Shown piece after piece: positions 1 through 64,000 of a stretch of DNA of 64,000 bases (position 1 is its first letter; the number at the start of each line of letters is the position of its first letter). The notes beneath the pieces are model-generated. The model was given only the letters and a program-made list of their open reading frames with translations. It had not been told where the DNA came from and did no database searches. Location: NCBI GenBank assembly GCA_030431475.1, contig JAUIJD010000001.1, positions 124,001-188,000 on the forward strand, read 5' to 3'. A program made the position numbers and the translations under genes. The stretch comes from Verrucomicrobiia bacterium. Its GTDB lineage: Bacteria; Verrucomicrobiota; Verrucomicrobiia; Verrucomicrobiales; Akkermansiaceae.

Positions 1-1
1 C

Positions 2-970
2 GCGCAGATCATCCTCGGCAACACCTACCACCTCTGGCTGCGCCCCGGCCACGAGCTGATCCACGACCTCGGCGGCCTGCACCGCTTCGCGGCGTGGGAC
101 AAGCCCATCCTGACCGACTCCGGCGGCTTCCAGGTCTGGTCGCTGGCGAAACTCCGCAAGATCACCGAGCAGGGCGTCCGCTTCAACAACCACCTCGACG
201 GCGCCAAGATGCTTCTCACGCCCGAGCTGAGCATGGAAATCCAGGCCTCCCTTGGGTCGGACATCGCGATGCTCTTCGACGAGTGCCCGCCCTACCCCTG
301 CGAGAAGAAGTATGCCGCGGACTCGCTGGCCCTCACCACCCGCTGGGCGCGGCGCTGCAAGGATTGGGTCGCCGACCACGAGCCGCGCTCCGGCGAGGGC
401 CGCCAGTGCCACTTCGGGATCGTGCAGGGCTCGACCTGGGCGGAGCTCCGCGAGCAGTCGGCGCGCGAACTCGTCGAGCTCGACTTCGACGGCTACGCGA
501 TCGGCGGCGTCTCGGTCGGCGAACCCGAGGAAGAGATGTTCCGTGCCATCGAGCACAGCGTCCCCTTCCTCCCGGAGGACAAACCCCGCTACGCCATGGG
601 CCTCGGCACCCCGCCGCAGATCCTCGAGATGATCGGCCGCGGGGTCGACATGTTCGACTGCGTCATGCCGACGCGCGTCGCCCGCCACGGCCAAGCCTTC
701 ACCCTCGACGGGCCGATCCACATCAAGAACGCGGCCTTCGAGCGCGATGAGCGCCCGCTCTGCGAAACGGCCCATCCACACGTCTCGGGCTTCTCCCGCG
801 CCTACATCCGCCACCTTTTCCGGGCCGGGGAAATCCTCGCTTTGCGGTTGCTTTCCTTCCACAATCTGCATTTCCTCCTCGCCCTCGCCGCCGGAGCGCG
901 GCAGGCCGTCCACGACGGGAACTTCCTCGAATTCAAGGACTCATTCATCCGCCGATACACCCAGGCATGA
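2..970 (+). CDS. tgt: Queuine tRNA-ribosyltransferase, 5' truncated by window edge
   Basis: Tgt exchanges guanine-34 of tRNAs with GUN anticodons for the queuosine precursor preQ1. The reading frame is open from base 2, so the start codon and roughly the first 50 residues lie outside the window; 322 residues are visible. Family motifs include LTDSGGFQVWSLAKLRKI, which carries an active-site Asp, then FGIVQGSTW, YAIGGVSVGEP, YAMGLGTPPQILE and the segment DMFDCVMPTRVARHGQAF, which carries the nucleophilic Asp. The stop overlaps the yajC start by four bases (ATGA). The tgt-yajC-secDF order is widely conserved in bacteria and suggests one transcription unit. Confidence 0.96.
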   Translation, partial: AQIILGNTYHLWLRPGHELIHDLGGLHRFAAWDKPILTDSGGFQVWSLAKLRKITEQGVRFNNHLDGAKMLLTPELSMEIQASLGSDIAMLFDECPPYPCEKKYAADSLALTTRWARRCKDWVADHEPRSGEGRQCHFGIVQGSTWAELREQSARELVELDFDGYAIGGVSVGEPEEEMFRAIEHSVPFLPEDKPRYAMGLGTPPQILEMIGRGVDMFDCVMPTRVARHGQAFTLDGPIHIKNAAFERDERPLCETAHPHVSGFSRAYIRHLFRAGEILALRLLSFHNLHFLLALAAGARQAVHDGNFLEFKDSFIRRYTQA

Positions 971-1353
971 CCACCAACCTCATCGACACTCTTTTCATCC
1001 TCGCTCAGGGCGAGGGCGGCACAGGATCCGGCTCCGGAGGCGGAGGCGGTGGCGGACTGCTCGGCAATCCGCTGGTCATGATGGGCCTCATGATCGTGAT
1101 GTTCTATTTCCTGCTCATCCGGCCTCAGCAGAAGCAGCGCAAGGAACTTCAGGCCCGCATCAACGCCCTCCAGACCGGCGACCGCGTGGTCACCACCGCC
1201 GGCATCCACGCCATCGTCCACAACATCAAGGAAAAGACCGTCGTCCTCAAGCTCGCCGAGGGCACCATGGTGGAGTTCGACAAGCCCGCCATTGCCACGG
1301 TTCAGAAGAAGAAGAGCGCCGAGCCCGGCGCCCCGGCCGAAAAGGCCAAGTAA
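967..1353 (+). CDS. yajC: Preprotein translocase subunit YajC
   Basis: This is the small inner-membrane partner of SecDF in the Sec holotranslocon. The 128-residue product has a glycine-rich stretch near residue 20-35, one transmembrane helix (residues about 37-53, VMMGLMIVMFYFLLIRPQQ) and the family signature RPQQKQRKE after it. The cytoplasmic part carries the typical GDRVVTTAGIHA segment. It overlaps tgt by four bases and is followed after 30 bases by secDF, so co-transcription and co-assembly are expected. The N terminus with its Gly/Ser run is a little longer than in Escherichia coli. Confidence 0.95.
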   Translation: MTTNLIDTLFILAQGEGGTGSGSGGGGGGGLLGNPLVMMGLMIVMFYFLLIRPQQKQRKELQARINALQTGDRVVTTAGIHAIVHNIKEKTVVLKLAEGTMVEFDKPAIATVQKKKSAEPGAPAEKAK

Positions 1354-1383
1354 TCCCGGCCTCCTCCATTCCTTCCCCGACCC

Positions 1384-3840
1384 ATGTTCCCCGCCATTCT
1401 CGCGCTCAAGGTCGTCAGCGATCCGCTGGTCCTCTTCCTCTCGGGTCTCGCGCTGCTGATTCTCTTCATCTGGTACTTCGCGACCGAGTCGGACCGCCGC
1501 AAGCGCAACGTCGGCACCCTGCTCGTGCTCGGCCTTTGCACGCTCTGCGTGCTCGCCATCATCCCGCCCTCGAAAACGCTCAAGGGCGGCATCGACATCG
1601 TCGGCGGCTCGGCCTTCACGCTGCGGGTCCAGCCCAACATCGATCCCGACACCAACGAGGCCATCCCGCTCACGCCGCGCGACCTCGACAACGCGATCGA
1701 GACCATCCAGAAACGCCTCAACGCGATGGGCACGGCCGACATGCTCATCGCCAAGAGCGGCGACGACACCATCATCGTGCAGATGCCCGGCATGGAGCCG
1801 GAAACCGCCGAGGAGGTCCGCGCCACCCTGCAGAAGGTCGCCAAGCTCGACCTCCGCGAAGTGAGCCCCCAGAGCTCCGCGCTCGCCAAGCGCGTCTACG
1901 ACGGCGACGAGGTCGTGCCCGGCTTCAAGGCCTACAAGCACGAGGGAGAGAACCGTGAAGGCGACCCGTTCACCGAATACCTCCTGCTCAACAAGCGCAC
2001 CGCCATCGAGGGCGGCGACATCGCCGATGCCTGGCCGCAGACCCAGGGCACCGACCACCAGGTCGGCATCAAGCTGACCGGTGAAGGCGGCGACAAGATG
2101 ACCAACCTGACCAAGGACATGCGGGAAGGCGTCGACCGCATCGCCGTCCTGCTCGACGACGAGGTCATCACCGCACCGGTCGTGCAGACCACCCCGCTCG
2201 GCCGCAACTTCGTCATCCAAGGCCAGGACAGCTTCGAGGAAGCCGGCACGCTGGCCAGCCAGCTCCTCAACCCCCTCGGCAACGCCCTCAAGATTGACGA
2301 GGAACGCACCGTCTCCCCCAGCCTCGGCGAAGCCGTGGTCCGGCAGGGCATCACCTCGGCCCTGATCGGCCTCGCGCTCACCGCGGTCTTCATCCTCATC
2401 TACTACCGCACCGCCGGCATCATCGCCCTCATCGCGCTTGCCGTGAACTCGATCCTGATCTTCGGGGCGATGGCGATGTTCGGCTTCACCTTCACCCTCC
2501 CGGGGATCGCCGGCATCATTCTCACCATCGGCATGGCGGTCGATGCGAACGTGCTGATCTACGAGCGACTGCGCGAGGAACTCGCCGCCGGCAAGTCCCT
2601 CGGCACGGCGATCGACACCGCCTACGCCAAGGCCTTCTCGGCCATTTTCGACTCGAACACGACCTCGCTCATCACCGCGGTCATCCTTTTCTGGAAGGCC
2701 AGCAGCACGGTGGCCGGCTTCGCCGTGACCCTGACCGTCGGCCTGCTCGGCTCGATGTTCTCGGCCATCCTGGTGACCCGCGTGTTCTTCCGCTGGGGCA
2801 TCGACAGCGGCATGCTCAAGAAACTCTCGCTGCTCAACGTCTTCAAGTCCACCTCGTGGGACTTCCTCGGCAAGCGCCGCATCGCCTTCGTCATCTCGAC
2901 CCTCCTCTTCCTCACCGCGGCCGGCGGCTTCGTGTGGAAGAAGCACGATGCCCTCGGCGTCGACTTCACCGGCGGCTCGCTCCTCACCTTCACTTTCCCG
3001 GCGGACTCCGACGGCGTCCGACAGGCCGATGCGGAGCAGGCCCTCAAGGACCTCGACACCGCCGCCAATCCGATCATCCAGGAGGAGAACGTCCCGAACA
3101 GCGGCGAACTCCTCACCATTCGCTGCGCGACCGAGGATGCCTCGGAGATCGAGGACACGCTCCGTGCGGCCTTCCCGGTGCTTCAGGAACGGACGCCGAC
3201 GCTGGATCCCGAAACCGGAAACGACACCGGCAAGACCAACTACGTCGTCGACGCCAGCATCGACACCGTTTCGGCGACGGCCGGTGCGGCCTTCCTCACA
3301 AACTCCGGCACGGCGCTGCTGCTGGGCCTGATCGCCATCCTGATCTACATCAGCATCCGCTTCGAGTTCTCGTTCGCGCTCGGCGCCTTCGTCGCGGTCG
3401 TCCACGACGTGATCCTCGCCGTCGGCCTGGTGGTCCTCTTCGGAGGCGAGCTGTCGCTCATCCACGTCGGCGCGATCCTGACCATCGCCGGTTACTCGAT
3501 CAACGACACCATCATCGTCTTCGACCGCATCCGCGAATCGCTCCTCACCGAGCGGGGTGAGATCAAGGACCTGATGAACCAGGCGATCAACGCCACGCTG
3601 TCGCGGACCTTGCTGACCTCGATGACCACCATCACCACGGTCGCGATCCTCGCGATCTTCGGTGGCGCCGCGCTGCGTGAGTTTTCGACCATGATCCTGG
3701 TCGGCCTCGTGATCGGCACCTACTCGTCGATCTTCGTCGCCTCGCCGGTGGTCCTCTGGTGGAGCCGCGGCAAGGGCCGCAATCTGCGCCGCGAGGTGCT
3801 CGACGCCTCGCTCGCCGGCGAGACCGCCGCGAACACCTGA
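1384..3840 (+). CDS. secDF: Fused protein-export membrane protein SecDF
   Basis: SecDF uses the proton motive force to pull translocating proteins out of the Sec channel. At 818 residues this is a single-chain SecD-SecF fusion with twelve predicted helices. The SecD half has the first helix near residues 12-28, the periplasmic domain with GGIDIVGGSAFTL and the core region GMAVDANVLIYERLREEL. The SecF half begins near residue 500 (GVDFTGGSLLTF) and carries YSINDTIIVFDRIRE followed by the LSRTLLTSMTT segment. Fusion is common in Verrucomicrobiota and Bacteroidota. It sits at the end of the tgt-yajC-secDF unit, and a palindrome-rich gap follows. Confidence 0.96.
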   Translation: MFPAILALKVVSDPLVLFLSGLALLILFIWYFATESDRRKRNVGTLLVLGLCTLCVLAIIPPSKTLKGGIDIVGGSAFTLRVQPNIDPDTNEAIPLTPRDLDNAIETIQKRLNAMGTADMLIAKSGDDTIIVQMPGMEPETAEEVRATLQKVAKLDLREVSPQSSALAKRVYDGDEVVPGFKAYKHEGENREGDPFTEYLLLNKRTAIEGGDIADAWPQTQGTDHQVGIKLTGEGGDKMTNLTKDMREGVDRIAVLLDDEVITAPVVQTTPLGRNFVIQGQDSFEEAGTLASQLLNPLGNALKIDEERTVSPSLGEAVVRQGITSALIGLALTAVFILIYYRTAGIIALIALAVNSILIFGAMAMFGFTFTLPGIAGIILTIGMAVDANVLIYERLREELAAGKSLGTAIDTAYAKAFSAIFDSNTTSLITAVILFWKASSTVAGFAVTLTVGLLGSMFSAILVTRVFFRWGIDSGMLKKLSLLNVFKSTSWDFLGKRRIAFVISTLLFLTAAGGFVWKKHDALGVDFTGGSLLTFTFPADSDGVRQADAEQALKDLDTAANPIIQEENVPNSGELLTIRCATEDASEIEDTLRAAFPVLQERTPTLDPETGNDTGKTNYVVDASIDTVSATAGAAFLTNSGTALLLGLIAILIYISIRFEFSFALGAFVAVVHDVILAVGLVVLFGGELSLIHVGAILTIAGYSINDTIIVFDRIRESLLTERGEIKDLMNQAINATLSRTLLTSMTTITTVAILAIFGGAALREFSTMILVGLVIGTYSSIFVASPVVLWWSRGKGRNLRREVLDASLAGETAANT

Positions 3841-4126
3841 GGCCGTGGCGCTTTTCGAGGCGCCATGAGCCGGGCGACAGGAGAGGAGCGGCGCTTTCCA
3901 AGCGCCATGCGCCGGGCTGGCGGCTTTCCAGCCGCCACGGGACGCGCGGCGCCGTCGCGCCCCGCCCCGACCTCCATCGTCCCTCACCGCGATCCACGGC
4001 AACGCTTCTCGAGGCAGCCGACCAACCGGCAACTCCTGCGCGACGGCGTCGCGCGTCCCTCGCCACCGACGCACCACCCCGCACTTCCCACTCGCCCCGG
4101 CTCCGGGATTCGCTAAGACTCGCCTC
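3841..4126. repeat. Cluster of palindromic (REP-like) elements in a gene-free gap
   Basis: No gene is supported in this 286-base gap. It holds at least three short perfect hairpins: 3846-3865 (TGGCGC arms, 8-base loop), 3890-3906 (GGCGCTT-TCC-AAGCGCC) and 3918-3937 (TGGCGGCT-TTCC-AGCCGCCA). A fourth structure is a long inverted repeat pairing 3939-3960 with 4038-4059 (21 of 22 bases), whose right half is itself a palindrome (GCGCGAC-GGC-GTCGCGC). The second hairpin recurs at 52422-52440. Lack of a T-run argues against simple terminators. Short frames here (for example 3865-4116) look like chance ORFs. Confidence 0.7.
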
Positions 4127-4804
4127 ATGAAGCGCCTGCTTCCCCTCCTGCTCCTCCCGACGGCCGCCTTCGCCCAGGACGACATCCCCTACGGCATCGA
4201 GGTCCTCACCGGCTACCGCAGCGAGTACATCGATCGTGGATTCTCCCTTTCCCAGGGGCTGATCGAGGTGCAGATCGGTTCCGAGATCGCGCTCAGCAAC
4301 GACTGGCTGCTCCAACTCGGCGGCTGGTATGGCACCGGCACGGGATCCGGCGACTTCGAGGCGGCCGAGGCCTTCTTCGGGGTCCGCTACGAGGGCGACG
4401 ACTGGGACACCGGCCTCGACACCTCATTCACCAGCTACGACCACCGCATTTTCCGCGACGGCGTCACCGCCGGCCCGTTCCTCAACTGGTATCCCCACGA
4501 AGACTGGCGTTTCGGCACCCTGGTCGAATACGACAGCGGGGCCTCCGGGTGGTATGGCGTGGTCGAGGCCGGATGGTCGCAGCCGACCGGGCGCGACTCC
4601 TTCGTGCGCGCCGAAGCCGGCCTCAGCGCGGTCTCCGGCTTCTACGGCCGCAGCGGCATGAACGACCTCTACGCCCGGGTGAGCTGGACCTACGGCTTCA
4701 ACCGCAGCGTCGCCGTCACCCCCTTCGTCGGGACCTCCGTGGCCCTCGACTCGGCCGCTTCGACAGCCGCCTACGCCGGCATCTGGTTCGAAGTGAATTT
4801 CTAG
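4127..4804 (+). CDS. Putative outer-membrane beta-barrel protein, function unknown
   Basis: The 225-residue product starts with a clear signal peptide (KRLLPLLLLPTAAFA, probable cleavage before Gln17). The mature part alternates polar and aromatic residues (for example WLLQLGGWYG, FRDGVTAGPFLNWYP, WRFGTLVEYDSG, YGVVEAGWSQP), which is typical of antiparallel outer-membrane strands, and ends in Phe as many barrel proteins do. Length and the opening segment VLTGYRSEYIDRGFSLSQG resemble the TorF-type putative porins. No enzymatic motif is seen. It stands alone between the palindrome cluster and the nuo genes, so its transport substrate cannot be inferred. Confidence 0.75.
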   Translation: MKRLLPLLLLPTAAFAQDDIPYGIEVLTGYRSEYIDRGFSLSQGLIEVQIGSEIALSNDWLLQLGGWYGTGTGSGDFEAAEAFFGVRYEGDDWDTGLDTSFTSYDHRIFRDGVTAGPFLNWYPHEDWRFGTLVEYDSGASGWYGVVEAGWSQPTGRDSFVRAEAGLSAVSGFYGRSGMNDLYARVSWTYGFNRSVAVTPFVGTSVALDSAASTAAYAGIWFEVNF

Positions 4805-4911
4805 TGCTGCCTCCCGGTTCCGTCGGCCTTTCGGGCGGATCTCTCCTCTCCCGCGGGAAATGCCGGCGGCAAGCCGCGGCCCCGGAGCCCTCCGATCGCC
4901 CCGGCGGCGAC

Positions 4912-4931
4912 TTTGTGAAATTTTTCACAAA
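4912..4931. promoter_or_regulatory. Candidate Rex (redox repressor) operator upstream of nuoD
   Basis: The site reads TTTGTGAAATTTTTCACAAA: two perfect 9-base arms around two bases, fitting TTGTGAA-N4-TTCACAA. That is the general operator form described for the NADH-sensing repressor Rex. It lies 51 bases before the nuoD start and is strikingly AT-rich for this genome. NADH dehydrogenase genes are classic Rex targets. Binding is inferred; no rex gene is in the window. Confidence 0.55.
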
Positions 4932-4982
4932 CCCCTTGCCCGTCCGGCGGTCTTGCGTCCTCATTCCGCAGCCGGATTTTTC

Positions 4983-6233
4983 ATGAGCAGCCCCACCACC
5001 ACCGACTACCAGGCGCCGGACGTGGCTTCGAAAGCCGCCGACTATCATGCGGAAACCACCGACATGATGGGCGAGAAAATGGTGCTCAACATGGGCCCCT
5101 CCCACCCCGCCACGCACGGCGTGCTCCGCCTCGTTCTCGAGCTCGACGGCGAGGTGATCGAGAAGGCGGATCCGGACATCGGATTCCTCCACCGCGGCGA
5201 TGAAAAGATCGCCGAGGCCATGCACTACAACCAGTTCGTGCCCTACACGGACCGCCTCGACTACCTCGCGCCGTTGGCCAACAACGTCGCCTACGCCTGC
5301 GCCGTCGAGAAACTCATGGGCTGGGAGCTGCCCCCCCGCGGCCAGGCCCTTCGGGTCCTCTGCTGCGAGCTGGCGCGGATCTCCTCCCACATGCTCGGCG
5401 TCGGCGTCTGCGCCATGGACGTCGGGGCGATGACCGTCTTCCTCTACACCTTCACCGAGCGGGAGAAGGTCTACAACCTCTGCGAGCAGCTCACCGGCGC
5501 CCGCTTCACCACTTCCTACACCCGCGTCGGCGGCCAGTTGCGCGACATGCCCGACGGCTTCGAGGCCGCGGTCCGCAAGTTCCTCGACGAGTGCTCGGTC
5601 ACCATCGACGAGGTCTCCAAGCTGCTCGACAAGAACCGCATCTTCGTCGAGCGGATGGCCGACATCGGCGTGATTCCGAAGAAGGATGCCATTGCCTGGG
5701 GCATCACCGGCCCCAACCTGCGCGGCTCGGGGGTCGAGCGCGACCTCCGCAAGGACAACCCCTACCTCGGCTACGAGAACTACGATTTCGACGTCCCCAT
5801 CGCGGACGAGGGCGACTGCTACGCCCGCTACCAGATTCGCATGGAGGAGATGCGGCAGTCGATCCGCATCTGCCGACAGGTCCTCGACACCATGCCCGAC
5901 GGGCCGGTGAACCTCGCGCACGACAAGAGCATCCTGCCGCAGAAGGAGCGCGTGCTGATGTCGATGGAGGAACTCATCCACCACTTCATCGTCGCCACCC
6001 AGGGCATCGAAGCTCCCTCCGGCGAAGTCTATTTCGGCGCCGAGAATCCCAAGGGGGAGCTCGGCTTCTACATTCATTCCACGGGCGGCGGGGTGCCGAA
6101 CCGCCTGAAGATCCGCAGCCCCTCCTTCTGCAATCTCTCGATCTGCTCGAAGCTCCTCCCCGGCCACATGGTCTCCGACATTCCCGCGATCCTCGGCTCG
6201 CTGGACTTCGTGATGGGCGAATGTGACCGCTGA
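4983..6233 (+). CDS. nuoD: NADH-quinone oxidoreductase subunit D
   Basis: NuoD is the 49-kDa-type subunit of the complex I peripheral arm and helps form the quinone site. I chose the ATG at 4983 because the upstream extension has no family features and would cross the operator at 4912; this gives 416 residues. Recognisable segments are NMGPSHPATHGVLRLVLELDGE, GFLHRGDEKIAE and ISSHMLGVG, together with the C-terminal MVSDIPAILGSLDFVMGECDR. The next nuo gene, nuoE, comes only after an interposed thioredoxin-like gene, and nuoA-C are not upstream, so the usual nuoA-N operon is broken up here. Confidence 0.97.
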   Translation: MSSPTTTDYQAPDVASKAADYHAETTDMMGEKMVLNMGPSHPATHGVLRLVLELDGEVIEKADPDIGFLHRGDEKIAEAMHYNQFVPYTDRLDYLAPLANNVAYACAVEKLMGWELPPRGQALRVLCCELARISSHMLGVGVCAMDVGAMTVFLYTFTEREKVYNLCEQLTGARFTTSYTRVGGQLRDMPDGFEAAVRKFLDECSVTIDEVSKLLDKNRIFVERMADIGVIPKKDAIAWGITGPNLRGSGVERDLRKDNPYLGYENYDFDVPIADEGDCYARYQIRMEEMRQSIRICRQVLDTMPDGPVNLAHDKSILPQKERVLMSMEELIHHFIVATQGIEAPSGEVYFGAENPKGELGFYIHSTGGGVPNRLKIRSPSFCNLSICSKLLPGHMVSDIPAILGSLDFVMGECDR

Positions 6234-6278
6234 AGCCGCTTTACCCGTGCCCTCCGGGCAACGTATATCGCGAATGCT

Positions 6279-6962
6279 ATGAAAATCACCACCTTGCTCC
6301 TCGCCCTTTCGATCACGACCCTGTCCCAGGCCGCGTTCGAACAATGGACCAGCGCCGACGGCCGCACGGCCGAGATGAACCTCCTCTCCGTGACCGAAGT
6401 CGACGGGGAAAAGGTCGGGCGCTTCTCGCTGCGATCGGGAAAGATCGTCGAACTCAAGGCCAGCCAGCTTTCCGATGCCGCCGCCGAGCGGCTCGCGGAG
6501 TGGAAGGGCGAAGGTGCCGCGGCCGCGGCCGACGGACCGGCGAGCGCCTTCGACGACATCCTCGAGGGCAACCTGGTTCGACTCGACGGCAAACGCCTGA
6601 AGAAGTGCGAGGACGCCACCAAGCCGGAGAAGTTCTACGTCTTCTACTACACTGCTTCATGGTGCGGCCCCTGCCAGCAATTCACGCCCTCCCTGGTCGA
6701 GTGGTACAACGACAACAAGAACGACAACTTCGAGCTGGTGCTCATCACCTCCGATCGCGACGAGGATGCCATGGAGGAATACGCGGCGAGCAAGAAGATG
6801 CCCTGGCCCCAGCTTAAGCAGCGCAAGGCCGAGGACTTCAAGGGGGAGTTCAAGCACGGCGTTCGCGGCATCCCCTCCGTCATCGTCTGCGATCTCGACA
6901 ACAAGGTGCTGGGCAACTACCGCAGCGACCTTCCCGGGCTGACGAAGCTCGTCAAAGACTAA
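6279..6962 (+). CDS. Secreted SHD1-like / thioredoxin-fold protein within the nuo cluster
   Basis: The 227-residue product has a signal peptide (residues 1-18, LLLALSITTLSQA). Residues about 20-75 form a small domain with FEQWTSADGRTAEMNLLSV and VELKASQLSDA, resembling the SHD1-like domain common in Planctomycetes and Verrucomicrobia. A tryparedoxin/nucleoredoxin-like thioredoxin domain follows, with the redox motif WCGPC at residues 128-132 and the cis-Pro region RGIPSV. An extracytoplasmic thiol-disulfide role is likely. It lies 45 bases after nuoD and 10 bases before nuoE, so it is probably co-transcribed with complex I genes. Whether it serves complex I assembly is unknown. Confidence 0.85.
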   Translation: MKITTLLLALSITTLSQAAFEQWTSADGRTAEMNLLSVTEVDGEKVGRFSLRSGKIVELKASQLSDAAAERLAEWKGEGAAAAADGPASAFDDILEGNLVRLDGKRLKKCEDATKPEKFYVFYYTASWCGPCQQFTPSLVEWYNDNKNDNFELVLITSDRDEDAMEEYAASKKMPWPQLKQRKAEDFKGEFKHGVRGIPSVIVCDLDNKVLGNYRSDLPGLTKLVKD

Positions 6963-6972
6963 CGCACTTCAC

Positions 6973-7548
6973 ATGTCAGAAGCCGTCCTCAACGACCTGA
7001 TCGCCTCTCCCGAAACGCCCGGGAGCCAGCACTTCCCGCCGTTCGAGCCGACCGAGGCCCTCGAAGCCGAGGCCGCCAAGCGACTCGCCCAGTTTCCCGA
7101 GGACCAGAAGCGTTCGGCGGTGCTTCCCATTCTCCACCACATCCAGCATCGCCATGGCTTCCTTTCGGCCGAGGCGGTCCAGTGGACGGCCGACCGCCTC
7201 GGCATCGAGCCGATCAAGGTGATGGAAGTGGTGACCTTCTACCCCGGCTTCCGCCAGTCGGCTCCCGGCAAGTTCCATATCCGCGTCTGCCGCACCCTGT
7301 CGTGCGCGATGGGCGGCTCCTACGAATTGATGGAGCGTCTCTGCGAGATCACCGGCATCGACCGCGATTCGCTCGACCCGCACCATCACCCGATCGCCGT
7401 CTCGCCCTGCGGCACGTGGTCGGTCGAGTTCGCCGAATGCCTCGCCTCCTGCGGCACGGCGCCGGTGTGCCTGGTCAACGACGACTTCCACGAAGGGATC
7501 GACGCCGACAAGGCCCCGTCCCTCCTCGACCAATACTCGAAGGCCTGA
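6973..7548 (+). CDS. nuoE: NADH-quinone oxidoreductase subunit E
   Basis: NuoE carries the N1a [2Fe-2S] cluster in the NADH-oxidising module of complex I. In 191 residues it shows the thioredoxin-like [2Fe-2S] fold: CRTLSCAMGGSYEL supplies the first two cysteines and the CLASCGTAPVC segment supplies the other two. The preceding helical part (LPILHHIQHRHGFLSAEAVQWTADRLGI) is typical. Between the cysteine pairs the protein has VSPCGTWSVEFAE, a somewhat longer linker than in many homologues. It is followed after seven bases by nuoF, so E and F are surely one unit. Confidence 0.95.
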   Translation: MSEAVLNDLIASPETPGSQHFPPFEPTEALEAEAAKRLAQFPEDQKRSAVLPILHHIQHRHGFLSAEAVQWTADRLGIEPIKVMEVVTFYPGFRQSAPGKFHIRVCRTLSCAMGGSYELMERLCEITGIDRDSLDPHHHPIAVSPCGTWSVEFAECLASCGTAPVCLVNDDFHEGIDADKAPSLLDQYSKA

Positions 7549-7555
7549 CCCAGCG

Positions 7556-8968
7556 ATGAGCGACATCCAATACCTCGAAGGCAAGCAGCCGGACTCCCGG
7601 GAGCACCGGATGATCTTCAAGAACATCGACCGCGCTGGCTGGAACCCGTCGATCGAGCGCTATCTCGAGGACGGCGGCTACGAACAGCTGCGCAAGGCGA
7701 TGGACATGGACCCGAAGGTGATCACCGACGAGGTCAAGAAGTCCGGCCTGCGCGGGCGCGGCGGCGCCGGATTCCCGACCGGGGTCAAGTGGGGTTTCAT
7801 CCCTCCGAACAACACCAAGCCGGTCTATCTCATCTGCAACTGCGACGAGTCCGAACCCGGCACCTTCAAGGACCGCTACATCGTCCACCAGGACCCGCAC
7901 CAGCTCATCGAGGGCATGGTCATCTCGTGCTTCGCGGTCGGCGCCCACGTCGCCTACATCTACATCCGCGAGGAGTTTCCCGAAGCGGCGAAGATCCTCG
8001 AGAACGCGATCGAGGAGGCGCGCGAAAAGAACTTCCTCGGCAAGGGCGTGCTCGGCACCGACTTCGACGTCGAGATCTACGTCCACCGCGGTGCCGCCGC
8101 CTACATCTGCGGCGAGGAGACCGGACTCATCGAGTCGCTCGAGGGCAAGCGCGCCTACCCGCGGATCAAGCCGCCCTACTTCCCCGCCGCGCTCGGGCTC
8201 TACATGTGCCCGACCATCGTCAACAACGTCGAGTCGCTGTGCCACGTGAAGCACATCATCCAGATGGGCGGCGACGAGTATGCAAAGCTCGGCGTGCCCC
8301 GCAACACCGGCACCCGCATCCTCTGCGTCTCGGGCGACGTGAAGAAGCCCGGCTACTTCGAGGTCGAGGTCGGCAAGGTGACCATGCGCGAGCTGCTCTA
8401 TGACATGTGCGGCGGCCCGAAGGACGGCCGTGAGTTCAAGGCGGTGATCCCCGGCGGTTCGTCCGCCAAGATCCTGCGCTGCGACGAGACCTTCACCCTG
8501 AAAGGCCAGGGCCCGGACGGCGCCGACAAGGAACTCTCCTTCTGGGACATCCCGATGGACTTCGACTCGCTCGCCGCCTGCGGCTCGATGGCCGGCTCCG
8601 GCGGCGTGATCGTCATGGACGATTCGCGCAAGATGTCGTGGGTGCTGAACAACATCAACCAGTTCTACGCCCACGAGTCCTGTGGCCAGTGCACGCCCTG
8701 CCGCGAAGGATCGACCTGGATGCGCAAGATCTCCGACCGGCTGGTCGCCGGTGAAGCGTCGCCCGAGGACATCGAAACGCTCGAGAGCGTCGCCTACCAG
8801 ATCGACGGCAAGACGATCTGCGCGTTCGGCGAAGCGTCGTCGTGGCCGGTCGAGGCGATCATCGCCAAGTTCCGCGAGGAACTGCTCGCCGACACCGATC
8901 CGGACAACGCCCGGGTGCCCCACAACCCCGAGGCCGAAGCTCAGCGGAAGTTCCTGCAGCAGGCCTGA
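7556..8968 (+). CDS. nuoF: NADH-quinone oxidoreductase subunit F (NADH- and FMN-binding)
   Basis: NuoF binds NADH and FMN and carries the N3 [4Fe-4S] cluster of complex I. The 470-residue product shows GLRGRGGAGFPTGVKW, the NADH/FMN region CNCDESEPGTFKDR, then GAAAYICGEETGLIESLEG and the cluster motif SCGQCTPCREGSTWM, followed by CAFGEASSWPVE near the C terminus. In some NuoF proteins that last segment contributes another cluster cysteine. No nuoG follows: the next gene is convergent. The remaining complex I genes must therefore be elsewhere, or this D-E-F set complements another locus. Confidence 0.97.
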   Translation: MSDIQYLEGKQPDSREHRMIFKNIDRAGWNPSIERYLEDGGYEQLRKAMDMDPKVITDEVKKSGLRGRGGAGFPTGVKWGFIPPNNTKPVYLICNCDESEPGTFKDRYIVHQDPHQLIEGMVISCFAVGAHVAYIYIREEFPEAAKILENAIEEAREKNFLGKGVLGTDFDVEIYVHRGAAAYICGEETGLIESLEGKRAYPRIKPPYFPAALGLYMCPTIVNNVESLCHVKHIIQMGGDEYAKLGVPRNTGTRILCVSGDVKKPGYFEVEVGKVTMRELLYDMCGGPKDGREFKAVIPGGSSAKILRCDETFTLKGQGPDGADKELSFWDIPMDFDSLAACGSMAGSGGVIVMDDSRKMSWVLNNINQFYAHESCGQCTPCREGSTWMRKISDRLVAGEASPEDIETLESVAYQIDGKTICAFGEASSWPVEAIIAKFREELLADTDPDNARVPHNPEAEAQRKFLQQA

Positions 8969-8985
8969 CCCGGACCCGCGGAGCG

Positions 8986-9522
8986 TCAGTCTTCGCGTTT
9001 CGCCCGGTCGAGATCGGCCATCAGCTTCTGTCTGCGCTGCCGCATGGTACTCTCGGCCCGCTGGTAGCGCTCGGCCTTGGTCACTCCGCCGATCGCAATG
9101 GCGATCGCGGCGATGATGAAGATCACCCCGAATGCCGGAAAGGCGCCGGGGGCGCCCATCGATGAGGCCATGCCGATCCAGAAGATGCCGAAGCCGGCCG
9201 CCACCACCCCACCGATCACGGACCCGGCGGCCGACGGCTTCGAACGGGTGCCGTCCTTGCTCGTCGTCATCATGCCCTCGCGCTCCAGCGCCCATTCCCG
9301 GTCGAGTTGTTCGAGGTCGTTCTGAAGCCGGATCACGCCGAGGTCCTGCGACATCCGGTCGGTCTTCTCGCCAATCTCCTCGAGCAGGCGCGAGTGGGTC
9401 GTCGTCGGGTCGTGAACAATCTCCAGCCTGGACCCGCAGAAGTTGCAGGTCACGAAGCGGATCGACTCATCGACCTCGAGATCGGCCCCGCATCCCTGAC
9501 AGCACACTTTCGCGACCTTCAT
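8986..9522 (-). CDS. Zinc-ribbon, coiled-coil membrane protein, function unknown
   Basis: The 178-residue product begins with a zinc-ribbon (CCQGCGADLEVDE then VTCNFCGSRLEI, a CxxC-x(n)-CxxC arrangement). A charged helical segment follows (ThrHisSer to about residue 80, rich in Glu, Leu and Asp). Two hydrophobic stretches come near residues 95-115 and 122-140 (VIGGVVAAGFGIFWIGMA; FGVIFIIAAIAIAIGG), and the tail is basic. I used the ATG at 9522; a TTG at 9540 in frame would add six residues, and a GGAGG lies between the two candidates. It converges on nuoF with a 17-base gap. No function is assignable. Confidence 0.75.
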   Translation of the reverse strand: MKVAKVCCQGCGADLEVDESIRFVTCNFCGSRLEIVHDPTTTHSRLLEEIGEKTDRMSQDLGVIRLQNDLEQLDREWALEREGMMTTSKDGTRSKPSAAGSVIGGVVAAGFGIFWIGMASSMGAPGAFPAFGVIFIIAAIAIAIGGVTKAERYQRAESTMRQRRQKLMADLDRAKRED

Positions 9523-9608
9523 CGCCTCCGTTCTAACCAAGCCGGGTCACTTCGACAGCTCCAATCTGGAGCATGACTTTGTAAGCCGGCGGGACGAGCC
9601 GACCGCCC

Positions 9609-10775
9609 CTACCGCCTGGCGAGCCGCGCCATGTAGAAGCCGTCGAAGTCCGTCGTCGAGGGATCCACCGAAAGCTCGGCCTCCAGCCTCCACCTCGGGT
9701 CGCGCTCAAGCAGGGCGGCGACCTGGCCGTGGTTCTCCGACGGCAGAATGGAACAGGTCGCGTAGACGAACTTACCGCCGTCGCGAAGCAGCTCCGGATG
9801 ATGGTCGAGCAGCCGCCGCTGGGTCCGCTTCACCTTGGCCAGCCCCGCCTCGTCCAGCCGCCATTTCAAGTCGGGTTGCCGCCTCAAGGTGCCGAGGCCC
9901 GAACACGGGGCATCGATCAGCACCCGGTCCGCCCAGCCTCTCCATTTCGTCGGCGACCCCCCGTCCCAGCGCTCGACCTTCAGATTCCGGAGCCCCGCCC
10001 GTTTGGCCCGCCTCCAGAGCTCGTCGAGCTTCCGACGACTGACGTCCATCGCGATGATCTCGCCCCTGCCCTCCATCAGGGCCGCCAGGTGCAGTGTTTT
10101 GCCACCGGCACCCGCGCAGGTGTCGATCACGCGCATCCCCGGCTCCACCTCCAACCATGGCGCGACCCTCTGGCTGCCTCCGTCCTGAATCTCGATCCGG
10201 GAATCCTGCGCCAGCCGACGCGGCAGCGTGTCCTCGAGCCGAATCCCGTCGGGCACGTCCTCGACGGCTTCCGCCGCCACCCCCTCGTCATCGAGCCAGG
10301 CCAGCACCTCGTCCCTCGAGGCCCTGAGCCGGTTGACCCGGAGAAACACCGGGGCCTTGTGGTTCAACCCGGCAAGCATCCGCTCCCACCTGTCCCCGAG
10401 TTCACCCCCGGCGCACGCGTCGAGCCAGTCGGGCACGGATTGCCGGACCGCGCGCGGCTGGGCCTCGAGAAGCTCGATCCGCGCGGCCGCATCGATCCCC
10501 TGCTCGGGCCACCACTCGGGAATTTCAAAACCGTGTCGCTGCCACGCGGCGGCCAGCAGGGCTTCGACCCGCCCGGATTCGGCGAGAAAGGCGAAGGCGC
10601 GTCGCCAGCGAACGACCTCCCACACCGACTCGGCGATGAAGTGACGATCGCGCTTGCCCCACCGCCGGTTCGTGCGGAAGGCCGTCGCCACCTCGCGGTC
10701 GAGTACGCGGCCGCGATCGAGGACCGCCTCAAGAAGGGCCACGCAGGCGTCGGCGAGTGGACGATGGACCTTCAC
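9609..10775 (-). CDS. rsmB: RsmB-family rRNA (cytosine-C5)-methyltransferase
   Basis: The 388-residue product has an N-terminal helical NusB-like region and a Rossmann methyltransferase domain. Visible motifs are VIDTCAGAGGKTLHLAALM (SAM binding), IAMDVSRRKLDEL, DAPCSGLGTLRRQPDLKWR with the PC motif, and YATCSILPSENHGQV with the TC catalytic cysteine. These define the RsmB/Nop2-type m5C methyltransferases; the 16S rRNA C967 enzyme is the closest match by length and layout. The start overlaps the end of the upstream cysteine hydrolase by four bases (ATGA), so it ends a three-gene minus-strand operon otherwise devoted to amide hydrolysis. Confidence 0.88.
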   Translation of the reverse strand: MKVHRPLADACVALLEAVLDRGRVLDREVATAFRTNRRWGKRDRHFIAESVWEVVRWRRAFAFLAESGRVEALLAAAWQRHGFEIPEWWPEQGIDAAARIELLEAQPRAVRQSVPDWLDACAGGELGDRWERMLAGLNHKAPVFLRVNRLRASRDEVLAWLDDEGVAAEAVEDVPDGIRLEDTLPRRLAQDSRIEIQDGGSQRVAPWLEVEPGMRVIDTCAGAGGKTLHLAALMEGRGEIIAMDVSRRKLDELWRRAKRAGLRNLKVERWDGGSPTKWRGWADRVLIDAPCSGLGTLRRQPDLKWRLDEAGLAKVKRTQRRLLDHHPELLRDGGKFVYATCSILPSENHGQVAALLERDPRWRLEAELSVDPSTTDFDGFYMARLARR

Positions 10776-11515
10776 CGGTGCTGGGTGATGATGCCCGCGG
10801 TGCTGCTGTCGCGAAGCTCGTCGAGATCGCGCATGACCTCGTTCACCGTGCAGATGCGCGCGTAGCGGTCGCGCATCGTCGCCAAGGAGGCCTCGTGCAG
10901 GCGCGGCGTCACCGTCGCGCAGGCATCGTCCACGACGGTCACGAAATAGCCCAGGTCACACGCGTCCCGGGCCGTGGTCTCGACGCATTCGTTGGTGTAG
11001 ACGCCGCACATGTAGAGCGAGCGAATTCCAAGATTGCCGAGGACGTAGTGCAGATTCGTCGCCGAAAAGACGCCGCTGGCGGTCTTGTCGATGATGATCT
11101 CGTCGCCGACCGGAGCCACTTCGTCGATGAACTCCGCCTCTTTGCTGCCCCGGGCCGCGAGCAGCCCGAGACGGCGGTGCCCCTGGCCCCGATCCCGTCC
11201 GTCCTTCGTCAGCGCACAAATGCGGCAGTGAATCACCTCAAGGCCGCTGCCTCGAAAGCCCTCCTGAAGCCGCTGCATGCCCGGGATCACCGTGGTCTTG
11301 AGCCGGTCGAAGTAATAGCGCCTTCCCTCCTCCGGCACCCCGCTCTTCTCCGGGTCGGCGAACACTCCGTAACCCTCGGCCGCGTCGAGATACTGCACGT
11401 CGATGCACAGCAGCGCCACTTTCCCATCGGCCAGGTGCTCGACCCGCCGGGGGTTGGTGATGAAGGCTTCGCGGTAGTTCTCCCGCAGTGGATCCTGAAT
11501 CGCCGTGACACTCAT
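10772..11515 (-). CDS. Isochorismatase-family cysteine hydrolase
   Basis: These enzymes hydrolyse C-N bonds of small amides (nicotinamidase, N-carbamoylsarcosine amidase, RutB) or isochorismate. From the ATG at 11515 the protein has 247 residues; a longer frame to 11590 would run into the upstream gene. The catalytic triad fits the family: Asp in VALLCIDVQYLD, Lys in IIIDKTASGVFSATNL and Cys in CGVYTNECVETTARDACD. It lies 43 bases after an N-carbamoyl amidohydrolase gene, which suggests that the two act in one ureide, hydantoin or pyrimidine-type nitrogen salvage route, with this enzyme perhaps taking a carbamate or ureido product. The substrate is not determined. Confidence 0.85.
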   Translation of the reverse strand: MSVTAIQDPLRENYREAFITNPRRVEHLADGKVALLCIDVQYLDAAEGYGVFADPEKSGVPEEGRRYYFDRLKTTVIPGMQRLQEGFRGSGLEVIHCRICALTKDGRDRGQGHRRLGLLAARGSKEAEFIDEVAPVGDEIIIDKTASGVFSATNLHYVLGNLGIRSLYMCGVYTNECVETTARDACDLGYFVTVVDDACATVTPRLHEASLATMRDRYARICTVNEVMRDLDELRDSSTAGIITQHR

Positions 11516-11558
11516 GAGCCGCAGGCTAGCCCTGCCACCGGAAAGCGACAACCCCTCA

Positions 11559-12809
11559 TCAGGCGTCAAACGCCAGGCGTTCGACCGCACCGAGCATCAC
11601 CTGGGCGCCCGCCTCGATATCGTCCCACGCGGTCCACTCGGCGGGCGAGTGCGACTTCCCGTCGACCGACGGCACGAAGATCATCGCGACCGGCGCCACC
11701 GAAGCAACGATCTGCGCATCGTGCGCCGCACCGGATTCCATGCGGCGGTAGCGGAAGCCCCCGGCCGCCGCCGCGGCATCCACCTGCTCGACGAGGCGAG
11801 CGTCGCAGGTCACCGGCTTGATCCAGCTCTCCACCTGATACGAAAACCGGAGGCCCCGGCGGCGGGCGATCGCCGCCAGCACCTTGCGGATCGCGCCGGC
11901 GAGCTCGTTCATCACCGTCTCGTCGGTATCGCGGACATCGATGGTGAAGGTTGCCTCCCCGGGCACGGTGTTCGGCGACCCGGGTGTCAACTCCACCCGC
12001 CCGATCGTCGCCCGCGAGCGGTCGGATCCGTTCTCGTCGAGAATCCGCGGCACCTCGTGGGCAAAATCGGCGACCCCCATGAACGCATCCCGGCGCATCG
12101 GCATCGGCGTGGTGCCGGCATGGTTGGGCTCGCCGCTGAAGGTGATGGTCCACTTGAAGAGCCCGGTGATGGCCTCGACCACGCCGACCTGCTCCTCGGC
12201 CTTGTTCAGCACCGGCCCCTGTTCGATGTGCAGCTCGAGATAGCCACCGATCGACTGCGGATCCCGTCGTGCCTGAAGCGCCTCCCACGGGTCGAGTCCG
12301 AGGGCCTTCATCGCGTCCTCCAGACGCTCCCCGCCGGGATCCGTCGCGCTGTGGATCGTATCGGGCGTGATCTGCCCGGCGAGAGCCTGCGACCCGAACA
12401 TGCCGCCGAAGCGTCCCTCCTCATCGGAAAAGGCGATCAACTCGATGTCGCAGCTCGGCACCTGCTCCCGCTGCTTGAGCACCCTCAGGCACTCCAGACC
12501 GGTCAACACCCCCAGGGTGCCGTCGAGAATTCCGGCGCACGGCACCGTGTCGATGTGCGACCCGATCAGCAGCGCCGGCGCGTCCGGTTCCCTCCCCCTC
12601 AGGCGCCCGATCACGTTGCAGGCACCATCCCTCGAAGTCTCGAGCCCGGCCTCCTGCATCTTCGCCTCCAGCCAGTCCTTTCCTTCCATGTCCGCTTCGC
12701 TGAAGGCCATCCGGTAGACCCCTCCATCGTCGGATCTTCCGATCTCCGCCAGCTCCTTGAGGTCGGCACTGATCCGCTTGCCTGAGACGACGCTTTCGTG
12801 TGTCAACAT
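11559..12809 (-). CDS. M20-family N-carbamoyl-amino-acid hydrolase / allantoate amidohydrolase
   Basis: This is a 416-residue, probably dinuclear-zinc amidohydrolase of the hydantoinase/carbamoylase type. Metal-site motifs are LIGSHIDTVPCAGILDGTLGVL (His and Asp) and IELIAFSDEEGRFGGMFGSQ (Glu pair), then the dimerisation part with LELHIEQGPVLNKAEEQVGVVEAITG, FSGEPNHAGTTPM and the C-terminal SGAAHDAQIVASVAPVAMIFVPS with GKSHSPAEWT. Known members release ammonia and CO2 from N-carbamoyl groups (beta-ureidopropionase, allantoate amidohydrolase, L-carbamoylase). It is first in an operon with a cysteine hydrolase. Divergent neighbour: the FN3/symporter operon, which might import a related substrate. 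Confidence 0.9.
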   Translation of the reverse strand: MLTHESVVSGKRISADLKELAEIGRSDDGGVYRMAFSEADMEGKDWLEAKMQEAGLETSRDGACNVIGRLRGREPDAPALLIGSHIDTVPCAGILDGTLGVLTGLECLRVLKQREQVPSCDIELIAFSDEEGRFGGMFGSQALAGQITPDTIHSATDPGGERLEDAMKALGLDPWEALQARRDPQSIGGYLELHIEQGPVLNKAEEQVGVVEAITGLFKWTITFSGEPNHAGTTPMPMRRDAFMGVADFAHEVPRILDENGSDRSRATIGRVELTPGSPNTVPGEATFTIDVRDTDETVMNELAGAIRKVLAAIARRRGLRFSYQVESWIKPVTCDARLVEQVDAAAAAGGFRYRRMESGAAHDAQIVASVAPVAMIFVPSVDGKSHSPAEWTAWDDIEAGAQVMLGAVERLAFDA

Positions 12810-12862
12810 CGCCCCCAACCAAAGGCGGCATCCTCAATCCGGCCAGAAAGAATTTGCATTCG

Positions 12863-13471
12863 ATGCCGCCGACGCCAAGGCTGGCCGCGGCGTATTCCGG
12901 CTCGAATCATCCCGTCGAACCGGTTCCACAACCCGAAAGAGACATCCGCTTTTCTTCTCCCAGCCCACGAATCTGCAGGTCGGTTTTCGCCGGCCTTTTC
13001 TTGGGTGGGTCCGCCCTCTTCGGAGCGCCCTCCGCACCGGTTCTCGACGCCGATCATCAACCGGATCCTGAGACCGGGCGACGCGTCAGCGACGATGGCA
13101 CCGTGGATCTGATCTGGTCGTTGCCGGATGAGCCGATGCCGGATGAGGTCGAGTTGCTTGAGTTCGACGACCGAGCTAGCGCCATCACCTTCCGCCTTGA
13201 GCAGTCCTCGACCCCGGACTTCAGCGACCCGAAGCTTCGCTACGAAGGCCCCGATCCCGCCAGCGTCCTCACCGGACTGCGTGAGGGCCAGTACCACTTC
13301 CGGGTCCGTGCCATCGATTCCGAGGATCAACCCGGCGCCTGGTCGGAACCTCTCGTGCTGCATGTCGAGTTCATGGCGCCGGGGCAGCTGGCTTTCCTGC
13401 TGGTGGTCGGCGGTGTTGTCGCCTGCTCGACCATCGCCGCCATCATCACCGGATTCCTCAAGAACCGATGA
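12863..13471 (+). CDS. Fibronectin type III domain protein with C-terminal transmembrane helix
   Basis: The protein (202 residues from the ATG at 12863; the true start is uncertain) has a hydrophobic export signal near SVFAGLFLGGSALFG. An FN3-like beta domain follows, with VDLIWSLPD, ITFRLEQSSTPDF, LTGLREGQYHFRVRAID and WSEPLVLHVEF, and one C-terminal helix (LAFLLVVGGVVACSTIAAIITGFL). It would sit in the membrane with the FN3 domain outside. Its stop overlaps the start of the symporter gene by four bases, implying translational coupling. I read it as an accessory, possibly substrate-capturing, subunit of that symporter; this role is inference. Confidence 0.75.
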   Translation: MPPTPRLAAAYSGSNHPVEPVPQPERDIRFSSPSPRICRSVFAGLFLGGSALFGAPSAPVLDADHQPDPETGRRVSDDGTVDLIWSLPDEPMPDEVELLEFDDRASAITFRLEQSSTPDFSDPKLRYEGPDPASVLTGLREGQYHFRVRAIDSEDQPGAWSEPLVLHVEFMAPGQLAFLLVVGGVVACSTIAAIITGFLKNR

Positions 13472-14889
13472 CCCTCGCCGTATCCCTCAGCACTGAAACC
13501 GGGTGGGCCATCGTGATCGGCCTCGGCGTCCTGTGGGTGCTGCTCGGCATCTGGTGGGGGCGTCGCGCGAAAACCAGCGAGGGCTTCATGCTTGCCGGCC
13601 GCAACGTCGGATTGTCCCTCGGCGCCGCGACCGCGATGGCGACCTGGGTCACCTCGAACACCACCATGGTGGCTCCCCTGCTCGCCTACGAGAAGGGCGT
13701 CTGGGGCATGCTCGCCTACGCCTCCGCCTCCTTCGGCCTCCTGCTCTTCGCCCCCCTCGCCTTCCGGATCCGCCGGCTCCTCCCCGAAGGCGTCACCGCC
13801 GGGGACTTCTTCCGCATGCGCTACGGAAATCTCGGGTGGGCCGTCTTCCTCGTCATCACGCTCGTCTACTCGGTGACCTGGCTCGTCACCATGGCCATCG
13901 CCGGCGGGAAGCTGCTCGAGGCCCTCGCCAACATCCCCTACGCCCAGGGCATGACGCTCATCATGGTGGTGTGCGTGCTCTACACCTTGTTCGGCGGCCT
14001 CTACGCCGTCATCGGCACCGATTTCATCCAGAGCCTCATCATCCTGATCGGCATTGTCTTCATCGGCTTCATCGTCATCGAGCACATGGACGTTTCCACC
14101 GTCCACCAGCACCTCTCGCGGGATCAACCGGCGCTCCTCGACGTGATGATGCCTGCCGCCCTCCTCGCGATCTTCAACAACATGCTCTTCGGCTTCGGCG
14201 AGGTCATGCACAACAACGTCTGGTGGTCGCGCGCGTTCGCCATGCGCGAAAAGGTCGCGCCGAAGGCCTTCTTCCTCTCCGGAGTGCTCTGGTTCCCCAT
14301 CCCCATCGCCGCCGGATTCATCGCCCTCGCCGCGGGCCCGCTGGGCGTCAATGTCACCGATCCCTCCAAGGTCGGCCCGGAGGTGGCCGAGCACGCCCTC
14401 GGCCTCGCGGGTCTCGGCTCCTTCGCCGGCGTGATCATCCTTGTCGTGCTCTTCTGCTCGATGGCCTCGTCGATCGATTCACTGCTCGCGGCCACCTCGG
14501 ACCTGCTCGTCCGCGACATCTACGAAGGCCTTCTCAAGCAGGAGCTCGATCCGCGGAAATTCCGTCCGGTGGCCGCCACCAGCATCATCATCGTCTCGTT
14601 CAGCGCCTGGCTGCTCGCCCTCAGCGGCTGGAATGTCGACCAGGTTCTCTTCAGCGCCGGGGCCCTCGTCGCCAGCCTCATCTGGCCGGTCATCGCCGGC
14701 CTGTTCTGGAAACGGCTCAATGCCCCGCTCGTGATCGCCGGCATCATCACCGGGTGCATCGCCGGCATGTTCTGCTACTTTGAGGTGCAGACCTACACCG
14801 GAGCCCTGGTCGGCGGGGCCGTCTCCATGGTGTTCACCCTCGCCGCCCGCTGGATCCGACCGGCGGATCTCGAAACGACGACCTCCTGA
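13468..14889 (+). CDS. Sodium:solute symporter family (SSS) transporter
   Basis: The 473-residue product is a polytopic membrane protein with about 12-13 hydrophobic helices. It shows SSS-family features: the segment after helix 1 (TSEGFMLAGRNVGLSLGAATAMATWV), GVTAGDFFRMRYG, the LYTLFGGLYAVIGTDFIQ region and SSIDSLLAATSDLLVRDIYE, the conserved sodium-site helix. Substrates in this family range from sugars and amino acids to urea and carboxylates and cannot be told from sequence alone. It sits between the FN3 membrane protein (4-base overlap) and a 39-codon membrane ORF, forming a compact three-gene set. Confidence 0.9.
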   Translation: MTLAVSLSTETGWAIVIGLGVLWVLLGIWWGRRAKTSEGFMLAGRNVGLSLGAATAMATWVTSNTTMVAPLLAYEKGVWGMLAYASASFGLLLFAPLAFRIRRLLPEGVTAGDFFRMRYGNLGWAVFLVITLVYSVTWLVTMAIAGGKLLEALANIPYAQGMTLIMVVCVLYTLFGGLYAVIGTDFIQSLIILIGIVFIGFIVIEHMDVSTVHQHLSRDQPALLDVMMPAALLAIFNNMLFGFGEVMHNNVWWSRAFAMREKVAPKAFFLSGVLWFPIPIAAGFIALAAGPLGVNVTDPSKVGPEVAEHALGLAGLGSFAGVIILVVLFCSMASSIDSLLAATSDLLVRDIYEGLLKQELDPRKFRPVAATSIIIVSFSAWLLALSGWNVDQVLFSAGALVASLIWPVIAGLFWKRLNAPLVIAGIITGCIAGMFCYFEVQTYTGALVGGAVSMVFTLAARWIRPADLETTTS

Positions 14890-14894
14890 GTCTC

Positions 14895-15014
14895 ATGTTC
14901 CCGGAAAGTTTTCTCCAGTTTCTCGTGCTTCTCGGCCTCATCTGGACCGGCCTCGGAGCGCTGGCCCTCATCGTGCTTCTGATCCGCGACTGGAAGCGCG
15001 GCGAGCTTTGGTAA
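14895..15014 (+). CDS. 39-residue single-helix membrane protein downstream of the symporter
   Basis: A short frame begins with ATG five bases after the symporter stop and ends with TAA. It encodes 39 residues: MFPESFLQ, then a hydrophobic helix (about residues 9-30, FLVLLGLIWTGLGALALIVLLI), then a charged tail RDWKRGELW. The composition (one clean helix, positive tail, no rare amino acids), tight spacing and placement before the pyrB gap make it a plausible real gene. It may be a small stabilising or regulatory subunit of the symporter, as small partner proteins are known for several transporters. Its function is not known. Confidence 0.65.
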   Translation: MFPESFLQFLVLLGLIWTGLGALALIVLLIRDWKRGELW

Positions 15015-15047
15015 TCCGCGCTCCGGCCAACCCGACCTCCACGACCC

Positions 15048-16130
15048 ATGCCCGAACCTCTCGATCCCAATCCGGCGACTCCCTATCTGACCCCACCCCG
15101 GGATTCGGATGCCACGCGACCCGAGCCACGCAATCTGTTCGAGGCGTCGCCGCCCAACCTCGACGTCCTCGCCCAGCTCAGTGGACAGAACGTCCTCTAC
15201 GCCCGTCAGTTCAGCTTCGAGCTCGTCGCCGAGCTGTGCAAACTGGCCGCCGTCCTCGAGCAGATCGAGATCTGGCCCTACCACCCGCTCGACGGGAAGA
15301 TCGTCACCACCGCCTTCTTCGAGGCGTCCACGCGGACGCGCACCAGCTTCGAGAGCGCCGTCCACCGCCTCGCCGGCAAGGTGATCTCCATCCCCGACGG
15401 CTCCATCACCGGAGCGAAGAAGGGCGAATCACTCCAGGACATCGGCGAGATGTTCAACGCCTACTGCGACTGCGTCGTGATGCGTCACACCGAGACCTCC
15501 GCACCCAAGGAGATGCTCGAGAACCTGCGCGTCCCGCTGATCAACGCCGGCAACGGCTCCGGCGAGCATCCGACCCAGGCGCTCGCCGACTGGTACGCCC
15601 TGCTCAAGTGGCGACCGCGCCTCGCCGCCCCCTTCGAGACCGGCGACCGCAAGCTGGAGCTCGGAATCCTCGGCACCCCCGGCTCGATGCGCGCGGTGAA
15701 GTCCTTCCTGCTGATGGCCCTCCTCTTCAACGAGCACATCTCCAAGGTCACCGTGATCTCGGAGATGGCCGACCCCTTCGGCAAGGACGTGATCGAAAGC
15801 CTCAACCGCGCCGACATCGACTACGAGGTGACCAACGACATCCGCGAGAACCTCCCGCGTCTTGATGTCATCTACATGAATTCGATCGCGTTCCTCGGCG
15901 ACTCCTACAAGGCACTCGATTCGCGCTACAAACTCGACGCGGACAGTCCGCTCAAGGAGGACGCGGTCATCCTTCACCCGCTCGCCCGTCTCGACGAGCT
16001 CGACACCTCCTTGGACAAGACGCCCCACAACCTGTACTTCTCGCAGGCCCACGGCGCCGTCTTCATCCGTCAGGCTCTGCTCCTGGCGGTTCTGGGCCGT
16101 CTCGACCGCCTGCCCGAGCTCCATTCATAG
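15048..16130 (+). CDS. pyrB: Aspartate carbamoyltransferase, catalytic chain
   Basis: PyrB condenses carbamoyl phosphate with aspartate in the committed step of pyrimidine synthesis. Residues 1-30 are a proline-rich extension not needed for catalysis. The catalytic core follows with FFEASTRTRTSFESAVHRL (the STRTR carbamoyl-phosphate loop), GESLQDIGEMF, VVMRHTETSA, INAGNGSGEHPTQALADWYAL (HPTQ), VIYMN and ILHPLARLDELD. The HPLARLDEL segment is the aspartate-site motif. At 360 residues it is longer than the usual 300-310. No pyrI or pyrC lies nearby; the gene stands between the symporter cassette and asnB. Both neighbours could use aspartate, but this is not evidence of an operon. Confidence 0.96.
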   Translation: MPEPLDPNPATPYLTPPRDSDATRPEPRNLFEASPPNLDVLAQLSGQNVLYARQFSFELVAELCKLAAVLEQIEIWPYHPLDGKIVTTAFFEASTRTRTSFESAVHRLAGKVISIPDGSITGAKKGESLQDIGEMFNAYCDCVVMRHTETSAPKEMLENLRVPLINAGNGSGEHPTQALADWYALLKWRPRLAAPFETGDRKLELGILGTPGSMRAVKSFLLMALLFNEHISKVTVISEMADPFGKDVIESLNRADIDYEVTNDIRENLPRLDVIYMNSIAFLGDSYKALDSRYKLDADSPLKEDAVILHPLARLDELDTSLDKTPHNLYFSQAHGAVFIRQALLLAVLGRLDRLPELHS

Positions 16131-16170
16131 GTCGACCGTCCGTCTGTCTGGCAGCGCTCGCCAAACCCCT

Positions 16171-16199
16171 GAACTCCAAACTCCGAACTCCGAACTTCC
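16171..16199. repeat. Tandem heptanucleotide repeat before asnB
   Basis: Four consecutive near-identical units (GAACTCC, AAACTCC, GAACTCC, GAACTTCC) end three bases before the asnB ATG. The pyrB-asnB gap also contains CCGTCTGTCTGG at about 16138-16151. That shares CCGTCTGTC with the repeat-rich flank of the four-helix-bundle gene at 54503-54541. The repeat is clear; any relation between the two sites is a guess. Confidence 0.6.
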
Positions 16200-16202
16200 A
16201 CC

Positions 16203-18152
16203 ATGTGCGGCATCGCCGGCTCCTTCTCCGCCCGTCCCCTTCCCGACAACCGGGAACCCGTTCTCAACCAGCAGCTCCAAGCCATCCTCCACCGCGGTCC
16301 GGACGCGCAGACGACCTGGCTCGACCGGGACAAGGGCATCGCCTTCGGGCACACCCGGCTCTCGATCAACGACCTCGAAGGGGGTGTCCAGCCGGTGCGC
16401 TCGTATGACGACCGCTTCGTCTCCACGGTCAACGGCGAGTTCTACAACTTCAAGTTCCACCGCTCGGTGCTGATGGCCGAGGGCCAGCGCTTCCGCACCA
16501 AGTCGGACTCCGAAATCGCGCTCGGCCTCTACCGCAAGCACGGGCTCGACTTCACCAAACACCTTCGCGGCGAGTTTGCCTTCGCCCTCTATGACCAGGA
16601 AAAGGACGAACTGCTCCTGGTCCGCGACCGCTGGGGGATTCGTCCGCTCTTCATCCACGTCCAGGACGGTCACACGATCCACTGGGGCTCCGAGGTGAAG
16701 TCGCTGATCGCCCACCCCGACATCCCGGCCGAGCTCGACGAGAAGGCCGGACTTCACCAGCTCATGCAGACCATCGCGCCGGGCATGAGCGCCTTCAAGA
16801 ACATCGAGTCGCTCTCCCCGGGTCACCTGCTGCGGATCGGGAAGAACGGCGACCGGCTCTCGATCGAGAAGATCAGGTACTGGGACCTCGATTTCCCCGA
16901 GGAAGGCGGCCACGACCAGCCCGAGAACGAGGAATACCACGTCGAGCGCATCCGCGAGGAGCTGACCCGTGCCGTCGTCCTCCGTCTCGAGGCCGACGTG
17001 CCCGTCGGCTGCTACCTCTCCGGCGGCATCGATTCCTGCTGCATCCTCGGTCTCGCCACCGGCGCCATGCAGTCCCCGGTGAAAGCCTTCACCATCGCCT
17101 TCGACAACGACGACTACGACGAGTCCGGTATCGCCCGTGAGATGGCGGAGTCGATGAATGCGGACCAGGAGATGATCACCCTCGCGGCGGATGATCTCTA
17201 CGGCCAGAACTACATCGACACCGTCTGGCACGCCGAGCGTACCTTCTACAACACGCTCGGCGTCGCGAAAAACCTGATGTCGAAGCGCGTCTGGGACTGC
17301 GGCTATCGCTGTGTCGTCACCGGCGAGGGTTCCGACGAGCTTTTCGCCGGCTACCCCGGGTTCAAGCGTGACATGTTCCTGCACGGGATCTCGCACGAGC
17401 CCGAACACATCCGCGCCGAGTACGCCCAGGCCCTCGAGAAGACCAACAAGCTCTTCAAGGGGGCGATCCTCTCGGAGAACGAGCGCCACCATCCGGCCTT
17501 CGACACGCTCTGCGGATTCACGCCGTCCTGGCTCCAGCCGTGGATGGAGACCCTCGACCTCGCGCGTCCCCTGCTCGACCCCGATGTCGCCCACGAGCTG
17601 CGCGACTACGATCCCATCGCCGAGATTGCCTCGCGCATCGACGGTTCGATGATGGAGGGACGCCACCCGCTCGACCGCGCACAGTACACCTGGGCGAAAT
17701 GCCAGCTCGAGGGTCAGATCCTCAACTGGGGCGGCGACCGGGTCGACATGGCCAACTCGATGGAGAGCCGCCCCGCTTTCCTCGACCACCACCTCGCCGA
17801 GGCGGCCTTCAAGGTGCCACCCCACTACCGCATCAAGGGCAACATCGAGAAGTACGTGCTGCGCGAGGCCGTCCGGGGGGTTCTGCCGGAGGTGCTCTAC
17901 AAGAGGGAGAAATTCGCCTTCATGGCGCCTCCCGCCCACACCGACGAGAAGAAGCGGGCACGCGTGCAGGAGCTCATCCACTCCTTCCTCAACCGCGAGG
18001 CCGTCTCCCGCTGCGGGATTCTCTCCCCCGACAAGGTGGAGGGATTCCTCAAGGACTACGAGACGGACACCGATCCGACCTCGCTCGTGCGCAAGGACGC
18101 CCTGCTCAACCACCTGCTCGGCCTCCACATTCTGCACGACCGGTTCTGCTGA
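16203..18152 (+). CDS. asnB: Asparagine synthetase (glutamine-hydrolysing)
   Basis: The 649-residue product begins MCGIAGSF, so Cys2 becomes the N-terminal nucleophile of the class II glutaminase domain (residues 2 to about 210; RGEFAFALYD, RDRWGIRPLF). The synthetase domain carries the PP-loop motif SGGIDS at residues 273-278, then VVTGEGSDELFAGYPGFKRDMF and NWGGDRVDMANSMESRPAFLDHHLAEAAF, as expected for ATP and aspartate binding. It is longer than the 554-residue E. coli enzyme, with the extra length at the C terminus and in linkers. AsnB-like enzymes can also act in secondary pathways, but gene context here gives no hint of that. Confidence 0.92.
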   Translation: MCGIAGSFSARPLPDNREPVLNQQLQAILHRGPDAQTTWLDRDKGIAFGHTRLSINDLEGGVQPVRSYDDRFVSTVNGEFYNFKFHRSVLMAEGQRFRTKSDSEIALGLYRKHGLDFTKHLRGEFAFALYDQEKDELLLVRDRWGIRPLFIHVQDGHTIHWGSEVKSLIAHPDIPAELDEKAGLHQLMQTIAPGMSAFKNIESLSPGHLLRIGKNGDRLSIEKIRYWDLDFPEEGGHDQPENEEYHVERIREELTRAVVLRLEADVPVGCYLSGGIDSCCILGLATGAMQSPVKAFTIAFDNDDYDESGIAREMAESMNADQEMITLAADDLYGQNYIDTVWHAERTFYNTLGVAKNLMSKRVWDCGYRCVVTGEGSDELFAGYPGFKRDMFLHGISHEPEHIRAEYAQALEKTNKLFKGAILSENERHHPAFDTLCGFTPSWLQPWMETLDLARPLLDPDVAHELRDYDPIAEIASRIDGSMMEGRHPLDRAQYTWAKCQLEGQILNWGGDRVDMANSMESRPAFLDHHLAEAAFKVPPHYRIKGNIEKYVLREAVRGVLPEVLYKREKFAFMAPPAHTDEKKRARVQELIHSFLNREAVSRCGILSPDKVEGFLKDYETDTDPTSLVRKDALLNHLLGLHILHDRFC

Positions 18153-18375
18153 GGCCGGACCGGCAAATCCTCGCCCCCCGCCCCGGACCGGCACTCGTGC
18201 CACCCCCGTCCGGGCGGGAGCAGCGGCGTACCCGCACGTCCATCGCTCAGGACCGGACAGCGCACCCGGTCCCGTGGACCGGCGAGCAAAGGGCTAAACC
18301 CCGGGATTCGGGAGGCCATTCCCTGTTTGAAACCCACCTGCGCCGGGCTTACCGGTGCCTCAAATCCCTGAACCC

Positions 18376-21300
18376 ATGCGATTTCTCGCGCTCTCCTGCC
18401 TCCTGCTGGCCTTCCCCGGCCTGCTTCCAGCCCAGTACACGCTCGTGCCCCGCACGACGACCGACCCGGGCTTCACCTACACCGCCAGCCCGGACGACTG
18501 GCGGGACATCAACGTCTACCAGCTCTTCACCGATCGATTCCACGACGGAGACAGCAGCAACAACAACGCCCGGACGATGCGCTCCGGCTCGTGGTGGACC
18601 TTCAACACCGCCTACGCGTCCGGTGACACGAGCGGCCGCTCCTGGTACAATACCGGCAACAGTGCCCAAGCCAACGACCGGCACCTCTGGCAGGGCGGCG
18701 ACTGGGAGGGCATCCGTCAGAAGATCCCCTACCTCCAGTCCATGGGCATCAAGGCCGTCTGGATTTCCAGCGTCCAGCGCGTCGAGCAGGGCGTGGACAA
18801 GCGCTTCACCCCCTACCACGCCTATCACCCCACCGATCTCTACGAGTGCGAGCCGATGTTCGGAGACTTCGCCAAGCTCAGGCAGCTGGTCGATGAACTC
18901 CACGCCGCCGGGATCTACGTGATTCTCGACGTCGTCCCGAACCACATGGCCGACCTCATTCGCGCCAATTCCGGCAACGAGAGCTACAACGCCTCCGCCA
19001 CCACCAGTGACATCAACTGGGCCGACGGCGTCCAGCACGCCCCTCCCTTCGACCGCCTCGACTGGTTCCACCCGCACGGCAACATCGGCAACTACGACGC
19101 CTACCCCGAGACGCAGTGGGGCGGCTTCAAGGGCACCGACGACATCAACACCGACCGGGCCGACGTGCAGGCCGAGCTCGCCAACGCGTTCAAGAACCTC
19201 ATCGAGGCCACCGACTGCGACGGCTTCCGCGTCGATGCGATCAAGCACGTCGACCACAACTGGATCAAGAGCTGGGCCACCGACATGCGCAACCACGCCG
19301 CCAGCCTCGGCAAGGACGACTTCCTCATCTTCGGCGAGTTGTTCAGCTTCGACGACAACTTCCACAGCTTCTTCACCCAGGACCAGGGCAGCGGATTCAA
19401 CTCCGCCATGTGGTTCACGATGATGAACACGATGAACGATGTCTTCGCCGGCAGCGGAGCCACCCAGAACCTCACCGGCCCGCTGGACAACATCTGGAAC
19501 AACAACCTCTTCGGCGCCGAGGCCGCCGCCCGTTCGATCGCGTTCATCGACAACCACGACGTCGACCGGATCTCCAAGAACTACACCACCTCCTGGGGTG
19601 ACATGCTGCGCCCCGCCATGGGCCTCCTCTACTGCGCCACGCCCGTGCCGACGCTCTACTACGGCACCGAGCACGGCTTCAACCAGGGCCAGGCGAACAA
19701 CAACCCCGGCGCGGACGACGGCGACTACCAGCGCGAGTGCATGATGGACTTCGGCTACCAGTGGGGCAACGCGCAGGGCGACAAGTTCAACGCCGCCAGC
19801 GGCATCAAGGACCTCATCGGCCAGCTCAATCTCGCCCGCGACCAGTACATCTGCCTCCGTCGCGGCAGCTTCGCCCAGCGCTGGCAGACGGGCGGACGCG
19901 GCATCTACGCCTTCACCCGGAGTTACGGAGACCAGGAGGCGCTCGTCATCCTCAACACCGATTGGGACAACCCGCAGAGCGCGACGCCCGCGGTCGGCAA
20001 GCCCGACGGTACGGTCTTCACCAACCTCCTGAACCCCGCCGAAACCGCAACGGTCAGCAGCGGCACGCTCAATCTCACGGTCCCCACGCGCGGACTCAAG
20101 GTCTTCGCGGCCGGAACCCCCAGCGCCAGCCTCATCATCTCCGGCACCGGCAACTACCCCGTCAGCGGCAGCATCCTGCCGACCGACGACATCTACATCG
20201 ACAGCAGCACCGGCCCCAAGGCAACCGCGGTGTCCGGCACGGTCCACTACACCACCGATGCCGGCGGCACCTGGCAAACCACGGCCCTTGCCCGCAACCC
20301 TTCCTTCGACACCCCTTCCACCGATGCATGGAATGCCAACCTCGGCCAGTTCCCGGCTTCCACCACCATCGACTACTACGTCACCTTCCAGGACGGCGAC
20401 ACCAACACCTACACGGACGACAACGGAGGGGCGTCCTACAGCCTGACGGTCTCGTCGCCTCCCGTCTTCGCCATCGACGGCCTGCTCGACAGTTCGAACT
20501 ACCTCGTCGCCGACAACGGCATGCGCATCTGGGCGGCGGTGAAGGGCTCCAAGCTCTACTTCGCCACCTGGTCCACCGAAGGCGGCAGCAACGACCACTT
20601 CCTGCTCTGCACCGACAGCTTCGGAAACCCCGAGCCGCACCCGTGGTCCAAGGCCGGCGATCTCAACTTTTACTTCGCCGGCTGGCCGTGGCTCGCCGCT
20701 GACGACACCTACCACGCCCTCAACAATCCCGGCGCCTCCGGCTCGTCGGCGATGGGCTCCGGCGGCGACGTCGTCGAAGGTGAGATCGACCTCGTCGAGG
20801 CCTTCGGATCGGTGCCCGAGATCCTCTACTTCTCCGCCTTGTCCTACGGGGACTCCGACGGCGACGGGATCAACGGCCAATGCCCCGCCGCATGGGACCC
20901 GGACGACAACCTCACCACGCCCGAATATGCGGCGGTCCGGGTCGATTCCATTCGCGACGAGGATCTCGACGGGCACCACGACGCCGGTGCTCCGACCTTC
21001 GAGAGCGCCGCCGACGGCGACTGGACCGACGCCAACTACGGACTTCGCCGCTTCTTCCTCGACGAACCCTCCGGTGAAACCGCCAGCCTCTCCTTCCGCT
21101 TCACGCCCAACGCCAATCCCGCGGAAAGCGTCACGGACGTCGAACTCATCACCAACCTCAACCGACGGGATCACGCGGTGATCCAGGAGGACCGGGACAC
21201 CGTGACCACGGCTTCCAGCACCTACTTCCGCGCCTACCCGATGGCAGAGGCCGCGGGGGTCTGGAGTGTCACCGTGCCGGTCGAAAAATGCGGCGTCTAT

Positions 21301-23634
21301 CGGGCCACGGTGCGATATCGACTGGATGGCGAGGTCCACTACTTCACCGACAACGGCCTGCGCCGCGATCTGGCGATCGTGGTCTCTCCCGACAAGGCAC
21401 TTGAGGTGAACATGTACGAGGTCAACCCGGCCATCGTCGAGGCCACTTCCGACACCGAGTCGGGCCGCTCGACCTTCCGCGACCTCTGGATGGCCAACAC
21501 GGACCGCCCCGACGTCGTCAATACCGACCACTTCACCGGCCTCGGCGTCAACATGCTGTGGCTTCAGCCCATCCACCCGATCGGCTTCGAAGCCCGCGGG
21601 ATCGATCCCGACACCGGCCAACCCTACGAGCCCGGTTCGCCCTACGCGGTCCGCGACTATTGGAAGATCGCCTCGGCACTGGGAGCCGACAACACCGAGT
21701 CCGGAGCGATGAGCGAATTCCAGACCGCTGTGGCCGAGTTCGACGCCGCCGGCATCGGTGTGATGATGGACGGCACCTTCAATCATTCGGCGCCCGATGC
21801 CGTGCTCGGCGCGGGGGCGGTCGATCTCTTCCCGTGGGCCACCTCCCCCGACACCGAGATCCGCAACCAACGGCCGCAATGGTACTCGAAGGAGGACAAC
21901 TTCCTGCTGCCGGCCTCCAACGCGGGCGAGATCGCCGTCGCTCCGGACCGCTCGGACTTCGGGAAATGGACCGATGTCCGCGACTTCTATTTCGGCAACT
22001 ACGACACCCTGGTCAAATACCCGTCCGAATCCCACAAGCAGGAGTTCCTTCTCGAACGCGACGCGCTGGAGCCCCTCCTGCCCGACACCGAGGAGCTGTG
22101 GGAGTATTTCGCCTATTATCCCCTCTACTGGCTCGACAAGACCGGCCACCCGGCGGGAACGCCGGCGTCCGAGTCCCACAAGGGGATCGACGGCCTCCGC
22201 TGTGACTTCGCCCAGGGACTGCCGTCGGAGTTCTGGGAGTACTGCATCAACAAGACCCGCTCGCGGAAGTGGGACTTCCTGTTCATGGCCGAGTCTCTCG
22301 ACGGCTACCGTGAGATCGGTTCGGACAAACGCCACGGCGTCGGCTACCGCTCGGCCCGCCACTTCGACATTCTCAACGAGAACATCGTCTTCCACTGGCG
22401 GGACACCCACTTCGACTACCCCGCCAACGGCCCCGGAACCGGAGGGGCGGGCAACCGCTCGGCGCTTGCCACCTACGACGCCTACTCGAACCGGCGCGAA
22501 GCCTACGAAGGCGTGGTCCTGCTCAACAACCTCACCTCCCATGACGAGGTCTTCCCCGCCAACGACGGCTACGAGATGCTGCAGGCCTACGCCCAGCTGG
22601 GCGCCCTCGACGGCATTCCGATGCTGATGTACGGCCAGGAGGCCGGGGCTCAGAACGACTTCGCCACCTACGCCTTCTCCGGCATCGCCAACTCGGACCG
22701 CAACTTCGCCCGCTACGAACTGAACTTCGGAAAATCGATCCCGAACTTCAAACGCTGGAATGCGATGACCTCCGTCTGGACCCACCGGGACTGGACGCTC
22801 CAGGCGCTCTACGGCCGGATCAACCGCGCACGCCTGCTCAGCCCCGCGCTGCGTGGAAAGAACGAGTATGTCCTCGACCGCACCGGCGGCCTCGGTCGCG
22901 ATCCCGACATCTTCGCCGTCGCGAAGTTCGAGGAGGCGGGCCTCCCGCCCTCCCAGCAGCAGGTTGTGTTCGCGTTCGCCAACACCGACTACGTCGACGA
23001 CAGCAACCGCAGCGCGACCTTCGATCTGACGCCCCCCCAGTTCGGGATCGAGTCCGGCGCGAACTACAACGTGGTCGACCTTCTGGCCACGGACCCCACT
23101 GCCTTCCTCTGGGGCAGCGACCTGTCCGGAGCCGACCTGCTGGCCGGCGGCCTTCCCATCACCCTCGACCAACCGGTCACCGGCATGGGTCAGGCCACCT
23201 ACCTGCGGCTCGTCGACACCAGCGTCCCGCTGGACACCGACCTGGACGGCATGCCCGACGCCTGGGAGAGCGCCAACGGCCTCGATCCGCTCGACCCGGC
23301 GGACGGTGCCGACAACGACGACGGAGACAACCTGAGCAACCTGGAGGAATTCCTGTCGGGCACCGACCCTCAGGATCCGAACTCGCGGTTGAAGGTCGCC
23401 AGCGCCTCCCGAACCGCCACCGGGCTTGAACTGGTCTGGACCAGCGCCCCCGGGCTGACCTACGGCATCGAGTTCAGCGACGCCCTCGGAAGCTGGCAGC
23501 CCGTCCTCGACGGATCCTCCGCCCCGCTCGAGATCCCGGGCGATTCCGGGCCCACCACGACGCACGAAATCCCGCTGGACTCGCCTCCCGCCCCCGCTCG
23601 GCGCTTCTATCGAATCGTCCTCTTCGGTCCCTGA
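18376..23634 (+). CDS. Giant secreted protein with two GH13 alpha-amylase domains
   Basis: From ATG 18376 the protein has 1,752 residues: signal peptide (1-22), a first GH13 barrel (about 30-480), a beta domain (about 570-680), a DOMON/glucodextranase-like domain (about 690-860), a second E-set plus GH13 barrel (about 900-1530), and a C-terminal calcium-repeat segment (about 1610-1665, DTDLDGMPDAWESANGLDP) with a final beta module. Barrel 1 keeps D185 (DVVPNH), nucleophile D287 (GFRVDAIKH), acid E321 (FGELF) and D395 (DNHD). Barrel 2 keeps D1132 (DGTFNH), D1277 (GLRCDF), E1306 (MAESLD) and D1390 (SHDE). Both look catalytically complete. It probably degrades starch-like glucans outside the cytoplasm; the division of labour between barrels is unknown. 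Confidence 0.88.
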   Translation: MRFLALSCLLLAFPGLLPAQYTLVPRTTTDPGFTYTASPDDWRDINVYQLFTDRFHDGDSSNNNARTMRSGSWWTFNTAYASGDTSGRSWYNTGNSAQANDRHLWQGGDWEGIRQKIPYLQSMGIKAVWISSVQRVEQGVDKRFTPYHAYHPTDLYECEPMFGDFAKLRQLVDELHAAGIYVILDVVPNHMADLIRANSGNESYNASATTSDINWADGVQHAPPFDRLDWFHPHGNIGNYDAYPETQWGGFKGTDDINTDRADVQAELANAFKNLIEATDCDGFRVDAIKHVDHNWIKSWATDMRNHAASLGKDDFLIFGELFSFDDNFHSFFTQDQGSGFNSAMWFTMMNTMNDVFAGSGATQNLTGPLDNIWNNNLFGAEAAARSIAFIDNHDVDRISKNYTTSWGDMLRPAMGLLYCATPVPTLYYGTEHGFNQGQANNNPGADDGDYQRECMMDFGYQWGNAQGDKFNAASGIKDLIGQLNLARDQYICLRRGSFAQRWQTGGRGIYAFTRSYGDQEALVILNTDWDNPQSATPAVGKPDGTVFTNLLNPAETATVSSGTLNLTVPTRGLKVFAAGTPSASLIISGTGNYPVSGSILPTDDIYIDSSTGPKATAVSGTVHYTTDAGGTWQTTALARNPSFDTPSTDAWNANLGQFPASTTIDYYVTFQDGDTNTYTDDNGGASYSLTVSSPPVFAIDGLLDSSNYLVADNGMRIWAAVKGSKLYFATWSTEGGSNDHFLLCTDSFGNPEPHPWSKAGDLNFYFAGWPWLAADDTYHALNNPGASGSSAMGSGGDVVEGEIDLVEAFGSVPEILYFSALSYGDSDGDGINGQCPAAWDPDDNLTTPEYAAVRVDSIRDEDLDGHHDAGAPTFESAADGDWTDANYGLRRFFLDEPSGETASLSFRFTPNANPAESVTDVELITNLNRRDHAVIQEDRDTVTTASSTYFRAYPMAEAAGVWSVTVPVEKCGVYRATVRYRLDGEVHYFTDNGLRRDLAIVVSPDKALEVNMYEVNPAIVEATSDTESGRSTFRDLWMANTDRPDVVNTDHFTGLGVNMLWLQPIHPIGFEARGIDPDTGQPYEPGSPYAVRDYWKIASALGADNTESGAMSEFQTAVAEFDAAGIGVMMDGTFNHSAPDAVLGAGAVDLFPWATSPDTEIRNQRPQWYSKEDNFLLPASNAGEIAVAPDRSDFGKWTDVRDFYFGNYDTLVKYPSESHKQEFLLERDALEPLLPDTEELWEYFAYYPLYWLDKTGHPAGTPASESHKGIDGLRCDFAQGLPSEFWEYCINKTRSRKWDFLFMAESLDGYREIGSDKRHGVGYRSARHFDILNENIVFHWRDTHFDYPANGPGTGGAGNRSALATYDAYSNRREAYEGVVLLNNLTSHDEVFPANDGYEMLQAYAQLGALDGIPMLMYGQEAGAQNDFATYAFSGIANSDRNFARYELNFGKSIPNFKRWNAMTSVWTHRDWTLQALYGRINRARLLSPALRGKNEYVLDRTGGLGRDPDIFAVAKFEEAGLPPSQQQVVFAFANTDYVDDSNRSATFDLTPPQFGIESGANYNVVDLLATDPTAFLWGSDLSGADLLAGGLPITLDQPVTGMGQATYLRLVDTSVPLDTDLDGMPDAWESANGLDPLDPADGADNDDGDNLSNLEEFLSGTDPQDPNSRLKVASASRTATGLELVWTSAPGLTYGIEFSDALGSWQPVLDGSSAPLEIPGDSGPTTTHEIPLDSPPAPARRFYRIVLFGP

Positions 23635-23682
23635 TCCGACCTTGATGCACGAACCGCCCTCCCGGGCTCGTATCTGCCCGGA

Positions 23683-24372
23683 ATGATGAACACCCTGCTA
23701 CCCTCAAGCCTGCTCGCGCTGACCGGCACCCTGATTCTCTCGGCCGCCGAGCCGATTCCGCTCTTCAACGGCGAGAACCTCGACGGCTGGCATGCCGACG
23801 TGCCGGCCGCCGACCAGAAGGAGAACAAGAATCCGAGCTTCATCGTCCGAGACGGCAAGCTCGTCTCGCTCGGCAAGCCCCCGGGGCACCTCATCACCGA
23901 CGCGGAGTACGGCAATTACAAGCTGGAGGTCGAGTACCGCTTCAGCGGGAAGCCCGGCAACTGCGGGGTCCTCGTTCACGCGTCGAAACCGCGTGCCCTC
24001 TACGGGATGTTCCCCCAGTCCATCGAGGTCCAGATGATGCACCGCAACGCCGGCGATTTCTGGTGCATTCAGGAGAACATCGAGGTCCCCGACATGGAGA
24101 AACGCCGCCCGAGGAAGGACGGACAGAAGTTCGGCGGAGGTCCCAAGGACGCGCGCCGCATCCTCAATCTCACCGACGACTCGGAAAAGCCGCTCGGTGA
24201 ATGGAACACGATGACCATCGAGGCACGCGGCGATGAAGTGATCGTCCACGTGAACGGCGACCTCGTGAACCACGGCAAGAATGCCAGCGCCGAGAAGGGC
24301 CACATCGCCCTCCAGGCGGAAGGGACGGAGGTCGAATTCCGCAAGGTGATCCTGACACCTCTCGGCGACTGA
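23683..24372 (+). CDS. Secreted DUF1080 (3-keto-disaccharide hydrolase) protein
   Basis: The 229-residue product has a signal peptide (residues 1-22, SLLALTGTLILSAAEP) and one concanavalin-like beta-sandwich of the DUF1080 family. Its landmarks are PLFNGENLDGWHAD, the GHLITDAEYGNYKLEVEYRFSG core, NCGVLVHAS, PQSIEVQMMHRNAGDFW and GEWNTMTIEARGDEVIVHVNGDLVNHG. Members of this family occur in large numbers in Verrucomicrobiota and Planctomycetota; some hydrolyse 3-keto-glycosides. It follows the tandem amylase by 48 bases in the same direction, so a joint role in saccharide use is plausible. The preceding Met codon doubles (MMN), so the start may be three bases later. Confidence 0.87.
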   Translation: MMNTLLPSSLLALTGTLILSAAEPIPLFNGENLDGWHADVPAADQKENKNPSFIVRDGKLVSLGKPPGHLITDAEYGNYKLEVEYRFSGKPGNCGVLVHASKPRALYGMFPQSIEVQMMHRNAGDFWCIQENIEVPDMEKRRPRKDGQKFGGGPKDARRILNLTDDSEKPLGEWNTMTIEARGDEVIVHVNGDLVNHGKNASAEKGHIALQAEGTEVEFRKVILTPLGD

Positions 24373-24385
24373 GCCGCTCGGCGGA

Positions 24386-25105
24386 TCAGCGTACCGAGAT
24401 GTCGCGGTAGCCCTTCATCATGACCCGGCGTCCGGAGCGGTCCAGGGTCGCCACTTGGAGCACACGCTTCTTGCCGGGATGGGACCAATTGCTGGTCGCC
24501 ACCTGGACCCACTGACCATTCCGTTTGCAGAAGGCCTGCATGGCGGAGGCGTTGCGCTCCCCGACGGGCGGATCCTCGATCACCGTCTGCTTGTCGGCCG
24601 GGCAGTCGAACACCTTCCCTTCGAGCTTCAGACGGAGAACGGCGCCGGTCAGATTGAGCACCTTGAGCGAGCCCTTCGGGAAACGCGCGACCGCGTCATC
24701 CACCACGTGAACCCGCGCCGGTTTTCCTTCGGACGGCGCTTCGAACACGAACACGCACGATTGAAGGCCGTCCGGAACGATCACCTTCCCGAGGGCACCG
24801 CCCCCCTGCCCTTCCTTCGGCGTCTCCGCGCTGCCGGAGAAGGTCACCTCACCCCCCTCGACCTGGAGCGTCTCCGACTTGTGATTCAAGAAGGTCTTCA
24901 CCTGAAGCTCACAAGCGTCGGTCTTGCCCGAACTGTCGTGGGCGAAGACCGCCGTCTCCGGATAGCCCGAGGCCAGTGAAAGGCAGCGGACTTCGACCGG
25001 ACGGGCCGCCTCGGACACCATCGTGAACGAGGCGAAGACAAGGGCCGGGAGGGTGACACGGATGGCTCGTGAGAGCATGGGGAGCGTTTTCATGGCTGGG
25101 TTCAT
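24386..25105 (-). CDS. Secreted protein of unknown family, paralogue B
   Basis: From the ATG at 25105 the product has 239 residues with a signal peptide (ALVFASFTMVSEA). I do not recognise the family. It shares a strongly conserved C-terminal half with the next gene upstream: FPKGSLKVLNLTG, then VIEDPPVGERNASAMQAF, then SHPGKKRVLQVA and GYRDISVR at the end. The N-terminal half (RCLSLASGYPE, TFLNHKSETLQVEGGEVTFSG) aligns more loosely. No catalytic motif or transmembrane segment beyond the signal is evident. It ends the minus-strand unit headed by Verru_Chthon protein A, 60 bases after its paralogue. Confidence 0.75.
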   Translation of the reverse strand: MNPAMKTLPMLSRAIRVTLPALVFASFTMVSEAARPVEVRCLSLASGYPETAVFAHDSSGKTDACELQVKTFLNHKSETLQVEGGEVTFSGSAETPKEGQGGGALGKVIVPDGLQSCVFVFEAPSEGKPARVHVVDDAVARFPKGSLKVLNLTGAVLRLKLEGKVFDCPADKQTVIEDPPVGERNASAMQAFCKRNGQWVQVATSNWSHPGKKRVLQVATLDRSGRRVMMKGYRDISVR

Positions 25106-25165
25106 TGGGGTACGAAACTCCCTCGCCCCATCCAGGGCGCACCGGAAAACCACGGCCGACGGACC

Positions 25166-25885
25166 TCAATCCCGAACCGCGATGTCCCTGATGCCCCGAA
25201 TCTCGATGTTGCGCGAGGAAGGGTTGAAGAACGCGATCTGCAGCACCCGCTTCTTCCCGGGGTGAGGCCAGAGCCCGGAACCGATACGCTGCCACTTCTC
25301 GTCGCGAAAGATGAAGGCCTGCATGGCCGAGGAGTTCCGATCCCCGACGGGTGGATCCTCGATGACCCGGGTCGCCGAGGGCTTCAGGTCGTAGCGCTGT
25401 TTCTCCAGCATCAACCGGATGGGAGTGGGGCTGAGGTTCATCACCTTCAAGGATCCCCGCGGAAACTCCCGGGGAGAGTCCTCCACCGGAAGCACCCGGT
25501 ACGGCGGATCCCCATCGTCCCCGGTGCCGGGCACGAACATCAGGATCGCCGAACGCAGATCGTCGGCCACCTTCACCTTCGCCATCACCTTCTTCGAATC
25601 CTTCACACTCGCGGGGTCGGGATCCGTGGTGAAGATGACCCGACTCCCGTACAGGGGGATCGAGTCGATCTGATGGTTCAAATAGTTGCGGACCTCGACC
25701 GGAACGCCGTCGGTCGGATTCTCCGCGGCAATGGCCGTGTGGGCGTAGAGTTCCGGGATCGAGCCGTCGATCTGGAAGGACAGGCAACGCGCCTTGAGGG
25801 AGCGCACCGACTCACCCTCCTGAGCGATCAGCGGCACCGTCAATGCGGCGATCACGAGGGCGGACGTGGCGAAAAATCGGATCAT
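25166..25885 (-). CDS. Secreted protein of unknown family, paralogue A
   Basis: The ATG at 25885 lies two bases after the stop of Verru_Chthon protein A, so translation is probably coupled; longer frames reach into that gene and are not real. The 239-residue product has a signal peptide (FFATSALVIAALTVPLIAQ) and resembles the downstream gene: RCLSFQIDGSIPELYAHTA, YLNHQIDSIPLYGSRVIF, FPRGSLKVMNLS, VIEDPPVGDRNSSAMQAF, HPGKKRVLQIA and IRGIRDIAVRD. Tandem duplication is the simplest origin. I do not recognise the family; association with the pilin-like cassette suggests a surface or secretion role. Confidence 0.78.
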   Translation of the reverse strand: MIRFFATSALVIAALTVPLIAQEGESVRSLKARCLSFQIDGSIPELYAHTAIAAENPTDGVPVEVRNYLNHQIDSIPLYGSRVIFTTDPDPASVKDSKKVMAKVKVADDLRSAILMFVPGTGDDGDPPYRVLPVEDSPREFPRGSLKVMNLSPTPIRLMLEKQRYDLKPSATRVIEDPPVGDRNSSAMQAFIFRDEKWQRIGSGLWPHPGKKRVLQIAFFNPSSRNIEIRGIRDIAVRD

Positions 25886-25887
25886 GT

Positions 25888-28800
25888 TCAAACTTCTTCG
25901 TTGGTGAGCCAGCGGAAGGAGGTGACGACGAACCGCCGACCGAACCGCGAGTTCGCAGGACTGAGACCGGACACTTCGTCGGGAGTGTTGGAGGCGTCCA
26001 CGTACTCGGGAAGCCGCTGGACGACCGCCTCGCACCACGCGGTGGCCACCGGCTCTCCGTCGGCCCCGCGCGATTCACCATAACCGCGGATCCGGAACGT
26101 GTCACCCCTCACCGTGATGAAGGAGGCGAGCGGCCTCAGGAGGTCACCCTGTGAGAGAAACGGGGGTGCTCCGAGGGCGGACGGCCCCTGACGCGCTTCC
26201 GGACAGGCGACACCGTTCAGGGCGGTGTCCGAAAGCCGCTCGGATCCGGTGATCATCTTCGAGTCGTCGCTGCGCTCGCTGTATTGGTTGATGCCCGACT
26301 GCTCGATCGCCTCCTCAAGGAGCCCGGAGATCGTGTGCAGACCGGTGGGACCACCGATGCGTCGGTTGACGAACTCCCCGACCGACATGATCGGCGCCTC
26401 GTCGGCATCCCCACGCGCACGGATCTGATCCACGATCGCCTCGGCGAGGGCCGTGATCTGATCGTCGTCGAGGGAACGGAAGCTCGCCCACCGCGCCCGG
26501 GCGTGGGCATCGGTCGAGTTGGTGTCCACGGTGTTGTTCGACACCGGCAGACCGTGCCGCGGGAAGGCCGTCTCGTCATCGCTGGAGAAGTTCTGGCTCC
26601 CCCAACCTCGCACGGCTTCATCACGGAGGGACGAGAGCATGGCGCGCCACGCCTCGACCGAGTCGGAGTTGATGTTGAATCCGCCCTCGATCGCCATCGA
26701 ACCGGCAATCTTGCGCGAGAGCTCCGAAGCATCGAGTCCGTCCAGTTCGGACGCCTGCTCGGTGGCGGAGATTCCTTCGCCCGGAAGCGGAACCAGGCGC
26801 CGGTTCAGCAGCGAATCCTCGCCGCTGAGGAAGTTCTGAAGTTTCTCCAGCCGACCCTGCGCCGGCAACAGGTCGCAATTGAACGTGCCCGCGGTCGAGA
26901 AGAAGTAACGATCCCACAGTGCGTCGTTGAGGAGGTAGGAGTGATCCAGCAGATCACTGCCCGACCGACGCATCGGAGACGGGTGTCGGACGGAGTCCGA
27001 GGGAAGCAGCGGATGGGCCCGGGAGGAACCCAGCGGAGCCGTGACGCGGGGAAGCGCGCCGCTGGCCACGAGGTTCGAGGAGACCATGTCACCGAGGCTC
27101 ACGGCGGGCAGCAGCGGCACATGGAACATGGGCACCTGGGTGACGCCGCGGTTGGTCGTGGCGCTGGCGCCGAAGAAACCACGGTTTGTGCCGGGCTCGA
27201 TCTCGACACCGGGGAAGGTGTTGAAGTCCTGCATCTCCTCGAGGCGGAGGTCGTAGGTATCCAGGGCGCTGCCGACGTAGCGGGAGTCCTGCTCCGTGCC
27301 CTCGGTCACCGGGTGGTTGTGAACCCATGGCATCGAGGCATCCTTCGGATCCGAGGTGGTCTTGGCCGTCATCGTCAGGATGGCAAAGGGCGACTTCCCT
27401 CCCGGGCTGTTGTCGCTCGGCTCCTGGAGAAGGTCGTCGACCAAGAACGTCCGCTCGATCTCCCGGTCGCGCCGCGAGGTCGAGGCATAGAGCTCCCTTT
27501 CGACATCCTCGAAGTTAAAGACGTAGCTGCGGACGATGTCGGAGCCGGGGTTCTCCCGCACCCCGGCGAGCAGATCGACCTGGAAGTCCGGGGAGCGACG
27601 TTCGTTCACGGTGCGCCCCGGCTTGGCGACGACCGAGAATTCGTCGTCCCGCTTGATCGCCAGCCAGCCTGCGTTCATGCCATGCTCGACCTCGAAATCG
27701 TAGCGCGTCGGCCGCGGGCGGTCGCCGGCGTAGCTCAAGTGGTCGGTCTGGAGCCCGGCGCGCGGATCCCAGCCGGGAATGGTCTCGATGCCGAAGTCGT
27801 TGCCGGTGCGGTTGTCGCGGTTTCCGAAGTCGTCCTCGAGACGCCAGTCGAAGAACGCCCTCGGACTGTAATCCCCTCCGCCCGTTTCCATTCCCCAGGT
27901 CCAGTTCTTTTCCACCCAGGGCGAAAACACCCGGACCTCTCCCGGCTCGAGCACGATGCTCTGTCCCGGCGTTCCCCGGCGTCCGGAGTCGGTCAGCAGC
28001 AGCGTGAAGGCCTTCCGAGCATCCTCGTTCTTCTCGCTCGCGATCTGGAACCGGCCGAGACCGTGATAATTCCCATTGGCGAAATCCGGGCGCAGCCATG
28101 CCTCGTTCTTCCGGAAGCCGAAGACCACGGGCGGGTCCCAGATCCGAACGCGGAGCTTGTCCAGTTCGAGGCGCACGTCGTACGGGTTGTAGAGCGTGAT
28201 CACCGGGTCGTAGACGAGGTGCGGGGCCGCGTAGTTCTGATTTCCCTTGGGCCGGCCGTGCTGGTTGTAGAAGTTCACCCGGTCCCCCACGTGGTTGTAG
28301 TGCGTGACCACCGAGAAGGCGACCTGCAGCTTGGCAACCACCGGCAGGAGGCGCTCCTTCACCGGATCGGTCGTCACGGCATCAAATGCCCGGTCCAGCA
28401 CCTCACGGCTCCCGATTTGGAAGGTCGGATTGCCGGAAGACGCGCCCTTGATCGACCGATACTTCTGATAGTGATCCTGAATGTAGTCCCACGCCGGAGC
28501 TCCGTCGGCGGCGGTGAAATAGGGGGCGTCCTCGCCCATCAGCGAGGCGGCCGACTGACCCGACTCCAAAAGTGTCGTGAGGTCGGTCTTGAGGCCGCCG
28601 TTGACCGGATCGGTGAGGAGGGACAGCGATGACGTGGTGAGCTGATGCTCGCGCCGGTGGATCTCCTCGCTGCTTCCGGTCGCGAGAGCGGCCGTTTCCA
28701 GGGACGTCAGTCGCCGCGGGTCCTTGACCTGATCGGGGCCGAGCGATTCCACCAGCACCTCGGGAGCCGCACGCTCGGGGGCCGCGCGCCGAGCAAGGGC

Positions 28801-29448
28801 ATCGGCCGTGGTCGGATTCTCGGTTTCGGGGAGCTGGATCGGAGCCTTCATGCTCTCGTCCATGACGGCGTAGGCCAGCGCCCCTCCCTGGTTGGTCATG
28901 CCCTCGACTCCGACCTTCGACGCGCGCAGGCCGGTGTCCGACGATCCGCCGGTCTCCGGCTCGATGAGCCACACCGGATCGGAAAAGGACGGCACCGCCG
29001 GATCGGCCGCCTCGCCTGGTTCGGCCGTCGAGGCCAACCAACGACGGAACTGTCCGCTCTTCTCCGAGTAGTCGGGCTCCGCGGATCCCCCTTCGGGATC
29101 CCACCGCCAGCTTTCCCAGACGCCGACGAGGTTCTTGTCGGTCGCGCCGGACTCGATGGCACTGGCACGGGCCGTGATGCGCTGGTCCGGGCCGAGATTC
29201 TTCTGCAGCTCACCAATCGCGATGGAGAGGGCCAGCCGGGCGTTGGCACGAGCCTCGGCACGCGCCGCGGTCACCGAGCTGCTGCGCACCGACACCGAAG
29301 CAAGGCCGAGCATTCCAACCGCCAGAAGTGACAGGAGCACCATCAAGCTGATCGTGATCACGAGCGCGAAGCCCCGCGGTCGGACGCGGGCCAAACGACG
29401 TTTCGCGGAAAGCGAGAGACGGTGTCGTGGGTGGGTTTTTGGGATCAT
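25888..29448 (-). CDS. Verru_Chthon cassette protein A (pilin-like surface protein)
   Basis: The 1,186-residue product opens with a basic leader and a prepilin-type hydrophobic segment (RPRGFALVITISLMVLLSLLAVGMLGLASVSV, residues about 23-54), typical of type IV pilin and pseudopilin-like N termini cut after Gly. The helix runs into RAEARANARLALSIAIGELQKNLGPDQRI, the hallmark of Verru_Chthon cassette protein A; the remaining 1,100 residues are a poorly characterised extracellular part. In other Verrucomicrobiota this protein is encoded with proteins B, C and D, also pilin-like. Here none of those follow; instead two paralogous secreted proteins do. Type IV-like assembly is inferred from the N terminus. 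Confidence 0.88.
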   Translation of the reverse strand: MIPKTHPRHRLSLSAKRRLARVRPRGFALVITISLMVLLSLLAVGMLGLASVSVRSSSVTAARAEARANARLALSIAIGELQKNLGPDQRITARASAIESGATDKNLVGVWESWRWDPEGGSAEPDYSEKSGQFRRWLASTAEPGEAADPAVPSFSDPVWLIEPETGGSSDTGLRASKVGVEGMTNQGGALAYAVMDESMKAPIQLPETENPTTADALARRAAPERAAPEVLVESLGPDQVKDPRRLTSLETAALATGSSEEIHRREHQLTTSSLSLLTDPVNGGLKTDLTTLLESGQSAASLMGEDAPYFTAADGAPAWDYIQDHYQKYRSIKGASSGNPTFQIGSREVLDRAFDAVTTDPVKERLLPVVAKLQVAFSVVTHYNHVGDRVNFYNQHGRPKGNQNYAAPHLVYDPVITLYNPYDVRLELDKLRVRIWDPPVVFGFRKNEAWLRPDFANGNYHGLGRFQIASEKNEDARKAFTLLLTDSGRRGTPGQSIVLEPGEVRVFSPWVEKNWTWGMETGGGDYSPRAFFDWRLEDDFGNRDNRTGNDFGIETIPGWDPRAGLQTDHLSYAGDRPRPTRYDFEVEHGMNAGWLAIKRDDEFSVVAKPGRTVNERRSPDFQVDLLAGVRENPGSDIVRSYVFNFEDVERELYASTSRRDREIERTFLVDDLLQEPSDNSPGGKSPFAILTMTAKTTSDPKDASMPWVHNHPVTEGTEQDSRYVGSALDTYDLRLEEMQDFNTFPGVEIEPGTNRGFFGASATTNRGVTQVPMFHVPLLPAVSLGDMVSSNLVASGALPRVTAPLGSSRAHPLLPSDSVRHPSPMRRSGSDLLDHSYLLNDALWDRYFFSTAGTFNCDLLPAQGRLEKLQNFLSGEDSLLNRRLVPLPGEGISATEQASELDGLDASELSRKIAGSMAIEGGFNINSDSVEAWRAMLSSLRDEAVRGWGSQNFSSDDETAFPRHGLPVSNNTVDTNSTDAHARARWASFRSLDDDQITALAEAIVDQIRARGDADEAPIMSVGEFVNRRIGGPTGLHTISGLLEEAIEQSGINQYSERSDDSKMITGSERLSDTALNGVACPEARQGPSALGAPPFLSQGDLLRPLASFITVRGDTFRIRGYGESRGADGEPVATAWCEAVVQRLPEYVDASNTPDEVSGLSPANSRFGRRFVVTSFRWLTNEEV

Positions 29449-29501
29449 AGGTTTGATGACGGGTGTCGATCGAAGCCATTACGGCGGACGAGACCCATAA
29501 C

Positions 29502-29518
29502 GAATACACTTTGTATTC
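29502..29518. promoter_or_regulatory. Inverted repeat upstream of the Verru_Chthon gene
   Basis: A 17-base site reads GAATACA-CTT-TGTATTC: perfect 7-base arms, 53 bases before the start of the minus-strand gene. Its AT-rich make-up stands out. On the minus strand a GTGACA box is followed after 17 bases by TATTCG, which could serve as -35 and -10, placing the repeat over the promoter. Operator function is inferred. Confidence 0.4.
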
Positions 29519-29581
29519 ACCGATGTCACCCCCCTTTTTGGGGGATTCTCTCCATGACCCGGGGCGCCGGAATCCGAGCTG

Positions 29582-30289
29582 TCAAGGATTCCGTACCTCG
29601 GAATCGAGCTCACCGACATAGATGCTGGCCACTCCAAAAGTGAGCGGTCGTGCCTCGCATCGAGCGAACCCAACCCCGGTCATCAAATCCGTCATCCCCT
29701 CGCCCATCGGGAACTCCTCGATGGAGCCCCCGAGGTATTCGTAGGCGTCGGCCTCCCGCGTCAACCAGCCGGCGAGTTTCGGAAGAATCCGATGGAGATA
29801 CCAGCGATACGGCCGTCGCAGGATGCCTTCCGGCAGCGAGAAATCGAGGATCAACAGGTGCCCGCCCGGGCGCAGCACCCGCCTCATCTCTGCGAGGGCC
29901 TCCGGGTAGCTCGCCATGTTGCGCAAACCGAATGCCACGGTCACGACGTCGAAGGATTCATCGCCGAAGGGGAGATCCAGGGCATCCGCCACCAGCGTTC
30001 GCGAAAGACCGCGCTGGCGGGCGTGCGTCAGCATTTCGGCACAGAAATCACTCCCCGTCACCTCCGCCTCCGGACAGGCATCCTGAATTTCAAGCGCGAG
30101 ATCCCCGGTGCCCGTCGCCACATCCAGGACGCTCGACGGCTTCCATCGACGGACCATCCGGGCCACCCGGCGGCGCCACAGGATATCGGTGCCCAGGCTG
30201 AGCACGTGGTTGGTGGTCACGTAGCGATCCGCGATCCGCGCGAAGGCATCCCGCACGTATCCTGGATCCTGAATCGTTCCGCTGCCCAC
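29582..30289 (-). CDS. ubiE: Demethylmenaquinone / ubiquinone methyltransferase UbiE/MenG
   Basis: This SAM-dependent enzyme C-methylates demethylmenaquinol in quinone synthesis. The 235-residue product has the family start VRDAFARIADRYVTTNHVLSLGTDILWRRR, SAM motif LDVATGTGDLALEI, post-I GSDFCAEML and the signature FDVVTVAFGLRNM, followed by RVLRPGGHLLILDFSLPEG and the C-terminal YLGGSIEEFP. Menaquinone is the common quinone of this phylum, so MenG is the likelier physiological name. It supplies the quinone that complex I (nuoD-F in this window) reduces, but the two loci are far apart. Confidence 0.93.
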   Translation of the reverse strand: MGSGTIQDPGYVRDAFARIADRYVTTNHVLSLGTDILWRRRVARMVRRWKPSSVLDVATGTGDLALEIQDACPEAEVTGSDFCAEMLTHARQRGLSRTLVADALDLPFGDESFDVVTVAFGLRNMASYPEALAEMRRVLRPGGHLLILDFSLPEGILRRPYRWYLHRILPKLAGWLTREADAYEYLGGSIEEFPMGEGMTDLMTGVGFARCEARPLTFGVASIYVGELDSEVRNP

Positions 30290-30330
30290 GCCGTTTCCCT
30301 ACGCTTGATCCCCCGTTTGCCAAACGCTTG

Positions 30331-31593
30331 TCAGCCCTTCGTCTGCCCGTTCCCTCGAACGCGGTACTGGTAACTCGTCAATTCCCGGAGCCCCATGGGC
30401 CCCCGCGCATGGAGCTTCTCCGTCGAGATGCCGATCTCCGCCCCGAACCCGAACTCCTCGCCGTCGGCGAATCGCGTCGACACGTTGTGAAACACGCAAG
30501 CCGAGTCCACGGCCGAGAGGAAACGGCCGGCGACGGCCTCGTCGGCGGTGACGATGCACTCCGAATGATGCGAGCCGTGCCGGTTGATGTGGTCGATCGC
30601 CTCGTCCATCGACTCGACCACGCGGATCGAGAGGATCAAATCGAGATACTCGGTTTCCCAGTCCTCATCGCTGGCGGCCTCGCAGTCGATGATCCCGCGG
30701 GTGCGTTCGCAACCCCGGAGTTCCACGCCCTTCTCCCTGAGCCGCGCCGCCGCGGCGGGCAGGAACTCCGCGGCCACCGCCTCGTGCACCAGGAGCGTCT
30801 CCATCGCATTGCACACCCCCGGCTTCTGCGTCTTCGCATCGACCGCGATCCGCGTCGCCATCCCGAGGTCCGCTGCGGCATCCACATAGGTATGGCAGAT
30901 GCCGTCGTAGTGCTTGATCACCGGCATGCGCGCCTGCGAGACGACCGTCTCGATGAGCCCCCTGCCCCCCCGGGGAATGATGACGTCGAGCCACTTCTCC
31001 ATCGAGCAAAGCGCCGACACGCTCTCGCGGTCGGTGAAGGGAACGAGTTGGATGGCGTGAGGCGGCATGTCCGCCGCTTCGCCGGCTGCCGTGAGGGCCG
31101 AAGCGATCGCACGGTTCGAGTGAATCGCTTCCGAACCGCCCCGGAGGATGGTCGCGTTGCCCGCCTTGAGACAAAGCACGGCGGCGTCGCTCGTAACGTT
31201 CGGCCGGCTTTCGTAGATGATCCCGATGGTCCCGATCGGCACGCGCACCTGCTCCAAATTCATCCCGTTCGGCCGGGACCAGGTCTCCATCACCGCCCCG
31301 ACCGGATCCGGCAAGGCCACGACCTGTTCGATGCCGGCGGCGATGGCCTCGACCCGGGCCTCATCCAGCCGGAGTCGATCGAGCATCGACGTCGCCAGCC
31401 CCTTTTCCTCTCCGGCCTGCAGATCCATGGCATTCGCCTCGAGGACCTCGGCAGTGGCGGCCCGCAAACCCTGCGCCATCGCGGTCAGGATCGCATTCTT
31501 CTCGGCCGATTCGAGCTGCGACAGCTTCAAGGCCGCCGTGCGGGCGCGACGCGCCATGCTCTCGATCTCGGAGTGGATGTCTTCAGGAGTCAT
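30331..31593 (-). CDS. proA: Glutamate-5-semialdehyde dehydrogenase
   Basis: ProA reduces glutamyl-5-phosphate to the semialdehyde, the second step of proline synthesis. The 420-residue product shows the PNGMNLEQVRVPIGTIGIIYESRPNVTSDAA region, LCLKAGNATILRGGSEAIHSN, then IDAKTQKPGVCNAMETLLVHEA with the catalytic Cys in GVCNAMET, and the C-terminal NVSTRFADGEEFGFGAEIGISTEKLHARGPMGL. These are canonical. It is 33 bases downstream of proB in the same direction, so both are translated from one message in pathway order. Confidence 0.96.
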   Translation of the reverse strand: MTPEDIHSEIESMARRARTAALKLSQLESAEKNAILTAMAQGLRAATAEVLEANAMDLQAGEEKGLATSMLDRLRLDEARVEAIAAGIEQVVALPDPVGAVMETWSRPNGMNLEQVRVPIGTIGIIYESRPNVTSDAAVLCLKAGNATILRGGSEAIHSNRAIASALTAAGEAADMPPHAIQLVPFTDRESVSALCSMEKWLDVIIPRGGRGLIETVVSQARMPVIKHYDGICHTYVDAAADLGMATRIAVDAKTQKPGVCNAMETLLVHEAVAAEFLPAAAARLREKGVELRGCERTRGIIDCEAASDEDWETEYLDLILSIRVVESMDEAIDHINRHGSHHSECIVTADEAVAGRFLSAVDSACVFHNVSTRFADGEEFGFGAEIGISTEKLHARGPMGLRELTSYQYRVRGNGQTKG

Positions 31594-31626
31594 GATCTTG
31601 GAAAGCCGGCTGAGCAGGTGCCAACG

Positions 31627-32388
31627 TCAGCCCGCCGGAAAGCGCGTGGAGATCCCGGGCTCGCCACCCAGGATCGCGGCAAGCCGCTCCGGACGACGCC
31701 CGTTGGCGATGTGGGTTTCAATCCCGCTGTCGACGGCCAGACGCACCGCCTTCAGCTTCGAAGCCATCCCGCCGATCGAGAACTTGCCCTGCTCCTGCCG
31801 GACGAATCCATCCACCGCATCCAGATCGCGGACCTCGTGGATGAGGGCATCGTCCTCGGGGTTCAGCAGGCCGTCGACACTGGTCAGCAGCACCAATCGC
31901 CGGGCACCGATCAGCCGGGCGACGCGCGCGGACAGCATGTCGTTGTCGCCGACCCGCAGTTCTTCCACCGCCACCGAGTCATTCTCGTTGAGGATGGGCA
32001 GGATCCCCGGCTCATGGAGCAGGCGCGACAGGGTCGCCCGGACGTGCACCGCACGATTCTCGATCCGCAGGTCCTCCCCGGCCAGCAGCACCTGGGCGAC
32101 GGAAATACCGAAATTCCGGAACAGGTTCTCGTAGGTGTGCATCAGCCTCGCCTGCCCCACCGCGGCACAGCCCTGACGGATCACGAGATCATCGGGATAG
32201 CCGCTCAACCCGAAGGCCGAGACCCCCGCACCGACCGCACCGGAACTGACCAGCACGCAGCGTTCGCCGCTTTCCATCAGACCGGCGATCGACGTCACCA
32301 GCCGCACCAGCGACGCGCCGTCGAGGGTGCCGTCCTCCACCCGGGTGAGGACGCCGGTTCCCGCCTTGATGACCGTGAATCCATTCAT
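31627..32388 (-). CDS. proB: Glutamate 5-kinase without PUA domain
   Basis: ProB phosphorylates glutamate, the regulated first step of proline synthesis. From ATG 32388 it has 253 residues: kinase core only (VIKAGTGVLTR, LVSSGAVGAGVSAFGL, AAVGQARLMHTYENLF, ILPILNENDSVA, GDNDMLSARVA, LLTSVDGLL, GGMASKLKAVRLAVDSGI). The roughly 100-residue C-terminal PUA domain of the E. coli enzyme is absent. PUA-less glutamate kinases are known in several phyla and can still be proline-inhibited. The frame extends 42 bases upstream, but MNGFTVIK fits the family start better. Confidence 0.94.
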   Translation of the reverse strand: MNGFTVIKAGTGVLTRVEDGTLDGASLVRLVTSIAGLMESGERCVLVSSGAVGAGVSAFGLSGYPDDLVIRQGCAAVGQARLMHTYENLFRNFGISVAQVLLAGEDLRIENRAVHVRATLSRLLHEPGILPILNENDSVAVEELRVGDNDMLSARVARLIGARRLVLLTSVDGLLNPEDDALIHEVRDLDAVDGFVRQEQGKFSIGGMASKLKAVRLAVDSGIETHIANGRRPERLAAILGGEPGISTRFPAG

Positions 32389-32465
32389 TCGACCCCGGCG
32401 CGTATGGACCGGACCGGCGCGCTTGGCCAATGCAAATCACGGCAGCGCCCGGTCCGGCGCGGAGG

Positions 32466-32828
32466 TCAGATCGACTTGTATCGCACCTTCTTCCCGTCCG
32501 GTCCGACGGGACGGTCGTCCACGCGCTCGACCTCGACGTCCATGGAGACCCGCTTCTGCCGGGCCGCGGGATGATTGTCGCGCCCGCGGTCGGCCGCCTC
32601 ATCGGCCCTCAGTTCACGCCCGTCGAGCTTGAGCCCGTTGATCGTGTCCATGGCCTTCATCCCCTCCTCCGGCGAGGCGAAGGTCACGAAGGCGAAGCCG
32701 CGGGGCTTGCCGGTCTCCCGGTCACTCGGTCGGTGGATATCGAGGATGGGCTCATGCTCGGCAAGGGCCTCTCGAAGTGATTTCTCGGTCGTTTCGTAGC
32801 TCAGGTTTCCAACGAATAATTTCATCAT
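32466..32828 (-). CDS. Small RNA-binding protein with one RRM domain
   Basis: The 120-residue product is a single RNA-recognition motif with RNP2 (LFVGNLSY, residues 4-11) and RNP1 ([10 protein letters not shown], residues about 41-50), the two aromatic-rich strands that stack on RNA, and a basic tail ([21 protein letters not shown]). Single-RRM proteins occur in cyanobacteria, Bacteroidota and Verrucomicrobiota and are often cold- or stress-linked. The start is a double ATG (32828 or 32825). Its upstream leader contains two perfect hairpins (32889-32906, 32924-32940), so post-transcriptional self-control is possible. It is divergent from hisI. Confidence 0.9.
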
Positions 32829-32888
32829 GCAATCTCTGTGTCTTCCCCCGCCACCGGCAACCCAAGACACAGCGCTTCAACCCGAGCG

Positions 32889-32940
32889 CGGGAGGCAAAC
32901 CTCCCGTCAAGCAAACGACCCATGCCTGCCAGCGGCAGGC
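32889..32940 (-). promoter_or_regulatory. Two perfect hairpins in the leader of the RRM gene
   Basis: Within the 203-base gap between the RRM gene and hisI lie two hairpins: CGGGAGG-CAAA-CCTCCCG (32889-32906) and GCCTGCC-AGC-GGCAGGC (32924-32940), both with 7-base stems. Neither is followed by a T-run on either strand. If transcribed with the RRM gene they would form its 5' leader, and they could bind that protein. They could also be part of a chromosomal repeat family. No other gene is seen in the gap. Confidence 0.45.
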
Positions 32941-33031
32941 TGAGAAGAGGGGTAGCATGGATCCCGACCGATGCCGAATGCAAATCCCCGAGAAGCTTGC
33001 CTCCCGGCCCGCCCGTCGTTACAGCGCCCCC

Positions 33032-33475
33032 ATGAGCAGCACCTCCTTCCCCGCGCGCGGCGACAAGAAACAGGTCGAGGAAGGCCTGACCTTCAGCCCC
33101 AAGTTTGATGCGGACGGGTTGATTCCGGCGGTCGCCCTCGACGCCGCGACGCGCGAACCGCTGATGCTCGCCTACATGAACGCCGAGTCCCTGCAGCTCA
33201 CGCTCGAGAAAGGAGAGGCGGTCTACTGGTCGCGCAGCCGACAGGAGATCTGGCACAAGGGGGCCACCTCGGGCCACGTCCAGAAGGTCCGGGAGATCCG
33301 CACCGACTGTGATCAGGATGCCATCGTGCTGTTCGTCGAGCAGCTTGGAGCCGGCGCCTGCCACACCGGACGCAGCGGCTGCTTCTACCGCAAAATCGAA
33401 GGCCCCGACGGCAGCATGAGCCTGACCGAGGAGGACCGGGCCTTCGACCCGGACTCGGTCTACGGGAAAGCTTGA
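33032..33475 (+). CDS. hisI: Phosphoribosyl-AMP cyclohydrolase
   Basis: HisI opens the purine ring of PR-AMP in histidine synthesis. I use the ATG at 33032 (147 residues), since sequence before it has no family similarity and lies over the RRM leader. Motifs are [43 protein letters not shown], the metal-site [16 protein letters not shown] and [13 protein letters not shown]. It is the stand-alone cyclohydrolase without the HisE pyrophosphohydrolase domain. No other his gene lies nearby. Confidence 0.94.
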
Positions 33476-33514
33476 AAAAATCAGCGATTTCGGCGAATTT
33501 CGCGATTGCAAAAC

Positions 33515-33536
33515 GAGACCTGTTCCCCTAGGTCTC
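33515..33536 (+). promoter_or_regulatory. Hairpin in the leader of rplS
   Basis: GAGACCT-GTTCCCCT-AGGTCTC forms a 7-base perfect stem 48 bases before the rplS start, followed by a second weaker stem (GCCCC...GGGGC, about 33538-33556). There is no T-run, so it is unlikely to end hisI transcripts. Ribosomal protein genes often carry autoregulatory leader structures, and this could be one; that reading is inference. Confidence 0.4.
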
Positions 33537-33583
33537 CCGCCCCCCGCTTCCGGGGCACTCATTTTTACGTCAGGAGGACCGTC

Positions 33584-33931
33584 ATGGACATCATCAACAA
33601 GATCGAAGAAGAGCAGATGAAGAAGGATATCGTCGATTTCAACGTCGGCGATTCCGTGAAAGTCCATTGCCGGGTGGTGGAAGGCGGCAAGGAGCGGATC
33701 CAGATCTTCTCCGGCATCGTGCTCGCCAAGCGCGGCTCGGGCGTCAACCAGGCCTTCACCGTGCGCAAGATTTCCTACGGAGAGGGCGTCGAGCGCGTCT
33801 TCCCGCTTCACACGCCCCGCATCGCGAAGATCGAGGTGACGAACCGCGGCAAGGTCCGCCGCGCCAAGCTTCACTATCTCCGCGACCGCGTCGGCAAGAA
33901 GGCGACCCTCGTCAAGAGCGCCGACGCCTGA
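33584..33931 (+). CDS. rplS: 50S ribosomal protein L19
   Basis: L19 sits at the 30S-50S interface. The ATG at 33584 follows an excellent ribosome-binding site (CAGGAGG, seven bases before ATG), which decides against the longer frame from 33506. The 115-residue product is full length, with [59 protein letters not shown] and the basic end [16 protein letters not shown]. The gene is monocistronic here: it has its own leader and a strong terminator, unlike the rpsP-rimM-trmD-rplS operon of many bacteria. Confidence 0.97.
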
Positions 33932-33954
33932 TCGGACCCGCCGGTTTTTTCGAG

Positions 33955-33990
33955 ACGCCCGCTTCCGTCGTGAAGCGGGCGTTTTCTTTT
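33955..33990 (+). terminator. Rho-independent terminator after rplS
   Basis: A perfect 11-base stem (ACGCCCGCTTC paired with GAAGCGGGCGT) with a 6-base loop is followed by TTTCTTTT. It begins 24 bases after the rplS stop. This is one of the two clearest intrinsic terminators in the window. Confidence 0.92.
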
Positions 33991-34055
33991 GGGGACCGAC
34001 CCTGCCGGGCGAATACGGCTTGGATGGCGCCCCGGTGGCGTACACGTTCCCCGCC

Positions 34056-34985
34056 ATGCGCCGCGTTCCGCTGCCCGCCGTCCTGATCTCCGTGCCCGCC
34101 GTCATCGGTGTCGTGTGGTGGCAGGGCACGCGTGACTTCGACTTTCTCGCGGCCCCCTCGGCGACCGAGATCGAAACCGCCCGTTCGCGAGCCACCGCCG
34201 CCCTGGCCCGGCCGTCCGACCTGTTTGCGATCGAGCGGACGGCGGAATCCACGGAACCGGTGGCGCTCACCGATCCGCCGCCGGCCCCGCCCAAGCCCGC
34301 CCCGAAACCGCCGCGCATCGAGATCTCCGACCCCGGATCCCCCGCTCCACCGGACGCCTGGATCGAGCGTGACGACCTCCCCGCCGGCTCCTTCATCGAA
34401 CTCGCCTCCCGACTCGAATCCGACGCCCACCTGGCGTGGGCCCGGGTCACGTGGGAGCGGGTCATCGACCTCGCCGAGGCGAGTCGCGAGGATCGGGAGA
34501 TCGCGGTCCGCGCCGTGGCACGCATCCGGGCCTCGATGCCCCCGCCCGAGGCCCTCCCGGACGACGCCCCGACGGTGACTCTGGCGATCAAGGCACCCGC
34601 CGACCGGCTCGAACTCACCCGCCGCGCGGCCGACGAGGCGGCCCGAGGCCTGGAGCAGGCATCGGACCGCTCGATCCGGTTCGTCGCCAAGGTCGAATCC
34701 GATCCTTCCGAGGAACCTCAGCTCCACGTCATGCTGCTTCCGCCCTCCCAGGGCGACGAGCCCCCCGCTGCAGCGACCTCCGACGCACCGTCCGATCCCG
34801 ACAAGATCCGGAACACCATTCTCTCGTCCGCCTTCCGCCTGATCGCCTCGGCGCTGGCCACGTCCGATGGCTTGCAACCTCCGCCACCTCCACTCGAGGG
34901 TCAGCCCCCGCAGGAAGCCCTCTCGACCCGCATCACCCGGCGGGCCTGGGCCACCTACGTGGCGGGTGACGAAAGAAATCCCTAG
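34056..34985 (+). CDS. Membrane-anchored protein of unknown function
   Basis: From ATG 34056 the product has 309 residues. One hydrophobic helix (residues about 4-20, VPLPAVLISVPAVIGVVWW) anchors it; a proline-rich linker follows (about 80-115, PPPAPPKPAPKPPR), then an alpha-helical, Ala/Glu/Arg-rich domain (about 120-260) and another proline-rich tract near the end. I do not recognise a family. The layout (anchor, flexible Pro linker, soluble domain) suits an envelope-spanning or periplasm-facing scaffold. It precedes the YdjY and toroid genes by 54 bases in the same direction and could be in their unit. Confidence 0.6.
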   Translation: MRRVPLPAVLISVPAVIGVVWWQGTRDFDFLAAPSATEIETARSRATAALARPSDLFAIERTAESTEPVALTDPPPAPPKPAPKPPRIEISDPGSPAPPDAWIERDDLPAGSFIELASRLESDAHLAWARVTWERVIDLAEASREDREIAVRAVARIRASMPPPEALPDDAPTVTLAIKAPADRLELTRRAADEAARGLEQASDRSIRFVAKVESDPSEEPQLHVMLLPPSQGDEPPAAATSDAPSDPDKIRNTILSSAFRLIASALATSDGLQPPPPPLEGQPPQEALSTRITRRAWATYVAGDERNP

Positions 34986-35039
34986 ATTTCCCCAAGAGAC
35001 CGCTCGACCTATGCGTTGGCTGAACGTTAGTTGCCCTGC

Positions 35040-35795
35040 ATGAAGTCCCTCTCCCTCGGTCTCCTTCTCGCCCTCATCCCGGCGCCGATCCCGGCCGAGG
35101 AAGGATCCGGCCGCTCACCGGTCGAGCCCACGACACTCCCGGCCCCGGATCAGGAGGTCGCCCCAAGCCAGCCGGCGATCGAGAAGCTTGCCGACGGCAC
35201 GATGAAGATCGGCAAGATCACCTTCGATCCCAAGACCCGCCGCATCAGCTTCCCCGCAAAGATCAATCAGACCGAGGGACTGCTTGAGTTCCTGCTGGTC
35301 CACGAGAACGGCAAGATCCACGAGTCCCTCCTCGCCACCGACATCTCCGCCACCAAGCTCAATGTCGCCTTCAAGCTGCTCAAGTATCAGGCGTCCCGGG
35401 AACTTTACCTGAAGGTCGAGGAGGACGGCAGCCTCTCGAGCGAGTTCGAGGAGGCGAGCGAGGAGGAGAAGGCGAAGTCGCGCGTCCGCATCCTGATCGA
35501 ACGGGAGGTCGACGGGGAAATCTCGTCCGTCGAGGTGCGGGAATGGATCAACCACGCCACCACCGAGAAGGGCATGCCCGACGACCCCTGGGTCTACGGG
35601 GGGTCCTTCGTCCACGATGGGCGTTTCGTCGCGGAGAGCTCCGGAGACCTGATCGCGATCTTCCTCAGCAACGCGGCCCTGATCAACTACTCCGGCAAGG
35701 ACAATGAACTCGACGAAGTATGGCTGCCCCATCCTTCCCGAATCCCCCCGGAGGGCACCTCGGTCACCGTCGTCATCGAACCCTACAAGTCATGA
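35040..35795 (+). CDS. Secreted YdjY-domain protein
   Basis: From ATG 35040 (a TTG nine bases earlier is the alternative) the product has 251 residues with a signal peptide (SLGLLLALIPAPIPA). The domain starting with MKIGKITFDPKTRRISFPAKINQ and continuing LEFLLVHENGKIHESLLATDISATKLNVAFKLL resembles the YdjY domain, found mainly in secreted planctomycete and verrucomicrobial proteins. The C-terminal part (DDPWVYGGSFVHDGRFVAESSGDLIAIF) also fits. Its role is not established. The stop overlaps the next gene by four bases (ATGA), so it is translated with the toroid protein and they probably act together. Confidence 0.8.
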   Translation: MKSLSLGLLLALIPAPIPAEEGSGRSPVEPTTLPAPDQEVAPSQPAIEKLADGTMKIGKITFDPKTRRISFPAKINQTEGLLEFLLVHENGKIHESLLATDISATKLNVAFKLLKYQASRELYLKVEEDGSLSSEFEEASEEEKAKSRVRILIEREVDGEISSVEVREWINHATTEKGMPDDPWVYGGSFVHDGRFVAESSGDLIAIFLSNAALINYSGKDNELDEVWLPHPSRIPPEGTSVTVVIEPYKS

Positions 35796-36955
35796 AATAC
35801 CGCTCCATCATCCCAGTCGTCGGATTCTGCGCCACCGCCCTCGCGAGCGCTCAGGACACACCGCCGAACCCCTACCTCTCCCTCCAACAGGAAATGCGCC
35901 AGGCGATCGCCCGGGGCAACGCCTACCTCGCCGAGCAACAGAAGGATGCCGGTCACTGGGACGATCCCGGCCTTCCCGCGATGACCGCTCTCGCGCTCAC
36001 CGCCGCCGTCCGTGACCCCTCGGTCGATCTCGATCAACCCCTGCCCGAAAACCTCAAGAAGGGGTTCTCCTGGCTCGTCGAGCAGCAGAAGGACGACGGC
36101 GGCATCTACAACCGGGGACTGGCCACCTACAACACCGCCACCTCGGTGACCGCCCTCACCGCCTCGGGCCGCGACATCTACGAGCCGGCGATCGTCAAGG
36201 GCCGCAAATACCTGATCGGTGAGCAGTGGGACATCGGCTCCGAGGACGAAACCGACAACAAGAACGACGGCGGGATCGGCTACGGATCGAAGAACGACCA
36301 CACCGACCTCTCGAACACCTACCTCGCCATCGAGGCCCTCGCTCTCTCGAAGAGCGTGATCGAGGACGGCAAGTTCGGTGACCAGCCCGAGCTCGACTGG
36401 GATGCCGCGATCACCTTCCTTTCCCGCTGCCAGAATCTGACCGAGACCAACGACCAGGAGTGGGCATCGGACGATCCCGACAACAAGGGAGGCTTCATCT
36501 ACACGCCCGGCAGTTCGAAGGCAGGCGAGCAGGAACTTGAAGACGGCCGGGTTGCGCTGCGTTCCTACGGCTCAATCTCCTACGCCGGCCTCCTTTCGCT
36601 GATCTACGCCGAGCTCCAGCCCGACGATCCGCGGGTGGTCGCCGTCAAGGAATGGCTGGGCAAGAACTTCACCCTCGATGAGAACCCCGGCATGGGGGCC
36701 GAGGGCCTCTACTACTACTACCAGGCCATGTCCAAGGCGCTCTCCGCCGCCGGCATGGACCATCTCGTCCTCGAGGATGGCAAGACCATCGACTGGCGCA
36801 AGGAGCTCGCCTCCCGCCTGCTCACCCTCCAGCGCGAGGATGGCTCCTGGGCGAACGAGAACGGCCGCTGGATGGAGTCGAACCCGGTGCTGGTCACCGC
36901 CTACACGGTCATGGCCCTCGAACAGGTCTACCATTCGATCCCCGGCCAGCCCTGA
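35792..36955 (+). CDS. Secreted alpha/alpha-toroid (prenyltransferase/squalene-oxidase repeat) protein
   Basis: The 387-residue product has a signal peptide (IIPVVGFCATALASA) and a terpenoid-cyclase-like toroid made of repeats such as AYLAEQQKDAGHWDDPGLPAMTALALTAA, FSWLVEQQKDDGGIYNRG, YNTATSVTAL, NTYLAIEALALS, and LLTLQREDGSWANENGRW. QxxDGSW-type turns match the squalene-cyclase repeat. Secreted versions are frequent in Planctomycetota and Verrucomicrobiota, where the enzymatic role is unclear; no catalytic DxDD-type motif of true cyclases is apparent. Its start overlaps the YdjY gene by four bases. Confidence 0.85.
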   Translation: MKYRSIIPVVGFCATALASAQDTPPNPYLSLQQEMRQAIARGNAYLAEQQKDAGHWDDPGLPAMTALALTAAVRDPSVDLDQPLPENLKKGFSWLVEQQKDDGGIYNRGLATYNTATSVTALTASGRDIYEPAIVKGRKYLIGEQWDIGSEDETDNKNDGGIGYGSKNDHTDLSNTYLAIEALALSKSVIEDGKFGDQPELDWDAAITFLSRCQNLTETNDQEWASDDPDNKGGFIYTPGSSKAGEQELEDGRVALRSYGSISYAGLLSLIYAELQPDDPRVVAVKEWLGKNFTLDENPGMGAEGLYYYYQAMSKALSAAGMDHLVLEDGKTIDWRKELASRLLTLQREDGSWANENGRWMESNPVLVTAYTVMALEQVYHSIPGQP

Positions 36956-36963
36956 TCCCCCTC

Positions 36964-37701
36964 TCACTCCGATTTCGCCGCCCCGACCACGGGGCGGTGA
37001 TCGGAAGCGGCTTTCTCGGCGAGGACCCGCAGCGGCCCCGCCGGCTCGAGGCCCCGGAGCAGGACGTGGTCGATCTCGACCTCCGGATCCCCGGCCGGAT
37101 GGGTCCACGGCCGTCCCTTCTTGGCCATCAGGGTCCAATCCGCCCCGAAGCGTTCGAGGGCCGGTGAGGCGGGAACATCATTGAGATCCCCGCACAGCAC
37201 CACTCGTGCCCGCCCCTCCAGGGCTCCGAGCAGGGCTTCCACCTGCCTGACCCGCGTCGAGCTCTCGCGGTGGTCGAGGTGCACGCTCACGAAACTCACG
37301 TCCTCCCCGTCCCGCTTCAACACCACCTCAAGCGCCACCCGGGGTTCCCCCGGGCCGGGAAGCCGGTGCACATCGTGGGAGGCCACCGGCAATCGGGAAA
37401 GCACCGCCAGGCCGTAGCCGCCCCCTGAAAAGTCCATGGCCTTTCCGAAGACTGCGGTCATGCCCAGCTTCTCCGCGAGAACCGCCGCCTGGTCCACCCC
37501 CCCGCTGCGACCGGTCGACCGGTCCACCTCCTGCAACGCGACGAGGTCCGGCTTCTGCTCGCCGATGACCCGGGCGATGCGCTCGAGATCGATCTTCCCA
37601 TCTGCACCCCGGCCGTGGTGGATGTTCCAGCACAGGAACTTCAAGGGCTCGGCTCCGCAGGCAATCCCCAGCAGGCACCACCCGATCAGCATCCATTTCA
37701 T
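36964..37701 (-). CDS. Secreted endonuclease/exonuclease/phosphatase (EEP) family protein
   Basis: The 245-residue product has a signal peptide (WMLIGWCLLGIACG). It carries the EEP catalytic set: FLCWNIHHG (Asn), DLVALQEVDRSTGRSGG (metal-binding Glu), VSFVSVHLDH, VVLCGDLNDVPASP (Asp/Asn), EIDHVLL and the terminal ASDHRPVV (Asp-His pair). These enzymes cleave phosphodiesters in nucleic acids, phosphoinositides or sphingomyelin; the short length and export signal fit an extracellular phosphodiesterase of the type seen in many environmental bacteria. It converges on the toroid gene with a 9-base gap. Confidence 0.88.
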   Translation of the reverse strand: MKWMLIGWCLLGIACGAEPLKFLCWNIHHGRGADGKIDLERIARVIGEQKPDLVALQEVDRSTGRSGGVDQAAVLAEKLGMTAVFGKAMDFSGGGYGLAVLSRLPVASHDVHRLPGPGEPRVALEVVLKRDGEDVSFVSVHLDHRESSTRVRQVEALLGALEGRARVVLCGDLNDVPASPALERFGADWTLMAKKGRPWTHPAGDPEVEIDHVLLRGLEPAGPLRVLAEKAASDHRPVVGAAKSE

Positions 37702-37771
37702 GGTCGGAGTCTACGGTGGAATCCTCCTTCACCTCTCGCCATTCCTCCTCGGGCCCGCTAGACTTCCGGCC

Positions 37772-38368
37772 ATGACCTTTGCCAGCAAGATCACCCTCGG
37801 CCGCATCCTGCTGGTGCCGGTGTTCGCCGTGCTGGCCATCTACTACGGGCTCAGTATCGAAGACGGTCACCCGGAGGAATGGCTGCGATGGTCGGCCCTT
37901 GCCGTCTTCGTGGTCGCCTCGGCCAGCGACGGCCTCGACGGCTGGATCGCCCGTCGCTTCAACCAGCGCTCCCGGTTCGGGGCGATCATCGACCCCATCG
38001 CCGACAAGTCGCTGCTGCTGACCGCGCTGATCACCCTCAGCCTTGTCGACTGGGGGCCGGACGGATGGAGCATCCCGCTCTGGTTCGCCGCGGTCGTGAT
38101 CGTGCGCGACATCATCATCCTCGGCGGTGTGGCGGTCCTTCATTTCCTCAACCATCAGGTGAAGATCCGCCCGCACTGGACCGGCAAGGTGTGCACCTTC
38201 GCCCAGATGTTCGCCCTCGGCTGGGTCATGCTGCGGGTCGTGCCGTTCTCCCCGATCTACCCCTGCCTGTTCGCCACGGTCTTCTGCGTCTGGTCCGGCT
38301 ACGCCTACATCCGCGAGGGCATCCACCAGCTCGAGGACTCCCACCATGCCCCCGGATCCCACCTCTGA
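37772..38368 (+). CDS. pgsA: CDP-alcohol phosphatidyltransferase, PgsA-like
   Basis: The 198-residue integral membrane enzyme starts FASKITLGRILLVPVFAVLAIYYG, as in PgsA proteins that transfer the phosphatidyl group from CDP-diacylglycerol to glycerol-3-phosphate. It has the family motif DGxxAR-x8-G-x3-D-x3-D, visible as SDGLDGWIARRFNQRSRFGAIIDPIADK. About five hydrophobic helices follow. The start at 37772 aligns with homologues; a longer frame upstream overlaps the divergent EEP gene. Other CDP-alcohol transferases remain possible, since substrate specificity is not readable here. Confidence 0.85.
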   Translation: MTFASKITLGRILLVPVFAVLAIYYGLSIEDGHPEEWLRWSALAVFVVASASDGLDGWIARRFNQRSRFGAIIDPIADKSLLLTALITLSLVDWGPDGWSIPLWFAAVVIVRDIIILGGVAVLHFLNHQVKIRPHWTGKVCTFAQMFALGWVMLRVVPFSPIYPCLFATVFCVWSGYAYIREGIHQLEDSHHAPGSHL

Positions 38369-38426
38369 GTGAGATTCTCGGAATTATCCGATTCCCAATC
38401 CGCGCTCCCTGCGCTTGCCTCCGCCC

Positions 38427-39806
38427 ATGCCAACGGTCGCCATCGTCGGACGCCCCAATGTCGGGAAGTCCGCCATCTTCAACCGCCTCGCCGGTCGGAG
38501 GATCGCGATCGTGCACGATCAGCCCGGGGTCACCCGCGACCGGCTCTCCGCGCCCTGCAAGGCCACCGGCCACCCCTGCACCATCGTCGACACCGGCGGC
38601 ATCGGCGCGACCCTCGATGACGGCTTCGCCGCGCAGGTCACCCTCGAAGCGGACATCGCGATCCAGACGGCCGACCTCATCCTCTTCGTCGTGGACGCGC
38701 ACGAAGGGCTGACGCCCATCGACCAGGCGCTCGGCGAGAAGCTCCGCAAGGCCGGCGTCCCCGTCCAACTCGTCATCAACAAGGTCGATCACAAGAAGCA
38801 CGAGAACGCCTTCGCCGAGATGAGCGGGCTCGGACTCGGCGACGGCGTCGGCGTTTCCGCCGAGCACGGGCGCGGCTTCGACCGGCTCACGCGGACCATC
38901 GACTCCCACATCGAGCCGCTGGCCGGAGAAATCGAGGAGGCCGTGGAGCAGGCCGAGGAAAGCGGCATCCGGCTCGCGATCGTCGGCAAGCCCAACGCCG
39001 GCAAGTCCTCGCTGGTCAACGCGATCCTGAAGGACGAGCGGACCATCGTCTCGGAGATCGCCGGAACCACCCGCGACGCGGTGGACCTCCCCTACGACTT
39101 CGGCGGCGAGCGCTTCACGCTCGTCGATACCGCCGGGCTGCGTCCGCGCTCGCGCCGCGACTCCTCGGTCGAGGTCTTCTCCGCGATGCGCACCGAAAAG
39201 GCGATCCGGCGGGCCGATCTGTGCCTGCTCGTCATCGATCTCGCCGCGGGCCTCAGCGCCCAGGACCGCAAGATCGCGCAGCTCGTCCTCAAGGCGAAGA
39301 AGCCCTGCCTGATCGTGCTCAACAAGTTCGACCTCTTCCATCCCGACGGCCGGATGAAGGACCGCCGCAAGGAGGCGGAGGAACAGGTCCGCCGCGAACT
39401 CTTCTTCCTCCACTATGCGCCGTTCATCTGCGTCTCGGCGAAGGAGGGCACCGCGGTGAACCAGGTCTTCAAGCAGACCCTTTCCATCCGCGACGTGGCC
39501 CGCAAGCTGCCCACCACCGGCGCCCTCAACCGCTTCCTCCAGCATGCCTTCGAGGTCAACCCGCCCCCGACCGCCGGAAAGGGCACGCGCCGCCTCAAGC
39601 TCTACTACGCCACCTGCGCGGTGAACGAGCGCTACGCGACCATTCCGGTCCCGACCTTCGTGCTCTTCGTCAACGACAAGTCGCTGATGAACGCCAGCTA
39701 CGAGCAGTATCTCGCCAACCGTCTCCGCGAGTCCCACCCCTCTCCCGGGATCCCCGTCATCTTCTCGGTCCGCTCAAGGAGGCGCGAGGACCGCCACTAC
39801 GGTTAG
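38427..39806 (+). CDS. der: Ribosome-associated double GTPase Der (EngA)
   Basis: Der acts in 50S ribosome maturation. The 459-residue product has two GTPase domains in tandem: domain 1 with G1 GRPNVGKS (residues 8-15), DTGGIG and NKVD; domain 2 with G1 GKPNAGKSS (187-195), DTAGLRPRSRRDSSVEVFS and NKFD; then the C-terminal KH-like domain (LKLYYATCAVNERYATIPVPTFVLFVND). Slightly unusual are the linker rich in acidic residues between the domains and Arg after DTAGLR. The start at 38427 matches the family MPxVAIVGRPNVGKS. Confidence 0.97.
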   Translation: MPTVAIVGRPNVGKSAIFNRLAGRRIAIVHDQPGVTRDRLSAPCKATGHPCTIVDTGGIGATLDDGFAAQVTLEADIAIQTADLILFVVDAHEGLTPIDQALGEKLRKAGVPVQLVINKVDHKKHENAFAEMSGLGLGDGVGVSAEHGRGFDRLTRTIDSHIEPLAGEIEEAVEQAEESGIRLAIVGKPNAGKSSLVNAILKDERTIVSEIAGTTRDAVDLPYDFGGERFTLVDTAGLRPRSRRDSSVEVFSAMRTEKAIRRADLCLLVIDLAAGLSAQDRKIAQLVLKAKKPCLIVLNKFDLFHPDGRMKDRRKEAEEQVRRELFFLHYAPFICVSAKEGTAVNQVFKQTLSIRDVARKLPTTGALNRFLQHAFEVNPPPTAGKGTRRLKLYYATCAVNERYATIPVPTFVLFVNDKSLMNASYEQYLANRLRESHPSPGIPVIFSVRSRRREDRHYG

Positions 39807-39886
39807 GCGCGGTGCCGGCGTCCGACGACCGCTCTGAAAAAATCCGTGTCCCGGCCGACGTTTCCATGGATCCTAAGCCCCGAGCC

Positions 39887-40861
39887 ATGCCGCTTCTCGA
39901 CGTTCAACACCTCACCGCCCGCTTCCACACCCGAAACGGCATCGTCCATGCGGTCGAGGATGTCTCCTTCCAGGTCGGGGCCGGGCAGACGCTCGGCATC
40001 GTCGGCGAATCCGGATCCGGGAAATCGGTGACCTGCTACTCGCTCCTCGGGCTGATTCCGCAGCCCCCCGGGCGCATCCACGGCGGCAAGGCGATCTTCG
40101 ACGGGACCGACCTGCTGGCCGCAAGCGAGCGCCAGCTCCGGAGCATCCGCGGCAAGCGGATCTCGATGATCTTCCAGGACCCGATGACCTCGCTGAATCC
40201 CTTCATGCGGATCCGCGAGCAGCTCACCGAGCCGCTGGAGATCCACGAAGGGCTGCGGGGTGATGCCGCCCTGAAGCGCGCGATCGAGGCGCTGGAGGAG
40301 GTCGGGATTCCCGAGCCCGACAAGCGCATCGAGGCGTATCCCCACGAATTCTCCGGGGGCATGCGCCAGCGCGTGATGATCGCGATGGCACTCATTACCC
40401 GCCCCGAGCTGCTGATCTGCGATGAACCCACCACCGCCCTCGACGTCACCGTCCAGAAGCAGGTGCTCGACCTGATCCGTGATCGCCAGCGCGACCTCGG
40501 AACCGCGGTCATCTTCATCACCCACGACCTCGAAGTCGTCTCCCAGGTGTGCGACCACGTGAACGTGATGTATGCCGGCCGGATCGTCGAGTCCGCCACC
40601 CGGGCCGAACTCTTCCGCGATCCCCTCCACGCCTACACCCGGTCGCTGCTCCAGAGCATTCCCGCCCGCCACGCCCGCGACGAGGAACTGTACACGATCC
40701 CGGGCCTCCCACCCGACATGTCGAAGCCTCCCGCTGGATGCGCCTTCCAGGCGCGGAACCGGATCGGCGACGCCGACCGCTGCCTGACGGACCGCCAGCC
40801 GCAGCTTGCCGAGATCAAGCCGGGCCATTTTGCCCAGGACTGCCCGGGCTGCCTGGCCTGA
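39887..40861 (+). CDS. Oligopeptide/dipeptide ABC transporter ATP-binding protein (OppD/DppD type)
   Basis: The 324-residue product (an in-frame ATG at 39866 would add seven residues) has Walker A GESGSGKS, a Q-loop in MIFQDPMTSLNPFMRI, signature FSGGMRQRVMIAMAL, Walker B LLICDEPTTALDV and H-loop ITHDLE. The C-terminal extension (HAYTRSLLQSIP, then PGLPPDMSKPPAGCAFQARN and a Cys-rich end) is the oligopeptide-importer domain, in which cysteines can hold an iron-sulfur cluster. No OppF, permease or binding-protein gene is adjacent, so its partners must be encoded elsewhere. Confidence 0.93.
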   Translation: MPLLDVQHLTARFHTRNGIVHAVEDVSFQVGAGQTLGIVGESGSGKSVTCYSLLGLIPQPPGRIHGGKAIFDGTDLLAASERQLRSIRGKRISMIFQDPMTSLNPFMRIREQLTEPLEIHEGLRGDAALKRAIEALEEVGIPEPDKRIEAYPHEFSGGMRQRVMIAMALITRPELLICDEPTTALDVTVQKQVLDLIRDRQRDLGTAVIFITHDLEVVSQVCDHVNVMYAGRIVESATRAELFRDPLHAYTRSLLQSIPARHARDEELYTIPGLPPDMSKPPAGCAFQARNRIGDADRCLTDRQPQLAEIKPGHFAQDCPGCLA

Positions 40862-40934
40862 GCGGACCGGGGGAGACGGCTTCCTGAGCCGCCTCTCGCC
40901 TCCGCGACTTTCTCCAGCCCGCTCTCCCCGCTCC

Positions 40935-42032
40935 TCAGCCGGTCACGCGCATCGGCATGATCACGTAGAGGAAGCTGCCGTCGATGCGGACGACACCCGG
41001 GCTCATCTCATCGATGAGGTCGAGGTAGACGGTTTCCTCATCCAGGTTCTGCAACGGTGCCTTGAGGAACTCGGGGTTGAAGGCGATCTGCAGGTCCTTC
41101 CCATCGTAGGGAACTTCCAGGTTCTCGCGGGCCTCCCCGACGTCCGGGCTGTTGGCGGTGACCTCGACCTTGTTCGAGCCGAACACCAGCTTCACCGAAT
41201 TCGACTTGTCGGACGACAGCAGGGAAACGCGGCGGACGGTCTCAAGCATCGCCTCACGCGGCAGCTCGACCCGCTCGCTGGAATCGCCCGGAATGACCTG
41301 GCGGTAGTTCGGGTAGTTGCCTTCGATCAGCTTGCTGACCAGCAGGTGCTCCCCGATGGTGAACGAGATCTGGCTGTCGCTGAGTTGAACCAGCACCTCG
41401 CCCTCGGTTCCGAGCAGCCGCTGCAGTTCCTGGACCGCCTTGGTCGGAACGATGACATCGACCTCCTGGCTCGCCGGGAAATCCAGATCGTTCTCGACCA
41501 TCGCCAGGCGGCGCCCGTCGGTCGCGACCAGGGTCAGCTTGCCTTCGCGGAACGAGGTGTAGATGCCGTTGAGGACGTAGCGGGTCTCGTCGGTCGAAAT
41601 CGCATAGGCCGTCTTCTTCAGCCCGTCGCGGAGCATCTGTTGGGGAATCCGGTATTCCTTCGCCCCGTCGAAATCCGGCAGCGGCGGAAAGTCATCCTGC
41701 CCGAGGCCGATGATCTTGAAGAACGACGGACCGCAGGAAATCGAGGCAACGTTCTTCGCGTCCACCGAAATCTCCACCTCGCTGGCCGGCAGCTCGCGGA
41801 TGATGTTCACGAGGCGCTTCGCCGGGAGCGTCGTCGCCCCGTCCTTGGCGACCTGCGCCTCCACCGAGCCCGTGATGCCGACATCGAGGTCGGTGGTCGT
41901 CAGTTGCAGACGACCGTTCTCCGCCACCAGCAGGACGTTGGAAAGAATGGGGAGGGTGGTGCGTGTGCTGACGACGTGCTGGACCTTCTGCAGGCCGTCG
42001 AGGAGCGCCTCTTTGGATACCGTGAACTTCAT
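40935..42032 (-). CDS. dnaN: DNA polymerase III beta subunit (sliding clamp)
   Basis: From ATG 42032 the protein has 365 residues, the usual length. Three clamp domains are seen: MKFTVSKEALLDGLQKVQHVVSTRTTLPILSNVLL with TTTDLDVGI; the middle domain with FPPLPDFDGAKEYRIPQQMLRDGLKKTAYAISTDETRYVLNGIYTSF and LVATDGRRLAM; and the third with FTIGEHLLVSKLIEGNYPNYRQVIP, ending YVIMPMRV. The gene is alone, without dnaA or recF, and I see no DnaA-box cluster in the flanks. The extended frame upstream to 42071 lacks family residues. Confidence 0.97.
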   Translation of the reverse strand: MKFTVSKEALLDGLQKVQHVVSTRTTLPILSNVLLVAENGRLQLTTTDLDVGITGSVEAQVAKDGATTLPAKRLVNIIRELPASEVEISVDAKNVASISCGPSFFKIIGLGQDDFPPLPDFDGAKEYRIPQQMLRDGLKKTAYAISTDETRYVLNGIYTSFREGKLTLVATDGRRLAMVENDLDFPASQEVDVIVPTKAVQELQRLLGTEGEVLVQLSDSQISFTIGEHLLVSKLIEGNYPNYRQVIPGDSSERVELPREAMLETVRRVSLLSSDKSNSVKLVFGSNKVEVTANSPDVGEARENLEVPYDGKDLQIAFNPEFLKAPLQNLDEETVYLDLIDEMSPGVVRIDGSFLYVIMPMRVTG

Positions 42033-42253
42033 TGCTCGAAATGGCGCGGTTCCGTCATGCGCCGGGGGCATGCTCGGCCCTTTCCCGAAGCCTTGGCAAG
42101 CCTTCGTTTGCTCCTTCCCGGCGGTTTGCGCGACATCTCCCGCTCACTGAATTTCAAAAACTTTTGCAAGTTCCTGAGCCTCTGGGGAAATCCCCCTCAG
42201 GGAGGGGCCCGCACGGATCGGCGGCAGCATGAGCACACCGGGCACATTTCTCC

Positions 42254-42273
42254 TAGGAAAGGATTCCTATAGA
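42254..42273 (+). promoter_or_regulatory. Inverted repeat overlapping a possible -10 box before lutA
   Basis: TAGGAA-AGGA-TTCCTA (42254-42269) overlaps TATAGA (42268-42273), a fair -10 hexamer, 44 bases before the lutA start; no good -35 box is visible. The layout would suit a repressor site. The rest of the 284-base dnaN-lutA gap holds only GC-rich sequence with weak stems near 42184-42210. Confidence 0.35.
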
Positions 42274-42316
42274 ACGATTGCCGTCCTCGTTTCTTCCTCC
42301 TATGGTCCTCCCGCCG

Positions 42317-43072
42317 ATGCCCGCTACCACCCAACGCCCCGCCGGAAAAAAGGTCCTCCTGATGGCCACCTGCCTGTGCGATGCCTTCTACGATGACGTC
42401 GCCCGTGCCACCGTCGAAGTGCTGCAGCATCTCGGCGTCGAGGTCGGATTCCCGGAGAACCAGACCTGCTGCGGCCAGCCCGCCTTCAACTCGGGCGATT
42501 GGAAGTCGTCGCGCAAGGTGGCGCGGCACACGGCCGAGGTGTTCGCCGGTGACCTCCCGGTGATCGTCCCGAGCGGCTCCTGCGCGGCCATGCACTTCCA
42601 CGGAAACCGCCTGCAGTTCGAGGAATGCCCCGATGGGGCGGTCGAGTCGCTCGCCAACCGCACCTGGGAGCTGATCGACTTCATCGTCAACGGCCTCGGC
42701 ATCCGCGAGTGGCCGGGACGATTCGAGAAGCCGACCCGCCTCGCCTTCCACCGCTCCTGCCATCTCCGCGGCACCGGGTCGGGTGAAGCGATCACCTCAC
42801 TGCTCTCCACCATCGCGAATGCCGAGGTCGTCCCCTTCGGCCAGGCCGAACAATGCTGCGGATTCGGCGGCACCTTCTCGGTCACCTTTCCCCACATCTC
42901 CGGACGCATGGGCTCGCTCAAGCTCGACCACATCCTCGAGCAGCACCCCGACCTCCTGGTTTCCGGAGACATGTCCTGCCTGATGCACCTGACCGGCCTG
43001 GCCCAGGTCCAGGGCCGCCCCGTCCCCCACAAGCACGCCGTCCAGGTGCTCCGCGACACCCTCCAGGCCTGA
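42317..43072 (+). CDS. lutA: L-lactate oxidation complex Fe-S protein LutA
   Basis: LutA, with LutB and LutC, oxidises L-lactate to pyruvate. The 251-residue product has the two CCG domains that ligate redox centres in this family: FPENQTCCGQPAFNSGD and, after FHRSCHLRG, EQCCGFGGTFSV; each domain also has an earlier cysteine (ATCLCDAFY, HRSCH). I use the ATG at 42317; another at 42302 is in frame. It lies 18 bases before lutB and is divergent from dnaN. Confidence 0.93.
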   Translation: MPATTQRPAGKKVLLMATCLCDAFYDDVARATVEVLQHLGVEVGFPENQTCCGQPAFNSGDWKSSRKVARHTAEVFAGDLPVIVPSGSCAAMHFHGNRLQFEECPDGAVESLANRTWELIDFIVNGLGIREWPGRFEKPTRLAFHRSCHLRGTGSGEAITSLLSTIANAEVVPFGQAEQCCGFGGTFSVTFPHISGRMGSLKLDHILEQHPDLLVSGDMSCLMHLTGLAQVQGRPVPHKHAVQVLRDTLQA

Positions 43073-43090
43073 CCCCTCCCCCGCACCACC

Positions 43091-44485
43091 ATGGTCAATC
43101 GACAGCCCATCGACGCCTACGCGCACGACATCGACGAGGAAAAGCAGTCGTCGGTCTCGGGCGGGTCCGCCGCCAGCACGGACAAGCGCTACTCGGCGCT
43201 GTTCTCGGACTACGAGGACCCCAACGCCCTCCGCCGCCTCGCCTCGAGAATCAAGGACCACACGCTCCATCACCTCGACGACTACCTCGAGCAGGCCGAG
43301 TCCTCGCTGAAGCGCAACGGCTGCCATGTCCACTTTGCCGATACCGACGACGACGCCCGCGACGCCGTTCTTTCCATCCTCCGCGAGCGGGAGATCACCC
43401 GTCTGACCAAGTCCAAGTCGATGGCCTCCGAGGAAATCCACCTCAACGACCATCTGATCAAGAACGACATCGAGGTCCTTGAGAGCGACCTCGGCGAATT
43501 CATCATCCAGCTCGACGGCGACGTGCCTTCGCACATCGTCCGACCGATCATCCACAAGAACCGTCGCGAGATCGCGCGGACCTTCCAGCGCGAGGGCATT
43601 GCCGACGACTACAACGACGATCCCGAGGCCATCACCCGCCGCGCCCGGGTCCACCTGCGCGAGAAATACATGGAGGCCGAGGCGGTGATCACGGGCGGGA
43701 ATTTCATCAGCGCCGAGTCCGGCCGCGTCGTGCTCGTCACCAACGAGGGCAACTCCCGCTTCGGCATGGCTCCGTCGCGGGTCCACATCGCGTTGGTCGG
43801 GATTGAAAAGCTGGTCCCGACCGACCGGGACCTCGCCGTGTTCCTCAATCTCCTCGGCCGTTCCGCCACCGGCCAGCAGCTGACGGTCTACACCGAGTTC
43901 ATCAGCGGACCGAAGGACGACTCCCAGCCCAGCGGGCCGGAGGAAATGCACGTCGTCCTGATGAACAACGGCCGGACCGATGTCCTCGCGTCGAACTGCC
44001 GGGAGATCCTCCGCTGCATCCGCTGCTCGGCCTGCCAGAACGTCTGCCCGGTGTATCGGCAGGCATCCGGACACGCCTACCGCAGCCCTTATGGCGGGCC
44101 GGTCGGCGCCGTCCTCTCGCCCATTCTCTTCGGTGATCGTTTCCCCGAGCTCGCCGACCTGCCGAAGGCTTCGTCACTCTGCGGCGCCTGCAACGAGGTC
44201 TGCCCCGTCGACATCCCCCTTCCCGATCTGCTCCTTCGACTGAGGGACAAGGCGAAGCGCGAGCACATCCCCCAACCCGGCGACCTGCCGATGGCGCCGT
44301 TCGCCACGCTCGCGACCTCTCCCGCCATCTGGCGCACCGCCATGACCATGAGCAAGGCGATGAACCACCTCCCCATCGAAATGGCCCCGGTCCGCCCGCT
44401 GCAGGACTGGCTCGGCCAGCGCACCCTCCCCGAATGGCGGGGCGGCGACTTCCGCAAGTGGCTCAAGAAGCGCCAGTCAGACTGA
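43091..44485 (+). CDS. lutB: L-lactate oxidation Fe-S protein LutB
   Basis: The 464-residue product has an N-terminal LUD domain (MASEEIHLNDHLIKNDIEVLESDLGEFIIQLDGDVPSHIV; AVITGGNFISAESGRVVLVTNEGNSR) and a ferredoxin-like region with two cysteine clusters: CIRCSACQNVCPVYRQ and SLCGACNEVCPVDIPLPDLLL. These bind two [4Fe-4S] clusters. The C terminus continues to residue 464 with a LutB-type tail. It is the central electron-transfer subunit of the lactate oxidation complex and is co-transcribed with lutA and lutC. Confidence 0.94.
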   Translation: MVNRQPIDAYAHDIDEEKQSSVSGGSAASTDKRYSALFSDYEDPNALRRLASRIKDHTLHHLDDYLEQAESSLKRNGCHVHFADTDDDARDAVLSILREREITRLTKSKSMASEEIHLNDHLIKNDIEVLESDLGEFIIQLDGDVPSHIVRPIIHKNRREIARTFQREGIADDYNDDPEAITRRARVHLREKYMEAEAVITGGNFISAESGRVVLVTNEGNSRFGMAPSRVHIALVGIEKLVPTDRDLAVFLNLLGRSATGQQLTVYTEFISGPKDDSQPSGPEEMHVVLMNNGRTDVLASNCREILRCIRCSACQNVCPVYRQASGHAYRSPYGGPVGAVLSPILFGDRFPELADLPKASSLCGACNEVCPVDIPLPDLLLRLRDKAKREHIPQPGDLPMAPFATLATSPAIWRTAMTMSKAMNHLPIEMAPVRPLQDWLGQRTLPEWRGGDFRKWLKKRQSD

Positions 44486-44561
44486 CAAATCCACGGCAAG
44501 CCACGAGGCCCGGATGCCGGACTCTCCGCCATTACCGCGATCCGCATTTCCCCAACCCACC

Positions 44562-45173
44562 ATGTCCCGCGATTCCATCCTTTCCAAGATCCGCTCGGCA
44601 CTCGCCGATGTTGAGACCAAGGCCGAACATCCCGGATTCGAGGATGCCGCGGTCGTGTCCCGGGTCCGGCTGGGCGACGGCAGCCCGATCGCCGCTTTCA
44701 CCCGCAATTTCGAAGCGGTTCACGGCCGGGTGATGCGCCACGCCGACCCGCTCGTCGCGCTGCTCAAGGAGCAGGGCCGCACCTTCGGCTACTGCGATCC
44801 GGAGCTGATGAACCCGCTGGGCCATGCCCTCACCGCCGCCGGATGCACGGTCGAAACTCGCTACGACCGCACGCGCTACGACGACTACGAGTTCGGCATC
44901 ACCCGCGCGACCGCCGCCATCGCCGAAACCGGATCGCTGGTCCTCGACGATGCCCGCACGTCGGACCGACTCGCCGCCCTGTCCCCCTGGATCCACGTCG
45001 CGGTCCTGCGGGAGGAAGAGGTCCACGCCACGCTGCCCGAAGCGATCGCCGGGCTCGGCAACAGTCGCAACATCATCTGGGTGACCGGCCCGTCCAAGAC
45101 CGCTGACGTCGAGGGCATTCTCATCGAGGGCGTCCACGGTCCCGGCGAGCAGATCGCCTTCTTCCTCGACTGA
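44562..45173 (+). CDS. lutC: L-lactate oxidation protein LutC (LUD domain)
   Basis: From ATG 44562 (203 residues) the protein is a single LUD domain. Its landmarks are RDSILSKIRSALAD at the start, the segment FGITRATAAIAETGSLVLDDARTSDRLAALSPWIHVAVL and the end NIIWVTGPSKTADVEGILIEGVHGPGEQIAFFLD; GPSKTADIE is the family signature. It completes lutABC in the usual order. No lactate permease or LutR-type repressor is adjacent. A possible operator sits before lutA. Confidence 0.93.
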   Translation: MSRDSILSKIRSALADVETKAEHPGFEDAAVVSRVRLGDGSPIAAFTRNFEAVHGRVMRHADPLVALLKEQGRTFGYCDPELMNPLGHALTAAGCTVETRYDRTRYDDYEFGITRATAAIAETGSLVLDDARTSDRLAALSPWIHVAVLREEEVHATLPEAIAGLGNSRNIIWVTGPSKTADVEGILIEGVHGPGEQIAFFLD

Positions 45174-45219
45174 GTCCCGCCGCAACTTCGTCCTCGTCTC
45201 CGGGTTCCTTCCGTGAACC

Positions 45220-45858
45220 ATGGAAATGACCGCCCCGAAGGTCGGGCTGTTCGACATGCCGGAGCCCACGACCCAGCCATCGACCGATCTCGACAACGAG
45301 CGCGACATCGCCCTGATGGCGCGGATCGCCGTCGGCGATGAGTCGGCGTTCCGCGATCTCGTGGAGCGCCATCAGCATGCAGTCGTCGGCACCATCGCCA
45401 AGATGCTTCGGGATCCGATCGAGGCCGAGGATCTCGCCCAGCAGGTGTTCCTCCGCATCTGGAAGCATGCGAAGCGATGGAGGCCGGATGCCAAGTTCAC
45501 CACCTACCTTTTCACGATCACCCGCAACCTCGTCTACAACGAGTCGCGGCGCCGGTCCCGCCGCAAGGAGGTCTCCGCCGATGAGCGGCAGGACGAAAAG
45601 GGATACGAACCGGCCGCGGAGACGCGCTCGGAGCCCGATGCCGAGGTCGCCCGCGCCGAGATGCACGATGAAATCGACTCGGTCATTGCCTCCCTGCCGG
45701 AGGCCCAGCGGACCGCCGTCGTCCTCTACTCCTATGAGTCCCTGCCCTACGAGGAAATTGCCGAAGTCCTCGGGGTCTCGGTCTCGTCGGTGAAGAGCCT
45801 GCTCTTTCGCGCCCGCTCCACGCTGCGCGACAAGCTCTCGCACCTGCTCGGCTACTGA
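45220..45858 (+). CDS. ECF-type RNA polymerase sigma factor
   Basis: The 212-residue product contains sigma region 2 (ALMARIAVGDESAFRDLVERHQHAVVGTIAKML, then AEDLAQQVFLRIWKHAKRWRPDAKFTTYLFTITRNLVYNESRRRSRR) and region 4 (IASLPEAQRTAVVLYSYESLPYEEIAEVLGVSVSSVKSLLFRARSTLRDKL). No region 1.2 or 3 is present, as in extracytoplasmic-function sigma factors. No anti-sigma gene follows: the next 180 bases hold an inverted repeat and tRNA-Gln. It begins 46 bases after lutC, so co-transcription with the lut genes is possible. Confidence 0.92.
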   Translation: MEMTAPKVGLFDMPEPTTQPSTDLDNERDIALMARIAVGDESAFRDLVERHQHAVVGTIAKMLRDPIEAEDLAQQVFLRIWKHAKRWRPDAKFTTYLFTITRNLVYNESRRRSRRKEVSADERQDEKGYEPAAETRSEPDAEVARAEMHDEIDSVIASLPEAQRTAVVLYSYESLPYEEIAEVLGVSVSSVKSLLFRARSTLRDKLSHLLGY

Positions 45859-45879
45859 GGGGCCTGCCGGGGTGCCTCA

Positions 45880-45955
45880 TTCCGGAGGCTCGACATTCCT
45901 GTCGATCGGCACGGCTCCGCTTTTGATGATCGACAGGAATGTCGATACTCCGGAA
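45880..45955. repeat. Large nested inverted repeat downstream of the sigma factor
   Basis: A 17-base perfect inverted repeat pairs 45891-45907 with 45928-45944 across a 20-base loop. After a 3-base mismatch an outer 8-base pair follows (45880-45887 with 45948-45955, TTCCGGAG / CTCCGGAA). Each inner arm is itself a hairpin: CGACA-TTCC-TGTCG on the left and CGACA-GGAA-TGTCG on the right. It starts 22 bases after the sigma factor stop. Without a T-run it is not a standard terminator; it could be a REP/MITE-like element, an RNA processing site or a paired protein-binding site. Confidence 0.7.
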
Positions 45956-46034
45956 AACCTGCTCCAAGCGGGCTCACCCAATTCCCGGGCCCGAGCCACA
46001 CGCCATCGCAGAATCAAGAAACGGTGGCCGGGAG

Positions 46035-46109
46035 TGGCAGCCCCCCCAGGACTCGAACCTGGAAATACTGAACCAAAATCAGGTGTGTTACCAATTACAC
46101 TAAGGGGCT
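46035..46109 (-). tRNA. tRNA-Gln (anticodon TTG), CCA encoded
   Basis: Read on the minus strand the cloverleaf is complete: acceptor AGCCCCT pairs with GGGGGCT, D stem GTGT/ACAC around AATTGGTA, anticodon loop TTTTGGT giving TTG, T arm CCAGG-TTCGAGT-CCTGG, then G and CCA. The only flaw is a C-T mismatch at the base of the anticodon stem (positions 27-43). Length is 75 bases including CCA. Confidence 0.95.
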
Positions 46110-46130
46110 CTTGCTCCTGCGGCGGGCGGG

Positions 46131-46159
46131 AAACTAGGGAGCGTCCGCGGATTTTGCAA
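46131..46159 (-). promoter_or_regulatory. Possible promoter of tRNA-Gln
   Basis: On the minus strand TTGCAA (46159-46154) and TAGTTT (46136-46131) are separated by 17 bases and would start transcription about 15 bases before the tRNA. The -10 match is weak, so this rests mainly on position. Confidence 0.35.
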
Positions 46160-46182
46160 CCGGGAAATTCACCCGATTTGAC

Positions 46183-47442
46183 TCACTCGCCGAAAGCGAA
46201 AAGATGCTTGTTGCCGCGGAGCAAAAGGAGCTCTCCCGCCACCGCCGGCGAGGCGATCATGCTCTCCTTGATCTCGGCGGCGACGATGTTCTCGAGGCCG
46301 TCGTCCGTCACTTCCGCCGAGAACACGACCCCGTCCTCACGGGGGATGTAGAGGCGCTTCCCGACGAGCAGGGGCGAGGAGTAGAAGGTCTGCGCCGCCC
46401 GCGGCAGGCGCGACTCCCACTCGATGTCCCCCGAAACCGCGTCGACCTGCAGGACACGCCCCCGCTTGGGGCCGCGATCGATGAGAAGATACACCTTGCC
46501 GTCGTGGGCCACGGGCGTGGCCGCATCGGTGCCGATCCCCGGCTTCTTCCAAAGCACCGCCGTGTCGGTGATGTCCCCCTCCCCGCCCATGCGGACACCC
46601 GCCAGCCACTCGCCCCGGCCGTAGGGGATCACCGAAACACCGTCGGTCACCACCGGTGAGGCGATCACCCGCCACGCCCGTTTCTTGTCCGGATTGAAAC
46701 CGCCGCAGGTCCAGAGCAGGCGCCCGTCCTCGGCCGCGTGACCGGTCAGGTGGTCGGCCCCGTAGCTGACGATCGTTTCGACCCCATCGATCTCCCGCAC
46801 ATGCGGCGTGGTGTAGGCATCCCCTGACTCCTCACCGGTCTCGTAGTCGCGCGGCGTCACCCACCGCTCCTTTCCCGTCGCGGGGTCCAGGCAGATCAAC
46901 TTCGACCCGCCCTCGGTCTGCATCACGGCCAGCACGAGCCCCTTGGAGGTGAGCACCGGCGAGGTCCCGACGTCCCACCAGAGTTTGTCCTCGCCGTAGC
47001 GATCGAAGACATTCAACGACCAAAGCTCCTTCCCGTCGAAGTCCAGCGCGGCGAGCGTCCCCGACTTGAAATACACGTAGAGCCGTTCGTCATCGATCAC
47101 CGGCGACGAGTTGGCCGAGCTGCCCACGCGCTGGCCGCGCCCCGGACGCAGTTCGCCCAGCGTCGTTCGCCACAGCTCCTTGCCCTTCAGATCAAGAGCG
47201 ATCACCCCGTCCTTCTTGTCGATCGGCGTGGTGACGTAGATCTTCCCGTCGGCCGCGACCGGCGTCGAACACGCGCGCCCCGGAAGCTCGAACTTCCAGC
47301 GCAAGCTGTCCTCGAGGGAAAGCGAGGCGATCTCCGGCCCCTCCTCCACCGATCCGACGCCATCGGGCCCCCGCCAGGACGGCCATTCGGCCGCCGTCGC
47401 CAAACCCGCCACCAGGCATCCGAGAACACAGAACGATTTCAT
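46183..47442 (-). CDS. Secreted PQQ-type beta-propeller repeat protein
   Basis: From ATG 47442 the product has 419 residues with a signal peptide (FCVLGCLVAGLATAAEWPSWRG). The propeller is built of PQQ-like blades: AADGKIYVTTPIDKKDGVIALDLKGKELWRTTLG, DDERLYVYFKSGTLAALDFDGKELWSLNVF, SKLICLDPATGKERWVTPRDY, VYLLIDRGPKRGRVLQVDAVSGDIEWESRL. The WPSWRGPDG opening is a hallmark of outer-membrane or periplasmic propellers abundant in Planctomycetota and Verrucomicrobiota. No dehydrogenase active site is evident, so a binding or scaffold role is as likely as catalysis. It lies 34 bases after the regulator gene on the same strand, so both may be co-transcribed. Confidence 0.87.
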   Translation of the reverse strand: MKSFCVLGCLVAGLATAAEWPSWRGPDGVGSVEEGPEIASLSLEDSLRWKFELPGRACSTPVAADGKIYVTTPIDKKDGVIALDLKGKELWRTTLGELRPGRGQRVGSSANSSPVIDDERLYVYFKSGTLAALDFDGKELWSLNVFDRYGEDKLWWDVGTSPVLTSKGLVLAVMQTEGGSKLICLDPATGKERWVTPRDYETGEESGDAYTTPHVREIDGVETIVSYGADHLTGHAAEDGRLLWTCGGFNPDKKRAWRVIASPVVTDGVSVIPYGRGEWLAGVRMGGEGDITDTAVLWKKPGIGTDAATPVAHDGKVYLLIDRGPKRGRVLQVDAVSGDIEWESRLPRAAQTFYSSPLLVGKRLYIPREDGVVFSAEVTDDGLENIVAAEIKESMIASPAVAGELLLLRGNKHLFAFGE

Positions 47443-47476
47443 GATCGGCGGATACTTCCCCAGCTCCGCCAATCTC

Positions 47477-48220
47477 TCAAGCATCGAACGCGGCGTTTCG
47501 CCGACGGTAGTCCCGGGGTGAAACGCCCATCAGCTGAGAGAACTTCCGGGAAAAGGCACTGTGATCGTAGTAGCCGACCTCGAAGGCGATCTCGGTGACG
47601 TTCTTCGACGATTCGACCAGCAGCTCGCACGCCTTCATCACTCGCAGCCGCTGAACGTAGGCCGAGGGGGACAGCTTGAACGCCTGCTGGAAGCGTCGCT
47701 CCATCTGGCGCACCGACAGACCGACCCGCGCCGCCAGTTCGGCGACCGGAACCTTCTCGGTGAGGTGCTTCTTCAGGTACTCGGTGGCCGGCAGCAGGTC
47801 GAGGTAGGGCTGGAGTTCGGCCCGCGCGCCTTCGTAGCTCCGGACCGTCCCGCACAGGCCCGCGATCGAACCGTCGCGGTGGAAAAGCGGCACCTTGTCG
47901 GTGACATACCATTCCGGCTCGCCGAGCGCGTTGGGAAAGAGCTCGACGATGCCCGTGAGCGCGCGTCCGGTGCGGATGACGCGGCGGTCGTCCTCACGGT
48001 ATTTCTCCGCGAGCTCCGTCGGGAAAATCTCAAGATCGGATCGCCCGAACATCTCCTCGAACCCGCCGAATCCGCAGCGCTCGACGAAGGCCCGATTGGC
48101 CGCCATCAGCCGCAGATCCCGATCTTTGGCGAAGTAGAGGAGATTCGGGAGGGAATCGAAGAGGGCCCGCACACCTCCCGGGCGCAAACCCTCCAACCAC
48201 TGCCGTTGCTCCTCGCTCAT
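47477..48220 (-). CDS. PAS-domain AraC-family transcriptional regulator
   Basis: The 247-residue product has a PAS sensor domain (about 18-130; LFDSLPNLLYFAKDRDLRLMAANRAFVERCGF, GRSDLEIFP, KVPLFHRDGSIAGLCGTVRS) and a C-terminal AraC double helix-turn-helix (about 150-243; VPVAELAARVGLSVRQMERRFQQAFKLSPSAYVQRLRVMKACELL, VTEIAFEVGYYDHSAFSRKFSQLMGVSPRDYRRR). PAS-AraC hybrids are frequent in Verrucomicrobiota, often next to sugar catabolic genes. It is divergent from the Gfo/Idh/MocA oxidoreductase with an 85-base shared promoter region, so it likely controls that operon. The ligand is unknown. Confidence 0.92.
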   Translation of the reverse strand: MSEEQRQWLEGLRPGGVRALFDSLPNLLYFAKDRDLRLMAANRAFVERCGFGGFEEMFGRSDLEIFPTELAEKYREDDRRVIRTGRALTGIVELFPNALGEPEWYVTDKVPLFHRDGSIAGLCGTVRSYEGARAELQPYLDLLPATEYLKKHLTEKVPVAELAARVGLSVRQMERRFQQAFKLSPSAYVQRLRVMKACELLVESSKNVTEIAFEVGYYDHSAFSRKFSQLMGVSPRDYRRRNAAFDA

Positions 48221-48228
48221 GTCGTTTT

Positions 48229-48257
48229 TTTACACAAGCTTTTCGCCTTTCTACAAG
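48229..48257 (+). promoter_or_regulatory. Promoter candidate for the oxidoreductase operon
   Basis: TTTACA (48229-48234), 17 bases, TACAAG (48252-48257). This is the best sigma-70-like match in the divergent gap, 48 bases before the start at 48306. The AT-rich tract GTTTTTTTACACAAGCTTTT stands out in this GC-rich genome. Confidence 0.5.
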
Positions 48258-48305
48258 GATCGGCTTTCCGAGCGGCGTATCGTTCGTCATCATTCCAGAC
48301 CACCC

Positions 48306-49436
48306 ATGAGCATCGACAAACCCCGCATCGCCATCGCCGGCCTCGGCTTCGGAGCCGAATTCATCCCGATCTACCAGCGCCACCCCAATGCCGAGATGAG
48401 CGCCATCTGCCAGCGCACCCGCAGTTCGCTCGACGAGGTGGGTGACAAGTACGGCATCGACAAGCGCTACGAGTCCTACGAGGAAATGCTCGCCGACCCG
48501 GAGATCGACGCCGTTCACATCAACACGCCCATCCCGAACCACGCCGAGCAATCGATCGCCGCGCTCGAGGCCGGCAAGCACGTCGCCTGCACGGTGCCGA
48601 TGGCGACCTCGGTCGAGGACTGCCGGCGCATCGTCGAGCTGGTGAAGGAGAAGGGCCTCCACTACATGATGATGGAGACCGTGGTCTATGCCCGCGAATT
48701 CCTCTACATGAAGGACCTCTACGACAAGGGTGAGCTCGGCAAGCTGCAGTTCCTCAAGGCCTCGCACCAGCAGGACATGGATGGCTGGCCCGGCTACTGG
48801 CCCGGCCTGCCGCCGATGCACTACGCCACCCACTGCGTCGGTCCGGTGCTCGGGCTCGGACGCGATCAGGCGGAATACGTCTCCTGTTTCCCCTCCGGCA
48901 CCATCCGCGAGGAGATGCACGAGTGCTACGGCTCACCCTACGCGGTCGAGACCTGCCACATCAAGTTCAAGGACAACGATCTCTCGGCCCAGGTGTATCG
49001 CTCGCTCTTCGACGTCGCCCGCCAGTACCGCGAGTCCATCGAGGTCTATGGCTCGAAGAAGGCGGTCGAGTGGCCGCTCGTCGAAGGCGAGCCGCTGATC
49101 CTCCACACCGCGAAGAAGCCCGAGCCGGAAATCCCGGCGCCGGTCGAGTGCCCGGACTTCGCGCATCTCCTGCCCGACGAGATCGCCCCCTTCACCACCG
49201 GCGGCGTCTATGGCGGCGACGACGGCGAGGAGCATCTCAGCTTCACCCAGGGCGCCGGCCACGGCGGCTCGCACCCGCATCTGGTGCACCAGTTCGTCGA
49301 GCTGCTCCGCGGCCGGGGCGAGGGCTACCCGAACGCGGTCCAGTCGGCCAACATCACCTGCACCGGCATCCTTGCCCACGAGTCGGCCCAGAAGGGCGGC
49401 GAACTCGTGCGCCTTCCCGAATTCACGCTCCAGTGA
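48306..49436 (+). CDS. Gfo/Idh/MocA-family NAD(P)-dependent oxidoreductase
   Basis: From ATG 48306 the protein has 376 residues: Rossmann N-terminal domain (IAIAGLGFGAEFIPIYQRHPNAEMSAIC; DPEIDAVHINTPIPNHAEQSIAALEAGKHVACTVPMA, where EKP of classic members is replaced by TVP) and a C-terminal substrate domain (YYMMMETVVYAREFLYMKDLYDKGELGKLQFLKASHQQDMDGWPGYWPGLPPMHYATHCVGPVLGL). Members oxidise or reduce sugars and inositols. TVP instead of EKP removes the Lys often involved in catalysis, so its chemistry may differ. Its stop overlaps the GTG start of the next gene, so the two are translationally coupled. Confidence 0.88.
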   Translation: MSIDKPRIAIAGLGFGAEFIPIYQRHPNAEMSAICQRTRSSLDEVGDKYGIDKRYESYEEMLADPEIDAVHINTPIPNHAEQSIAALEAGKHVACTVPMATSVEDCRRIVELVKEKGLHYMMMETVVYAREFLYMKDLYDKGELGKLQFLKASHQQDMDGWPGYWPGLPPMHYATHCVGPVLGLGRDQAEYVSCFPSGTIREEMHECYGSPYAVETCHIKFKDNDLSAQVYRSLFDVARQYRESIEVYGSKKAVEWPLVEGEPLILHTAKKPEPEIPAPVECPDFAHLLPDEIAPFTTGGVYGGDDGEEHLSFTQGAGHGGSHPHLVHQFVELLRGRGEGYPNAVQSANITCTGILAHESAQKGGELVRLPEFTLQ

Positions 49437-52417
49437 TCCGCAAGCTCCTCAGCCCCGCCCGCCTGCTGGCCCCGCTGCTCGTCCTGGGCGCGGTGCTGGC
49501 GGCGCCGCTCGTCCTGCCGAAGCCCGAGGCCCGACGCCTCGAGGTGCTGTTTTTCGGCGCGCCGACCCACCACCATCCCGGCCACGACCCGATCACCCGC
49601 TACCGGGTCCTGAAAAAGGGACTGGGGCTCGAGGGCATCAACCTCACCTACGTCGAGGACCCCGCCAGGGTTTTCGATCCGGAGACGCTCAACGACTTCG
49701 ATGCCGTGCTCATGTACGGCAACTGGGAGCAGCACGGGACGATGCCGCCCGACCAGCTCGAGGCCCTGCTCGACTACGTCGAAAAGGGCGGCGGCTTCCT
49801 CCCCATCCACTGCGCCTCCGCCTGCTACGGCGCCTCGCCCGAGTTCGTGAAACTCGTCGGCGCCCGCTTCCAGTCGCACGGCGGCGAGGAGTTCACGGTC
49901 AAGAACGTCAGTCGCACCCACCCCATCCTCCGCGGACTCGATTCCTTCCGCGCGTGGGACGAGACCTACGTCCACGACCAGCACGTCGACGACCGCGAGA
50001 TCCTTCAGGTTCGCGAGAACGAGCCGTGGACGTGGACCCGCCGCCACGGCGAGGGGCGGGTTTTCTACACCGCCGCCGGCCACGATCATCGCGTGTGGGA
50101 CCTCACCGAGTTCCACGGACTGCTCCGCAACGCCATCTACTGGGCGGTCGGCCCGGAGACCTACCAGCTCATGAAGCGGCTCGACCTGCCCGAGCCCGGC
50201 GAGGAGCGCGTCTCGCTGCCCGGCTACCGCCAGCGGGCCGAAATCACCACCGCCCAGGAGCCGCTCGATCCCGAGGAGTCGATCAAGCTCGCCCAGGTCC
50301 CGCCCGGCTTCGAGATTTCGCTCTTTGCCAGCGAGCCGGACATCGTCAATCCCATCCACGTCGACTGGGATCACCGCGGCCGGGCCTACGTGATCGAAAC
50401 CGTCGACTACCCGAACAACCTGCAACGGAACAACCTCGGCCACGACCGGATCACGATCTGTGAGGACACCAACGGCGACGGCCGCGCCGACCGCTTCAAG
50501 CGCTTCGCGGAGAAGCTCTCCGTGCCCACCTCGCTGACCTTCGCCCGCGGCGGCGTGATCTGCACCAACGGCAGCGAGATCCTCTTCCTCAAGGACACCA
50601 ATGGCGACGACCGCGCCGACGTCCGCGAGGTGCTGTTTGAAGGCTTCGGCATGGGTGACACCCACGCCGGACCGTCGAACCTGCGCTACGCGCCCGACGG
50701 CTGGATCTACGCCACCGTCGGCTACTCCGGCTTCCGCGGCGAGGTCGGCGGCGAGCGCCACGAGTTCAGCCAGGCGGTGTTCCGGTTCCTCCCCGACGGC
50801 TCGAAGATGGAGTTCCTCCAGAACACCACCAACAACACCTGGGGCCTCGGCTTCACCGAGGAGTTCGACGTGGTCGGCTCGACCGCAAACGCCAACCCGA
50901 GCTTCTACGTGAGCATCCCGCGGACCGACTACGCCCGCGCCCGGCTCGACCAGCCGCGCACCCCGCGCGCCGACGACAACCCCATCTTCAACCCGATGTC
51001 CTTCGACATCCGGCAGGTCGACCAATTCGACCGCTACACCTCGGCCGCCGGTCACGCGATCTACACCGCCCGACGCTTCCCCGAGAACTACTGGAACCGC
51101 AGTGCCTTCGTCTGCGGCCCGACCGGCAAACTCGTCGGGCATTTCGAGATGAGCCGCCAGGGCGCGGGCTGGAAGGCGGTGCAGTCGCCGAACAACTTCT
51201 ACAGCTCCGCCGACGCCTGGTCGGGCCCGGTGTGCGCCGAGGTCGGCCCCGACGGCGCGGTGTGGATCTGCGACTGGTACAACCTGATCATCCAGCACAA
51301 CCCGACCCCCAGCCGCGACTCGGCCGGGATCAATGCCCGCACCGGCAAGGGCAACGCCTACGAGTCGCCACTCCGCGACAAGCGCCACGGCCGCATCTAC
51401 CGGGTTTACCCCAAGGGCTCGGAGGACGACCCGAACCCCGACATCGGTCCCGACAAGGCCGAGAACCTGCTCGCCGCGCTGGATCACCCGAACCTCTTCT
51501 GGCGCCTGCACGGCCAGCAGCTCATCGTCGAAACCGGCGACGAGCGTTTCGCGCCCGAGCTCGTCCGCATGCTTCGCACCGGTGAGTTCGCCGGTCCTCA
51601 CGCGCTTCATGCCTTGAACCAACTCGGAGCCCTTGAACCCGAGATCCTCGAGCAGGCGCTCTCGGCCCCCTCCCCGGCCACCCGGCGCGCCGCCATTGCC
51701 CTGTCCGATCCGCAGTTGCTCCGGAACGCTCTCAGCGTCTCCAGCGTCAAGGCCGAGGGTCGCGAGCTCGCCGACATCCTGATCGGGCTTTCGCGCGGCG
51801 CCTCCGATCCCGAACTCGGCGCCCTCGTGCTTGAGATAGCCAAGAGCAACAGCTCGCTCTTCGACGACCCCATCCTGCGCGACGCCTGGCGCATCGCCGC
51901 CCGATCGCAGGCCGAGGGGGTCTTGAACGCCGCAGCGGCCAATGGGGCCGGGGCGGCGCAGGGAGAACTCGCGGCTCTGGAGGCGTTCCGGGACAGCGAC
52001 GGACCCGCGCCCGAGATCGAGCGGAAGTTCAAGCCCGACCCGGAAATCCATGCCCGTGGTGCCGAAGTCTACAACCTCACCTGTGTCGCCTGCCACGGCG
52101 CCGACGGCAAGGGGGTTGAGGGAGCCTTCCCGCCGCTCGACGGATCCGACTGGGTCACCGGCGAAACCAACCTCCCCATCAAGATCGTCCTTCACGGCCT
52201 CATGGGACCCGTCGAGGTTTCCGGCAAGTCCTACAACAGCGCCATGGCGCCGCTCGGCGCGCAGCTCAACGACCAGCAGGTCGCCGATGTCCTGACCTAC
52301 GTCCGCCAGCGCTGGAGCAACGACGCCGCACCGGTTTCCGCCGAGGCGGTGACGAAGGTCCGCGCCGCCACCAGGGACCGCGCCACCATGTGGACCGCCG
52401 AGGAACTGGGCCGGTAG
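49433..52417 (+). CDS. ThuA - PVC-type heme-binding CxxCH dehydrogenase - cytochrome c fusion
   Basis: The GTG at 49433 overlaps the preceding stop (GTGA) and is the best start; the frame upstream is a shadow of the oxidoreductase. The 994-residue product has a signal/anchor (LLAPLLVLGAVLAAPLVL, about 8-27), a ThuA-like domain (about 33-250, FFGAPTHHHPGHDPITRY, IHCASACYGAS, YTAAGHDHRVWD), a membrane-bound dehydrogenase propeller (about 275-670, VPPGFEISLFASEPDIVNP, DTNGDGRADRFKRFAEKL, GSTANANPSFYV), HEAT-like helices, and a cytochrome c domain with CVACH at 884-888 and Met-rich GPVEVSGKSYNSAMAPLGAQL. It probably oxidises a sugar derivative and passes electrons to the heme. Confidence 0.9.
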   Translation: MIRKLLSPARLLAPLLVLGAVLAAPLVLPKPEARRLEVLFFGAPTHHHPGHDPITRYRVLKKGLGLEGINLTYVEDPARVFDPETLNDFDAVLMYGNWEQHGTMPPDQLEALLDYVEKGGGFLPIHCASACYGASPEFVKLVGARFQSHGGEEFTVKNVSRTHPILRGLDSFRAWDETYVHDQHVDDREILQVRENEPWTWTRRHGEGRVFYTAAGHDHRVWDLTEFHGLLRNAIYWAVGPETYQLMKRLDLPEPGEERVSLPGYRQRAEITTAQEPLDPEESIKLAQVPPGFEISLFASEPDIVNPIHVDWDHRGRAYVIETVDYPNNLQRNNLGHDRITICEDTNGDGRADRFKRFAEKLSVPTSLTFARGGVICTNGSEILFLKDTNGDDRADVREVLFEGFGMGDTHAGPSNLRYAPDGWIYATVGYSGFRGEVGGERHEFSQAVFRFLPDGSKMEFLQNTTNNTWGLGFTEEFDVVGSTANANPSFYVSIPRTDYARARLDQPRTPRADDNPIFNPMSFDIRQVDQFDRYTSAAGHAIYTARRFPENYWNRSAFVCGPTGKLVGHFEMSRQGAGWKAVQSPNNFYSSADAWSGPVCAEVGPDGAVWICDWYNLIIQHNPTPSRDSAGINARTGKGNAYESPLRDKRHGRIYRVYPKGSEDDPNPDIGPDKAENLLAALDHPNLFWRLHGQQLIVETGDERFAPELVRMLRTGEFAGPHALHALNQLGALEPEILEQALSAPSPATRRAAIALSDPQLLRNALSVSSVKAEGRELADILIGLSRGASDPELGALVLEIAKSNSSLFDDPILRDAWRIAARSQAEGVLNAAAANGAGAAQGELAALEAFRDSDGPAPEIERKFKPDPEIHARGAEVYNLTCVACHGADGKGVEGAFPPLDGSDWVTGETNLPIKIVLHGLMGPVEVSGKSYNSAMAPLGAQLNDQQVADVLTYVRQRWSNDAAPVSAEAVTKVRAATRDRATMWTAEELGR

Positions 52418-52418
52418 G

Positions 52419-52500
52419 GAGTGGCGCTTTCCAAGCGCCATGATGGTCGGGCAGGCGGCCTCCGGCCGCCCGTGCCACTCGGGCGATCAGGAGATCGCCC
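52419..52500. repeat. Composite palindromic element
   Basis: An outer repeat GAGTGGC...GCCACTC (52419-52425 with 52474-52480) encloses TGGCGCTT-TCC-AAGCGCCA (52422-52440) and GGCGGCC-TCC-GGCCGCC (52454-52470). Adjacent is GGGCGATC-AGGA-GATCGCCC (52481-52500). The first inner hairpin shares 17 bases with the one at 3890-3906. Loops are again TCC or its complement. No T-run follows. Confidence 0.75.
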
Positions 52501-52536
52501 CGCCCCGTCATGGCACCTGCTAAGAGCCCCTCCACG

Positions 52537-52569
52537 AAAAAGCCCCGACGGCTCTCACCGTCGGGGCTT
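52537..52569 (-). terminator. Rho-independent terminator of ahcY
   Basis: A perfect 12-base stem (AAGCCCCGACGG with CCGTCGGGGCTT) and 6-base loop lies 24 bases beyond the ahcY stop; on the minus strand it is followed by a TTTTT run. It separates ahcY from the convergent cytochrome gene. Confidence 0.9.
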
Positions 52570-52593
52570 GGAATCAAGTGATCCGGGTAAGGA

Positions 52594-54024
52594 TCAGTAG
52601 CGGTAGTGCTCCGGCTTGTAGGGACCGTCGACCGGTACGTCGATGTAGTCGGCCTGGTCCTTGGTCAGCTTGGTCAGCTTGGCGCCGATCTTGTCGAGGT
52701 GCAGTCGGGCGACCTCCTCGTCGAGGTGCTTCGGCAGCACCTTCACCTCGCCGGCCTTGTAGGTGTCCTTGTTCTTCCAGAGGTCGATCTGTGCGAGCGT
52801 CTGGTTGGTGAAGCTGTTGGACATCACGAAGCTCGGGTGGCCGGTGGCGCAGCCGAGGTTCACGAGGCGACCTTCGGCGAGCATGTAGATGCTGTTGCCG
52901 CCGGGGAAGCTGTATTTGTCGACCTGCGGCTTGATGTTGGTCTGCTCGACGTCCTTGCGGGCGTTGAGCTTCTCCATCTGGATCTCGTTGTCGAAGTGGC
53001 CGATGTTACAGACGATTGCCTGGTCCTTCATCTTCTCCATGTGCTCGACGCGGATGATGTCGTAGTTGCCGGTGGTGGTGACGTAGATGTCGGCCCAGCC
53101 GAGCGTGTCCTCGACGGTCATCACGCGGAAGCCTTCCATCGCCGCCTGCAGCGCGCAGATCGGATCGACCTCGGTGACGATCACCTGGGCACCCTGTCCG
53201 CGCAGCGCCTGCGCGCAGCCCTTGCCGACGTCTCCGTAGCCGCAGACCACGGCGGCCTTGCCGGAAATCATCACGTCGGTGGCACGCTTGATGCCATCGA
53301 CCAGCGACTCGCGGCAGCCGTAGAGGTTGTCGAACTTCGACTTGGTCACCGAGTCGTTGACGTTGATCGCCGGCACCAGGAGCGTGCCCTTGCGGGCCAT
53401 CTGGTAGAGGCGGTGCACGCCGGTGGTGGTCTCCTCGGAGACACCCTTCCACTCGGCGATCATCTTGGCGAAGATGCCGGGCTGCTCCTTGCCGATGTTC
53501 TTGAGCAAGTTCTTGATGACCTCCTCTTCCTGGCTGCCGGACGGGGTGTTGACCCAGTCGGAGCCGTTCTCCATCTCGTAGCCCTTGTGGAGCAGCAGGG
53601 TCGCGTCACCGCCGTCATCGACGATGAGCTGCGGGCCGTTGCCGTCCGGGAACTGAAGCGCCTTCCAGGTGCACCACCAGTATTCCTCGAGGGTCTCGCC
53701 CTTCCAGGCGAAGACCGGAATGCCGGCCTTGGCGATCGCGGCGGCGGCGTGGTCCTGGGTCGAGAAGATGTTGCAGGAAACCCAGCGCACCTCGGCGCCG
53801 AGTTCGACCAGCGTCTCGATGAGCACGGCGGTCTGGATGGTCATGTGCAGCGAGCCCATGATCCGCACGCCGGCGAGCGGCTTGTCGGGACCATACTTCT
53901 CGCGGGTCGCGATCAGGCCGGGCATCTCGTGCTCGGCGATGTCGATCTCCTTGCGTCCGAAATCGGCCAGGCCGATGTCGCGCACCTTGTAGTCTTGGGT
54001 CGTTGGTTCAGCGGTTGTTGTCAT
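52594..54024 (-). CDS. ahcY: Adenosylhomocysteinase
   Basis: AhcY hydrolyses S-adenosylhomocysteine to homocysteine and adenosine. The 476-residue product starts [34 protein letters not shown] and has [58 protein letters not shown] (Lys and Asp active site), [37 protein letters not shown] (NAD site), NIGHFDNEI and the terminal Tyr. The length includes the approx. 40-residue insertion common in many bacteria. The upstream gene on the same strand is a four-helix-bundle protein, then metK. The activated-methyl-cycle genes thus form a minus-strand unit. Confidence 0.97.
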
Positions 54025-54080
54025 GATTCGATCTGTTGGATGTGGGGTTGAAGGTGGAAGAGTTGAAGACTCCAGACTTG

Positions 54081-54526
54081 AAGACGACAGACGTCAGACT
54101 TGAGCTAGAAGAGCCAGCCGAAGAAGAGGCCGAGAAGACCTCCTTTTCCCAAGGATCTGCGCAAGCCCTGGATCATCGCGGACACCTCCTTCACTTCTGC
54201 GAGTAGAAGGCGCGCCTGGTCCTCGGTGAAGACACCGGCCCGAAGCCCGATGTAGAGTTGCGTTCGCAGTTCGCCGGCCGAGCCCTTCGCGATCGCGAGA
54301 AAACGACGGAACTCGCGGTTGCTTTCCCGCTCGGAGCCTTCGGCGATGTTCGACGGGATCGAAATGCAGCTTCGTCCCATCTGATCCTTCAAGGCAAAGA
54401 GCCTAATCGGATCGATCAGCTCCAGCACCTCCACTGCCAGACGAGACGACCGCTTCCACACTTCAAGCTCCTCGAAATTATGCACGGTCGTCTCCTCCTT
54501 GTCTCAAGTCTGCGGTCTGTCGTCTT
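54081..54526. mobile_element. Inverted-repeat-bounded element carrying a four-helix-bundle gene (putative)
   Basis: Bases 54081-54104 and 54503-54526 are inverted repeats with 22 of 24 bases matching; each holds GACGACAGAC and CAGACTTGAG (or complements), with two differing bases between them. The left copy abuts the stop codon of the enclosed gene; the right copy ends 17 bases before its start. Around them lie direct repeats: CAGACTTGA at 54073-54081 and 54095-54103, and GTCTGTCGTCT at 54515-54525 and 54530-54540. The 446-base unit looks inserted between metK and ahcY. Mobility is inferred from structure alone. Confidence 0.55.
54105..54485 (-). CDS. Four-helix-bundle protein (23S rRNA intervening-sequence protein family)
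   Basis: The 126-residue product belongs to the S23/IVP family: FEELEVWKRSSRLAVEVLELID, LKDQMGRSCISIPSNIAEGSERESNREFRRFLAIAKGSAGELRTQLYIGLRAG, then DQARLLLAEVKEVSAMIQGLRR. Members form small helical bundles, are encoded within 23S rRNA intervening sequences or as free genes, and are related to the Avd protein of diversity-generating retroelements. It starts with GTG, preceded by AAGGAGG eight bases away. A glycine- and phenylalanine-rich tail (KGGLLGLFFGWLF) is unusual. It lies between metK and ahcY and is enclosed by inverted repeats. Its function is unknown. Confidence 0.9.
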   Translation of the reverse strand: MHNFEELEVWKRSSRLAVEVLELIDPIRLFALKDQMGRSCISIPSNIAEGSERESNREFRRFLAIAKGSAGELRTQLYIGLRAGVFTEDQARLLLAEVKEVSAMIQGLRRSLGKGGLLGLFFGWLF

Positions 54527-54547
54527 TCCGTCTGTCGTCTCCTCGCA

Positions 54548-55759
<1,212 letters not shown>

Positions 55760-55775
55760 GGGTGTGTCGTGTTTT

Positions 55776-55797
55776 CGCATCGTCAAATCGCGATGCG
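55776..55797. promoter_or_regulatory. Inverted repeat between metK and its divergent regulator
   Basis: CGCATCG (55776-55782), eight bases, CGATGCG (55791-55797) form perfect arms in the middle of the 57-base divergent gap. Position suits an operator for the adjacent ArsR-methyltransferase protein controlling both genes. Binding is inferred. Confidence 0.45.
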
Positions 55798-55816
55798 TTG
55801 ATGTATCCCCTTGTCC

Positions 55817-56734
55817 ATGCCGTCAATGCTGAAATCCCTGAAGCTCCTGGCCGACCCCACCCGGCTCCGGATCCTGCGTCTTCTCGACCGGGAGGCCCTC
55901 AGCGTTGCAGATCTCCAGGAAGTGCTCGGCATGGGCCAGAGCCGGATCTCCACCCAGCTCTCCCAGCTCAAGGCCGGCGGACTGGTGGAGGACGAACGCA
56001 GCGGAAAAAACAACATCTACCGCTCGGCGATGCCCGCCGAGCTTTCGGCGCTCACCCGCGAGGCGGCCACGGAGCTGCCCGAGGCGGACAAGGATGACAC
56101 CGCACTGCGACATCTGCTGCGCAAGCGCCAGGACAAGTCGCGCGCCTACTTCGACGAGCTGGCCGGCCGCTTCGGCAAGGACTACGTTCCCGGCCGCTCG
56201 TGGAAGGCGCTCGCCGAGGCACTGCTCAAGGTGATGGCCGCCGGCACCATCGCCGACCTCGGCGCCGGAGAGGGCACGCTTTCCCAACTCCTCGCGCAAC
56301 GCGCCGACAGGGTCATCGCCGTCGATCTCTCGGAGAAGATGGTCGAGTTTGGCACGGCGCTGGCTTCCCGCCACGGCCTCGACAATCTCGAGTATCGCCT
56401 CGGGGACCTGGAGAATCCTCCGCTTGAGGCGAACTCGATCGACATGGCGATGCTCAGCCAGGCACTCCATCACGCGGCCAGCCCGCAGCGAGCGCTCGAT
56501 GCCGCCCACAAGGCTCTCCGACCCGGCGGCCGCATCGTCGTCCTCGACCTCCTGCAGCACCAGTTCGAGCAGGCGCGCGAACTCTATGCCGACGTCTGGC
56601 TCGGTTTTGGCGAGGCCGAGCTGGCATCGATGCTCGAGAAGGCCGGATTCAGCGAGATCGAAACCGCCGTCGTTTTCCGCGAGCCGAAGCCGCCGCACTT
56701 CCAGACGCTGCTGGCCGTGGCCCGGAAGCCTTGA
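55817..56734 (+). CDS. ArsR-type repressor fused to a SAM-methyltransferase-like domain (SahR-like)
   Basis: The 305-residue product has an ArsR winged helix (about 1-85; [66 protein letters not shown]) and a methyltransferase fold (about 130-300; [71 protein letters not shown]). The architecture matches SahR, the S-adenosylhomocysteine-responsive regulator of methyl-cycle genes described in Proteobacteria. It is divergent from metK, with ahcY in the same cluster, which supports that role. The ATG at 55817 was chosen; TTG 55811 or ATG 55826 are alternatives. Confidence 0.88.
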
Positions 56735-56763
56735 CGACCTCTGGCCCGGCACCCCGGCCGGGC

Positions 56764-57474
56764 TCAGCCGATGTTCGTGAAGACGTTCTGCACGTCGTCG
56801 TCGTCCTCGATCTTCTCCAGCAGCGATTCCACTTCCTCCATCTGCTCCTCGCTCAGCTCGACCGGCTGCGTCGGGATCCGCTCGAGGGACGACTTCTTCG
56901 GCGTGATGCCGAGTTTCTCCACGCCCTCGTTCAGATTGGCGAAATCCGAATAGTCGCCGATCGCCCTCGCGAGGCCGTCCTCGACCTCCAGCTCCTCGAG
57001 GCCGAAGTCGATCAACTCCAGCTCCACCTCTTCCAGATTCAGCGCTTCGGTCACCTCGAACTCCACCACCGCCTTGCGGGTGAACATGAAGTCGAGCTGG
57101 CCGCTGTTGACCATCTGCCCGCCGTTCTTGTTGAAGATCGTCTTCAGATTGCCCACGGAGCGGTTCGAGTTGTCCGTCGCGCACTCGATGTAGAACAGAG
57201 AGCCGTGCGGCCCCTTCCCCTCGTAATTGGCCTCGACGATGTCGGCGGCATCGCCGCCGGTGGCCCGCTTGATCGCCGCGTCGATCTTGTCCTTCGGCAG
57301 GTTCTCCGCCTTCGCGTTGGCGATCGCCAGCCGGAGCGACGGGTTCATGTCCGGATCCGGCCCACCGTTCTTGGCGGCGAGGGTGATCGATTTGGCCAGT
57401 TTCGGAAACACCTTGGACATCTTGTCCCAGCGGGCTTCCTTGGCACGGCGGCGGCATTCAAAAGCTCTTCCCAT
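56764..57474 (-). CDS. YebC/PmpR-family regulatory protein
   Basis: From ATG 57474 the product has 236 residues. It opens with a form of the family start: [73 protein letters not shown], then [59 protein letters not shown]. YebC homologues were described as transcription regulators and more recently as factors easing ribosome stalling at proline stretches. The N-terminal WAGHSKWANI seen in classic members is here [10 protein letters not shown], as in the YeeN-like subgroup. It converges with the regulator gene. Confidence 0.93.
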
Positions 57475-57577
57475 GGTCTTTTTGGTTCGCCGCGATTCAA
57501 ACCCAGTCACGCCCGGGATCAAGCCCAGCCGAACATCCGCCCGAAAGTTCCGACCAACCCCGCCAGTTTCCTTCCAG

Positions 57578-58414
57578 ATGAAGCCTCCGCCACTGCTCTA
57601 CCCACTGGTCTTCCTGGCACTGGTCGGCCTTTTGCTCTGGCGTCCGTGGCGACCCGAGTCACCGGATTCCCGCTCCTCCATTCCCGAGTTGGCCGGCGAC
57701 CCGGTCTCTTCAGCACCTTCCCAGGACCCCTCGCCCCCCGAGATGCCCACGGGTCCCGCGTCCTCCGAGCCTCCGGCCTACGAGACCCGGGAACCGAGCG
57801 CCGGCGGCATTGGAAAAATCTACATGGGTCGGGAGATCGCCCAGGTCATGGGCCACCGCGGCATTTCCTGGCTCGAGCGGGACACCCGGGAATCCGAGGA
57901 ATCCCCGACTTCCGCCATCGACTCGCTCCAGCTTCCGCCGCAAGCGGTCATCGCCGACATCGGAGCCGGGTCGGGCTACTACACCTTCCGCCTCGCCCCC
58001 CTGGTCCCCCAGGGCGAGGTCGTCGCCGTCGATATCCAACCCGAAATGATCGCCCACCTCGAAGCGCGCGCGACCGATGAAGACGTCGATAACGTCCGCC
58101 CGCACCGGGGCACGATCGAGAGCATACAGCTCGAGCCCGAATCGATCGACGCGGCCATCATGGTCGATGCCTATCACGAGTTCTCCCACCCCGCCGAAAT
58201 GATGTCGTCGATCGTCGAGGCCCTCCGCCCGGGCGGCCGCGTCTTCCTGCTGGAATACCGGGCCGAGGACGATGCCGTGCCGATCAAGCGCCTCCACAAG
58301 ATGTCCGAGGCCCAGGCCCGCAAGGAGATGGAGGCGGCCGGCCTGCAATTCGTCGCCAACCACGACTTTCTCCCGTGGCAGCACTTCCTGGTCTTCGCCA
58401 AGCCGGCCGGGTGA
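57578..58414 (+). CDS. Membrane-anchored class I SAM-dependent methyltransferase
   Basis: From ATG 57578 the protein has 278 residues. An N-terminal helix ([18 protein letters not shown]) is followed by a proline/serine-rich linker (about 25-70), then a methyltransferase domain: [100 protein letters not shown]. Similar proteins with GxGxGYxxxxLA cores act on unknown, often extracytoplasmic-facing, substrates. The anchor and linker suggest attachment to the membrane, with the catalytic domain's side unknown. The start lies beyond the divergent YebC gene. Confidence 0.82.
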
Positions 58415-58505
58415 GCTTTCGAACCCTTGCGATTCCATCGCACCGCCTTCGGGAAATCCCGCGCTCTTGCTTTGCGCGACGCGGCAGGCTCGGCATCGTC
58501 CCCCC

Positions 58506-59087
58506 ATGTCCGCCTACCGAAACCGCCGCACCATCAAACCCGCGGCGATGGATCCCCGGAGCGTCGTCGATCGCGACCTGATTCTCTCGCTGCTCGAGGA
58601 TGCCCACTGGGCACCGACCCACGGCCTCACCCAACCGTGGCGTTTCCACGTCTTCACCTCCCCCGAGGCCCGGGCGGAGCTCGGGTCGGCGCTGGTGGAA
58701 ATCTACGACACTCTCACGCCGGAATCGGTGCGCGACGACGCCAAGCGCGCCAAACTGGTCGCCGGACCGGAGCGCGCTCCCGTGGTGATCGTCCTGCTCG
58801 CCCGCATCGACCCGAAGGGCAAGATCCCCGAATGGGAGGAACTCGCCGCCGTTTCCTGCGCCGCGCAAAACCTCATGCTCTCCGCCCACGAACACGGCCT
58901 CGGAAGTTTCTGGAGCACGCCGCCCGCCGCCTGCTCGCCGGAGTTCGTGCAGTGGCTCGGACTCGACGGCACCCACCGCGCCCTCGGCCTGCTCTACCTC
59001 GGCCGCCCCCTCGCCGGAAACCCACCGCCCCGCTCGAAACGCTCGCCCCTCGCCGAGAGGGTTCGATGGCACGATCCGGCCTCCTGA
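58506..59087 (+). CDS. Nitroreductase-family FMN oxidoreductase
   Basis: The 193-residue product shows family features: RNRRTIKPAAMDPRSVVDRDLILSLLEDAHWAPTHGLTQPWRFHVFTSPEARAELGSAL, where the RRTIK and WAPT-N/G segments contact FMN, then EEWELAAVSCAAQNLMLSAHEHGLGSFWSTPP with the typical AAQNLMLAA helix, and LGLLYLGRP near the end. Nitroreductases reduce nitro compounds or quinones, or act in flavin chemistry; substrate cannot be told. It lies 91 bases after the methyltransferase and converges with parE. Confidence 0.9.
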   Translation: MSAYRNRRTIKPAAMDPRSVVDRDLILSLLEDAHWAPTHGLTQPWRFHVFTSPEARAELGSALVEIYDTLTPESVRDDAKRAKLVAGPERAPVVIVLLARIDPKGKIPEWEELAAVSCAAQNLMLSAHEHGLGSFWSTPPAACSPEFVQWLGLDGTHRALGLLYLGRPLAGNPPPRSKRSPLAERVRWHDPAS

Positions 59088-59159
59088 TCCGTCGCGTGCG
59101 CCGGTTCGATCCTCGCGAGGAATTCCGACATCAAGGGGACGGCAGATTTCTGCTCCCGC

Positions 59160-61019
59160 CTACGCCGCCGCCTCATCCACCTGCCGATCGACGTCCTCGC
59201 GGAGGTTGTTGATGATGTACTGCTGCCGGTCCGGCGTGTTCTTGCCCATGTAGAAGGCGAGCAGTTCCTTCACGCCCTTGCCTTCCTCGAACTCGACGGG
59301 ATCCAGGCGCATGTCGGGGCCGATCATGAACTTGAACTCATCCGGCGAGATCTCGCCCAGCCCCTTGAAGCGCGTGATTTCCGCGGACTTCCCGAGCTTC
59401 GAAAGCGCTTTGTCTTTCTCCTCGTCGCTGTAGCAGTAGATCGTCTCCTTCTTGTTGCGCACCCGGAACAGCGGCGTCTGCAGGATGAAGAGGTGCCCCT
59501 CGCGGATGATCTCGGGAAAGAACTGCAGGAAGAAGGTCAGCAGCAGGAGTCGGATGTGCATCCCGTCGACGTCGGCATCGGTCGCGATCACCACCTTGTT
59601 GTAGCGCAGGCCCTCGATGCTGTCCTCGATGCCCAGCGCTGCCTGCAGCAATGCGAACTCCTCGTTCTGATAGACGATCTTCTTGCCGAGTCCGAAGGTG
59701 TTCAGCGGCTTCCCGCGCAGCGAGAACACCGCCTGGGTCTCGACGTTCCGGCTCTTGGTGATCGATCCCGAGGCCGAGTCGCCCTCGGTGATGAACAGGG
59801 TGCTTTCCTCGCGCAGCTTGTGCTTGGTCCCGAGGTGCGCGCGGCAGTCGCGGAGCTTCTTGTTGTGCACCTTCGCCTGACGCGCCCGCTCGCGGGCCAG
59901 TTTCTTCACCCCCTTGAGATCCTTGCGTTCCTTCTCGGCGGCGAGGATGCGCTTCTGCAGCGCCTCGGCCGCCGGCGGATTGCGGTGCAGGTAGTTGTCG
60001 AGATGCTCCTTGAGGAAATTCCCGATGAAGGTCCTCAGCGTCTCGCCTTCGGGGGAAACCGTGGCCGATCCCAGCTTGGTCTTGGTCTGGGACTCGAAGA
60101 CCGGCTCCTCGATGCGCACGCAGATCGCCGCCTCCAGGCCGGCCCGGATGTCCGAGGCATCGTACTGCTTCTTGAAGAAGGTCCGCACCACGTTGACCAG
60201 CGCCTCGCGGAACGCCGCGAGGTGGGTGCCGCCCTGGGTCGTGTTCTGGCCGTTGACGAAGGAGTAGTACTCCTCCCCCCCCTCGGCGGTGTGAGTGAAG
60301 GCGATCTCGATGTCCTTCCCCTTCAGGTGCACCGGCCCGTAGAGCGCCTCGCCCTCCATCTCCTCACCGAGGAGGTCGAGCAGGCCGTTCTTCGATCGGA
60401 ACCGCTTGCCGTTGAAAACGAGGGTCAGGCCCGGATTCAGGTAGCTGTAGTAGCGGCACATCCGCTCGACCACCGGCGCCTTGAACTTCGTGCGCTGCGG
60501 GAAGATGGACGTATCGACCTCGAAGGCCAGTCGCGTTCCGCCGTCGCCGTCGTCCTTGCGCGGGGTCTTCATCTCCTCGACGACCTCCCCCTTGGAAAAC
60601 TCGATCGCCTTGGTCTTGCCCTCGCGCCACGCCTGGATCTCGAAGAAGCCGGAAAGCGCGTTCACCGCCTTGATGCCGACGCCGTTCAGGCCGACCGATT
60701 TCTTGAAGGCCTCGCTGTCGTACTTCGCGCCGGTATTGATCTGGGCCGCGCAGTCGTAAAGCTTGCCGAGCGGAATCCCCCGACCGAAGTCCCGCACCTC
60801 GACCCGGCCCTCGTCATCGATGTCGATCCGGATCTCCTTGCCGTGACCCATGATGTGCTCGTCGATGGAGTTGTCGATCGCCTCCTTGAGCAGCACATAG
60901 ATCCCGTCGTCGGGCGACGAACCGTCCCCGAGCTTGCCGATGTACATGCCCGGGCGCAGCCGGATGTGTTCGCGCCAATCGAGCGACTTGATGTCCGCTT
61001 CGGTGTATTCCGCTGCCAT
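59160..61019 (-). CDS. parE: DNA topoisomerase IV subunit B / GyrB-like ATPase
   Basis: The 619-residue product is a type IIA topoisomerase ATPase subunit: [69 protein letters not shown] (GHKL ATP site), then the transducer with [20 protein letters not shown], and TOPRIM motifs [27 protein letters not shown] and [19 protein letters not shown]. Lacking the approx. 165-residue insertion of some GyrB proteins, it is ParE-sized. ParE is favoured over GyrB because it has no dnaA-gyrB context and ends with the short C-terminal TOPRIM tail ([17 protein letters not shown]). No parC is adjacent. Confidence 0.9.
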
Positions 61020-61090
61020 GAATTTACTTAGGAAACCTTAAAGGAACACCGGGAGCCTTGGCAAGCACCCGTCCCGGGAATCCCTCGCCG

Positions 61091-63463
61091 TCAGCGCAAT
61101 GCCGGCTCCATCCGCTCCCATCGACGGCGGAAGGCGGGAGAAAGCTCCGCGAGCTTCTCCCCGGCGGCACGGGCCCGTTTCGGGTCCCCCGAAAGCAGAC
61201 CAAAGGCCACCGCCTGCTCGTGGCGGCGGAATGTTTCGAGCTCTCCACCCGAGTCCTTCACCAACTGGCGATGAAGGTCGATCAGGCTGGCGGGTTCGAG
61301 TTTGGACCAGGTGAGGTGGACCTCACCTCCATCGCTTCCGGCCACTTCGAGACCGTCGACATCCCCTCCGACGACATTTGCCACGTCCACGCCTTCACGG
61401 GTCCTCACCGGTCCCCCGGTGCCGGCGATCTCGGCCTGCTCCCCCAGCTCGGCCAGGAAGGCGATGGCCGATTGATTGAGAATCAGCAACGCACGACGCT
61501 TCTCCTTCTCTTCCTTCCCATCGGTCCTCCACTGCCGCAGCACCTCGTCCGCCGCCACGAAGCGGCAGGAACGAAACAGCTCGTCGAGCCCTTCGACCCC
61601 GACGACCGGGGCGACCGGCTCGGGGGCGACCGGTCGGCGGGACGCCCGCTCCAGAATCAACTGCCAGTTTCGGACGTTGAAGCGGGCGCGTCCCTTGGTT
61701 TTCAGCGATGCGTGCACCCGGTGCAATTCATCGATCAGCGAACGGCACTCGGAGGGGGCCAGCGAGAAGTCCCGGGGCTCGGTACGCCGAAGGGCTTCTA
61801 GATCGGCCAGATAGTCCCCGGCCACGTCGATGTAGGGCTTCAGCCAGGCTTTTCCTCCCTCGGGTGAGGCCCCCGCCACGTGCTGCAGAAACGGCTCGGC
61901 GCGCCCCGGCATCCCCTGCTCCCAGTTCTTCAGCCAGCTCAGGATGGAGATCAGGCAGGCCACCGACGACTGATCCTCCGGGTCGGCCAATTGGAGTGGC
62001 GGAAACCGTCTCATCTCCTCCATCTGGTCGATCAATCGTCGACGCATGCCACCCTTCAGGTCGCGGGCCGCCTCGACATGCCGCAGTGCCTTCCCCAGTT
62101 CTTCCCGGGCGGCTTCGGAGTCCCCTTCGAGGTAGGCCATGGCGACGGCCTCACAGGCCGCCCACGAACCGGTCGGCTGAAGCACCGCCGGATCGTCCCG
62201 AACGTCGCCAAACCGCCGACGGGCCAGCTCGTAGTCCCGCCCCTTCAGCGCCGCGCCGGCCTCGGCATAAAGGCGCCCCACCTGGAGTCCTCCCGGAGTC
62301 GGCGTCACGGGATCGGCCGGACCGGCGTTGCCGGGATCCACCGCCACCGGTGGCCCCGCATCCGGCGCGGCCGGCGTTGCCGGGGCACCGTCGAGCACCG
62401 TCTTCGCCGCAAACCCCGCCGCACCGACGACGAGCAGCACCGCCGCCCCCAGTGCCAGCCTGGACCCGATCCCCTGGCGTCGGGCCCTTCGTCCCGCCCG
62501 GCCCGGGACCGCCGTCTTTTCGGGCGCGGGCGGCGCATTCAGCGCTTCCTCCCGCGCATCCTTCAGGGCGGCGATCAGATCTTCATACGAGCGATAGCGG
62601 CCGTCGGGAGAATAGGCCATGCAGCGATCCATGACTCCACAGGTCGCCGGCGTCAGCCATCCGGCCACCTTCCCGAGGGGCTTCACCTCGTGCTTCGCCT
62701 GTCGCAGGCGCTTGGTGTCCATCGACTCCTCGTCACACGGCGGCTTGCCGGCGAGCGCATGGTAGAACGTCGCCCCGAAGGCGTAGATATCGGAGCGGAA
62801 ATCCTCCTCCTGACCTTCGATCGTTTCGGGGGGCACGTAATAAGGCGTGGCCCAGATCTCGCTCGCCTTGGCCTTCCCGCCCTTGGTCACGAGCGCGAGG
62901 CCGAAATCGACGATCTTGGCACTCCCCCCCGCATCGATCAGCACATTCCCGGGCTTCATGTCGCGGTGGATCAGCCCGGAATGGTGCGCCGCCTTGAGGC
63001 CCTCCGCCACCTCGATCGCCAGGCCGAGCGCCTCGCCCTCGGGGATCGTGCCGCGCTCGCGGATGTGGTGCTCGAAATGTCCCCCCGTGACATACTCCAT
63101 CGCGATGAAGAAGCGGTCGAAGGCCCGGCCGGTGGTGAACACGCGGACGACGTTCGGATGACTGATCGCCGCGGTGATCCGGGCCTCCTCCTCGAAGGCC
63201 GCGATCCGTGTCTCGTCCGCCGAATACTCCTGGTTGAGGATCTTCACCACCACCTCGCGGTCGAGCGTGTTGTCCTGCGCGATGAACACCATGCTCATCC
63301 CCCCGATCGCATGCCGCCGCAGCAGGGTGTAGGCCCCGAACTCCCGTTTGACCCGGGTGTGCTTCGCGCACTTCGGGCACTCGACGTTGGAGAACGGCTC
63401 CACCGCCGAAACATCCATGGGGCCTCCACAGGCGTGGCAATATGCGATCTCCCCCTCGGGCAT
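61091..63463 (-). CDS. Zinc-ribbon Ser/Thr protein kinase with transmembrane helix
   Basis: The 790-residue product starts with a zinc ribbon (Cys9, Cys12, Cys29, Cys32), followed by a Hanks-type kinase domain (about 43-310): glycine loop AIGGMSMVF, ATP-binding K74 in VVVKIL, HRDMKPGN (H166-D168), DFG in KIVDFGLALV and APE replaced by VPPE. A transmembrane helix comes near 335-355 (SRLALGAAVLLVVGAAGFAA), then a Pro/Ala linker and a helical extracytoplasmic domain with a TPR-like look. Zinc-ribbon kinases are frequent in Planctomycetota and Verrucomicrobiota. Kinase activity is likely, since all core residues are present; the signal it senses is unknown. It is divergent from the rluD-type gene. 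Confidence 0.9.
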   Translation of the reverse strand: MPEGEIAYCHACGGPMDVSAVEPFSNVECPKCAKHTRVKREFGAYTLLRRHAIGGMSMVFIAQDNTLDREVVVKILNQEYSADETRIAAFEEEARITAAISHPNVVRVFTTGRAFDRFFIAMEYVTGGHFEHHIRERGTIPEGEALGLAIEVAEGLKAAHHSGLIHRDMKPGNVLIDAGGSAKIVDFGLALVTKGGKAKASEIWATPYYVPPETIEGQEEDFRSDIYAFGATFYHALAGKPPCDEESMDTKRLRQAKHEVKPLGKVAGWLTPATCGVMDRCMAYSPDGRYRSYEDLIAALKDAREEALNAPPAPEKTAVPGRAGRRARRQGIGSRLALGAAVLLVVGAAGFAAKTVLDGAPATPAAPDAGPPVAVDPGNAGPADPVTPTPGGLQVGRLYAEAGAALKGRDYELARRRFGDVRDDPAVLQPTGSWAACEAVAMAYLEGDSEAAREELGKALRHVEAARDLKGGMRRRLIDQMEEMRRFPPLQLADPEDQSSVACLISILSWLKNWEQGMPGRAEPFLQHVAGASPEGGKAWLKPYIDVAGDYLADLEALRRTEPRDFSLAPSECRSLIDELHRVHASLKTKGRARFNVRNWQLILERASRRPVAPEPVAPVVGVEGLDELFRSCRFVAADEVLRQWRTDGKEEKEKRRALLILNQSAIAFLAELGEQAEIAGTGGPVRTREGVDVANVVGGDVDGLEVAGSDGGEVHLTWSKLEPASLIDLHRQLVKDSGGELETFRRHEQAVAFGLLSGDPKRARAAGEKLAELSPAFRRRWERMEPALR

Positions 63464-63568
63464 GGTCGAGACTACCTACGGATGCCGATCCGGGGAAACT
63501 TCAAACATTCCACGGAGTGACACCCCGCATTGACACTTCCCACCGTCCGCCGCGAGCCTTTCCCGGCG

Positions 63569-64000
63569 ATGGAGATCCATGTGGAGAGCGATGCCGGCAC
63601 CCGGCTCGATGCCTATCTGGCGTCGCGGCTGGGCGATCTGTCGCGCTCCCGCATCCAGGACCTCATCCGTGAGCAACACATCCGCCGCAACGGCCAACCG
63701 GCCAAACCCCGGGATGCCGTCTCGGTCGGCGACCGGATTCAGGTGGAGGTTCCCGAGGCCGTTCCCGCCGAGGCCGCGCCCGAGGACATCCCGCTCGACA
63801 TCCTCCACGAGGACGACTCGCTGCTGGTCCTCGACAAGGCTCCGGGCATGGTCGTCCACCCCGCCGCCGGCAACCCCGACGGCACCCTCGTCAACGCCCT
63901 GCTCCATCACTGCCGCGGGAAGCTCTCCGGCATCGGAGGCGTCGAACGACCGGGCATCGTGCACCGACTCGACAAGGACACCTCCGGCTGCATGGTCGTG
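63569..64000 (+). CDS. rluD: RluD-type 23S rRNA pseudouridine synthase, 3' truncated by window edge
   Basis: The visible 144 residues show an S4 RNA-binding domain (TRLDAYLASRLGDLSRSRIQDLIREQHIRRNGQPAKPRDAVSVGDRIQVEVP) and the start of the synthase domain: IPLDILHEDDSLLVLDKAPGMVVHPAAGNPDGTLVNALLHHC, then PGIVHRLDKDTSGCMVV, with catalytic Asp135 in HRLDKDTSG. RluD pseudouridylates helix 69 of 23S rRNA; RluC-type paralogues have a similar layout, so the exact target is not certain. The ATG at 63569 is used; TTG 63530 in frame is less likely. Confidence 0.92.
   Translation, partial: MEIHVESDAGTRLDAYLASRLGDLSRSRIQDLIREQHIRRNGQPAKPRDAVSVGDRIQVEVPEAVPAEAAPEDIPLDILHEDDSLLVLDKAPGMVVHPAAGNPDGTLVNALLHHCRGKLSGIGGVERPGIVHRLDKDTSGCMVV

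Follow-up and report, generated by a model that had tools for sequence, protein, structure and literature searches.

The window, by which we mean the whole 64,000-nt stretch of the Verrucomicrobiia bacterium contig JAUIJD010000001.1 analyzed here, carries a small gene of the S23 family between metK and ahcY of an essential operon, enclosed by two inverted arrays of a short iterated unit. Open reading frames and their translations give the order metK, S23 gene, ahcY on the minus strand, with the following features:

54548..55786, minus strand: metK, upstream gene of the host operon (open reading frame and translation; tblastn matches in relatives)
54503..54540, minus strand: 5' arm as read along the S23 coding strand, AGACGACAGACGGAAAGACGACAGACCGCAGACTTGAG; AGAC occurs five times, at spacing 7-8-7-7
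54492..54500, minus strand: Shine-Dalgarno-like AAGGAGGAG, read from the sequence, lying after the 5' arm and ahead of the S23 start codon (GTG)
54105..54485, minus strand: S23 (23S rRNA-intervening-sequence-protein) gene, four-helix bundle, 126 aa, GTG start
54067..54104, minus strand: 3' arm, inverted five-unit 7-8-7-7 array, 31/38 complementary to the 5' arm
52594..54024, minus strand: ahcY, downstream gene of the host operon (open reading frame and translation; present in 34 of 38 relatives)

The product of 54105-54485 matches PF05635 (23S_rRNA_IVP; E = 1.7e-31, 109 bits against a curated cut-off of 33.8) from end to end (profile positions 1-106 of 106), and TIGR02436 (108 bits; cut-off 24) and NF008912 match as well. 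PF05635 is the only family of this gene, and its nearest solved relative is 2GSC (E = 9.4e-15). An earlier note, made from the letters alone, had named the same 23S rRNA intervening-sequence family, in agreement with the PF05635 and TIGR02436 matches. It had also described inverted repeats of 24 nt at 54081-54104 and 54503-54526, whose 22/24 match we reproduced. These repeats form the inner portion of arms that extend further (54067-54104 and 54503-54540; 38 nt each, 82% complementary, 31/38 pairing), so that the 24-nt arm is replaced by a 38-nt arm of five units. The extra direct-repeat copies it placed outside the repeats are present, but as further units of the same arms rather than as separate copies. 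In both arms the AGAC units are spaced by 7, 8, 7 and 7 nt counted from the outer end, and the outer end of the 5' arm lies 7 nt past the metK stop codon. When the arm geometry was slid along the window, none of 1,662 placements reached the observed score (20.5; maximum 15), which together with other controls rules out chance or base composition as the source of the arms. The predicted fold of the transcript (-229 kcal/mol, z = -6.1) pairs the arms and leaves the S23 gene in the loop, the stem that the note had envisaged. Its structural observation is therefore confirmed, and the structure is larger than described: the note was right about the protein family, the existence of a bounded unit and the resemblance to 23S rRNA intervening sequences, while the heptads, the generality across the family, the parallel with GxxExxY genes and the gene-free hairpins described below had been missed.

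Arms around S23 and GxxExxY genes

The genome of this bacterium contains 14 PF05635 matches, and nearly all of these S23 genes lie between inverted arms, each with its own word, as they do in relatives. Within the genus, inverted arms flank 53 of 73 S23 genes compared with 2 of 83 other small genes (Fisher p = 2e-22; the latter from a 464-kb sample of the bacterium's own genome, in which 3 of 84 small genes, the window gene included, have a flanking inverted repeat scoring at least 14). Arms were likewise found in 48 of 77 loci across many phyla (Verrucomicrobiota, Bacteroidota, Proteobacteria, Desulfobacterota, Planctomycetota, Clostridia and others), a set that was collected with two peptide patterns (SIPSNIAE-like and FEDLEVWKR-like), comprises the best 80 loci and therefore leans toward one S23 subfamily. 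Clear arms are missing from roughly a quarter to a third of all S23 genes. An unbiased scan for inverted repeats in the 464-kb sample likewise recovered S23 genes, along with one IS200-type transposase. The plan of arms plus S23 gene is thus general to S23 genes across phyla. Two single loci are recorded here in their own right. The transposase, an IS200/Y1-type gene within an inverted repeat (TCATCCCGAAGGGAT...; L079:4173-4860), is the sole other convincing small gene enclosed in this way in the sample, and at L214 (G011:C160:23700) the S23 frame reads through its 3' arm into a response-regulator-like gene to give one fused frame.

Words differ between elements, whereas the unit is nearly always 7 nt long. 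Autocorrelation of the genus arms peaks at shifts 7 (0.66) and 14 (0.60), with most other shifts near 0.27; the values of 0.32-0.36 at shifts 8 and 15 are expected from occasional 8-nt steps, and arms sampled GTDB-wide behave in the same way. A test that requires no inverted repeat finds a 7-periodic stretch upstream of 37 of 73 S23 genes in the genus (p = 4e-21) and 44 of 78 GTDB-wide, compared with 10 of 285 control genes. In unit chains, 679 of 686 steps are exactly 7 nt, though the scoring penalizes other steps, so that 8-nt steps, which the AAGAC family has, are counted too seldom; the modal number of units is five, and the longest arms hold up to 18. Read in the direction of the S23 gene, the 5' arm is rich in purines. 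Period 7 stands out outside genes in this genome too. The window itself contains a lone heptad array at 16172-16196 (AACTCCAAACTCCGAACTCCGAACT) with no inverted partner nearby, and two intergenic stretches in another genome (L321, G009:C35; L364, G009:C23) are full of varied iterated words of 7 and 9 nt lying adjacent to one another, resembling a graveyard of element arms.

The S23 genes are placed co-directionally within operons: both neighbors share their orientation in 58 of 67 cases, compared with 134 of 284 genes in general (47%; p = 1.5e-9), with orientations assigned by a simple codon-usage gene scorer trained in this analysis, in which single calls may be wrong. The outer ends of the arms lie a median of 6 nt past the upstream stop and 7 nt ahead of the downstream start. 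Host junctions include metK-ahcY and, judged by flanking reading frames, pheS-pheT.

A second gene family of the same genus is organized in the same way around another unit length. Of 27 GxxExxY genes tested (PF13366, PDDEXK_3, PD-(D/E)XK), 22 lie between inverted iterated arms and all 27 have co-directional neighbors; the family thus shares with S23 elements both the arms and the position inside operons, although the protein fold is unrelated and the unit is 9 nt instead of 7. Period 9 was found upstream in 15 and downstream in 17 of the 27 genes tested, none of which had arms of period 7. Unit length therefore goes with the enclosed protein family, 7 for S23 and 9 for GxxExxY, which argues against polymerase slippage alone as the origin of the arrays.

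Gene-free hairpins and the history of the arms

In many relatives, metK and ahcY are separated by tens of bases or less with nothing inserted, and in G005, G008 and G009 their junction holds gene-free palindromes of other heptad words; the earlier note had proposed looking for such an unoccupied site, and the outcome favors a unit. The empty junctions are too diverged for a target-site duplication to be read. Where S23 genes do occupy metK-ahcY, they fall into two clades, one with the AAGAC word (the genus of the window) and the other, elsewhere, with a CAGTTTT-type word. A single clade was rejected (AU p = 0.015 on a short alignment), and with it one ancient insertion inherited throughout. 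The junction has thus been taken up by two separate S23 lineages; the note had argued that the gene at this site in all relatives, with unrelated flanks, would speak against a mobile unit, and two clades, each with its own word, favor a unit.

Nor are the arms confined to this locus, which rules out a repeat unique to it. Gene-free AAGAC-type copies lie on contigs C6, C13, C58, C61, C76 and C81 of the same genome, again in favor of a unit, since the note had held that flanks found only here would count against a mobile unit. Gene-free hairpins of the AAGAC family are dispersed in 14 of 18 genomes, with seven AAGAC matches in the bacterium's own, and those of the GTGATC family in 16 of 18. The 7-8-7-7 register occurs in 24 of 34 AAGAC-family arms, gene-free and S23-bearing alike. 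Gene-free hairpins often adjoin stop and start codons and are found between many unrelated genes, including divergent and convergent ones. Their dispersal is directly observed. Genome G016 has neither an S23 gene nor hairpins of the AAGAC or GTGATC families. Copy number tends weakly to be higher where the cognate S23 gene is present (p = 0.09 and 0.06), and G007 has 45 GTGATC matches with no S23 gene. Two further palindrome families, REP-like in appearance, were seen in passing: GGAGCATCGACATTCCTGTCGATC at window positions 45880-45955, L097:8951-9035, L092:5576-5914 and L093:15379-15439, and GGGACGCGCGACGCTGTCGCGC at window positions 3939-4059, L085:15227-15394 and L094:13350-13485.

Most S23 genes of the genus keep the same two neighbors and so occupy orthologous positions, which means that they are mostly inherited in place and movement is rare. 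No target-site duplication was recognized at the S23 elements compared, no transposition gene or insertion enzyme was found for them (the window unit is without a transposase), and the genomes compared yielded no strain-level pair of presence and absence with both flanks. These observations, together with the orthologous positions, lend no support to recent mobility; a mobile element was one of the possibilities the note had raised. In G011, two arm-gene-arm copies are 91% identical, each cut by a contig end that makes its outer boundary unreadable; a flank of one copy, used as a query in relatives, matched dispersed repeats, and no empty site was read.

Values of dN/dS for S23 genes (orthologues and other S23 genes with unsaturated dS) are about 0.05-0.15, which denotes purifying selection. 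At one locus common to nine species the words are of AAAGTAG, GTGATCG, GGAAAAA and CAGTTTT types, and the arms match within each species. Arm pairing scores are 17.7 within species versus 13.1 between orthologues (p = 1e-5); both arms therefore change in matched fashion at orthologous loci. Between G008 and G011, one arm grew from about three to about nine units. Word similarity tracks S23 similarity even where no shared neighbors were detected, with words differing by at most 2 bases in 46% of pairs at S23 identity of at least 60% and in 11% of pairs below 30%, a comparison in which some shared positions may have been missed because the flanks were of limited length.

Proposed explanation and alternatives

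We consider it probable, though far from certain, that 54067-54540 belongs, as its gene-bearing member, to a dispersed hairpin-repeat family with arms of about five heptanucleotide units (here AAGACNN, 7-8-7-7). The S23 gene sits in the loop and is read in the direction of the host operon, and gene-free relatives lie elsewhere in its own and sister genomes. Such an element would spread as a unit over evolutionary time, rarely, and then stay put. Being promoterless and inter-cistronic, it would use the transcription of the operon and might be tolerated for that reason. Its long transcribed stem may be cut by RNase III, freeing the neighboring cistrons as in the S23-coding intervening sequences (IVS) of 23S rRNA. 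The best candidate for a protein that recognizes the arms is the S23 homopentamer itself, with one subunit per heptad; recognition of this kind would explain the fixed 7-nt step, the number of about five units, the constraint on the protein and the drift of words with protein clade, although the match between five units and a pentamer may be coincidental. A broader proposal, which we put forward only tentatively, is that there are two classes of mobile hairpin lacking a transposase, one defined by the S23 pentamer and the other by the unrelated GxxExxY protein, with the geometry of the protein setting the step at 7 or 9 nt, that rRNA IVS are S23 elements that landed in rRNA, and that gene-free heptad hairpins are their non-coding offspring.

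Several features of the locus would also suit a fixed device for RNA processing or regulation, in which the stem separates or tunes the metK, S23 and ahcY messages and S23 acts as a resident regulator of the stem without being mobile. Strong co-directionality, a long and stable predicted stem, orthologous conservation, low dN/dS and matched evolution of the arms all fit it. We nevertheless regard this explanation as unlikely, given the sporadic presence of the gene (metK-ahcY is empty in close relatives), two S23 lineages at one junction, gene-free hairpins between genes that are unrelated, divergent or convergent, and the recurrence of the design with an unrelated nuclease-fold cargo (GxxExxY).

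Inverted terminal arms, short gene-free derivatives and dispersed copies are also what one would expect of a transposable element or MITE that some ordinary transposase moves in trans and that carries S23 or GxxExxY as a passenger, and the same genome does hold an IS200/Y1 transposase inside its own inverted repeat. Arm sequences, however, vary between elements, and with only the 7-nt step in common there is no common terminal sequence on which one transposase could act. As unit length also goes with the family of the enclosed gene (7 or 9 nt) and no target-site duplication was seen at the elements compared, we find this quite unlikely.

The arrays might instead be a mutational by-product of heptanucleotide slippage and palindrome correction in permissive intergenic spots, associated with S23 only indirectly. 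In many bacterial genomes, heptanucleotides are reported to be the most abundant repeat class, and polymerase slippage has been proposed to explain them (work cited in PMC4679880); the prominence of period 7 outside genes in this genome and the recent arm expansion in G011 relative to G008 point the same way. This process would leave unexplained the excess of arms at S23 genes (53/73 versus 2/83) and the period of 9 around GxxExxY, as well as the rigid 7-8-7-7 register, the co-directionality and the correlation of word with protein, and it strikes us as very unlikely.

The idea that S23 serves a reverse transcriptase encoded elsewhere, as part of a DGR/Avd-type retroelement, draws on Avd, a DGR accessory protein of the same fold family as S23, but is rejected as scarcely credible: the bacterium's own genome has its 14 PF05635 matches and no RVT_1 match (about 5% of the genome is not assembled), so that a reverse transcriptase is not needed for S23 elements, G003, G004 and G010 have S23 without RVT_1, and G016 has RVT_1 without S23. 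As a separate observation, the 1.5-Mb genome of a gammaproteobacterium (G370, contig C1, L397-L399) contains 11 near-identical genes for 136-aa PF05635-like (Avd-like) proteins; those read lie near a repeated downstream gene, are preceded at L397 by a lectin/FGE-like frame and at L398 and L399 by an IS30-like transposase, and possibly represent multi-copy cassettes of DGR type.

If a dispersed hairpin unit is the right description of 54067-54540, the S23 element looks like a so far undescribed kind of repeat element. Very many genomes contain free-standing S23 copies annotated with no more than the name 'four helix bundle protein', and in the three decades for which S23/IVP proteins have been known, no function has, to our knowledge, been assigned to them. 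Defined by a boundary, a grammar of five inverted heptads, a rule of location (sense direction, within operons) and gene-free copies, S23 becomes a testable system. Should the pentamer bind its own heptads and RNase III cut the stem, rRNA IVS, many unexplained heptanucleotide repeats and GxxExxY genes would come under one scheme, and a unit length set by the enclosed protein would, if true, be a new principle for mobile repeats.

Relation to known repeat and intervening-sequence systems

In anatomy, the closest parallel is the S23-coding IVS of 23S rRNA. That of Coxiella burnetii is bounded by a 28-bp terminal inverted repeat, holds its S23 ORF in the loop, is excised by RNase III and carries two to three tandem heptamers (GACAGAT) upstream of the ORF, in numbers that vary between strains; a solved S23 protein is described in that paper as a homopentamer (PMC4990558). 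The window element follows the same plan in another host RNA, which bears out the likeness drawn in the earlier note: a long terminal stem that loops out an S23 ORF, heptamers, a sporadic distribution and a stem that would suit RNase III. It differs in that it lies between the cistrons of a protein operon and not in rRNA, so that it is not itself an rRNA IVS, and the Coxiella ORF is described as decaying (PMC4990558) whereas the S23 protein here is under purifying selection. No conserved 23S strings were found near S23 genes in the 80 cross-phylum loci or in the 29 gammaproteobacterial loci checked; with no S23 gene inside 23S rRNA among the loci surveyed, the link to rRNA rests on the published case (PMC4990558). 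The known rRNA inserts may be a special case of the S23 repeat element.

Paired five-heptad arrays have been described before in another context. Passages on Geobacter metallireducens report 'class 3' sites (MTYCTGA) as opposite-strand pairs of five tandem heptanucleotides each, one of them between proB and proA, and read them as sites for global regulators (IHF/HU); by that description they resemble S23 arms, and these passages draw no link to S23 (PMC2700814). In Beggiatoaceae, TAACTGA heptamers form direct repeats near start codons, and a mobile repeat-binding protein has been suggested; the heptad arrays are alike, but neither an inverted partner array nor S23 is reported (PMC4679880). A link of S23 or GxxExxY genes to such arms was not found in the open-licence literature, and earlier descriptions may exist elsewhere. 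Compared with an insertion sequence or MITE, the window unit has no transposase, and terminal words differ between elements.

In population structure, the nearest system is that of REP/REPIN sequences and RAYT (TnpA-REP), an HUH transposase associated with short GTAG/CGTC-tagged REP hairpins. S23 elements share with it dispersed gene-free palindromic repeats, a gene between inverted copies, a repeat tied to a protein clade and mostly vertical positions; the window unit likewise has dispersed gene-free palindromic copies with the flanking sequence of its gene. A two-tier population like that of S23 elements is described for REP/RAYT in parts of two studies (PMC3116915, PMC8049555). The differences lie in the protein (a four-helix bundle in place of an HUH/Y1 transposase), in the repeat (arrays of about five heptads in place of short tagged hairpins) and in the free turnover of the S23 word at a fixed unit length. 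Taken together, these comparisons suggest that the S23 element is best read as REP/RAYT-like in its population structure and rRNA IVS-like in its anatomy.
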